The notes under the pieces were generated by a model. It worked only from the letters and a program-made list of their open reading frames with translations, ran no database searches and was not told the DNA's origin. The translations under genes and the position numbers were made by a program. DNA of 41,490 nt from Acidimicrobiia bacterium (GTDB lineage Bacteria; Actinomycetota; Acidimicrobiia; Spongiisociales; ZC4RG35): NCBI GenBank assembly GCA_015488325.1, contig WFOA01000042.1, positions 1 through 41,490 of the forward strand, in the 5' to 3' direction. Positions within the stretch are counted from its first letter, which is position 1. Each line of letters opens with the position of its first letter. Shown here in pieces: positions 1 through 41,490 of this stretch.

Positions 1-119
1 ACACGGAGATGACGGTGCAGTTGATCGCGCCGATCGCGATGGATGAGGGGTTGCGGTTCGCGATCCGTGAGGGGGGCCGCACCGTCGGTGCCGGCCGGGT
101 CACCAAGATCCTCAAATAG
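1..119 (+). CDS. tuf: Elongation factor Tu, C-terminal end (partial)
   Basis: The frame beginning at base 3 reads [19 protein letters not shown] and ends in RVTKILK before a TAG stop. This is the conserved end of domain 3 of EF-Tu, the GTPase that brings aminoacyl-tRNA to the ribosome. Only about 38 codons are in the window; the start lies upstream. It sits 32 bp before rpsJ with no hairpin terminator between them, as expected where the str operon runs into the S10 operon. Confidence 0.93.
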
Positions 120-151
120 CCACCAACCCCACCCCAACGAAACGAGCACAC

Positions 152-466
152 ATGGCAGAAGAAGGACAGAAGATCCGCATCAGGCTCAAGGCCTACGACC
201 ATCAGGTCGTGGACGAGTCGTCGCGTAAGATCGCCGAGACCGTCCTGCGGACCCAGGCCAAGATCCGCGGACCGGTGCCGCTGCCGACGGAGATCCACCG
301 GTACTGCGTGATCAGGGGTCCCCACGTCGACAAGGACTCGCGCGAACACTTCGAGCTGCGGATCCACAAACGGCTGATCGACATCCTCGAGCCCACCCCG
401 AAGACGGTGGACTCGCTGATGCGGCTCGATCTGCCGGCAGGAGTGGAAGTCGAGATCAAGCTGTGA
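152..466 (+). CDS. rpsJ: 30S ribosomal protein S10 (NusE)
   Basis: S10 is a small-subunit head protein that also acts as NusE in antitermination complexes. The 104-residue product has the family's normal length and the signatures RGPVPLPT (residues 39-46) and [12 protein letters not shown] (63-74). It opens the S10 operon. Its stop codon overlaps the GTG start of rplC (GTGA), so the two are probably translationally coupled. No S10-leader-type structure is evident in the short gap after tuf. Confidence 0.98.
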
Positions 467-1116
467 ACGCAATCCTCGGTGAGAAGCTGGGCATGACCCA
501 GATCTTCGATGACGAAGCCCGGGCCATCCCGGTGACCGTCATCAAGGCCGGGCCGTGCCACGTCGTCCAGGTCAAACGTCCCGAGAAGGACGGCTACGCC
601 GCGGTGCAGCTGTCCTTCGGGGAGGTGAAACCCAACCGGGTGAACAAACCCGCTGCCGGGCACTTCGCCAAGGCGGGGGTCGCCCCGGCGCGGCATCTGG
701 TCGAAGTGAAGGTCGACGACCCCGACGCCTACCAGGTCGGTCAGGCGATCACCATCGACGAGGTGTTCGCCGAAGGGACCCTGGCCGACGTCACCGGCGT
801 CTCGAAGGGCAAAGGCTTCGCCGGTGTCATGAAGCGCCACAACTTCGCCGGCCAGGGCGCCAGCCACGGGAACCACAAGAAGCATCGGGCTCCCGGGGCC
901 ATCGGCGCCTGCGCCACCCCGGCCCGGGTGTTCAAAGGCACCCGCATGGCGGGCCGGATGGGTGGCGAGCGGGTCACCGTCCTCAACCTCGAAGTGGTCG
1001 GCGTCGACGCCGAGCGCGGGCTGCTGCTGCTCGGCGGCGCGGTGCCGGGACCCAAAGGTTCGGTGGTCCTCATCCGTGAGGCCGTCAAGGGCAGGAAGGA
1101 GACCGACCGTGGCTGA
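463..1116 (+). CDS. rplC: 50S ribosomal protein L3
   Basis: L3 is an early-assembly 23S rRNA-binding protein whose long loop reaches the peptidyl-transferase centre. The product has 217 residues, normal for the family. It begins [15 protein letters not shown] and carries the conserved loop [20 protein letters not shown] near residues 116-135, followed by the [10 protein letters not shown] segment. The start is a GTG overlapping the rpsJ stop, and the 3' end overlaps rplD by 8 bases. Confidence 0.98.
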
Positions 1117-1789
1117 GGTGAAAGCGCCCCTCTACGCCCTCGACGGTTCCCCCAAAGGCGAAGTCGTCCTCGACCCCGAGGTCTTCGGGATCGAACCGAA
1201 CTTGGCGGTGCTCCACCAGGTGATCACCGCCCAGCTCGCCGCCGCCCGGTCGGGCACGGCCTCGACGAAGACCCGAGGCGAGGTCCGGGGCGGTGGGCGG
1301 AAGCCGTGGCGCCAGAAGGGTCTCGGCCGGGCCCGGCACGGGTCGATCCGGGCGCCCCAGTGGGTGGGCGGAGGAGTCGCCCACGGTCCCAAGCCTCGGG
1401 ACTACAGCCAACGGACCCCCAAGAAGATGAAGCGTCTCGCCCTCCGCTCGGCGCTGTCGGCCCGGGCTTCGGAGCAGGCGGTGAAGGTGGTGGAGAACCT
1501 CGCCTGGGAGCGCCCCAAGACGAAACAGGCCGTCGCCCTCCTCGAAGCCATGGGGCTGGGAGGCAAGGTGCTGGTGGTCCTCGGTCGAGGCGACGTCGCC
1601 GCCGAACTCTCGTTCCGGAACCTCCCCCAGGTCCGGATCACCGAACCCGGCCACCTCACCGCCTACGACGTCCTCTGGTCCGACGACGTGGTGTTCACCA
1701 CCGAGACCCTGGGAGTGGCGGCCGGGTCGGGAACGTACGAGGTGAGCGAAGAGGACTTCGTCAAAGAGGAGGGAGGTGAGGCCGGATGA
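1109..1789 (+). CDS. rplD: 50S ribosomal protein L4
   Basis: L4 lines the peptide exit tunnel and in some bacteria controls its own operon. I place the start at GTG 1109, giving 226 residues beginning with the typical MAEVKAPLY. The open frame extends further upstream but only inside rplC. The extended tunnel loop is clear: [20 protein letters not shown] and then [14 protein letters not shown]. The 3' end overlaps rplW by 4 bases (ATGA). Confidence 0.97.
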
Positions 1790-2073
1790 AGGATCCCCGC
1801 GACATCATCATCGAGCCCGTCGTCTCCGAGAAGTCCTATGACCTCATCGAGCGGCACAACACCTACACCTTCGTCGTCGACCGGCGGGCCAACAAGACGG
1901 AGATCAAAGAGGCGATCGCCGAGATCTTCGACGTGAAGGTCCTCTCGGTCAACACCATGAACCGCAAAGGCAAGAGGAAGCGGACCGGCTGGGTGATGGG
2001 CAAACGCGCCGACACCAAGCGTGCCCTCGTCAAGCTGGCCGACGGCGACACCATCGACCTGTTCGGAGTCTGA
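1786..2073 (+). CDS. rplW: 50S ribosomal protein L23
   Basis: L23 sits at the tunnel exit and docks trigger factor and SRP. The 95-residue product has the family hallmarks [15 protein letters not shown] near the N-terminus and [20 protein letters not shown], followed by the basic stretch [10 protein letters not shown]. Its ATG overlaps the rplD stop and it is three bases from rplB. Confidence 0.97.
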
Positions 2074-2076
2074 GCA

Positions 2077-2910
2077 ATGGCCATCAAGAAGAGAAAACCA
2101 ACGTCGCCGGGTCGCCGGTTCCAGACGGTCTCGGACTTCGCCGAGATCACCAAGAAGGAGCCGGAGAAGTCCCTCATCGCCAAGAAGAGCTCCACCGGGG
2201 GTCGCAACGCCTACGGGCGGATCACGTCGCGTCACCGGGGCGGTGGACACAAGCGGAAGTACCGCATCATCGACTTCCGTCGGAACAAGGACGGCGTCCC
2301 CGCCAAGGTCGCCGCCATCGAATACGACCCCAATCGGAACGCCAGGATCGCGCTGTTGCACTACGTCGACGGCGAGAAGCGGTACATCCTCGCCCCCGTC
2401 GGGGTGAAGGTCGGAGACGTGTTGGAGTCGGGGCCGAAGGCGGAGATCCGTCCGGGCAACGCCCTTCCGCTCCGGAACATCCCGGCCGGTTCCACCGTGC
2501 ACGCCATCGAGCTGCGGCCCGGAGGCGGTGCCAAGCTGGCCCGGTCGGCAGGGACGTCGGTGCAGCTCATGTCGAAGGAGTCGGACATGGCGCTGCTGCG
2601 CCTCCCATCGGGGGAGATGCGCATGGTGTCCCTCGACTGTCGTGCGACCCTGGGTCAGGTCGGGAACACCGACGCCGAGCTCGTCAAGCTGGGCAAGGCA
2701 GGACGGAACCGCTGGAAGGGGGTCCGCCCCCAGACCCGTGGGGTGGCGATGAACCCGGTGGACCATCCCCTCGGTGGTGGTGAAGGCAAATCGTCGGGTG
2801 GACGTCCCCCGGTGAGCCCCTGGGGCAAGCCCGAAGGCCGCACCCGGAAGAAGAAGAAGGCGAGCGACAAGATGATCGTCCGCCGTCGGAACGCGAAGGG
2901 TCGGAGGTAA
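2077..2910 (+). CDS. rplB: 50S ribosomal protein L2
   Basis: L2 is a core 23S rRNA-binding protein needed for subunit association and peptidyl transfer. It has 277 residues, the usual length. Signatures include [17 protein letters not shown] in the N-terminal half and [18 protein letters not shown] near the C-terminus, which contains the conserved histidine of the peptidyl-transferase region. It ends in a very basic tail ([20 protein letters not shown]). Confidence 0.98.
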
Positions 2911-2912
2911 CG

Positions 2913-3200
2913 ATGGGGCGCAGTCTGAAGAAAGGGCCCTTCGTCGACGACCACCTCCTCGAGAAGATCGAGGTGCTCAACGAGAAGGGTGAGAAACGAG
3001 TGATCCGGACGTGGAGCCGCCGCTCCACCATCATCCCCGAGATGGTCGGGCACACCATCGCCGTCCACGACGGCCGCAAGCACGTGCCCGTGTACATCAC
3101 CGAATCGATGGTGGGCCACAAGCTGGGCGAGTTCGCGCCCACCCGGACCTTCCGGGGCCACGCCGGGTCGAAGCGGGAGAAGGCGGCGAGGCGGCGATGA
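2913..3200 (+). CDS. rpsS: 30S ribosomal protein S19
   Basis: S19 forms a complex with S13 in the 30S head. The 95-residue product begins [19 protein letters not shown] and contains [19 protein letters not shown] and [15 protein letters not shown], all family signatures. Its stop overlaps the ATG of rplV (ATGA). Confidence 0.98.
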
Positions 3201-3544
3201 AGGTACGAGCCCAGGCCAAGTACATCCGGCAGTCGCCCTACAAGGTGCGGCGGGTCCTCGACCTCGTCCGGGGACTCCCCGTGTCCGAAGCCGAGCACAT
3301 CCTCTCGTTCACCCAGCGCCGGGCTGCCGAACCGGTCGCCAAGGTGTTGCGTTCGGCGGTGGCGAACGCCGAACACAACTTCGCTCTCGACGCCGACGAA
3401 CTGGTGGTGGCCGAGGCGTACGCCGACGAGGGTCCCACCCTCAAGCGGTACCGTCCCCGGGCCCGAGGGCGAGCAACCCGGATCCGCAAGCGGACGAGCC
3501 ACATCACCATCGTCGTGGCCGACCGGAGCGAGGAGGAGGACTGA
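3197..3544 (+). CDS. rplV: 50S ribosomal protein L22
   Basis: L22 contacts all 23S domains and its hairpin narrows the exit tunnel. I choose ATG 3197, overlapping the rpsS stop, giving 115 residues starting [20 protein letters not shown]. Upstream in-frame codons lie inside rpsS. The C-terminal hairpin [20 protein letters not shown] is present. The gene overlaps rpsC by one base. Confidence 0.97.
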
Positions 3545-4644
3545 TGGGGCAGAAGACACACCCCTATTCGTTCCGGTTGGGCATCGTCACCGACTGGAAA
3601 TCGAAGTGGTATTCGGACAAGGACTACGTCGAGCTCGTCAACGAAGACAACCGGATCCGTGAGTACCTCCGCAAGGAACTCACCCGGGGTGCGGTGTCGC
3701 GCGTCGAGATCGAACGCACCCGAGACCGGGTCGTGGTGGAGATCCACACGGCCCGCCCGGGCGTGGTGATCGGACGCAAAGGCGTGGAGGCGGAGCGTCT
3801 CCGTTCGGGCCTGGAGGAGATCGCCTCCAAGCCGGTGAAGCTCAACATCATCGAGGTGAAGGACCCCGAGCTCGACGCCCAGCTCCTCGCCCAGGGGATC
3901 GCCGACCAGCTCGAGAACCGGGTGGCGTTCCGCCGGGCGATGAAACGGGCCGTGGCCACCGCCATGAAGGCGAACGCCCAGGGTGTCCGCGTCGAATGCA
4001 AAGGCCGTCTCGGTGGCGCCGAGATGGGTCGGCGGGAGTGGTACCGGGAGGGCCGGGTTCCCCTGCACACCCTTCGGGCCGACATCGACTATGGCACCGC
4101 CACCGCCCGTACCACCGTTGGCGCCATCGGCGTGAAGGTCTGGGTCTACAAGGGCGACGTCCTTCCCTCCGGCGCCCCGTCGAAGGAGAAGATCGCCGCC
4201 GAGGCGGCCCTCGCCACCGGCGGCCCGGCCCGCCGTGGCGTGCGGGCGGCGCCGGCGAAGGCCCGGGCGGAACAGGCCGTGGAGGGTGGTAGGATGCCCC
4301 GCCTCATCGAGGCCGGCGGCGGCAAGCGTCTCATCGAGGCCGGCGGCGGCAAGCGAGAGGGCAAACGCCTCATCGAGGCCGGCGGCGGCAAGCGTGTGCT
4401 CGACGCCGAACTGGCCGAAGCCGAATACCGGGAAGAGCGCAGCGCGCTCGAAGACACCGAAGTGACGGCAGAGGCCGAGGTCGAGGCTCCGGCCGAGACC
4501 GTGGAGACACCGACCGAGACCCCGTCGGGTGACGCCGCGGAGGAGTCGGCTCCGGTCGCCTCCGAGGAGACCGCTCCCGAGGCCGATACCGGAGACGCGA
4601 CCGAGCCCGACGGCGGGACCACAGAGGAACAGGAAGAGGAGTAA
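3544..4644 (+). CDS. rpsC: 30S ribosomal protein S3 with long repeat-bearing acidic tail
   Basis: S3 lies at the mRNA entry channel. Residues 1 to about 215 form the standard protein, including the KH-type segment [17 protein letters not shown] and the C-terminal domain ending [10 protein letters not shown]. The chain then continues to 366 residues, well beyond the usual 210-280. The extension holds three copies of RLIEAGGGK (residues 253-261, 262-270 and 275-283), encoded by near-identical 27-bp units. After that comes a roughly 80-residue Glu/Ala/Thr-rich acidic tail ending EEQEEE. The frame is intact and linked to rplP, so the extension is likely translated. Its role is unknown. Confidence 0.96.
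4300..4392 (+). repeat. Three 27-bp coding repeats in rpsC
   Basis: Units lie at 4300-4326, 4327-4353 and 4366-4392. The first two are directly adjacent; a 12-bp segment encoding REGK separates the second and third. Each unit encodes RLIEAGGGK, and the units differ only at the third base of the first codon (CGC or CGT). Such near-identity suggests recent duplication or replication slippage. Confidence 0.95.
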
Positions 4645-4650
4645 GCGGTC

Positions 4651-5064
4651 ATGTTGATGCCGAAGCGTGTGAAGCACCGCAAGGTGCATCGCGGCCGCAG
4701 GAGCGGCGTCGCCAAGGGTGGAACGAAGGTGACCTTCGGCGAGTACGGGCTGCAGGCCCTCGAACCGGCGTGGATCACCGCCCGTCAGATCGAGGCCGCC
4801 CGGGTGGCGATCACCCGCGCCGTCAAGCGCGGTGGGAAGGTGTGGATCACGATCTTCCCCGACAAGCCGGTGACCCAGAAGCCGGCGGAGACCCGGATGG
4901 GTTCCGGCAAAGGGAACCCGGAGTACTGGGTGGCCGTGGTGAAGCCCGGTCGGGTCATGTTCGAGCTGGCCGGCGTCTCCGAGGAGCTGGCCCGTGAGGC
5001 GATGCGCCGTGCCGGACACAAGCTGCCGATCAAGACCCGTTTCGTGACGAGGGAGGAAGCATGA
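4651..5064 (+). CDS. rplP: 50S ribosomal protein L16
   Basis: L16 helps position A-site tRNA at the large subunit. The 137-residue product starts [15 protein letters not shown], the classical N-terminus, which supports ATG 4651 rather than the ATG two codons later. The loop [14 protein letters not shown] and the ending [11 protein letters not shown] are family signatures. It overlaps rpmC by 4 bases (ATGA). Confidence 0.97.
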
Positions 5065-5288
5065 AGGCCGACGACCTCCGCGACATGACCATGGAGGAGC
5101 TGGTCGAGGCGTTGGCCGAGGCGAAGGAGGAGCTCTTCAATCTCCGCTTCCAGCTCGCCACCAACCAGCTCGACAACACCGCTCGGATCAAAGCGGTGAA
5201 GAAGGACATCGCCCGCATCCTCACCGAGATGCGGCGTCGAGAGATCGAGGCGTGGCGTGCGCAGGCCGCCACCGGGGAGAGTGCGTGA
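5061..5288 (+). CDS. rpmC: 50S ribosomal protein L29
   Basis: L29 is a two-helix protein near the tunnel exit. The 75-residue product contains [20 protein letters not shown] and [20 protein letters not shown], the usual hairpin with the LRFQ signature. Start and stop both overlap neighbours (ATGA with rplP, TGATG with rpsQ). Confidence 0.96.
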
Positions 5289-5545
5289 TGACCGAGCGTG
5301 GAACTCGCAAGGTGCGGGTGGGCGTCGTCGTGTCGGACGCGCGTGACAAGACGGTGACCGTGGAGGTGCCGACCTCCTACAAGCACCCGCGCTACGACAA
5401 GATCGTTCGACGCAGCACCCGTTTCCACGCCCACGACGAGCACAACGAGGCCAAGGTGGGCGACACGGTACGGATCGTGGAGACGCGGCCGCTGTCGAAG
5501 ACGAAGCGGTGGCGTGTCGCCGAGATCGTGGAGCGTGCCCGATGA
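5288..5545 (+). CDS. rpsQ: 30S ribosomal protein S17
   Basis: S17 is a primary 16S rRNA-binding protein with an OB fold. I start at ATG 5288, which overlaps the rpmC stop and gives 85 residues beginning [17 protein letters not shown]. The motif [20 protein letters not shown] and the ending [19 protein letters not shown] are typical. GTG 5285 is a possible alternative one codon earlier. Confidence 0.96.
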
Positions 5546-5910
5546 TCCAGCAGGAATCCAGGGTCAAGGTGGCCGACAACACCGGCGCCCGGGAGGTGCT
5601 CTGCATCCGGGTGCTCGGCGGCTCGACCCGCCGGTACGCGCGGGTCGGCGACGAGTTCATCGGCACCGTGAAGGAGGCCCAGCCGGGTGGTTCGGTGAAG
5701 AAGGGCGAGATCGTCCGGGCGGTGGTGGTGCGGACCCGGAAGGAGAAGCGGCGTCCCGACGGCACCTACATCCGGTTCGACGACAACGCCTGTGTGATCA
5801 TCGACAACAACCGCCAGCCGCGGGGGACCCGCATCTTCGGGCCCGTCGCCCGGGAGCTGCGCGACAAGCGTTTCATGCGGATCGTCTCCCTCGCCCCGGA
5901 GGTGCTCTGA
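5542..5910 (+). CDS. rplN: 50S ribosomal protein L14
   Basis: L14 forms part of an intersubunit bridge. ATG 5542 overlaps the rpsQ stop and gives exactly the canonical 122 residues, beginning [19 protein letters not shown]. Other signatures are [18 protein letters not shown] and [20 protein letters not shown]. Its stop overlaps the ATG of the small ORF at 5910 instead of rplX, an unusual junction. Confidence 0.97.
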
Positions 5911-5996
5911 TGACCCGTCCCACTTTTGACAGCACGAACGGGCAGTATTTGCCGTTTTCTGCTGTCAATTCGGAGTTGGAGGAGGTCCTCCGATGA
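5910..5996 (+). CDS. Possible 28-residue ORF between rplN and rplX
   Basis: A short frame ([20 protein letters not shown], then SELEEVLR) fills the whole rplN-rplX gap. Its ATG overlaps the rplN stop and its stop overlaps the rplX start, so ribosomes could pass through it by coupling at both ends. I recognise no relative. Base use is much less GC-rich than in the flanking genes, and most of the frame is a palindrome (5926-5968), so it may be an inserted palindromic unit that happens to stay open rather than a functional peptide. Function is unknown. Confidence 0.45.
5926..5968 (+). repeat. AT-rich imperfect palindrome in the rplN-rplX gap
   Basis: TTGACAGCA (5926-5934) is matched perfectly by TGCTGTCAA (5960-5968). 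Inside, AACGGGCA (5937-5944) pairs with TGCCGTT (5950-5956) with one bulged G, leaving the loop GTATT. The RNA would form a long hairpin within the S10 operon transcript. Composition contrasts with the surroundings. It could be a mobile palindromic unit or an RNA regulatory or processing site. No second copy was noticed in the window. Confidence 0.8.
5978..5991 (+). promoter_or_regulatory. rplX ribosome binding site inside a short hairpin
   Basis: The rplX Shine-Dalgarno tract GGAGGAGG (5978-5985) is followed at once by TCCTCC. GGAGG (5978-5982) can pair with CCTCC (5987-5991) around the loop AGGT. In free RNA this would hide the site, so initiation at rplX may depend on ribosomes arriving from the upstream ORF. 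The structure is read directly; its effect is inferred. Confidence 0.5.
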
Positions 5997-6295
5997 AGTT
6001 GCGTGAAGGCGACCGGGTGATGGTCATCGCCGGCAAGGACGCCGGGAAGGAGTCGCGTATCGCGCGCGTCTTCCCCAAGAAGGACAAGGTCATCGTCGAA
6101 GGCGTCAACACCGCCAAGAAGCATCAGAAGCCCCGCGGCCAGACGATGCAGGGCGGCATCATCGACAAGGACATGCCGATCCACGTCTCCAACGTGATGA
6201 TCGTGTGCGACGAATGCGGACCGACCCGGATCGGCTACCGGATCGACGAGACCGGCAAGCACCGCATCTGTCGGAAGTGCGGAGGTGACCTGTGA
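5993..6295 (+). CDS. rplX: 50S ribosomal protein L24, zinc-type
   Basis: L24 starts large-subunit assembly. The 100-residue product has the N-terminal KOW motif ([20 protein letters not shown]) and [16 protein letters not shown]. The C-terminal region adds two CxxC pairs (C72/C75 and C93/C96), which would form a zinc ribbon as in many bacterial L24 proteins. The ATG overlaps the stop of the preceding short ORF, and the gene overlaps rplE (GTGA). Confidence 0.97.
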
Positions 6296-6849
6296 CGCCC
6301 CGGCTCAAAGAGAAGTACTGGAACGAGATCCACCCCCGCCTCCAGCGGGAGCTGGGGCTGGAGAACCCCATGGAGGTTCCCCGCCTCACCAAGATCACCG
6401 TCAACATGGGGGTGGGCGAAGCCGTCGCCGACCGTAAACAGATCGAGTCCGCCACCGAGGAGCTCGCCCTCATCACCGGGCAGCGTCCCCGTCTGAACCG
6501 GGCCCGGAAGTCGATCGCCGGGTTCAAGATCCGCAAGGGCATGCCGGTGGGCGTGTCCGTCACCCTGCGGGGAGACCGGATGTGGGAGTTCTTCGACCGG
6601 CTCATGGCGATCGCCATCCCCCGGGTGCGGGATTTCCGGGGCCTCAACCCCCGGTCCTTCGACGGGCACGGCAACTACAGCTTCGGCTTCACCGAACAGC
6701 TCATCTTCCCCGAGATCGACTACGACCGGGTGACGGCGATCCGAGGCATGGACATCACGATCGGGACCAGCGCCGACAACGACGAGCACGCCAAGGCCCT
6801 GCTCGAAGCCTTCGGGTTCCCGTTCCGGCGCCAAGAGGCAAAGGTGTGA
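6292..6849 (+). CDS. rplE: 50S ribosomal protein L5
   Basis: L5 binds 5S rRNA in the central protuberance. The 185-residue product starts at a GTG overlapping the rplX stop. Motifs include [35 protein letters not shown] and [20 protein letters not shown], all characteristic. rpsN follows after 10 bases with a GGAG ribosome binding site. Confidence 0.97.
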
Positions 6850-6859
6850 AGGAGCAGGC

Positions 6860-7045
6860 ATGGCACGGAAAGCATTGATCGTCAAACAGCAACGAACTCC
6901 CAAGTTCAAGGTGCGCGCCTACAACCGCTGCAAGCGGTGTGGGCGCCCCCGGGCCTACCTGCGCGCGTTCGGGATGTGCCGGATCTGTGTGCGGGAGCTG
7001 GCGTCGCGGGGTGAGCTCCCCGGAGTGCGAAAGGCCTCTTGGTGA
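6860..7045 (+). CDS. rpsN: 30S ribosomal protein S14, type Z
   Basis: This is the short zinc-binding form of S14 (61 residues). The cysteines are C24, C27, C40 and C43 in the pattern CKRC...CRIC. It begins [24 protein letters not shown], the usual type-Z start. Its stop overlaps the rpsH start. Confidence 0.98.
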
Positions 7046-7440
7046 TGTTGACCGATCCGATCGCCGACATGCTCACGCGGATCCGCAACGCGACGCGCGC
7101 CGGCAAAGAGACGGTGAGCATGCCTTCGTCCCAGATGAAGGAGCGGATCGCCAAGATCCTGGCGGCCGAAGGGTTCATCGACGGGTTCGAGGTCGAACCC
7201 GCCAAGGCGGGCCGCACCCTCACCATCAGGCTTCGCTACGGGGATCAGCGCACCCCCGCCATCCAGGGGATCAAACGGGTCTCCAAGCCGGGGCATCGGG
7301 TTTATCGGGGCGCGTCGGAGCTGCCGCGCATCCAGGGTGGTATCGGGATGGCCGTGGTGTCCACGTCCCAGGGGCTCATGCCCGACCGCGAGGCCCGTCG
7401 CCGGCGCCTCGGCGGCGAGATCATCTGTGAGGTGTGGTGA
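7045..7440 (+). CDS. rpsH: 30S ribosomal protein S8
   Basis: S8 is a central 16S rRNA-binding protein and in some bacteria a translational repressor of the spc operon. I choose ATG 7045, which overlaps the rpsN stop and gives 131 residues beginning [16 protein letters not shown]. The in-frame TTG and GTG just upstream are less likely. Signatures are SKPGHRVYRG and GIGMAVVSTSQGLMPDREAR. The stop overlaps the rplF start. Confidence 0.97.
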   Translation: MLTDPIADMLTRIRNATRAGKETVSMPSSQMKERIAKILAAEGFIDGFEVEPAKAGRTLTIRLRYGDQRTPAIQGIKRVSKPGHRVYRGASELPRIQGGIGMAVVSTSQGLMPDREARRRRLGGEIICEVW

Positions 7441-7979
7441 TGTCGCGCGTCGGCAACGCTCCCATCCCCATCCCCGACGGTGTCGAGGTCACGGTGGACG
7501 GCACCCGGGTCACGGTCAAGGGGCCGAAGGGGACCCTCGAGCGAACCTTCCACGAGCGGGTGACCATCGAGGTGACCGACGGCGTCGCCACGGTGAAACG
7601 TCCCGACGACAGCCGGGAGTCGAAGGCGCTGCACGGGCTGTCCCGGGCGCTGTTGGCCAACATGGTCGCCGGGGTGTCCCAGGGCTACCGAAAGGAGCTG
7701 CAGATCATCGGGGTGGGATACCGGGCGGCCCTCAAAGGCAAGTCTTTGGAGCTGCAGCTCGGGTTCAGTCATCCCGTCTCCTACACCGCCCCCGAAGGGG
7801 TGGATTTCGAGGTGCCCGAGCCCACCAAGGTGATCGTGAGCGGCATCGACAAGGAGAAGGTCGGCCAGGTCGCCGCCGAGATCCGCAAGCTGCGCCCCCC
7901 CGAGCCCTACAAGGGCAAGGGCATCCGCTACGTCGACGAGTACGTGCGGCGCAAGGCCGGAAAGGCAGGTAAGCGATGA
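7440..7979 (+). CDS. rplF: 50S ribosomal protein L6
   Basis: L6 lies near the factor-binding site. ATG 7440, overlapping the rpsH stop, gives 179 residues beginning [17 protein letters not shown]. The C-terminal signature [19 protein letters not shown] is exact for the family. Two in-frame GTG codons upstream are less likely starts. It overlaps rplR by 4 bases. Confidence 0.97.
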
Positions 7980-8329
7980 AGGGGACCCGCGCCACGGCTC
8001 GGGCTCGGCGACATGTCCGGGTACGCAAGAAGGTCCGGGGCACCGCCGACCGCCCCCGGTTGGCCGTGTTCCGCTCCAACAGGTACATCTACGCCCAGTT
8101 GATCGACGACACCAAGGGCCACACCATCGCCGCCGCCTCCTCCCAGGAGCGCGAGCTGAGGGACCGTCGGCTCAGCGTCGAAGTCGCCGCCGACGTCGGG
8201 CGGCTCCTCGCCGAACGCGCCAAGGCGGCGGGGGTGTCCACGGTGGTGTTCGACCGGGGAGGGTTCAAATACCACGGCCGGATCAAGGCCCTGGCCGACG
8301 CCGCCCGTGAGTCGGGCCTGGAGTTCTGA
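7976..8329 (+). CDS. rplR: 50S ribosomal protein L18
   Basis: L18 binds 5S rRNA with L5. The 117-residue product has the basic N-terminus, then [20 protein letters not shown], and ends [20 protein letters not shown] followed by ESGLEF, the standard family ending. The start overlaps the rplF stop. Confidence 0.97.
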
Positions 8330-8340
8330 GGAGCATGGCA

Positions 8341-8886
8341 ATGGCAGAGCCACAGCAGTACGACGAGCGGGTCATCCAGATCAACCGGGTGGCGAAGGTC
8401 GTCAAGGGCGGCCGCCGGTTCTCCTTCACGGCGCTGGTCGTCGTCGGGGACGGCAACGGCCGGGTCGGCATCGGATACGGCAAGGCCAAAGAGGTCCCGG
8501 CGGCGATCCAGAAGGGGATGGAGATCGCCCGCCGGTCGATGATCACCGTGCCGATGGCCGGGTCGACCATCATCCACCAGGTCGAAGGCTCCCACGACGC
8601 GTCCCGGGTCCTGATCAAACCGGCGGCGCCCGGTACCGGGGTGATCGCCGGAGGTGCGGTGCGTCAGATCCTCGAAGCGGCGGGCATCAAAGACGCCCTG
8701 GCGAAGTCCCTCGGGTCCCCCACCCACCTCAACGTGGCCCGGGCGACGATGAACGCGCTCAGAGCCCAGCGGCGCCCCGACGAGGTGGCACGGCTGCGGG
8801 GCAAGCGTCCCGAAGACTTCGTGCCGCCGGGCCTGCTCGCCGCCTACCGGGGCACCGAGTCGTTGCGTGCCGCCGGGGAGAAGTGA
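8341..8886 (+). CDS. rpsE: 30S ribosomal protein S5
   Basis: S5 helps keep decoding accurate and lines the mRNA entry channel. I prefer ATG 8341 over ATG 8335: the GAGGAG site at 8328-8333 is 7 nt from 8341 but only 1 nt from 8335. The product is 181 residues, with [32 protein letters not shown] and [16 protein letters not shown] as family motifs. Confidence 0.96.
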
Positions 8887-8895
8887 GGTTCGGAG

Positions 8896-9081
8896 ATGGC
8901 CGAGAAGATGTTGCGAGTGACCCTCCGCCGCAGTGTGATCGGTGAGAAACCGAAGACCCGCGCCACGGTGCGGAGCCTGGGGCTGCGCAAACTCCACCAG
9001 ACGGTGGAGCATCGGGACAGCCCCGTCGTGCGAGGGATGATCCACCGGGTTCGCCACCTGGTGGAGGTGGAAGAGGACTGA
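8896..9081 (+). CDS. rpmD: 50S ribosomal protein L30
   Basis: This 61-residue small large-subunit protein has the core VTLRRSVIGEKPKTRATVRS followed by LGLRKLHQTVEHRDSPVVRG and MIHRVRHLVEV. This is the bacterial short L30. It lies between rpsE and rplO, its standard position. Confidence 0.96.
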   Translation: MAEKMLRVTLRRSVIGEKPKTRATVRSLGLRKLHQTVEHRDSPVVRGMIHRVRHLVEVEED

Positions 9082-9111
9082 GACCGGGGCCGGACAGCTC
9101 GGAGAGACACC

Positions 9112-9576
9112 ATGAGCGAGACGAAGCGTGAACAACTGAAGCTGCACCATCTGCGCCCGGCGCCCGGGTCGAAGAAGCGGAAGGTGCGGGTCGGCCGCGG
9201 CGAAGGGGGACGGCGCGGGAAGACGGCCGGGCGGGGGACGAAGGGCCTCAAGGCCCGGAACAAGCTCCGCCCCGGGTTCGAAGGCGGCCAGATCCCCCTG
9301 GCCCGTCGCCTCCCCAAGCTGAAGGGGTTCCGGAACCCGAACCGTGTGCCCTACGTCGTGGTGAACGTCGCCGCCCTCTCGGTCTTCGACGCCGGCGCGA
9401 CCGTCGGTCCCGACGAGCTGCGCCGCCACGGGCTCGTCAAGCAGCGGGGTCGGATCAAGGTCCTCGCCGAAGGCGAGATCGACCGGGCCCTCACGGTGCG
9501 GGCCCACGCCTTCAGCGCCGCCGCCCGGGCCAAGATCGAGGCGGCAGGCGGAACGGTCGAGGTCATCGAGGGATGA
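9112..9576 (+). CDS. rplO: 50S ribosomal protein L15
   Basis: L15 is a late-assembly protein with an extended basic N-terminus. The 154-residue product contains KLHHLRPAPGSKKRKVRVGR, then the Gly/Arg/Lys-rich segment GEGGRRGKTAGRGTKG, and RPGFEGGQIPLARRLPKLKG. An 82-bp gap to secY follows, the first sizeable non-coding gap of the region. Confidence 0.97.
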   Translation: MSETKREQLKLHHLRPAPGSKKRKVRVGRGEGGRRGKTAGRGTKGLKARNKLRPGFEGGQIPLARRLPKLKGFRNPNRVPYVVVNVAALSVFDAGATVGPDELRRHGLVKQRGRIKVLAEGEIDRALTVRAHAFSAAARAKIEAAGGTVEVIEG

Positions 9577-9609
9577 GGGCGGTCGAGTCCCCTAGGTCCC
9601 GGCGGGCGG

Positions 9610-9615
9610 TAGCCT
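9610..9615 (+). promoter_or_regulatory. Possible secY promoter -10 element
   Basis: TAGCCT in the rplO-secY gap fits the actinobacterial TANNNT -10 pattern and matches the element before truA and acpS in this window. It would give secY a leader of roughly 37 nt. No convincing -35 is seen. It could supply separate transcription of secY-adk-map. Confidence 0.35.
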
Positions 9616-9658
9616 GGCGGCTGGCCGACGCCCCCACCGTCACGGACAGGTCACATCC

Positions 9659-10969
9659 ATGCTGAGCATCTACCGCCACATGTTCACCATCCCGGATCTT
9701 CGTCGGAAGATCCTGTTCACCCTCGCCATGTTCGGGGTGTACCGGCTGGGGGCGACGATCCCCGTCCCGGGGATCGACCTCGACGCCGTGCGGCTCTTCC
9801 AGCAGCAGCAGCAGGCGGGTGGGGTCTACGGTCTCTTGAACCTGTTCTCCGGCGGGGCGTTGGAGCAGTTCTCGGTGTTCTCCCTCGGGATCCTCCCCTA
9901 CATCACCGCCTCGATCATCATGCAGCTCCTCACGGTGGTGATCCCCAAGCTCCAGGCGCTCCAGGACGAAGGGGAGGCCGGTCAGCGGATCATCACCCAG
10001 TGGACCCGTTACGTGACGGTGATGCTGGCGCTGCTCCAGTCGACCGCCTTCACCTTCCTGTTCCACGTCGGCCGTTTCACCAACGGCATCGACCTCGTCC
10101 CCAACTACACGCCCGGCCGGGTGTCGCTCATCGTCATCACGATGACGGCAGGCACGGCCTTCGTGATGTGGCTGGGTGAGCTCATCACCCAGCGGGGGGT
10201 GGGCAACGGGATGTCGCTGATCATCTTCATCTCCATCCTCTCCCAGTTCCCCTTCATCTTCGGACAGATCTGGGGTCAGACCGTCGCCGCCGGGTTCGTG
10301 ATCCGGTTCGTCGTGATCATCCTGGTGTTCCTGGCGATGATCGCCGCCATCATCTACGTCGATCAGGGCCAGCGCCGGATCCCCATCCAGTTCGCCAAGC
10401 GGGTGCGGGGCCGGCGGGTGATGGGTGGGCAGTCCACCTACATCCCCTTGAAGGTGAACACCGCCGGCGTGATCCCGGTGATCTTCGCCACGTCGGTGCT
10501 GCTGTTCCCACCGCTGATCGTCACGTCGATCCCCAGCAACGCCGCCTGGGTGCGGGCCGCGTTCAACTGGGTGGACCGGAACCTGGGCGCCACCGGGTCG
10601 GCGAGCGGTTGGTACATCATCATCCTGTTCTTCCTCATCATCTTCTTCACCTACTTCTACACGGCGATCCAGTTCGACCCGCAGCGCCAGGCCGAGATGA
10701 TCCAGCGTCAAGGTGGGTTCGTGCCCGGTGTACGCCCCGGCCCCCAGACGGCCCGCTATCTGGCGCACATCCTCAACCGCATCACGCTGCCCGGCTCGCT
10801 CTTCCTGGCGGTGATCTCGGTGCTGCCGGCGATCGCCGGGCTGATCTGGAACATCGCCATCAGCTTCTCGGGTGTGTCGATCCTCATCGTCGTCGGCGTC
10901 GCCCTGGAGACGATGAAACAGATCGAATCGCAGCTCACGATGCGCAACTACGAGGGGTTCCTCACGTGA
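9659..10969 (+). CDS. secY: Protein translocase subunit SecY
   Basis: SecY is the channel subunit of the Sec translocon in the cytoplasmic membrane. The product has 436 residues with about ten hydrophobic helices. Family motifs are seen: RLGATIPVPGID near the start, FSLGILPYITASIIMQLL (plug and TM2 region), GVGNGMSLIIF and GQSTYIPLKVNTAGVIPVIF. It ends LTMRNYEGFLT, the expected C-terminus. It is in its usual spc-operon position, followed by adk. Confidence 0.98.
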   Translation: MLSIYRHMFTIPDLRRKILFTLAMFGVYRLGATIPVPGIDLDAVRLFQQQQQAGGVYGLLNLFSGGALEQFSVFSLGILPYITASIIMQLLTVVIPKLQALQDEGEAGQRIITQWTRYVTVMLALLQSTAFTFLFHVGRFTNGIDLVPNYTPGRVSLIVITMTAGTAFVMWLGELITQRGVGNGMSLIIFISILSQFPFIFGQIWGQTVAAGFVIRFVVIILVFLAMIAAIIYVDQGQRRIPIQFAKRVRGRRVMGGQSTYIPLKVNTAGVIPVIFATSVLLFPPLIVTSIPSNAAWVRAAFNWVDRNLGATGSASGWYIIILFFLIIFFTYFYTAIQFDPQRQAEMIQRQGGFVPGVRPGPQTARYLAHILNRITLPGSLFLAVISVLPAIAGLIWNIAISFSGVSILIVVGVALETMKQIESQLTMRNYEGFLT

Positions 10970-10988
10970 CGCCGTGGAGGTTGCCGGC

Positions 10989-11549
10989 GTGAGGTTGCTC
11001 TTCATCGGCCCTCCGGGGGCGGGCAAGGGCACCCAGGCGCAGCGGGTCGCCGAACGGCTGGGCATCGCCCACGTCTCCACCGGCGACATGTTCCGGGCCC
11101 AGGTCGCCGCCGGCACCGAGCTGGGGAAGCGGGTGGAGGCGATCATGAAGGCGGGGGACTACGTGCCCGACGAGGTGACCGTGGCGATGCTGGCGGAACG
11201 GATCGCCGAACCGGACGCCGCCGCCGGGTTCATCCTCGACGGTTTCCCCCGCACCCTCGGCCAGGTGGAGGCCCTCGACGACCTCCTCGGCCCAGACGGG
11301 CTCGACCGGGTGGTCGTCTTGGATGTGCCGGAGGACGAGCTGGTGCGGCGGCTCCTCGCCCGGGGCCGCGCCGACGACACCGAGGAGACGGTGCGGACCC
11401 GCCTCGCCGTCTACCGGGAGCAGACCGAGCCCCTCGTCGACCTCTACTCGCGGCGGGGAATCGTCGTCCATGTCGACGGTGTTGGTGATGTGGACGAGAT
11501 CACCGAGCGGGTGTTGGCCGCCGTCGATTCCCGTCCTGGTGCCGAGTGA
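10989..11549 (+). CDS. adk: Adenylate kinase
   Basis: The enzyme interconverts ATP + AMP and 2 ADP. GTG 10989 is preferred because GGAGG (10976-10980) lies 8 nt upstream and the protein then begins MRLLFIGPPGAGKGTQ. GTG 10974 would add five residues. The product is 186 residues, with the P-loop GPPGAGKGT (7-15), the NMP-binding STGDMFRAQ and the DGFPRTLGQ motif. The LID region is short (ARGRADDTEETVRTRL), as in mycobacterial enzymes. Confidence 0.96.
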   Translation: MRLLFIGPPGAGKGTQAQRVAERLGIAHVSTGDMFRAQVAAGTELGKRVEAIMKAGDYVPDEVTVAMLAERIAEPDAAAGFILDGFPRTLGQVEALDDLLGPDGLDRVVVLDVPEDELVRRLLARGRADDTEETVRTRLAVYREQTEPLVDLYSRRGIVVHVDGVGDVDEITERVLAAVDSRPGAE

Positions 11550-11565
11550 GGGGACTCGCCGACCG

Positions 11566-12360
11566 ATGATCACCATCAAGACACCGAAGGAGTTCGAGAA
11601 GATGTCCGTGGCGGGACGGTGCGTCGCCGCGGTCCACGACGAGGTGCGCGCGACGATCCGTCCCGGGGTGTCGATGCGCCGACTCGACGAGATCGCCGCC
11701 CGAGTGATCCGCAGCCACGGCTGCGTTCCGTCCTTCCTCGGCTACCACGGCTATCCGGCCAACATCTGCACCTCCCCCAACGACGTCATCGTCCATGGGA
11801 TCCCCGACGACTACCGGCTTCGGGAAGGAGACATCATCTCCATCGACGCCGGAGCCATCTTCGACGGCTATCACGGAGACGCCGCCTTCACCGTCGCCGT
11901 CGGCGATGTCCCCGACGAGGTGACCCGCCTCATCGACGCCACGGAGGAGGCGATGTGGGCCGGCATCGCCCAGGTGCGGGACGGTGCCCGGGTCGGCGAC
12001 ATCGGCGCGGCGGTCGAGGCCGTGGGGGAGCGGTTCGGGCTGGGCGTGGTACGCGAGTACGTGGGTCATGGCATCGGCCGCCAGATGCACGAAGAGCCCC
12101 AGATCCCCAACTACGGGAAGCCGGGCACCGGGATGCGTCTGCGGACGGGGATGGCGGTCGCTATCGAACCGATGTTCAATCTGGGGACGTGGGAGACGAA
12201 GGTGGACGACGACGGATGGACCGTGCGGACCGCCGACGGGTCGCTCTCGGCGCACTTCGAACACACGGTCGCCATCACCCCCGACGGGGTGGTGGTGACG
12301 ACGTTGGGAGATGGTGCGACCGTACCGGTGGATTTGTCGGAAAAGGCGGCGAGCAGCTAG
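11566..12360 (+). CDS. map: Methionine aminopeptidase, type I
   Basis: It removes the initiator methionine from new proteins. ATG 11566 gives 264 residues. All metal and catalytic positions are present: H77 (VHGIP), D94 (SIDAG), D105 (YHGDAAF), H168 (GHGIG), E201 (AIEPM) and E232 (HFEHT). It follows adk as usual. Its final codons overlap the -10 of a promoter that appears to drive rpmJ, and infA, which normally comes next, is absent. Confidence 0.96.
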   Translation: MITIKTPKEFEKMSVAGRCVAAVHDEVRATIRPGVSMRRLDEIAARVIRSHGCVPSFLGYHGYPANICTSPNDVIVHGIPDDYRLREGDIISIDAGAIFDGYHGDAAFTVAVGDVPDEVTRLIDATEEAMWAGIAQVRDGARVGDIGAAVEAVGERFGLGVVREYVGHGIGRQMHEEPQIPNYGKPGTGMRLRTGMAVAIEPMFNLGTWETKVDDDGWTVRTADGSLSAHFEHTVAITPDGVVVTTLGDGATVPVDLSEKAASS

Positions 12361-12363
12361 GAT
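12334..12363 (+). promoter_or_regulatory. Promoter for the rpmJ-rpsM-rpsK-rpsD-rpoA-rplQ segment
   Basis: TTGTCG (12334-12339) and TAGGAT (12358-12363) are separated by 18 bp at the very end of map. Transcription would begin near 12370, leaving a leader of about 150 nt before rpmJ. The leader contains CGGGTGG (12449-12455), able to pair with CCACCCG (12481-12487), and two copies of GGTTCGAA. No gene is seen in 12361-12519. Confidence 0.45.
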
Positions 12364-12519
12364 GCCCGCTTGGTCTTTGGGCCCGCCTCGTGGCCGTCTC
12401 CAGTTCGGCTGCAGGTTCGAAGTCCCGCCCCGCAACCTCCCGACCGTCCGGGTGGCTGCACGATGGTTCGAAACGCGTCCCCACCCGCCGGTGGAGGGCC
12501 CGACGGGAGAAGAGCTGAG

Positions 12520-12633
12520 ATGAAGGTACGTCCTTCGACGAAGAAGATGTGTGAGAAGTGCCGGATCATCCGGCGGCGCGGCCGCGTCTGGGTGATCTGT
12601 TCGAATCCGCGTCACAAACAGCGGCAGGGGTGA
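12520..12633 (+). CDS. rpmJ: 50S ribosomal protein L36, zinc-type
   Basis: This is the smallest large-subunit protein, 37 residues: [20 protein letters not shown] and on to RHKQRQG. The zinc ligands C11, C14, C27 and H32 are all present. The ATG at 12520 follows GAGAAGAGCTGAG. The open frame extends upstream through the leader, but nothing there resembles a protein family. Confidence 0.96.
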
Positions 12634-12640
12634 TCCAGAG

Positions 12641-13018
12641 ATGGCTCGTATCGCAGGAGTCGACCTTCCCAGGGACAAACGGCTGGAGATCGCCCTCACC
12701 TACATCTTCGGGATCGGCCGCAGCCGTGCCCGCCAGATCTGCGACGATCTCAACATCGACCGGGGAACGAAGGTGCGGGACCTCACCGAGGACGAGGCGG
12801 CACGAATTCGTCGCCACATCGAACAGAACTACCGGGTCGAAGGCGACCTGAGGCGAGAGATCCAACAGAACATCAAACGCAAGATCGAGATCGGCTGCTA
12901 TCAGGGGATCCGTCACCGGCGCGGGCTCCCGGTTCGGGGCCAACGTACCCACACCAACGCCCGAACCCGGAAGGGCCGCAGGGTGGCGATCGCCGGCAAG
13001 AAGAAGATCAAGAAGTAA
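12641..13018 (+). CDS. rpsM: 30S ribosomal protein S13
   Basis: S13 sits at the top of the 30S head and contacts tRNA and L5. It has 125 residues, begins [20 protein letters not shown] and contains [14 protein letters not shown] and the ending [20 protein letters not shown] followed by a lysine-rich tail. It is the first gene after rpmJ, as in other actinobacteria. Confidence 0.98.
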
Positions 13019-13031
13019 GTAGGGAGCGAGG

Positions 13032-13427
13032 GTGGCGAGGCAGCAACCGACCAAACGGGTGCGCCGGCGGGAGCGCAAGAACATCTCCCACGGCCAGGCG
13101 CACATCAAGGCCAGCTTCAACAACACGATCATCAACATCACCGACCTCCAGGGCAACACCATCGTGTGGACGTCCGGCGGGTCGGTGGGGTTCAAAGGTT
13201 CCCGGAAGTCCACCCCCTACGCCGCCCAGGTCGCGGCCGAGGAGGCCGCCCGTCGGGCGGGGGAGCACGGGGTCCGCAAGCTCGATGTGATCGTCAGCGG
13301 CACCGGGTCGGGGCGTGACACCGCCGTACGGACCCTCCAGAACATGGGGATGGAGATCACCGGGATCAAAGACGTCACCCCGATCCCCCACAACGGGTGT
13401 CGACCGAAGAAACGCCGGAGGGGTTGA
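13032..13427 (+). CDS. rpsK: 30S ribosomal protein S11
   Basis: S11 lines the platform next to the E-site. It starts at GTG 13032 with a GGGAGCGAGG site upstream. The 131-residue protein contains [39 protein letters not shown] and the conserved ending [15 protein letters not shown]. Confidence 0.98.
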
Positions 13428-13430
13428 ACG

Positions 13431-14036
13431 ATGGCTCGTGTCACCTCCCCCCGCCACAAGGCCTGCCGTCGGGCCCGCCAGCCGCTCTGCCAGTCCGCGA
13501 AATGCCCCGTAGACCGTCGTCCCTACCCGCCGGGCGAGCACGGTCGGGGACGGATCCGGGAGAGCGACTATCTGGTCCGCCTGCGGGAGAAGCAGAAGCT
13601 GCGGGCCATGTACGGCATCCTCGAGAAGCAGTTCCGCCGCTATTACCGGGAGGCCGCCCGGCGACCGGGGATCACCGGCGAGAACCTGCTGAGGCTCTTG
13701 GAGATGAGGCTCGACAACGTCGTGTGGCGGGCGGGATTCGCCCAGACCAGGCCCCAGGCGCGCCAGCTCGTCAACCACGGCCATTTCCGCGTCAACGGGC
13801 GCAAGGTCGACATCCCGTCCTACCAGGTGCGCCCCGGGGACGTCGTGAGCATGAAGCAGCGTTCCCGTGACCTCATCATCGTCCAGCATGCCGTGGACAC
13901 CCTCGGTCGTCCGATCCCGGACTGGCTCGAGGTGAACCACGACCAACGAACCGTGACGATCCGGGACTATCCGCGCCGGGATCAGATCGATACCGCCATC
14001 AACGAACAGCTCATCGTCGAGCTCTACTCGAAGTAA
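13431..14036 (+). CDS. rpsD: 30S ribosomal protein S4
   Basis: S4 nucleates 30S assembly. The 201-residue product has the S4 RNA-binding domain (LLRLLEMRLDNVVWRAGFAQ, then ARQLVNHGHFRVNGRKV). The N-terminal zinc region is modified: the visible ligand candidates are H9, C12, C20 and C25, instead of the four cysteines of classical zinc S4, and the inter-ligand loop is shorter. Whether it still binds zinc is unclear. Confidence 0.97.
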   Translation: MARVTSPRHKACRRARQPLCQSAKCPVDRRPYPPGEHGRGRIRESDYLVRLREKQKLRAMYGILEKQFRRYYREAARRPGITGENLLRLLEMRLDNVVWRAGFAQTRPQARQLVNHGHFRVNGRKVDIPSYQVRPGDVVSMKQRSRDLIIVQHAVDTLGRPIPDWLEVNHDQRTVTIRDYPRRDQIDTAINEQLIVELYSK

Positions 14037-14065
14037 CCGTCCAAGTCCACGAGGGGTATCACACC

Positions 14066-15010
14066 GTGCTGATCGTCCAGCGTCCCCAGATCCAAGAAGA
14101 GTCGGTCGCCGAGCACCGCTCGAGATTCATCGTCGAGCCGTTGGAGCCGGGTTTCGGCTACACCCTCGGCAACACGCTGCGCCGTACGTTGCTGTCCCGG
14201 ATCCCCGGGGCCGCCGTCACGTCGCTGCAGATCGAAGGGGTGAGCCACGAGTTCTCCACCATCCCCGGTGTCGTCGAAGACGTGGTGGACCTGATCCTCA
14301 ACATCAAACAGATCGTGGTCCGCATGGAAGACGTCGACACCCAGACGCTCTACCTGTCGGCGAAGGGTCCGGGCGAGGTGAAGGCGGGGGACCTGAAGGT
14401 GCCGACCGGGGTTGAGATCGTCAACCCCGACCTGCATCTGGCGACCCTCTCCAAGGAGGGCCGCCTGGAGCTCGAGCTCACCGTCGGCCCCGGTGTCGGC
14501 TACCGGAGCGCCGAGGCCAACAAGGTCGGCTCCACGATCGGCGTCATCCCGATCGATTCGATCTTCTCCCCGGTGCGCAAGGTCTCCTACCGGGTGGAGA
14601 ACACCCAGGTCGGGCAGATGACCAACTTCGACCGCCTGGTCCTCGACGTCGAGACCAACGGTGCGATCGAGCCCGCCGAGGCCCTGTCGTCGGCCGGGAA
14701 GACCCTCCGGGAGATCATGAGCCTGTTCGCCGACGTCGCCGAAGGGGTCGGCCTCGAGCTCGGTGAGGTCGCTCCTGCGGAGACGGGCTCGCCGGATCTG
14801 GAGCTGCCGATCGAGGCGCTCGACCTGTCGGAGCGTCCCCGCAACTGTCTCCGCCGGGCCCAGATCAAGACGGTGGGCGAGCTGGTGCAGCGGACCCCCG
14901 ACGACCTGCTCAACATCACCAACTTCGGTCAGAAGAGCCTGGAGGAGGTGCAGGCGAAACTCGACGAGCTCGGGTTGAGCCTCGCCACCGGTGAAGGAGG
15001 CGGTGGCTGA
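14066..15010 (+). CDS. rpoA: DNA-directed RNA polymerase subunit alpha
   Basis: The 314-residue protein has the N-terminal dimerisation domain ([20 protein letters not shown], residues about 20-40) and the C-terminal DNA-binding domain from about residue 245 ([20 protein letters not shown]). In alpha-CTD the NCL(K/R)RA helix contacts UP elements and activators. It starts at GTG 14066 and overlaps rplQ by one base (TGATG). Confidence 0.98.
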
Positions 15011-15360
15011 TGCCTCGGCCACGGAAAGGGCCCCGTCTCGGCGGCTCGCCGTCGCACGAGAAGAAGATCCTCGCCAACCTGGCGGCGTCGTTGATCTGGG
15101 ACGAGAAGGTGACGACCACCGTCACCAAGGCGAAGGCGGTGAGGCCGCTGGCGGAGAAGCTGATCACGAAGGCCCGCCGCGGCGACCTCCATGCCAGGAG
15201 AACGGTGTTGAAGACGATCACAGACACCGAGGTGGTCACCAAGCTGTTCGACGAGGTGGCCCCCCGATACGCCGACCGTCCGGGTGGCTACACCCGGATC
15301 GTCCGGATCGGCCCCCGGCGTGGCGACGGCGCCGAGATGGCGATCATCGAGCTGGTCTGA
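15010..15360 (+). CDS. rplQ: 50S ribosomal protein L17
   Basis: L17 lies near the tunnel exit. It has 116 residues, begins [20 protein letters not shown] and contains [20 protein letters not shown] and [20 protein letters not shown]. It closes the ribosomal operon; a hairpin follows and plsC converges from the other side. Confidence 0.97.
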
Positions 15361-15367
15361 CGCACCT

Positions 15368-15395
15368 GCCGCCCGTCGGGCGTGCCGGGGGCGGC
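15368..15395. terminator. Hairpin between convergent rplQ and plsC
   Basis: GCCGCCC (15368-15374) can pair with GGGCGGC (15389-15395), and a smaller GCCC/GGGC stem is possible inside. It occupies most of the 45-bp gap between convergent stops, so it could terminate in both directions. There is no clear T tract on either side. Confidence 0.45.
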
Positions 15396-15405
15396 GACGG
15401 CGGGG

Positions 15406-16161
15406 TCAGCCGACCGGTACCGGCTTCCGCCACGAGGTGAGGGTGGCCTCGATGAAGGCCCGTGCCTCGTCCGTCAACGCGGTGGCGTCGCCGGGGACAC
15501 GTTCGATCGGCTTCCCGAAGCGGATCCTCACCTGGGTCCGGAATGGCACCGGGAACAGGTTGGCGGCGAGGAGCCGCCACGACCCGTCGATCGCCACCGG
15601 AACCACCGGGAGCCGGTCGGCGGCCTCCAGCATCACCCGGGTGCCGGCCGGTTTGAACGGTCCCAGCTCGCCGTCTCGGGAGCGGGTGCCTTCCGGGAAG
15701 ATGACGATGCTCACCCCTCGTGCCTGGGCGTCGGCTGCCACGTCGCGGATCGCCGTCACCGCCTGACGGCGATCCTGGCGGTCGATGACGGCGTTGCCGC
15801 CGTGGCGAAGGTTGAGGGAGATGCTGGGGATGCCCCGGCTCAGTTCCTTTTTCGCAACGTACTTCGGGTAGTTGGTGAACAGCAGACCGCCGATGAGGGC
15901 GATGTCGAACAGGCTCTGATGGTTGGCCACGAGGGCGTACCCGGTGCGGGGCCGGACCTCGGGGTGGCGCTCGACGGTGATGCGGGTGCCGGTGACACGG
16001 AACACTTCGACGAGGCTGCGCTGCAGACAGGCCATCGTCCATTCGAAGGGTCGCCGCCCGAACAGGCGGGTGACCCGTCCGAGGAGGTCGAAGAAGAGGA
16101 GGGAGCCACCGAAGCCGACCAGGACCGGGACGGTCACCAGCCAGTCCAACACACGTTTCAT
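15406..16161 (-). CDS. plsC: 1-acyl-sn-glycerol-3-phosphate acyltransferase (PlsC family)
   Basis: PlsC transfers an acyl chain to lysophosphatidic acid to make phosphatidic acid at the inner membrane face. The 251-residue protein has a hydrophobic N-terminal segment (about residues 8-30), the HX4D catalytic motif as NHQSLFD (H81, D86) and the glycerol-phosphate-binding FPEGTRS (155-161). The exact acceptor is inferred from the family. A TAAGCT -10 element lies 7 nt before its ATG, suggesting a leaderless mRNA. Confidence 0.9.
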   Translation of the reverse strand: MKRVLDWLVTVPVLVGFGGSLLFFDLLGRVTRLFGRRPFEWTMACLQRSLVEVFRVTGTRITVERHPEVRPRTGYALVANHQSLFDIALIGGLLFTNYPKYVAKKELSRGIPSISLNLRHGGNAVIDRQDRRQAVTAIRDVAADAQARGVSIVIFPEGTRSRDGELGPFKPAGTRVMLEAADRLPVVPVAIDGSWRLLAANLFPVPFRTQVRIRFGKPIERVPGDATALTDEARAFIEATLTSWRKPVPVG

Positions 16162-16168
16162 CGACGAC

Positions 16169-16174
16169 AGCTTA
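16169..16174 (-). promoter_or_regulatory. plsC -10 element, leaderless arrangement
   Basis: On the minus strand TAAGCT is followed by 7 nt and then the plsC ATG. This fits TANNNT with the start codon at or next to the first transcribed base. No Shine-Dalgarno sequence is seen. Confidence 0.5.
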
Positions 16175-16280
16175 CGGTGAAGGGGACTGCTACCGGAACC
16201 TCACCAGGCAGCCAGGGGCCAGGTCCGGCGGCCTGTCATGGGTGGGGTTGGGGGTTCGGTGTGGTGGGAGGCCGTCGCTT

Positions 16281-16342
16281 CACCCCCTTCGACCGCCGAC
16301 TTCGTCGGCGGCCACTTCCCCCTCGGGGAGGGGCAAGAAGTG
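16281..16342. repeat. Double-palindrome intergenic element
   Basis: After CACCCCCTTCGA, CCGCCGAC (16293-16300) pairs with GTCGGCGG (16304-16311) around TTC. Next to it CACTTC + CCCCTC (16313-16324) pairs with GAGGGG (16328-16333) and GAAGTG (16337-16342), with CAA bulged. This two-hairpin form resembles REP-type intergenic repeats of other GC-rich bacteria. The rest of 16162-16387 holds only the plsC and acyl-CoA dehydrogenase promoters. Confidence 0.55.
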
Positions 16343-16375
16343 CGCCTCCAATCGGAGACGCGGAGCAGCGGAACC

Positions 16376-16381
16376 TAGAGT
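16376..16381 (+). promoter_or_regulatory. Acyl-CoA dehydrogenase -10 element, leaderless
   Basis: TAGAGT ends exactly 6 nt before ATG 16388. This TANNNT-N6-ATG spacing places transcription start at the start codon. No ribosome binding site is present. Confidence 0.55.
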
Positions 16382-16387
16382 GAAGAC

Positions 16388-17533
16388 ATGCCGTTCACCG
16401 AAGAGCACCACCATTTCCGGCGAGTCGTGCGGGAGTTCGTCGAACGGGAGATCAACCCCCACGTCGACGACTGGGAGGCGAAGGGCATGATGCCCCTGCA
16501 CGACCTGTTCGCCCGGATGGCACAGCTCGGTTTCCTCGGGCTCGAATACGATCCGGCATACGGCGGTCAAGGAGCCGACCACCTGTTCACGGTGATCCTC
16601 GCCGAAGAGTTCGGACGGGCCGACCACGGCTCGATCGGGATGGCCCTCGGCGTCCAGGTCGACATGGCGACCCCCGCCCTGCATCGGTTCGGCTCCGACG
16701 AGCTGAAACGCCGGTTCCTCGCCCCCACCCTCCGGGGGGAGATGGTCTGTTCGATCGCGGTCACCGAGCCCGACGCCGGCTCCGACGTGGCCGCCATCCG
16801 CACCCGGGCGGTCCGTGACGGCGACGAATGGGTGATCAACGGTTCGAAGACGTTCATCACCAACTCCCTGCAGGCCGACTGGATCTGCCTCCTCGCCCGG
16901 ACGTCCGACGAGGGCGGCTACCGGGGGATGAGCCAGATCATCGTCCCCACCGACGTCCCCGGGTTCGAGGTGTCGAAGAAGCTCGACAAGTTGGGGATGC
17001 GGGCGTCGGACACCGGCCTGTTGACCTTCACCGACGTCCGGGTCCCGGTCGCCAACACGATCGGGGAGATCGGGCGGGGCTTCCAGCAGCAGATGGCCCA
17101 GTTCGTCCTGGAGCGGATGTGGGCGGCGTACGGGGCGGTGGGGGCATGCGAACGGGCGCTGGAGCGGACCCGCGAATACCTGGGACAGCGCGTGGTGTTC
17201 GGCCGGCCGCTGTTGGGCCACGAATACGTCTCCTATCGCCTGGCGGAGCTCGTCGCCCAGGTGGATCTGCTCAAGCACTACAACTACGCCGCCGCCGAGG
17301 CGTACATGCGGGGTGAGGACCCGACGCGGTTCGCGACGATCGCCAAGCTCACCGCCGGGCGGCTCACCCGCGAGGTCGCCGACTGGGTACTCCAGTTCCA
17401 CGGCGGGACGGGATACCTGGAGGAGACCTGGACCGCCCGTTTCCTCCGTGACCAGCGCCTCGGCTCGATCGGCGGCGGGTCGGACGAGACGATGCTGCAG
17501 GTCCTGGCCCGCATGGACGGGTTCTGGGTATGA
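16388..17533 (+). CDS. Acyl-CoA dehydrogenase, long-chain/FadE-like
   Basis: FAD enzymes of this family introduce the 2,3-double bond into acyl-CoA. The 381-residue protein has the expected three-domain plan, the flavin-binding stretch CSIAVTEPDAGSDVAAIRT and the C-terminal helical domain with HGGTGYLEETWTARFLRDQR. The YEGT segment that carries the catalytic Glu in medium-chain enzymes reads IGGGSDET, so the base is probably the helix-G Glu (ACERALE), as in long-chain or isovaleryl types. Substrate cannot be told from sequence. coaA follows on the same strand. Confidence 0.9.
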   Translation: MPFTEEHHHFRRVVREFVEREINPHVDDWEAKGMMPLHDLFARMAQLGFLGLEYDPAYGGQGADHLFTVILAEEFGRADHGSIGMALGVQVDMATPALHRFGSDELKRRFLAPTLRGEMVCSIAVTEPDAGSDVAAIRTRAVRDGDEWVINGSKTFITNSLQADWICLLARTSDEGGYRGMSQIIVPTDVPGFEVSKKLDKLGMRASDTGLLTFTDVRVPVANTIGEIGRGFQQQMAQFVLERMWAAYGAVGACERALERTREYLGQRVVFGRPLLGHEYVSYRLAELVAQVDLLKHYNYAAAEAYMRGEDPTRFATIAKLTAGRLTREVADWVLQFHGGTGYLEETWTARFLRDQRLGSIGGGSDETMLQVLARMDGFWV

Positions 17534-17575
17534 CGGCTCCGCCACGCGCTCGCCCGGTCGGACTCCGAGGCCGCC

Positions 17576-18505
17576 GTGACCCCTGACCCGGCCGTGTCGC
17601 CGTACATCGAGTTCTCCCGGGACGAGTGGGCCCGGCTGCGGGCGTCGACGCCGATGACCCTCACCGCCGAGGACGTCGAACGGATCAAGGGCATCAACGT
17701 GGAGCTCTCGGTGGACGAGGTCGAGCAGATGTATCTGCCCCTGTCCCGGCTCCTCAACCTCTACGTGCGGGCTTCTCAGCAGCTCTTCAGCGTCACCGAC
17801 ACCTTCCTCGGCAAGCCCACCCATCCGGTGCCCTACGTCATCGCGGTGGCGGGGAGCGTCGCCGTGGGGAAATCCACCATCGCTCGGATCCTGCAGGCCC
17901 TCCTGTCCCGCTGGCCGGACCATCCACGGGTGGACCTCATCACCACCGACGGGTTCCTCTACCCGAACGCGGTGCTGGAGGAGCGGGGGATCATGCATCG
18001 CAAAGGGTTTCCCGAATCGTTCGACCGCCGCCGGCTCCTCGACTTCGTCAGTGACGTGAAGGCGGGCGTGGAGGAGGTCGTCGCCCCCGTCTACTCGCAC
18101 ATTCGCTACGACGTGGTCCCCGGCGAAGTCCGGGTGGTCCGCCGACCCGACATCGTCATCCTCGAAGGTCTCAACGTGCTTCAGGGTGGCGGCAGCGGGA
18201 CCTACGTGTCGGACTATTTCGACTTCTCCATCTACGTCGACGCCGACACCGCCGACATCGAAGAATGGTACGTGAACCGGTTCCTCACCTTCCGGGACAC
18301 CGCCTTCAGGGACCCGGAGGCCTACTTCCATCGCTACGCGTCGTTGAGCGACGACGAGGCGCGAGCGGAGGCCCACCGGATCTGGAAGGAGATCAACGAG
18401 GTGAACCTGTACGAGAACATCCTCCACACTCGGGAACGGGCGACCCTCATCCTCGAGAAGCGGGCCGACCATTCCGTCGGGCGGGTCCGTCTCCGCCGAC
18501 GATGA
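17576..18505 (+). CDS. coaA: Pantothenate kinase, type I
   Basis: CoaA phosphorylates pantothenate, the first and controlled step of coenzyme A synthesis. The 309-residue protein starts at GTG 17576, begins with the family's [15 protein letters not shown] and has the P-loop GSVAVGKST (93-101). Further signatures are [42 protein letters not shown] and ILEGLNVLQ. Its stop overlaps the Nudix gene start. Confidence 0.96.
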
Positions 18506-19059
18506 CCCGTCGAGCCGAGGCACTCGCCGCCCGGCTGCGGGAGGGGGTTCCCACGGCGGCGCCGGCCGTGGCGGAGCTGGTTGCCCTGCTCGAGGCGTTG
18601 GGTGAGGACGCCTTCGACCCGGACGTGACCGAGCCGGGTCACGTCACCGCGTCCGGGTTCGTCGTCTTCGCTGGTTCGGTGCTGTTGGTGCGACACGGGT
18701 CGCTGGGACGCTGGATGCAGCCGGGAGGTCATGTGGAACCCGGTGACCCGGACACGGAGGCGGCGGCTCGGCGGGAGGTGGCCGAAGAGACCGGGGTGAC
18801 GGCGCTGGAGCCGTTGGGGCTCCTCGACGTGGACGTCCACCCGATCCCCGCCGGCCGGGGGCGTCCCGCCCACCTCCATTTCGACGTCCGGTGGGCGTTC
18901 CGAGCGTCCGACGACCGGCTGGCCACCACCGCCGAGACGGTGGCGGTGGCGTGGGTTCCGGTCCGCTGGGCAGCGAAGATCGACGAGTCGGTGGCCCGCC
19001 CGATCCGGGCGATGATCGCTGGTAGCCTCGTCGGACCCTCCGCCGAGGTGAATCCATGA
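18502..19059 (+). CDS. Nudix hydrolase family protein
   Basis: Nudix enzymes cleave nucleoside diphosphates linked to another group. ATG 18502 overlaps the coaA stop and gives 185 residues. The Nudix box spans 75-99 ([20 protein letters not shown], then EETGV). REVAEETGV is intact, but the first acidic position is Asp82 and the spacer is one residue longer than consensus, a variant I recall from actinobacterial members. Substrate is unknown. Placement after coaA hints at nothing firm. Confidence 0.85.
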
Positions 19060-19571
19060 TCCAACGAGCCGTTCGCGCCGCCCTCTTCGACCGACGCGCC
19101 TATGACGCCGCCTTCTTCGACGCCGACGCCACCGCCGACGCGGTGATGCTGGTGGGTGGTGTGCACGGTGTCGTGTACCTCGTGCAGTCGTTCGTGTTCG
19201 CCGGCTTCTCGTTCCGGCTGGTGGAGGGCCTCTTGGCCGCGATCATCTCGGGGCTGGCGTCGTGGCTGTTCCTCGCCGTCGCCGTCTGGTTCGCCGGTAC
19301 CCGCCTGTTCCGGGGGGCCGCCCAGATGCAGACGGTGATCCGACTCCACGGCTTCGCGGTGCTGCCGCTGCTGTTGGGCGTGTTCGCCACACCGGTGTTC
19401 GTCGTCGTCGGGGTCGTCTGGTATCTGGCGGCGCTGGTGATCGCCACCTCGGTGGCCCTGTCGCTGTCGCTGCGTGACGCCGCCCTCTCGGTGCTGGTCG
19501 GGTACGCCATCCTTTTCCTCGTCGGTCTCGTCTTCCGGCTGCCGTTCCTCGTACTCGGCGGTCTCGCCTGA
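19056..19571 (+). CDS. Yip1-like integral membrane protein
   Basis: The 171-residue product has a roughly 28-residue soluble start (RAALFDRRAYDAAFFDADAT) and then about five hydrophobic segments covering most of the chain. The plan resembles small Yip1-domain membrane proteins of actinobacteria. Function is unknown. It is coupled to the Nudix gene by an ATGA overlap and ends 23 bp before truA. Confidence 0.6.
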   Translation: MIQRAVRAALFDRRAYDAAFFDADATADAVMLVGGVHGVVYLVQSFVFAGFSFRLVEGLLAAIISGLASWLFLAVAVWFAGTRLFRGAAQMQTVIRLHGFAVLPLLLGVFATPVFVVVGVVWYLAALVIATSVALSLSLRDAALSVLVGYAILFLVGLVFRLPFLVLGGLA

Positions 19572-19582
19572 CCGGGTCGGGG

Positions 19583-19588
19583 TAGCCT
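19583..19588 (+). promoter_or_regulatory. truA -10 element, leaderless
   Basis: TAGCCT is followed by exactly 6 nt and GTG 19595, the same geometry as at acpS. It gives truA its own start at the 3' end of the preceding gene. Confidence 0.55.
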
Positions 19589-19594
19589 CGAACC

Positions 19595-20365
19595 GTGCCC
19601 GTTTACCGGCTGGATGTCGCCTACGACGGCTCGGAGTTCCACGGGTTCGCCCGCCAACCCGACGTGCGGACCGTGCAAGGGGAGATCGAAGCCGCGCTGG
19701 AGACGATCCTTCGGGTCCCGGTACTCACCGTCGGCGCAGGACGCACCGACGCCGGTGTGCACGCCCGGGGTCAGGTCGTCTCCTTCACGGTGGACGATCC
19801 GGTCGAGGTGGAACGACTGGGTCGATCCCTCAACCGGATGCTACGGCCCGAGATCGCCGTCATTGCCGTCGGTGAAGCGCCCGACGGTTTCGACGCCCGC
19901 TTCTCGGCCCGCTCGCGTGTCTACCGGTATCAGGTGTTGGCGACGCCGGTGCACGACCCGCTCCGGCGGCACCATTCCTGGCACGTGCCCGAGCCCCTCG
20001 ACGTCGACGCCATGGAGCGAGCAGCCGTCGGCTTCCTCGGCGAACACGACTTCGCCTCGTTCTGTCGGGCTGCCCCGGGCCGTTCCACGGTGCGGACGGT
20101 GCTCCAGTCCCGGTGGGAGGTCGACGGTGACCTGATGGTGTACGAGGTCGAAGCCCACGCCTTCTGCCACCAGATGGTGCGCTCCATCGTCGGGTTCTGC
20201 GTCGACGCCGGACGCGGAAGGGTCGATCCGGGGTCGGTGGCCGACGTGTTGGCCAGCCGTGACCGGGCGGCCGCCCGACCGATCGCTCCCCCGCAGGGGC
20301 TCATCCTCTGGGAGGTCCGCTACGACCGAGGGCCGGAGACGGCCGGTCAGCGGTCGGGGGCGTAG
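19595..20365 (+). CDS. truA: tRNA pseudouridine(38-40) synthase
   Basis: TruA isomerises uridines 38-40 of the anticodon arm. The 256-residue protein begins MPVYRLDVAYDGSEFHGFAR and has the catalytic motif GAGRTDAGVHARGQV with nucleophile D52. HDFASFCRA and FCHQMVRSIVGFCVDAGRG are further family motifs. It starts at GTG 19595 directly after a -10 box. Its last 19 bases overlap the convergent ilvA. Confidence 0.97.
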   Translation: MPVYRLDVAYDGSEFHGFARQPDVRTVQGEIEAALETILRVPVLTVGAGRTDAGVHARGQVVSFTVDDPVEVERLGRSLNRMLRPEIAVIAVGEAPDGFDARFSARSRVYRYQVLATPVHDPLRRHHSWHVPEPLDVDAMERAAVGFLGEHDFASFCRAAPGRSTVRTVLQSRWEVDGDLMVYEVEAHAFCHQMVRSIVGFCVDAGRGRVDPGSVADVLASRDRAAARPIAPPQGLILWEVRYDRGPETAGQRSGA

Positions 20366-21537
20366 GGTTCGAGGGCACGGCGGATCCGGGCAGTGTGCTC
20401 GGGCCCTCGGGTCTCGATCGAGATCGTGATCTCGACGGTGCCGAAGGGGAGCCCGAATCCTTCCCGGTGGTGTTCCACCTGGACGACGTTCGCCTCCTCG
20501 GCGGCGATGGTCCGGAGGATCCGGAGGAGCTGGCCGGGCTGGTCGGGCACCCACACCCGGAGGTCGGCGTAGCGGCCCGACGACTCCAGACCGTGGCGGA
20601 CCACCTTGCCGAGCAACAGCAGGTCGATGTTGCCTCCGGAGAGGACCACCACCACCGGTTCGGGGATGTCGGAACCGACGACCCCGTCCACGAGGGCGGC
20701 GATCCCCACCGCCGCCGCCGGTTCCACCATCAGCTTGGACCGTTCGAGGATGAGGGTGAGTGCCGACGACGTCTGGGCTTCGGTGACCACCACGAGGTCG
20801 TCGACGTGACGTTCGATCAACTCGAACGCCAGAGACGACGGGGTGGTGACGTTGATCCCGTCGGCCATGGTGGGGCGGGGCGGGACGGCGACCGGGTGTC
20901 CTGCCCGGCGGCTCTCCACGTAGGTGGGGGCGGCGTCGATCTCCACACCGACGACCTTCGCTTCGGGGCGGAGCGCCTTCACCGCCACCGCCACCCCTGA
21001 GAGGAGGCCCCCTCCTCCGGTGGGGACGATCACGGTGCCGAGGTCGGGGAGTTGTTCGACGAGCTCCAGGCCCAGGGTGCCTTGCCCGGCGACGATGCCG
21101 GGGTCGTCGTAGGGGTGGATGAAGCGGTCTCCGGTCTCGGCGGCGTGGGCGAGGGCCGCCTCCACCGCCTCCGCCAGGTTGGACCCGGCGAGGCACACGG
21201 TGGCGCCGTAGTCGCGGGTCGCCTCGATCTTGGGGAGCGCCGCGTTCTCGGGCATGAAGACGGTGCAGGGGACCCCGGCGTTGGCCGCCGCCAAGGCCAC
21301 ACCCTGGGCGTGGTTCCCGGCGGAGGCGGCGACCACGGCCTGGCCGGAGAGTCCGGAGATCACGTTGGCGGCCCCTCGGATCTTGAACGATCCGGCCCGT
21401 TGGAGGGCTTCGGCTTTCAGCCACACGTCCCGTCCGCAGATCCGGGAGAAGGAATGGGAGTGGATGAGCGGCGTCTCGATCACCTGGTGACGGACCCGGG
21501 TTCGGGCTTGGCGGATGTCGGTGAGGCTGACGGTCAT
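20347..21537 (-). CDS. ilvA: Threonine ammonia-lyase with C-terminal ACT domain
   Basis: This PLP enzyme converts threonine to 2-oxobutanoate and ammonia. ATG at 21537 gives 396 residues. The cofactor lysine is K52 in RAGSFKIRGAANV, the substrate loop is ASAGNHAQGVA and the phosphate-binding glycine loop is PTGGGGLLSG. A single ACT domain (from about residue 325, VWVPDQPGQLLRILRTIAAE) ends the chain, as in the shorter catabolic-type enzymes rather than biosynthetic IlvA with two. The minus-strand promoter TATGCT overlaps the rplM promoter. Confidence 0.92.
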   Translation of the reverse strand: MTVSLTDIRQARTRVRHQVIETPLIHSHSFSRICGRDVWLKAEALQRAGSFKIRGAANVISGLSGQAVVAASAGNHAQGVALAAANAGVPCTVFMPENAALPKIEATRDYGATVCLAGSNLAEAVEAALAHAAETGDRFIHPYDDPGIVAGQGTLGLELVEQLPDLGTVIVPTGGGGLLSGVAVAVKALRPEAKVVGVEIDAAPTYVESRRAGHPVAVPPRPTMADGINVTTPSSLAFELIERHVDDLVVVTEAQTSSALTLILERSKLMVEPAAAVGIAALVDGVVGSDIPEPVVVVLSGGNIDLLLLGKVVRHGLESSGRYADLRVWVPDQPGQLLRILRTIAAEEANVVQVEHHREGFGLPFGTVEITISIETRGPEHTARIRRALEPYAPDR

Positions 21538-21550
21538 GGCTGGTTCCGAG

Positions 21551-21579
21551 TTGGCAGAGGCGTGACGGCGCCGTAGCAT
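21551..21579 (+). promoter_or_regulatory. rplM promoter
   Basis: TTGGCA (21551-21556) and TAGCAT (21574-21579) are separated by 17 bp, close to the vegetative consensus. Transcription would start near 21586, 60 nt before rplM, and could continue through rpsI and glmM toward glmS. Confidence 0.6.
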
Positions 21580-21583
21580 ACGG
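21571..21583. promoter_or_regulatory. Palindrome over face-to-face -10 elements (ilvA/rplM)
   Basis: CCGTA-GCA-TACGG is an inverted repeat containing TAGCAT on the plus strand (21574-21579, rplM) and TATGCT on the minus strand (21575-21580, ilvA, about 37 nt before its ATG). The two promoters share bases, so they should compete. The symmetry could also be an operator. Confidence 0.45.
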
Positions 21584-21645
21584 CCGCTCCTTCGCCGGAG
21601 CCCGATTCCCGCGACATCTCTTTCTTCGATCTGTGCGAGAGTGCG

Positions 21646-22104
21646 ATGACCAACAACAAGACGTATTCCCCCAAGGCCTCCGAGCTGGAGTCCGCGTGGT
21701 GGGTGGTGGACGCCACCGACCTGCCTCTGGGGCGGCTGGCGTCCGAGGTGGCACAGCTGATCCGAGGCAAGCACAAGCCGACCTTCGCCCCCCACATGGA
21801 CGGGGGTGATCACGTGATCGTGGTCAACGCCGCCAAGGTGAAGGTGACTTCGGCGAAGAGTCGACAGAAGATCTACTACCGGCATTCCGGATACCCCGGC
21901 GGCCTCAAAGAGGAGACCTTCGAGTCGCTGCAGGCCCGCAAACCCGAGGCGGTGGTGGAGCGGGCGGTGAGAGGCATGCTCCCCAAGAACCGTCTGGGAC
22001 GGAAGATGGCGAAGAAACTCAAGGTGTACGCCGGGCCGGATCATCCCCACACCGCCCAGAAGCCGCAGCCTCTCGAACTGCCGATCCGAAAGGTTGAAGC
22101 CTGA
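21646..22104 (+). CDS. rplM: 50S ribosomal protein L13
   Basis: L13 is an early-assembly large-subunit protein. The 152-residue product contains [52 protein letters not shown] and [20 protein letters not shown]. It pairs with rpsI as in nearly all bacteria, overlapping it by one base (TGATG). Confidence 0.98.
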
Positions 22105-22496
22105 TGCCCAAGCCGCTGGTTCAGACGACGGGTCGCCGCAAGGAGTCGGTCGCCCGGGTCCGTTTGCGTGAGGGGAGCGGCGAGGTCCGCCTCAACGGAC
22201 GCCCCCTCGAGGACTACTTTCCGTCGATCGCCACCCGCATCCGGGTACTGGAGCCGCTCCAGATCACCCAGATGCAGGGCCGCTACGACGTCGACGCCAC
22301 CCTCGAAGGTGGCGGGATCACCGGCCAGGCCGACGCTCTGCGTCTCGGGATCGCCCGGGCCCTCGAGGCCCTGGATCCGGACCTGCGCCCCACCTTGAAG
22401 AAGGCGGGGATGCTCACCCGGGACGCCCGGGTCGTCGAACGCAAGAAGTACGGACTGAAAAAGGCCCGGCGGGCACCGCAGTACACCAAGCGCTGA
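22104..22496 (+). CDS. rpsI: 30S ribosomal protein S9
   Basis: The C-terminal tail of S9 touches P-site tRNA. The 130-residue product has [39 protein letters not shown] and ends [11 protein letters not shown], the conserved tail (usually SKR). It is coupled to rplM, and glmM begins 9 bp later. Confidence 0.98.
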
Positions 22497-22505
22497 GCCG
22501 GGTCC

Positions 22506-23858
22506 GTGCCGCTGAGCCTGCTGCAGAAGCGAAGGCGCCTGTTCGGAACCGACGGTGTCCGGGGGGTCGCCAACGCCGAGCTGTCCCCGGAGCTGGCCGT
22601 CGCCCTCGGACGGGCCGCCGGGCTCCTTCTCGACGACGGTCCGGTGCTCGTCGGCCGTGACACCAGGCGCTCCGGAGAAATGCTCTCCCTGGCCCTGCAG
22701 GCAGGATTCCATTCCGCCGGCGTGGACACGGTGGACGTCGGGGTCCTCCCCACCGGCGGCATCAGCTTCCTCACCGTCGACACGGGGGCGGCCATGGGGG
22801 TGGTCGTCTCCGCCTCCCACAATCCGGCACCGGACAACGGGATCAAGTTCCTGTCCCGGCATGGCACGAAGCTGTCCGACGAGGAGGAGGCCAGGATCGA
22901 GGATCGGGTCCGCAACGCCGGCTCGCGGGCGGTTCCGGTCGGGCCGGGGGTGGGTACCCGATTCCCGCTCCGTGATGCGACCAGCCGCTACGTGGGTCAT
23001 CTCGCCGGCATCTCCCAGTACCGGTTCACCGGCCTCAGCCTGATCCTCGACTGTGCCAACGGCGCCGCCTACCGGGCGGCCCCGGAGCTCTTCGAGCGGC
23101 TCGGGGCGGAGGTGGAGGCGGTGGGGGTCTCCCCGGACGGGATGAACATCAACGACGCATGCGGGGCGACCCACCCCGAGGAGCTCGCCCGGATGGTGAA
23201 CGGCCGGATCGGGTTGGCCTTCGACGGGGACGCCGACCGGCTCATCGCCGTCGACGAAGAGGGGGGCATCGTCGACGGGGATGCCGTGCTCGCCATCGTC
23301 GGCCGACACTGGAAACGTCTGAACCGTCTCCGCAAGAACGTGGTCGTGACGACGGTGATGGCCAACCTGGGGCTGCGCAAAGCCCTCGCCGAAGAGGGGA
23401 TCGAACTGGTCGAGACGAAGGTCGGGGACCGCTACGTGCTGGAGGAGATGCGGAGCCGTCGGGCCGTCCTCGGCGGGGAACAGTCGGGGCACGTGATCTT
23501 CCTCGACAAAGGTATCACCGGCGACGGCCTGCTGACGGCGGTCCGGCTCCTCGAAGTCGTGGCGGGCACCGGCAAGACCCTGGCAGAGCTTCGGCGGGAG
23601 GCGATCACCGTCTATCCCCAGGTGCTCCACAATGTCGACGTCGGACGCCAGGTCGACCTCGACGGGTTCGACGAGCTGTGGGAGGCGGTCCGTCGGGCCG
23701 AAGAGGAGCTCGGAGACCGGGGCCGGATCCTGGTGCGGGCGTCGGGTACCGAACCCGTCGTCCGGGTGATGGTCGAGGCCCCTTCCACCGAGGAGGCCGA
23801 GCGCTACGCTGTCAGGCTGACGGAGGTGGTTTCCGCCACCGTCGGGACCGAGGGTTGA
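22506..23858 (+). CDS. glmM: Phosphoglucosamine mutase
   Basis: GlmM converts glucosamine-6-phosphate to glucosamine-1-phosphate for UDP-GlcNAc and peptidoglycan. The 450-residue protein starts at GTG 22506 and begins MPLSLLQKRRRLFGTDGVRG. The phosphoserine is S104 in VSASHNPAPDNGIK. The metal loop is DGDADR, the sugar loop GEQSGH and the phosphate site RASGTEP. The next enzyme upstream in the pathway, GlmS, is encoded right after it, beyond the ribozyme. Confidence 0.97.
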   Translation: MPLSLLQKRRRLFGTDGVRGVANAELSPELAVALGRAAGLLLDDGPVLVGRDTRRSGEMLSLALQAGFHSAGVDTVDVGVLPTGGISFLTVDTGAAMGVVVSASHNPAPDNGIKFLSRHGTKLSDEEEARIEDRVRNAGSRAVPVGPGVGTRFPLRDATSRYVGHLAGISQYRFTGLSLILDCANGAAYRAAPELFERLGAEVEAVGVSPDGMNINDACGATHPEELARMVNGRIGLAFDGDADRLIAVDEEGGIVDGDAVLAIVGRHWKRLNRLRKNVVVTTVMANLGLRKALAEEGIELVETKVGDRYVLEEMRSRRAVLGGEQSGHVIFLDKGITGDGLLTAVRLLEVVAGTGKTLAELRREAITVYPQVLHNVDVGRQVDLDGFDELWEAVRRAEEELGDRGRILVRASGTEPVVRVMVEAPSTEEAERYAVRLTEVVSATVGTEG

Positions 23859-23918
23859 GGGAAAGGAGGCTCGCGGACACCGAAGAGACAGGGCCGGCGC
23901 GCACGAGCTCGACGATGA

Positions 23919-24062
23919 AGCGCCAGACCTCCCCCGCGGGGAGGTGACGAGGAGGAAGGTGATCGAAGTCTTCGGCGGATGCCTTCCCGGCCGTCCACGG
24001 TCGTGACGAGTGGGAGCAAAGCCCGGGGGTGACCCCGGGGACAGAGGCCCACTCGATGTGGA
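23919..24062 (+). ncRNA. glmS ribozyme: glmS self-cleaving ribozyme/riboswitch
   Basis: The glmS ribozyme binds glucosamine-6-phosphate and cuts the mRNA upstream of glmS, lowering GlmS synthesis. Elements seen: cleavage site A23919|G23920 in AGCGCCAGA. P1 is ACCTCCCC/GGGGAGGT (23927-23934/23938-23945), then the joining segment TGACGAGG. P2 is GGAAGG/CCTTCC (23954-23959/23982-23987) enclosing ATCGAAGTCTTCGGCGGAT, whose GGCG (23974-23977) pairs with CGCC (23921-23924). P3 is CGGCCG/CGGTCG (23988-23993/23998-24003), and its loop TCCAC pairs with GTGGA (24058-24062). P4 is CGAGTGGG/CCCACTCG (24007-24014/24048-24055). P4a is CCCGGGG/CCCCGGG with a GTGA tetraloop (24022-24039). The family motif GGACA-AGG is also present. 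The stems differ in sequence from the Bacillus example I recall but keep the same pairings. Confidence 0.93.
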
Positions 24063-24078
24063 GCCGGCGGACGCCGGC
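24063..24078 (+). promoter_or_regulatory. Hairpin between ribozyme and glmS ribosome binding site
   Basis: GCCGGCG (24063-24069) and CGCCGGC (24072-24078) form a 7-bp stem directly after the ribozyme. It lies upstream of GAGGAG (24106-24111), which is 7 nt from the glmS ATG. It might insulate the ribozyme fold from the coding region, or be a leftover terminator-like stem without a T tract. Confidence 0.4.
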
Positions 24079-24118
24079 GCGCGCCCGGCCGCACGCGGAT
24101 CGAACGAGGAGAACCGAC

Positions 24119-25948
24119 ATGTGCGGCATCGTTGGCTATGTCGGGTCGCGGAGCGCCTTGGACCTGTTGGTCCCTGGCTTGGAGCGGCTCGAGTATCGAG
24201 GATACGACTCTGCCGGTGTGGCGTTGGCCGAACCGGAGGGCATCAGGATCGTCCGCAAGGCGGGACGGATCGCCGACCTGGAGCGGGTGCTCCAGGGTGA
24301 GCCCATGCCTGCGGCCACCGTAGGGATGGGACACACCCGCTGGGCCACCCATGGTGCCCCGACCACCTCCAACGCCCATCCCCACCGTGACTGCACGGGG
24401 CGGGTGGCGGTGGTCCACAACGGCATCATCGAGAACTGGGCGGAGCTGAAGGCGGAGCTGGTCGGCAACGGTCACGTCTTCGCCTCCGACACCGACACCG
24501 AGGTGGTCGCCCACCTCGTCGAGGAACTCGCCGACCTGCCGCTGGAGGAGGCGGTGCGTCAGGTGATGCGACGGGCCGAGGGCGCGCTCGCCCTGGTGGT
24601 CATTCGCGCCGACGAGCCCGACGTGGTGGTCGGCGCTCGGCGGGGAAGCCCGCTGGTGGTCGGCCTCGGCGAAGGGGAGAACTTCTTGGCGTCCGACATC
24701 CCCGCCTTCCTCGCCTACACCCGCCGGATGGCGGTGTTGGAGGACGACCGGGTGGTGCGCCTCGATGCGGACACGGCGACGATCACCGACCTCGACGGGA
24801 ACCCGGTGGCCGTCCAGGAACGCCACGTGGAATGGGATCTGGAAGCTGCGGAGAAGGGCGGGTACCCGACCTTCATGCTGAAGGAGATCTACGAACAACC
24901 CCAGGCGATCGCCGACACGCTGCGGGGACGGTTCGACCAGGCGGGTCGGGTCCGACTCCGGGAACTCGAGCTGTCCGACGACGTGCTCCGGGCGGTGGAC
25001 AAGGTCTTCGTCGTCGCCTGCGGCACCTCCTACCACGCGGCGATGATGGCCAAGTACGCGATCGAGCGTTGGACACGGCTCCCCACCGAGATCGACATCG
25101 CGTCGGAGTTCCGCTACCGGGACCCGGTCCTCGACGATCGGACGTTGGTGATCGGGATCAGCCAGTCCGGTGAGACGGCGGACACCTTGGCGGCGATCCG
25201 CTACGCCAAAGCCCAAGGGTCGGTGGTGGTCGGTGTCTCCAACGTCGTCGACTCGTCCCTCGCCCGGGAGGCCGACGCCGTGCTGTACACCCGCGCCGGC
25301 CCCGAGATCGGTGTCGCCGCCACCAAGACCTTCACCACCCAGCTCGTGGCGTTGCAGCTCTTCGGACTCCACCTGGCCCGGGCCCGGGGTTCCCTCGACG
25401 ACGGCGCGATCGAGCTGTTGACGTCGGGGATCAGGGCCCTCCCCGACCAGGTTCGTCGGGTCCTGGAACTCGACGGTGAGATCGCCGAGATGGCGTCCCG
25501 CTGGGCCGGGACCCGCGACTTCTTCTTCCTCGGACGATCCGGGGATTTCCCCGTCGCCATGGAGGGCGCCCTCAAGTTGAAGGAGATCGCCTATGTGAGG
25601 GCGGAGGGGTATCCGGCCGGGGAGATGAAACACGGGCCGATCGCGCTCATCGAACCGGGGGTCGTCGTCGTGGGGGTGGCGACCGACAGTCACGTGCGGC
25701 AGAAGACCTTCGCCAACATGGAGGAGATGCGCGCCCGGGGGGGCGAGATCTTCATGGTGGTGGAGGAGGGTGACGAGGCCGCGCGGAAGGTCGCCGACCA
25801 TGCCATCGCCGTTCCGGCGGCACCCGACCTGGTCTGCACCGTGACGGCGGTGGTGCCGTTGCAGCTCCTCGCCTACCACATCGCCACCGAACGGGGCTTC
25901 GACGTGGACAAGCCACGCAACCTCGCCAAGACGGTGACGGTGGAGTAG
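24119..25948 (+). CDS. glmS: Glutamine-fructose-6-phosphate aminotransferase (isomerising)
   Basis: GlmS makes glucosamine-6-phosphate from fructose-6-phosphate and glutamine, the first step to UDP-GlcNAc. ATG 24119, with GAGGAG 7 nt upstream, gives 609 residues. After Met removal C2 (MCGIVGYVG) is the glutaminase nucleophile. LEYRGYDSAGVAL and MGHTRWATHGAP follow. Two SIS sugar-isomerase domains (VACGTSYHAAMMAKYAIE; FLGRSGDFPVAMEGALKLKE) fill the second half, and it ends KPRNLAKTVTVE. The upstream in-frame extension lies in the ribozyme. Expression is expected to be shut down by its own product through that ribozyme. Confidence 0.97.
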   Translation: MCGIVGYVGSRSALDLLVPGLERLEYRGYDSAGVALAEPEGIRIVRKAGRIADLERVLQGEPMPAATVGMGHTRWATHGAPTTSNAHPHRDCTGRVAVVHNGIIENWAELKAELVGNGHVFASDTDTEVVAHLVEELADLPLEEAVRQVMRRAEGALALVVIRADEPDVVVGARRGSPLVVGLGEGENFLASDIPAFLAYTRRMAVLEDDRVVRLDADTATITDLDGNPVAVQERHVEWDLEAAEKGGYPTFMLKEIYEQPQAIADTLRGRFDQAGRVRLRELELSDDVLRAVDKVFVVACGTSYHAAMMAKYAIERWTRLPTEIDIASEFRYRDPVLDDRTLVIGISQSGETADTLAAIRYAKAQGSVVVGVSNVVDSSLAREADAVLYTRAGPEIGVAATKTFTTQLVALQLFGLHLARARGSLDDGAIELLTSGIRALPDQVRRVLELDGEIAEMASRWAGTRDFFFLGRSGDFPVAMEGALKLKEIAYVRAEGYPAGEMKHGPIALIEPGVVVVGVATDSHVRQKTFANMEEMRARGGEIFMVVEEGDEAARKVADHAIAVPAAPDLVCTVTAVVPLQLLAYHIATERGFDVDKPRNLAKTVTVE

Positions 25949-25957
25949 GTCCGGCTC

Positions 25958-25963
25958 TAGCCT
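25958..25963 (+). promoter_or_regulatory. acpS -10 element, leaderless
   Basis: TAGCCT is followed by 6 nt and ATG 25970. GTGACG (25934-25939) lies 18 bp upstream as a plausible weak -35. The mRNA would begin at the start codon. Confidence 0.55.
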
Positions 25964-25969
25964 CGACGT

Positions 25970-26350
25970 ATGCGCATCATCGGCCTCGGTGTCGACCTCG
26001 CCGAGATCCGGCGGGTCGAACGGATCCTCACCGAGTATCCGCGGTTCGCCGGGCGATGCTTCACCGAGCACGAACGCAACTACGCCGAAGGGTTCGCCAA
26101 CCCGGCGCGACGCTACGCGGCCCGGTTCGCCGGGAAGGAGGCCGTGATGAAGGCCCTCGGGGTCGGGTGGAGACGGATCCGCTGGACCGACATCGAGATC
26201 ACCGGCGGAGGCCAGCCGAGGGTGCGGCTGTTCGGCACCGCTCGGGCCCGGGCCGACATGTTGGGCGTCTCCGACATCCTCGTCACGATCACCCACACCG
26301 ACGAGACGGCGATGGTGATGGCCATCGCCGTGGGCGAGCACCAGGGCTGA
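25970..26350 (+). CDS. acpS: Holo-[acyl-carrier-protein] synthase
   Basis: AcpS moves 4'-phosphopantetheine from CoA to acyl carrier protein. The 126-residue protein begins MRIIGLGVDLAEIRRVERIL, with the metal-binding Asp in GVDLAEI, and has RYAARFAGKEAVMKALG with the catalytic Glu-Lys segment. It ends with the ITHTDETAMVMAIA strand. It is followed by a strong hairpin and forms its own transcription unit. Confidence 0.96.
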   Translation: MRIIGLGVDLAEIRRVERILTEYPRFAGRCFTEHERNYAEGFANPARRYAARFAGKEAVMKALGVGWRRIRWTDIEITGGGQPRVRLFGTARARADMLGVSDILVTITHTDETAMVMAIAVGEHQG

Positions 26351-26357
26351 TCGCGGT

Positions 26358-26387
26358 GGGAGGGGCGGCCCTGGGGCCGCCCCTCCC
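26358..26387 (+). terminator. Terminator hairpin after acpS
   Basis: GGGAGGGGCGGCCC and GGGCCGCCCCTCCC form a perfect 14-bp stem separated by TG, starting 8 bp after the acpS stop. There is no T tract, common in GC-rich actinobacteria. The remaining gap to 26508 contains only the nnr promoter. Confidence 0.7.
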
Positions 26388-26496
26388 CGGACGCCTCCCA
26401 GTCGTGGCCGGCGACGCCGGGTCGAGCGGGGAAGGGCGCCGGCCGCGTCAGCTCGTCCTGTCGGCACGGGTGGGAGCAGGTGAAGGGTTCGGGCGA

Positions 26497-26502
26497 TACC
26501 AT
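26497..26502 (+). promoter_or_regulatory. nnr -10 element, leaderless
   Basis: TACCAT is followed by 6 nt (CGCCGG) and ATG 26509, the TANNNT-N6-ATG pattern. This fixes the nnr start far downstream of the first possible in-frame codon. Confidence 0.55.
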
Positions 26503-26508
26503 CGCCGG

Positions 26509-27894
26509 ATGCGTCCCGTCATCACGCCGTCGGAGGCGACACGTCTCGACCGGGAGGCCGCCGATCCGGTCGAGGTGCTCATGGAACGGGCCGGATACGG
26601 CGTCGCCCGGCATGTGGCATCCCTCGGTGTCGGATACGGCGACCGGGTCGCCGTTCTCGTGGGACCGGGAAACAACGGAGGCGACGGGTATGTGGCGGCT
26701 CGGCATCTGCGCCGTCGGGGTGTAGCCGTCGAAGTGCATCTGGTGGACATGCCGAAGACCGACGCCGCCCGCTGGGCGGCCGGCCGGGCCGGCGCCGCCC
26801 ACGTCCCCGTTCGCCCTCTGGGACGTCCCTCGGGCGAGGATCTGGTCGTCGACGCCGTGTTCGGCGGTGGCTTCCGCCACGGGATCCCGCCGGCGTTGAT
26901 CCCCTGGATGGAGGCGGACCTCCCGGTCGTCGCGGTGGACGTCCCCACCGGCCTCGATCCGTCGGAGGGGACGGTGCTGGAGCGGGCCTTCACCGCCGTG
27001 CTCACCGTCACCTTCGGGGCTCTGCGCACCGGGCACGTCCTCGGGGAGGGCCCGGACCGGTGCGGGCGGGTGGAGGTGGTGGACATCGGGTTGGGGGAGC
27101 CGACCCCGGCGATGCGGATGGTCGACGCCGAGGACGCTCCCCGGCCCCGGCGGCGGCGAGCAGCCCACAAGTGGTCCGCCGGTTCGGTCCTCGTCGTCGG
27201 CGGCGCCCCCGGCATGGTCGGGGCCGCCGTCCTCGCCGCCCGGTCGGCCCTGCGGTTCGGTGCCGGGGCGGTTGGAGTGGCCGCGGTGGAACGGGCGGTG
27301 GTGGCGGGCCTCGTCCCCGAAGTGCTCTCCTGGGGGATCGATGAGGTGTTCGACGTGTCGGATCGCTTCGACGTGGTGGTGCTGGGTCCCGGGCTGGGGC
27401 GTGACCGGGTCGACTTCGTGGCCGAGGTGGTGCGACGCCGCGCCGGGCCGCTCCTCCTCGACGCCGACGGTCTCTACGGCCTCGACCGCCGTGTCCTCGC
27501 CGCCCGGACCGGCCCGACCATCCTCACGCCCCACGCCGGGGAGTTCCGGCGTCTCGCCGGCGTCGGCGCCGAGCCGGAGGCTGCGGTCCGGTTCGCGGCG
27601 GAGACCGGCACCGTGGTCGTGCTCAAGGGGAACCCCACCTTCGTCACCGCCGGGGGGCCGCCCTGGGTGGTGGATTCGGGAGGTCCGGAGCTGGCGACGA
27701 TCGGGACGGGGGACGTCCTGGCGGGGATGATCGCTGCCCTGTGGGCTCGGGGCCTTCCCCCGCTGACGGCCGCCCGGTCGGGGGCGTACTGGCACGGACG
27801 GGCCGGAGCCGAGCTCGCCCGGGGTGGAGTGTTGACGGCCGACCGCCTCGCCGCCGAGGTCCGTCACTGGGGTTTCGAAGGGGACCGGCCGTGA
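26509..27894 (+). CDS. nnr: Bifunctional NAD(P)H-hydrate epimerase / ADP-dependent dehydratase
   Basis: Nnr repairs damaged hydrated NAD(P)H. ATG 26509 gives 461 residues. The N-terminal epimerase (YjeF_N) has LMERAGYGVARHV, VGPGNNGGDGYVAARHLRR, DAVFGGGF and AVDVPTGLDPSEG. The C-terminal ribokinase-like dehydratase has GSVLVVGGAPGMVGAA, LGPGLGRD, LLDADGLYGL, LTPHAGEFRRL, VVLKGNPTFV and the catalytic TIGTGDVLAGMIAAL. It overlaps alr by 4 bases (GTGA). Confidence 0.96.
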   Translation: MRPVITPSEATRLDREAADPVEVLMERAGYGVARHVASLGVGYGDRVAVLVGPGNNGGDGYVAARHLRRRGVAVEVHLVDMPKTDAARWAAGRAGAAHVPVRPLGRPSGEDLVVDAVFGGGFRHGIPPALIPWMEADLPVVAVDVPTGLDPSEGTVLERAFTAVLTVTFGALRTGHVLGEGPDRCGRVEVVDIGLGEPTPAMRMVDAEDAPRPRRRRAAHKWSAGSVLVVGGAPGMVGAAVLAARSALRFGAGAVGVAAVERAVVAGLVPEVLSWGIDEVFDVSDRFDVVVLGPGLGRDRVDFVAEVVRRRAGPLLLDADGLYGLDRRVLAARTGPTILTPHAGEFRRLAGVGAEPEAAVRFAAETGTVVVLKGNPTFVTAGGPPWVVDSGGPELATIGTGDVLAGMIAALWARGLPPLTAARSGAYWHGRAGAELARGGVLTADRLAAEVRHWGFEGDRP

Positions 27895-28985
27895 GGCCTT
27901 CGTGGGTGGACGTCGATCTCGGCGCCCTCGCCGGCAACGTCCGGAGGATCGCCGCCCTGGTCGCCCCCGCCGAGCTGTGCGCGGTGGTGAAGGCCGACGC
28001 TTACGGCCACGGTGACGTCCCGGTGGCGGAGACCGCCTTGGAGGCGGGGGCGAGCCGCCTGGCGGTGGCGTTGGTGGAAGAGGGGATCCGGCTCCGGGAG
28101 GCCGGTATCGACGCGCCGATCCTCGTTCTGTCCGAACCTCCGGTGTCGGCGGTCACCGACCTCGTTGCCTGGGATCTCACCGCCACCGTGTATCGGGCGT
28201 CGTTCCTCTCCGCCCTCGCCGAGGCGACGACGGGGACGGCGGAGGTGCATGTGAAGGTGGACACGGGGATGCATCGGGTCGGAGCCGACCCCGGGACCGC
28301 CCTGGCGCTCGTCCGTGAGATCGACCGTGACCCCCGCCTGGTCCTCGGGGGCGTGTGGAGTCACCTGGCCGTCGCCGACACCGACGCCGAGTTCACTCAC
28401 CGTCAGATCGAGCTGTTCGACCGTGTCTGCGGCGCCGTCGAAGAGGCGGGCGTCGAGATCCGGCGGCGGCACCTCGCCAACACACCGGGGGCGATCCTCT
28501 ACCCCGACGCCCGGTACGAGATGGTGCGGGTCGGGTTGGGCATCTACGGGCTCCATCCGTGTCCTGCCACCCGCGACCACATCGAGTTGGAGCCGGTGAT
28601 GTCGATCGTCTCCCAGGTCGCCTACGTGCGGCGCCTGCCCGCCGGGTCCCGCCCTTCCTACGGACGGAGACGGCCCCTCGGAGGCGACCATTTCGTGGCG
28701 ACGGTGCCGGTCGGGTACGCCGACGGCGTACCACGGGCGTGGAGCGACGACGGGGTGGTGCTGGTCGGTGCCAGGAGGCGTCCCTTCGCCGGGGTCGTCA
28801 CCATGGATCAGGTGGTCGTCGACGTGGGCGAGGACCAGGTGGAGGAAGGAGACGAAGTGGTGCTGTTGGGACGGCAAGGAGGTGTGGAGGTGACCGCCGA
28901 CGAATGGGCGGAGGCCACCGGAACCATCAACTACGAGATCGTGTCCAGGATCGGTCCCCGGCTCCCCCGGAGGTACCGGCGATGA
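27891..28985 (+). CDS. alr: Alanine racemase
   Basis: Alr supplies D-alanine for peptidoglycan. GTG 27891, overlapping the nnr stop, gives 364 residues beginning MRPSWVDVDLGALAGNVRRI. The PLP lysine is in AVVKADAYGHG, the substrate region is VKVDTGMHRVG, and C-terminal motifs are VPVGYADGVPRAWS (catalytic Tyr) and VTMDQVVVDVG. The nnr-alr-tsaE neighbourhood is typical of actinobacteria. It overlaps the next gene by 4 bases. Confidence 0.96.
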   Translation: MRPSWVDVDLGALAGNVRRIAALVAPAELCAVVKADAYGHGDVPVAETALEAGASRLAVALVEEGIRLREAGIDAPILVLSEPPVSAVTDLVAWDLTATVYRASFLSALAEATTGTAEVHVKVDTGMHRVGADPGTALALVREIDRDPRLVLGGVWSHLAVADTDAEFTHRQIELFDRVCGAVEEAGVEIRRRHLANTPGAILYPDARYEMVRVGLGIYGLHPCPATRDHIELEPVMSIVSQVAYVRRLPAGSRPSYGRRRPLGGDHFVATVPVGYADGVPRAWSDDGVVLVGARRRPFAGVVTMDQVVVDVGEDQVEEGDEVVLLGRQGGVEVTADEWAEATGTINYEIVSRIGPRLPRRYRR

Positions 28986-29854
28986 CCCTCACGGCGGTGC
29001 GGGGGATCCGGGTCGGACACTGGACCGACGAGGCAGGCCGCACCGGATGCACCGTGGTGGTCCTTCCCGTGCCGAACCGGGTCGCCGTCGAGGTCCGCGG
29101 TGCGGCGCCCGGCACCCGGGAGACGGCCCTGTTGGCACCGGGGATGCGGGTCGAGCAGGCCGACGCCATCGTCCTCACCGGAGGTTCGGCGTTCGGTCTC
29201 GCCGCCGCCGACGGTGTCGTGGAGGCCTTGGAGGCGGAGGGCCGAGGACATCCCACCCCGGTCGGTCCGGTCCCGATCGTCCCCACCGCGGTGATCTTCG
29301 ACCTCGCCGAGGGTGACGCCCGAGTTCGTCCCGGTCCGGCGGAGGGTGCGGCAGCCTTCCGGTCGGCCGACACGTCACCGGTCGAGTCGGGTCGCCTTGG
29401 GGCGGGCACCGGCGCCACCGTGGGGCAGTGGCGGGGGTTCGACGCCGCGTCGCCGGGTGGCCTCGGGTCGGCGTCGGTCACCTGGGAGGGGGTGGTGGTC
29501 GGCGCCCTGGCGGTCGTCAACGCCGTCGGGGACGTCTTCACCCTCGAAGGGGAGTCCCTCACCGGCGGCGAGGCGGTCCCGGGACCGAGTCCCCTCGCCG
29601 TGCGGCCCCTCCAGAACACCACCCTGGTCGTGGTCGCCACCGACGCCGACCTTCGGCGGGAGGAGCTCGTCCGAGTGGCGGTGCGGGCTCAGGATGCGTT
29701 GGCGGTCTGTCTCCGTCCGGCCCACACCCGCTACGACGGGGACATCGCCTTCGCGGTGTCGTGCGGATCGGGCTCCGCCGACGTGGATTCGGTCGCCGAG
29801 CTCGCCTTCGAAGCGGTCGGACGGGCGATCGAAGCCGCCGTGAGGCGAACGTGA
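28982..29854 (+). CDS. P1 family (DmpA-type) self-processing peptidase
   Basis: Family S58 proteins are Ntn hydrolases that cut themselves to free an N-terminal nucleophile and then act as aminopeptidases or amidases. The 290-residue product has GIRVGHWTDEAGRTGCTVVV at the start, VLTGGSAFGLAAADGVVEAL, then LGAGTGATVGQWRG, and the cleavage site LQNTTLVVVATDA (N212-T213). T213 or T214 would become the nucleophile. It is inserted between alr and the tsa genes and coupled to alr (ATGA). Substrate is unknown. Confidence 0.88.
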   Translation: MTLTAVRGIRVGHWTDEAGRTGCTVVVLPVPNRVAVEVRGAAPGTRETALLAPGMRVEQADAIVLTGGSAFGLAAADGVVEALEAEGRGHPTPVGPVPIVPTAVIFDLAEGDARVRPGPAEGAAAFRSADTSPVESGRLGAGTGATVGQWRGFDAASPGGLGSASVTWEGVVVGALAVVNAVGDVFTLEGESLTGGEAVPGPSPLAVRPLQNTTLVVVATDADLRREELVRVAVRAQDALAVCLRPAHTRYDGDIAFAVSCGSGSADVDSVAELAFEAVGRAIEAAVRRT

Positions 29855-29862
29855 GGACCTGG

Positions 29863-29868
29863 CAGAAT
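29863..29868 (+). promoter_or_regulatory. -10 element for the leader peptide and uracil-DNA glycosylase
   Basis: CAGAAT is followed by 6 nt and GTG 29875. The first base departs from TANNNT, but spacing matches the other leaderless starts in this window. Confidence 0.4.
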
Positions 29869-29874
29869 GGGGGC

Positions 29875-29925
29875 GTGCCCGCTCCGTCAGCCAACGGCCG
29901 CCGACCGTGGAGTGCGTGTCCGTGA
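29875..29925 (+). CDS. Possible leaderless 16-residue leader peptide
   Basis: GTG 29875 opens a 16-codon frame (MPAPSANGRRPWSACP) that stops at TGA 29923-29925, overlapping GTG 29922 of the glycosylase gene (GTGA). It begins 6 nt after a -10-like element, so it would sit at the mRNA 5' end. It may carry ribosomes to a downstream start that has no Shine-Dalgarno site. It could also be chance, with the glycosylase starting at GTG 29907 or 29916. Confidence 0.4.
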   Translation: MPAPSANGRRPWSACP

Positions 29926-30563
29926 ACGCCGTCGCGCGTCTCGCCGCCCTCCGCGAAGAAGCGCTGGCGTGCACCGCCTGCCGGCTCGCCGAGACGAGAA
30001 CGAAGGTGGTGTTCGGGGTCGGCGACCCCCAGGCCGACCTCATGTTCATCGGTGAGGCGCCGGGGCGGAACGAAGACCTCCAGGGCGAACCCTTCGTCGG
30101 GGCGGCCGGCAAGCTGTTGACGCGCCTCTTGGTCGAGATCGGGTTGGAGCGTTCCGAGGTGTACATCGCCAACGTCGTGAAATGTCGGCCGCCCGGCAAC
30201 CGGGACCCACGTCCCGACGAGATCGACGCATGCAAGCCGTTCCTCCGGGGCCAGCTCGAGCTGGTCGACCCGCGGGTGGTGGTGACCCTCGGCAATTTCG
30301 CCACCAAGCTGGCGTTGCGTACCGAGACGGGCATCACCCGTCTCCGCGGCCGCACCTACCGGTGGTGGCGCGGCAAAACCCTCATTCCCACCTACCATCC
30401 TGCTGCAGCCCTTCGGGGTGGAGATCGGGTGCTGGCGGCCATGCGTGAGGATTTCGCCCTGGTCCGTCAAACCCTCGACGCTCCCCCCGAGCCGCCGCCG
30501 GAGCCGGAGGTGCATGCGGATCCGGAGCCGGCGGTGCCCCGCCAGCTTGGATTGTTCGGATGA
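29922..30563 (+). CDS. Uracil-DNA glycosylase, family 4 (Fe-S)
   Basis: Family 4 enzymes excise uracil from DNA and hold a 4Fe-4S cluster. From GTG 29922 the product has 213 residues with cluster cysteines C17, C20, C88 and C104, the active-site motif FIGEAPGRNEDLQGEPFVG (GEAPG, 44-48) and IPTYHPAA near 145-152. The tail is Pro/Glu-rich. Alternative GTG starts at 29907 and 29916 would add 5 or 2 residues. It overlaps tsaE by 4 bases. Confidence 0.93.
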   Translation: MNAVARLAALREEALACTACRLAETRTKVVFGVGDPQADLMFIGEAPGRNEDLQGEPFVGAAGKLLTRLLVEIGLERSEVYIANVVKCRPPGNRDPRPDEIDACKPFLRGQLELVDPRVVVTLGNFATKLALRTETGITRLRGRTYRWWRGKTLIPTYHPAAALRGGDRVLAAMREDFALVRQTLDAPPEPPPEPEVHADPEPAVPRQLGLFG

Positions 30564-31018
30564 TCGTGACGCTGACCTGTCCGACGGTGACCGACACGCG
30601 CGCAGCCGCGGGTCGGCTCGCCGCGCTCCTCAGACCCGGTGACGTCGTGGTGTTGGCCGGGCCGCTCGGCTGTGGGAAGACGACGTTCGCCGGCGGTCTG
30701 GCCGACGGCCTCGGCGTCGAAGAGCCGGTGACCAGCCCCTCGTTCATCCTGATGCGGCGGTACGACTCGGGGTTTCTCCCCATGGTGCACGTCGACGTGT
30801 ACCGACTGGGCACCGTCGGCGAGTTCGAAGACCTCGAGGTCTTGGAGGAGGGGCGTGACGGTGTGGTCGTGATCGAATGGGGCAACGCCGTGCTGCCGCT
30901 GCTTCCCGACGACCACCTGGTGGTCGAGTTCGACGTCCAGCCGGGCGGGACCCGGATCCTGCGTCTCGTGCCGTCGGGTGACTGGAAGCAACGCCCCCTC
31001 GAGGAGGTCGAAGGGTGA
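30560..31018 (+). CDS. tsaE: tRNA t6A37 biosynthesis ATPase TsaE
   Basis: TsaE is the small ATPase of the TsaBDE complex that makes threonylcarbamoyladenosine in tRNA. The 152-residue protein has Walker A GPLGCGKTT (34-42), TSPSFILMRRY, HVDVYRLGT and VVVIEWGNAVLPLLPDDHL, all family motifs. It overlaps both neighbours by 4 bases and is followed by tsaB, rimI and tsaD. Confidence 0.96.
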   Translation: MIVTLTCPTVTDTRAAAGRLAALLRPGDVVVLAGPLGCGKTTFAGGLADGLGVEEPVTSPSFILMRRYDSGFLPMVHVDVYRLGTVGEFEDLEVLEEGRDGVVVIEWGNAVLPLLPDDHLVVEFDVQPGGTRILRLVPSGDWKQRPLEEVEG

Positions 31019-31728
31019 AGGTCGTCGCGTTGAGCACGTCGACGCCGAAGTCGTCGGTGGCCCTGGCCGAAGGGCGAGAGGTGGTCGCCTCCGCCGAGCG
31101 GACCGACCGGCGAGGCCACGCCTCGTTCCTGGTGCCGGCCCTCGATTTCTGCTTCGACCAGGCCGGCTGGGTCCCGGCCGACGTCGACGCGGTGGTGGTC
31201 GATGTTGGTCCGGGCCTGTACACGGGCCTGCGGGTGGGTCTCGCCACCGCCCAGGGTCTGGCGGGCGCAGTCGGGGCTCAGCTCATCCCCGCCGTCTCCC
31301 TCGACGCCCTGGCCTTGCGGGCCACGACCGGCCATCGCCACATCGTGGCCGTGGTGGATGTTCGCAGGGGCGAGCTGGCGGTGGCCGGGTACCGACCGGT
31401 CCCCGGCGGGGTGGTCCGGGATGGGGCGCCGCAGCTCGTCACCCCCGACCGGCTCCGAGCCCTCCTCGAGTCGGATCCCGGGGAGGTGCTGCTGGTCGGT
31501 GACGTCCCCGCGCTCCCGGAGGAGACCCTGCGGGGCCTGCACCGGGTGAAGGTGGGTCGACCCCGCTACCCGGGCGCCGAAGCCCTCGTCGAGATCGGTG
31601 CCCGCACGGCGGAGAAGGACGATGCGCCCCATCCCGACGAGGTGCGTCCCCTCTACCTGCGGGACCCCGACGTCACCATCAACTGGGCGATGCTGCGACA
31701 GGAGGGGCCGTGGCCGGGGCAGCGGTGA
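31015..31728 (+). CDS. tsaB: tRNA t6A37 biosynthesis protein TsaB
   Basis: TsaB is an ASKHA-fold partner that heterodimerises with TsaD. The 237-residue product starts at GTG 31015. It begins MKVVALSTSTPKSSVALAEG and has the signature VDVGPGLYTGLRVGLATAQG. The catalytic metal residues of TsaD are absent, as usual. Its stop overlaps the rimI ATG (TGATG). Confidence 0.95.
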   Translation: MKVVALSTSTPKSSVALAEGREVVASAERTDRRGHASFLVPALDFCFDQAGWVPADVDAVVVDVGPGLYTGLRVGLATAQGLAGAVGAQLIPAVSLDALALRATTGHRHIVAVVDVRRGELAVAGYRPVPGGVVRDGAPQLVTPDRLRALLESDPGEVLLVGDVPALPEETLRGLHRVKVGRPRYPGAEALVEIGARTAEKDDAPHPDEVRPLYLRDPDVTINWAMLRQEGPWPGQR

Positions 31729-32207
31729 TGCACATCCGCCCGATGGTCCCCGCCGACGTCGAGGCGGCGTTGGAGATCGAACGGGAGACCTACCCGGAGC
31801 CGTGGAGCGAAGGGGTGTTCGCCGACGAGCTGGGCCGGGACGACCGCATCTACCTGGCGGCGGACCTGGACGGCCGCCTGGTCGGATACGGCGGTTTGAT
31901 GGTGATCGGAGACGAGGCCCACGTCACCACGTTGACGGTCGCCCCCGAGGCCCGGGGGTCGCGGATCGGGACGAGGCTGATGTTGGCTCTGGCTCGCCGG
32001 GCCCGGGAGGCGGGCGCCCGTTCGCTCACCCTGGAGGTCCGGGTCTCCAACGTCGCCGCCCAAGCCCTGTACCGGCGGTTCGGGATGGCTCCGGTCGGGG
32101 TGCGGAAACGCTACTACCGGGACGAGGACGCCCTCATCATGTGGGCCCACGACATCGACACCGACGAGTACGGGCGTCGGCTCGCCGAGATCGAGGAGTC
32201 GCTGTGA
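31728..32207 (+). CDS. rimI: Ribosomal-protein-alanine N-acetyltransferase RimI-like
   Basis: A GNAT acetyltransferase; RimI acetylates the N-terminus of S18. I choose ATG 31728, coupled to the tsaB stop, giving 159 residues starting MHIRPMVPADVEAALEIERE. The GGAGGGG tract before GTG 31710 is too close to that codon. The acetyl-CoA loop is VAPEARGSRIGTRLM, and RVSNVAAQALYRRFGM and RKRYYRDEDALIMW complete the RimI pattern. tsaB-rimI-tsaD is the usual order. Confidence 0.93.
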   Translation: MHIRPMVPADVEAALEIERETYPEPWSEGVFADELGRDDRIYLAADLDGRLVGYGGLMVIGDEAHVTTLTVAPEARGSRIGTRLMLALARRAREAGARSLTLEVRVSNVAAQALYRRFGMAPVGVRKRYYRDEDALIMWAHDIDTDEYGRRLAEIEESL

Positions 32208-33211
32208 AGCCGGTGATCCTCGCCTTCGAGACGTCCTGCGACGAGACCGCCGTGGCCGTCGTCAGGGGCACGGAGGTCCTCTCCAACGTCCTGTCGTCCC
32301 AGGTGGATCTCCATTCCCGGTTCGGTGGGGTGGTGCCGGAGGTGGCGGCCCGTGCCCACGTCGAAGCGATCCGGTCCCTCACCCATCGGGCGATGGTCGA
32401 AGCCGGCCTCCACACCGACGACCTCGACGCCGTCGCCGCCACCGAGGGTCCGGGGCTGGTCGGTGCGCTGCTGGTCGGTTTCTCCTTCGCCAAGGCGACG
32501 GCGTGGGCCCGCCAGCTCCCCTTCGTCGGGGTGGATCACATGGAGGGCCATCTGATGGCCCCGCGGATCGACCACGGTGAAGCCTTCCGGCCTCCGGCGG
32601 TCTCGCTGCTCGTCTCCGGGGGCCATTCCGAGATCGTCTTGGTGCACGACTGGGGTGAGTACGAGGTGCTGGGACGCACGATCGACGACGCCGCCGGTGA
32701 GGCCTTCGACAAGCTCGCCCGGGTCATGGGCCTCGGCTTCCCGGGGGGACCGGCGATCGATGCGGCGTCGGAGGGGGGCGACCCGAAGGCGGTGTCGTTC
32801 CCTCGGGCCCTCTCCGACCGTCCCTACGACTTCTCGTTCTCCGGGTTGAAGACGGCGGTGGCGACGTTCATCGAACGGGCCGCCCGCTCCGGTGACCTGC
32901 CGCCCCTCGCCGACGTGGCCGCCTCCCTCCAGGAGGCCATCGTCGACGTGCTCGTCGACAAGACCTTCCGGGCGGTCGACGACACCGGAGTGAGGGTCGT
33001 GTCTGGCGGTGGCGGGGTGATCGCCAACCGCCGTCTCCGCCGGCGTCTCGCCGAGGAGGCGGACAAACGCGGTGTCACGTTGTGCCTGCCTCCCCCGGTG
33101 CTGGCCACCGACAACGCGGCGATGATCGGGGTCGCCGCCGTCCATCATCTGTCCCTCGGCCACGTCTCGGACTGGGCCACCGGGGTCGATCCGGGTCTGC
33201 GGCTCGGATGA
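32204..33211 (+). CDS. tsaD: tRNA t6A37 N-threonylcarbamoyltransferase TsaD
   Basis: TsaD transfers the threonylcarbamoyl group to A37 of tRNAs that read ANN codons. GTG 32204, overlapping the rimI stop, gives 335 residues. It begins with VILAFETSCDETAVAVV. The metal site is DHMEGHLMAP, followed by LLVSGGHSEIVLV, the GEAFDKLARVMGLGFPGGP segment and the C-terminal ATDNAAMIGVAA. The full t6A set TsaB, D and E is in one operon. Confidence 0.97.
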   Translation: MKPVILAFETSCDETAVAVVRGTEVLSNVLSSQVDLHSRFGGVVPEVAARAHVEAIRSLTHRAMVEAGLHTDDLDAVAATEGPGLVGALLVGFSFAKATAWARQLPFVGVDHMEGHLMAPRIDHGEAFRPPAVSLLVSGGHSEIVLVHDWGEYEVLGRTIDDAAGEAFDKLARVMGLGFPGGPAIDAASEGGDPKAVSFPRALSDRPYDFSFSGLKTAVATFIERAARSGDLPPLADVAASLQEAIVDVLVDKTFRAVDDTGVRVVSGGGGVIANRRLRRRLAEEADKRGVTLCLPPPVLATDNAAMIGVAAVHHLSLGHVSDWATGVDPGLRLG

Positions 33212-33230
33212 CGACCCCCGCGTTCGGCTG

Positions 33231-33257
33231 TTAGCAGTCGTGGATGGGGAGTGCTAA
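33231..33257 (+). promoter_or_regulatory. CIRCE operator 1 (HrcA site)
   Basis: TTAGCAGTC-N9-GAGTGCTAA matches the HrcA operator TTAGCACTC-N9-GAGTGCTAA with one change. TTAGCA and TAAAGT (33255-33260) within and just after it are spaced 18 bp like a -35/-10 pair. Confidence 0.9.
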
Positions 33258-33263
33258 AGTACG

Positions 33264-33290
33264 TTGGCACTCTCTAGGGGTGAGTGCTAA
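33264..33290 (+). promoter_or_regulatory. CIRCE operator 2 (HrcA site)
   Basis: TTGGCACTC-N9-GAGTGCTAA, one change from consensus. It starts exactly 33 bp after operator 1. TTGGCA and TAAAGT (33288-33293), 18 bp apart, repeat the same promoter-like geometry. Confidence 0.93.
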
Positions 33291-33296
33291 AGTGCG

Positions 33297-33323
33297 CTGG
33301 CACTCCCCACCGGAGAGTGCCAG
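33297..33323 (+). promoter_or_regulatory. CIRCE operator 3 (HrcA site)
   Basis: CTGGCACTC-N9-GAGTGCCAG is fully symmetrical but changed at two bases in each arm relative to consensus. It starts 33 bp after operator 2 and lies 30 bp before the groES ATG, so bound HrcA would also block early elongation. Confidence 0.85.
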
Positions 33324-33353
33324 TACGTGAGAGTCCGTTAGGAGGAGGCATCG

Positions 33354-35292
<1,939 letters not shown>

Positions 35293-35315
35293 TCCGACCC
35301 ACCGGATCCGACGGC

Positions 35316-35346
35316 GAGCGAGGGACCCCGCCGGGGTCCCTCGCTC
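35316..35346 (+). terminator. groESL terminator hairpin
   Basis: GAGCGAGGGACCCC and GGGGTCCCTCGCTC form a perfect 14-bp stem with loop GCC, beginning 23 bp after groEL. A TACGCT -10-like box (35351-35356) for the next gene follows within 5 bp. Confidence 0.8.
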
Positions 35347-35364
35347 CGTCTACGCTGGGACGGG

Positions 35365-35847
35365 ATGCAGGTGCGCGCCGCCATGGGGATCGTGTTCGTC
35401 GCCGCGGCGTGCGTCGCCGGGCCTTCCATGGACCTGGCCGGGCTGGTCGACCAGCTCACCGAGCGGGGAGCGAGGGTGTCGGTGTTGGCGCCGGGCGACC
35501 GGCTCATCCCCTGGTTCGGGGGTACCCAGCGTCGCCTCTGCATCGACGACCGGGTGGTCTACGTGCTCGAATACCCCGACGTCGGATCCCGCCGGGCCGA
35601 CTCCGACGGGATCCCGCCCGACGCCAGCCGCATCGGCCCGGGCACCGTTGAGATCAACGGCAGGTGGAGGGTCTGGGCGGAGGGCCGCCTCCTCGTCTTC
35701 TACCTCGGCCTCGACGACAAGATCGTCGCCCGGCTCGACGGGTTGCTCGGTCCCACCATCACCCCCGACGCGCCGCCCCGAGGGCCCTTCGGCGGCGAAG
35801 TGGACCCTCGGGTCGCCGCCCGCGACTACTCCTGCGTGTCGCCGTAG
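35365..35847 (+). CDS. Hypothetical secreted or lipid-anchored protein
   Basis: The 160-residue product begins MQVRAAMGIVFVAAACVAGP, a short signal-like segment with Cys16 in AAAC, a weak lipobox. The rest is soluble (DRVVYVLEYPDVGSRRADSD; RIGPGTVEINGRWRVWAEGR; LGLDDKIVARLDGLLGPTIT). I recognise no family. TACGCT lies 8 nt before the ATG, so it may be nearly leaderless. Its last 22 bases overlap the convergent osmC gene. Confidence 0.6.
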   Translation: MQVRAAMGIVFVAAACVAGPSMDLAGLVDQLTERGARVSVLAPGDRLIPWFGGTQRRLCIDDRVVYVLEYPDVGSRRADSDGIPPDASRIGPGTVEINGRWRVWAEGRLLVFYLGLDDKIVARLDGLLGPTITPDAPPRGPFGGEVDPRVAARDYSCVSP

Positions 35848-36305
35848 ACCAGGCTGGTCGTGATCTCGATCGCGTCCCGGATGCTGCGGGCCACCGGGCA
35901 GTGGTCGGCGTGGAAGGTGTGCACCCGTTCCACGGTGTCCCGCTGGTCGGGTGTCACCCCGCGGAGCGTGTAGGTGACGTGGATGCGGCGGATCACGAGG
36001 ACCCGGCCGTCCTTTTCGATCTCACCGACCGCCCGGGCGGTGAGCTTTCCGTTGCTCGCATCGACGCCGCGCGCCTCCAGCGCGCCTCCCAGGGTCCCCG
36101 TCAGTCACCCGGCGGCGGCGGCGACCACATAGTCGAGGGTGGTGGCGTCCGGCGGATACCGATCGGGATCGATCCCGTAGTGCTCGGCGACCTCCGAGTG
36201 GACACCGAAGGTGATGGGTTCGGTGCGAGCCGGGAGGTGGGCCCGGCGGATCGGCCCGCCGATCCGTTCGACCGTCACCTCGGATCGGTAGACGACATCC
36301 GTCAA
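35826..36305 (-). CDS. osmC: OsmC family peroxidase, probable selenoprotein with in-frame UGA
   Basis: OsmC/Ohr proteins reduce organic peroxides with a pair of active-site cysteines. From TTG at 36305 (AGGAGG 6 nt upstream) the frame runs 66 codons (ending LDYVVAAAAG), meets UGA at 36107-36105, then continues intact for 92 codons (LTGTLGGALEARGVDASNGK and on to GDTQE) to TAG. Family members have AxxGCLTGT here, so UGA replaces the peroxidatic Cys (residue 67). The second Cys, C136, is present in HADHCPVARSI. A SECIS-like hairpin follows the UGA. Insertion of selenocysteine is the best reading, giving 159 residues. A nonsense mutation is the alternative. Confidence 0.85.
36069..36085 (-). promoter_or_regulatory. 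Candidate bacterial SECIS hairpin in osmC
   Basis: Reading the minus strand, 19 nt after the UGA, GCGCGC (36085-36080) pairs with GCGCGC (36074-36069) around the loop TGGAG. A G occupies the second loop position, 27 nt after the UGA. The bacterial SECIS model asks for an apical-loop G in the first two positions about 16-37 nt downstream. This stem would recruit SelB. Confidence 0.65.
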
Positions 36306-36433
36306 CGTCGGCCTCCTGTGTCGATGGCCCGACGGTACACGTCGACGCCCGGTCGCGCCCGCCGATCCCGGGCAACGGTGTGGGGGTGCGGTGCCGCTTC
36401 GGAGACGCCCCCCAAGGTGGGGTCGGCACCCGA

Positions 36434-37276
36434 TCATCCGAGCCCTGCGGCCCGGGCGTAGTCGTCGAGGAGCGGAAGCACCACGTCGGCTGGGGCCGAC
36501 GGCAGGCGGAACACGGCCCGGGTGATCCCGGCGGCGACGAGCCGTTCCAGGTTCTTCGGGGACGCCGCGTAGTAGGTCACCTCGAAGGCGTCGGGGTCAC
36601 GGCCCGCCTCTTCCAGCGCCCGGCGAACCTCGGGGAGCTGCTCCTCCCAGGCGTAGCGGCCCATCGGGATCCACCCGTCGCAGAACTCGACGAGATGGGC
36701 GATCGTCTTCGGCCCGGCGGCGGCGCCCAGCACGATCGGAGGATGGGGGCGTTGGAGAGGTTTCGGCCAGGACCAGCTCGGCTCCAGGTGGAGCAGTTCG
36801 CCGTCGAACGACGCCTCCTCTTCGGTCCACAGCGCCTTCATCATCAGCACCTTCTCCCGCACGAGGGCGCGCCTCCGACGGAAGTCGACCCCGTGGGAGG
36901 CCATCTCTTCGACGTTCCATCCGTAGCCGATGCCGAAGATGAACCTGCCGCCGGAGATCTGGTCCAGGGAGGCGACCGTCTTCGCCAGCCAGATCGGGTC
37001 CCGTTGGGCGACGAGGGTGATCCCGCTGGCGACCTTGAGCCGGGTCGTCACCATGGCGCAGGCGGTGAGGGCGACGTACTGGTCGTGGGTGCGCCAGTAC
37101 TCCTCGGGGAGGGGTGGGGCGTCGGGGACGCCGCCCCACGGGGTCTTCCGGGAGACCGGGATGTGGGAGTGTTCGGGGAACCAGAGCGACTCGAACCCCC
37201 GATCTTCGACGGCTCGGGCCAGCTCCGGGGGCTGGATGGCGGTGTCGGTGGGGAACATCATCACGCCGAACTGCAT
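36434..37276 (-). CDS. LLM-class F420-dependent oxidoreductase
   Basis: Luciferase-like monooxygenase-fold enzymes of actinobacteria usually use coenzyme F420. The 280-residue protein has MQFGVMMFPTDTAIQPPELA, GFESLWFPEHSHIPVSRKT, TLVAQRDPIWLAKTVASLDQ and GGRFIFGIGYGWNVEEMASH, the pattern of the Rv2161c-like F420 subfamily. GGAGGAGG lies just before the ATG, and TACCCT (37305-37300, minus strand) is a possible -10. Substrate is unknown. osmC follows about 130 bp downstream on the same strand. Confidence 0.88.
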   Translation of the reverse strand: MQFGVMMFPTDTAIQPPELARAVEDRGFESLWFPEHSHIPVSRKTPWGGVPDAPPLPEEYWRTHDQYVALTACAMVTTRLKVASGITLVAQRDPIWLAKTVASLDQISGGRFIFGIGYGWNVEEMASHGVDFRRRRALVREKVLMMKALWTEEEASFDGELLHLEPSWSWPKPLQRPHPPIVLGAAAGPKTIAHLVEFCDGWIPMGRYAWEEQLPEVRRALEEAGRDPDAFEVTYYAASPKNLERLVAAGITRAVFRLPSAPADVVLPLLDDYARAAGLG

Positions 37277-37384
37277 GGCACCTCCTCCAAGGGACCGTGA
37301 GGGTACCGCGCCTCCGCCGGTCGGAAGAGGTCGATCACCCTTCGACTTGCCCTCCGTGGTCGTACCCGGGATGCTCTGGCTGCC

Positions 37385-38443
37385 GTGAGCCTGCTGTCCC
37401 GTCTCCGAGCTCGGATCGCCACCGAAGGGCCGATCCCCTTCGAGGAGTTCATGCGCGCCGCCTTGTACGACATCGAGGGGGGGTTCTTCGCCGCCGCCGA
37501 GACGATCCGGTCGGTGCGGTCAGGGGATTTCCTCACCAGTCCCGAGGTCAGCGACGCCTTCGGGGCGGCCCTCGCCCGGTTCGTGGCCAGGGAGGGGGAG
37601 CGGATCGGGACGTCCCCGGTGGTGGTCGAGATCGGGGCGGGATCGGGGTCTCTGCTCCGGTCCCTCCTCGACACGGTGGAGGTCCCGGTGACGGCGTGGG
37701 CGGTGGAGGTGTCGGCGGCGGCGAGACAGGTCCTCGCCGACCGGATCCCCGAAGCCCGGGTGGTCGCCGACCTCGCCGACGTGGCGGCGCCGTTCGCGGG
37801 TGTGGTGATCGCCAACGAGCTGGTCGACAACCTGCCGATGGCGATCGCCCAGATGACCGACCGGGGATGGCGGGAACGCTGGGTGGGCGCCGACGAAGGG
37901 GGGCTGGTCCTCGTCGACGCCCCCGTACGGCCCGAGGTGGCGCGATGGCTGGACCGCTACGCTGGGGCCGTCCCCGAAGGGGGCATGGTGGAATGCCAGC
38001 TCGAAGCCGCCGAATGGCTCCGGCGGGTCCTGGGGATGGTCTCGGTGGGAGCGGTCGTGGTGATCGACTACGGAGACACCGCCGAGAACCTGCTGCCTCG
38101 CCGCCAGGACGGCACCCTTCGCACCTACCGTGCCCACCACCTCGGTCCGCACCCCCTCGACGAGCCGGGAGCGACCGACATCACCGCCGACGTGAACTTC
38201 ACCGCCCTCGTCGACGTCGCCCGGGGAGCCGGAGCCGAGGTCGAGCTGTGGCGCCAGGACGACTTCCTCGCCGATCTGGGTGTCCGCGACGAGTTGACGT
38301 CGCTCCGCCGGCGGGAACTGGAGGCGGCCCGAGCAGGAGACGAGATGCAGCGGCTGCGGCTCCGGAGCCGGAGGACCGAGATCGAAACCCTGCTCCATCC
38401 CCGAGGACTCGGCGACTTCCGGGTGCTGGTGGCGCGGCGGTGA
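37385..38443 (+). CDS. SAM-dependent methyltransferase, MidA/NDUFAF7 (COG1565) family
   Basis: The mitochondrial relative NDUFAF7 methylates an arginine in complex I; bacterial roles are largely unproven. The 352-residue product has GPIPFEEFMRAALYDIEGGF, SGDFLTSPEVSDAFGAALAR, the SAM motif VVEIGAGSGSLLRSLL and VVIANELVDNLPM, typical of the family. It starts at GTG 37385 and is divergent from the F420 oxidoreductase; the 108-bp gap holds both start regions. Confidence 0.88.
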   Translation: MSLLSRLRARIATEGPIPFEEFMRAALYDIEGGFFAAAETIRSVRSGDFLTSPEVSDAFGAALARFVAREGERIGTSPVVVEIGAGSGSLLRSLLDTVEVPVTAWAVEVSAAARQVLADRIPEARVVADLADVAAPFAGVVIANELVDNLPMAIAQMTDRGWRERWVGADEGGLVLVDAPVRPEVARWLDRYAGAVPEGGMVECQLEAAEWLRRVLGMVSVGAVVVIDYGDTAENLLPRRQDGTLRTYRAHHLGPHPLDEPGATDITADVNFTALVDVARGAGAEVELWRQDDFLADLGVRDELTSLRRRELEAARAGDEMQRLRLRSRRTEIETLLHPRGLGDFRVLVARR

Positions 38444-38510
38444 ACCGCACCGGCGCCTTCGGGCAAGAACAGGCGGGAACCGAACCGATGCCGTGGGACG
38501 TCATATCCAC

Positions 38511-39065
38511 ATGAGGAGATACATCGTGTTGGCAGTGGTGCTGTCCGCCTGTGCCGCTCCCGTCATCGACTCGGAAGGGGCGGTCGCGCCTCAGGGCACC
38601 TCGCCGGCTGCCGAGGCCGAAGGCGCCGCCGACGGCGTCGTCGGAGACACCACGGCTACCACCGAGTCTTCGACCACGACCGTCATCACCACCACGACCA
38701 CCGCACCGGAGGACGACGTGATCCCCAAGACGCCACCCGAACGGGTACCGCCCACCTCTCCGGCCCCACCCCCGCAGCGAGGATCCGGCGGGGAGGTCCC
38801 CGACGACTACCTGGCGGCGGTGCTCGCCGACGCCGCCGAACGCACCGGTGTGGCCGTCGAGGCACTCGACGTCGTCGAAGCAGCCGCGGTGGTGTGGCCC
38901 GACGGCTCCCTCGGCTGTCCGCAGCCCGGACGAGAGTACATCCAGGTCCTCATCGACGGGTACCGGGTGGTGGTGTCGGCCGCCGAGACGACCCTCGACT
39001 ACCGCCTCGACGGGCGCGGCAACTTCTTCATCTGTGACGCTCCGAAAGCGCCTCCGGAGAGCTGA
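38511..39065 (+). CDS. Lipoprotein with conserved C-terminal WPDGSLGCPQPG domain
   Basis: From ATG 38511 the 184-residue product starts MRRYIVLAVVLSACAAPVID, with lipobox LSAC (Cys14), so it should be lipid-anchored outside the membrane. A Thr/Pro/Ala-rich linker (ESSTTTVITTTTTAPEDD) leads to a compact domain with AAVVWPDGSLGCPQPGREYI and YRVVVSAAETTLDYRLDGRG, ending FFICDAPKAPP. The two cysteines could form a disulfide. I recall similar domains in uncharacterised secreted proteins of actinobacteria. Function is unknown. Confidence 0.75.
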   Translation: MRRYIVLAVVLSACAAPVIDSEGAVAPQGTSPAAEAEGAADGVVGDTTATTESSTTTVITTTTTAPEDDVIPKTPPERVPPTSPAPPPQRGSGGEVPDDYLAAVLADAAERTGVAVEALDVVEAAAVVWPDGSLGCPQPGREYIQVLIDGYRVVVSAAETTLDYRLDGRGNFFICDAPKAPPES

Positions 39066-39077
39066 GGTCGACACGGA

Positions 39078-39106
39078 GCGGGGGGCGCCGGTTCGGCGCC
39101 CCCCGC
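39078..39106. terminator. Bidirectional terminator hairpin
   Basis: GCGGGGGGCGCCG and CGGCGCCCCCCGC form a perfect 13-bp stem with loop GTT. It lies between the convergent stops of the lipoprotein and the protease, so it can serve both strands. Confidence 0.75.
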
Positions 39107-39127
39107 CAGGTTCGTGGGTCTTGAGGA

Positions 39128-41490
<2,363 letters not shown>

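Follow-up and report, generated by a model that had tools for sequence, protein, structure and literature searches.

As shown in Table 1, an OsmC-family gene with an in-frame UGA lies on the minus strand of the window (the whole 41,490-nt stretch of DNA that was analysed). Read from the TTG at 36305, its frame has exactly two stops, the TGA at codon 67 and the TAG at codon 160, with 66 codons before the UGA and 92 codons between the UGA and the TAG. An earlier note, made from the sequence alone, had described this layout, which stands; the strand, which it left unstated, is the minus strand. The good ribosome binding site that it had pointed out was also found, as ACAGGAGGCCGACG lies immediately 5′ of the TTG and has a GGAGG a few bases before the start. 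In the orthologues an ATG serves as the start codon, either at the position of the TTG or at a neighbouring codon. Standard gene callers lose such genes, or truncate or split them at the UGA, as had been anticipated. On the plus strand of the window, a glmS ribozyme/riboswitch match (111.4 bits) was found at 23908-24064.

Table 1. Coordinates of the features at the OsmC-family locus in the window.
Feature	Position	Strand	Details
OsmC-family selenoprotein gene (candidate)	35826..36305	-	TTG start at 36305, 159 residues with Sec67, TAG stop
In-frame UGA, codon 67, at the peroxidatic Cys position, read as selenocysteine	36105..36107	-	Homologue column
Candidate bacterial SECIS hairpin GCGCGCU-GGA-GGCGCGC, apical loop GGA	36069..36085	-	Fold, synonymous constraint, hairpin in all clades
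Codon 136, second (resolving) Cys in HCPVARS	35898..35900	-	Invariant in homologue alignment
Ribosome binding site region ACAGGAGGCCGACG	36306..36319	-	Sequence 5′ of the TTG
Luciferase-like monooxygenase (PF00296), upstream same-strand neighbour, context only	36434..37276	-	Also adjoins the gene in a same-genus relative

The predicted OsmC fold of the read-through protein

The read-through protein matches the Pfam OsmC domain (PF02566) with 49.3 bits, above the cut-off of 27.5. The AxxGC motif (A-A-G-C here) has the UGA at its Cys position and the second active-site Cys is intact, both as the earlier note had it. Neither the protein nor a profile built from 23 homologues had any match in a sequence search of the PDB, and a fold comparison was therefore needed. 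The AlphaFold2 model made with the 23 homologues has a pLDDT of 93.6 and a pTM of 0.87, and its best solved matches are OsmC/Ohr chains with Z scores of 11 to 15 (up to 15.2 over 138 residues). Judged from this model, the window protein has the OsmC/Ohr fold. Residue 67 is predicted to lie in the long central helix (residues 56-78), and residue 136 where the next long helix (residues 119-135) ends.

Conservation of the in-frame UGA

Is the UGA an ordinary nonsense mutation or a base-call error in a single assembly? It is an in-frame stop in a draft assembly, and a same-genus relative (G001) has lost part of the gene. On the other hand, an identical UGA was found at exactly codon 67 in about 60 other distinct homologous proteins from independent assemblies, mostly of Actinomycetota and also of bins named Chloroflexi, Acidobacteria or Myxococcota, and the 90 codons downstream of the UGA are intact and constrained. 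Among 99 genomes, counting the window's own, a search revealed 15 further full or near-full copies with a TGA inside each; an extra TGA counted in the copy of genome G071 is that gene's own stop. In genomes of named species, 19 of 19 loci have the TGA at the same codon; their records are named Acidimicrobiia, Acidobacteria, Chloroflexi, Thermomicrobiales, Poribacteria, Egibacteraceae, Nocardiopsaceae and Myxococcota, which are bin names as deposited, some of them doubtful in appearance. Going by the names of its nearest named relatives, the window would belong to the class Acidimicrobiia. The 396 sampled genomes of the phylum yielded about 40 TGA copies. In this phylum sample, every full match better than about E 1e-35 has the TGA, with no Cys form among them, and the matches of family f33, from E 5e-35 to about 1e-19, are without the TGA. 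No relative was found in plasmids. The same UGA in every close homologue found refutes an accident of mutation or sequencing, which is vanishingly improbable here; the earlier note had likewise argued against a random nonsense mutation, which would hit this position only rarely.

The flanks of the G001 locus align with the window at 79 to 80%. Window positions 36051-36429, about 380 bases, are represented there by around 60, so that the start, the UGA and the hairpin are gone. The lesion (L026, 1446-1507) is a clean deletion of the 5′ part of the OsmC gene, and an open frame of the C-terminal part persists. SelA and the tRNASec are kept in this genome. The gap reflects either a single-species loss or a fault of the assembly, and not decay after the UGA.

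In the aligned column of codon 67, 66 loci have TGA, seven have TGC or TGT, and one has GAC. A few of the 66 TGA loci are near-duplicates, leaving 61 distinct Sec proteins in the phylogenetic tree, the window protein included. The TGC and TGT codons belong to more distant homologues of one other actinobacterial family. Such an exchange between UGA and Cys codons, which the earlier note had named as a check on orthologues, is expected if the UGA encodes Sec. The tree of 69 proteins separates the Sec from the Cys forms at one branch (support 91/98), so that either state may be the ancestral one. Residue 67 (Sec or Cys) and Cys136 are invariant in the alignment, and Cys136 is present in all complete homologues that keep Sec or Cys at position 67.

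The GAC codon belongs to an OsmC paralogue (L084, in G423), in which Asp occupies position 67 and the second Cys is replaced by Ser. From the sequence, the joint loss of both redox residues is consistent with lost catalysis. Two divergent OsmC proteins (L085 in G141 and L086 in G281) of about 33% identity have the UGA at the same position in a UMMGT motif, while the sequence downstream of the UGA differs from that of the main group. They possibly constitute a second branch of Sec-containing OsmC proteins.

The conserved second half also bears on whether the UGA might be a programmed stop, with a functional 66-residue product and rare or regulatory read-through. It is true that the UGA of Sec genes competes with termination. 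However, the second half contains both the conserved second Cys and the conserved fold core, and the first half alone stops short of the catalytic residue. With this conservation and the Sec machinery described below, a regulatory stop was rejected as very improbable.

A candidate SECIS hairpin

The candidate hairpin begins 19 nt past the UGA. The first 13 codons after the UGA show much stronger conservation than the amino acid sequence requires: codon entropy at +1 to +12 has a mean z of -3.7, as compared with -0.4 at 73 other columns (Mann-Whitney p 7e-5), and a GCG codon is used at +8 in 26 of 28 sequences and at +11 in 25 of 27. A hairpin of -5 kcal/mol or better forms after the UGA in all 55 distinct sequences, and in each of them a G is found within the first two loop positions as drawn. 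Of eight pairs, the Sec forms keep 6.7 on average against 4.8 in synonymous shuffles, while the Cys forms keep 4.3 against 4.1. The hairpin energies are only modestly better than those of synonymous-codon shuffles (mean z -1.3); because the gene is so GC-rich, energy alone is weak evidence. RNAalifold pooled over all clades gave only a short, weak stem, for which a shifted register in some clades is at least part of the reason. When run per clade, it gave a clear hairpin in the group with the ULLGT motif and a weak one in the other group. The hairpin has the G-containing small apical loop that a bacterial SECIS should have.

Selenocysteine machinery in the genome and in other carriers

The earlier note had proposed a search for the Sec machinery, and all four components were found in the window's genome (2.89 Mb, 98.5% complete). 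The tRNASec scores 75.7 bits and is called by ARAGORN as tRNA-SeC with a TCA anticodon. SelA (435.8 bits), SelB (309.1 bits) and SelD (401.6 bits) all exceed their NCBIfam cut-offs, and SelB lies directly after SelA.

This complete machinery argues against the UGA being read as another amino acid through code reassignment or generic suppression. Such a reading would account for a UGA in the frame of a gene evidently translated throughout. However, Cys is found at the codon-67 column in homologues, and many homologues end in UGA as their own stop, so the UGA is not reassigned in those genomes. On the conservation and the Sec machinery, reassignment was rejected as extremely improbable.

Among Sec-form genomes of the phylum sample, 34 of 38 have SelA, versus one of five Cys-form genomes (Fisher p 0.0026, ignoring shared descent). 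Of 14 Sec carriers taken from other collections, 10 have a SelA match over the cut-off. The few Sec carriers found without SelA are mostly incomplete assemblies or assemblies of unstated completeness. At the order level, SelA is present in 86 of 99 genomes and is common with or without the OsmC gene, and is thus no specific marker there. Most order-level Sec carriers have a tRNASec match of 57 to 80 bits; matches of about 45-50 bits, which control genomes lacking a Sec system show as well, were left out.

The SelD gene of the window's genome (L029, G000:C55:6594-7517) has its own in-frame UGA, in the active-site motif GAGUACK. Together with the OsmC gene, it brings the UGA-containing selenoprotein candidates of this genome to at least two.

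Relation to known OsmC-like selenoproteins

The statement in the earlier note that Sec-containing OsmC-like proteins had been predicted from marine metagenomes is right: three sequences were described from the Sargasso Sea in 2005 (PMC1088965), and five with the motif UxxT in the GOS survey of 2008 (PMC2398784). Reviews of 2022 and 2026 also list OsmC-like selenoproteins (PMC9312934, PMC13188914). Like the Sargasso Sea and GOS family, the window protein has an OsmC domain (PF02566/COG1765), a predicted Sec at the position of the catalytic Cys, and a candidate bacterial SECIS downstream. Compared by the described motif only, the subfamily studied here differs from UxxT in having ULTGT or ULLGT, with G at +3 and T at +4. 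The window motif is U-L-T-G-T, with T at +2 and +4, and not at +3 as in UxxT.

NCBIfam has a model of the OsmC family curated to include Sec forms, NF041052 (OsmC_like_Se, OsmC-related (seleno)protein). The window protein scores 23.5 bits against it, where the cut-off is 95, and the best E-value among 23 aligned members is 4e-5; with these 23 members, no match to NCBIfam models was better than E 1e-6. Against the NCBIfam models of the named OsmC subfamilies, the scores of the window protein are also far under the cut-offs. It shares the predicted fold and the two conserved redox residues with the Ohr/OsmC organic hydroperoxide reductases (such as PDB 1n2f, 1qwi and 2onf), from which it differs by Sec in place of Cys and an identity below 20%. 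Three other matches in the window's genome are nearer to the NF041052 model, all without an in-frame UGA. One locus of this genome (L094, G000:C72:2080-3138) has two OsmC-like matches in one frame and scores 94.7 bits against OsmC_like_Se (cut-off 95), with no UGA.

OsmC-like selenoproteins are therefore a kind already known, while this branch seems to be uncatalogued in NCBIfam. As its score is far below the OsmC_like_Se cut-off, the window subfamily may be a separate, uncatalogued, Sec-dominated branch. Whether there is a distinct ULTGT/ULLGT subfamily that is essentially always a selenoprotein, spans several phyla and has its Cys members on a distant branch is an even bet.

Interpretation

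The conserved UGA at the catalytic Cys, the constrained hairpin straight after it and the complete Sec machinery together point to a selenoprotein, as the earlier note had suspected. I would put the probability at roughly 96% that the gene encodes a peroxidase of the OsmC/Ohr fold whose peroxidatic residue is selenocysteine, where both Sec insertion and activity are deduced from sequence. In the proposed mechanism, SelB carrying Sec-tRNASec would bind the hairpin as a bacterial SECIS and insert Sec at codon 67. Residue 67 presumably attacks organic hydroperoxides and Cys136 presumably resolves, in line with what is established for OsmC/Ohr enzymes. The selenenic acid formed on Sec67 would then be converted by Cys136 into a selenenylsulfide, which a cellular dithiol would reduce. 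Sec presumably gives a faster or more oxidation-resistant turnover than Cys.

OsmC-like selenoproteins get only a brief listing in the selenoproteome papers searched, and no NCBIfam model names the window subfamily. At this locus, an actinobacterial lineage has a clear and well-supported selenoprotein gene, and the subfamily to which the gene belongs normally has Sec and only exceptionally Cys. Its GC-rich SECIS candidate could extend the bacterial SECIS models, and the natural sister groups with Sec and Cys allow one to ask what Sec buys a peroxidase. Should the separate subfamily prove real, uncultured Actinomycetota would have a widespread class of Sec peroxidases without a name of its own, which differs from the catalogued OsmC_like_Se.
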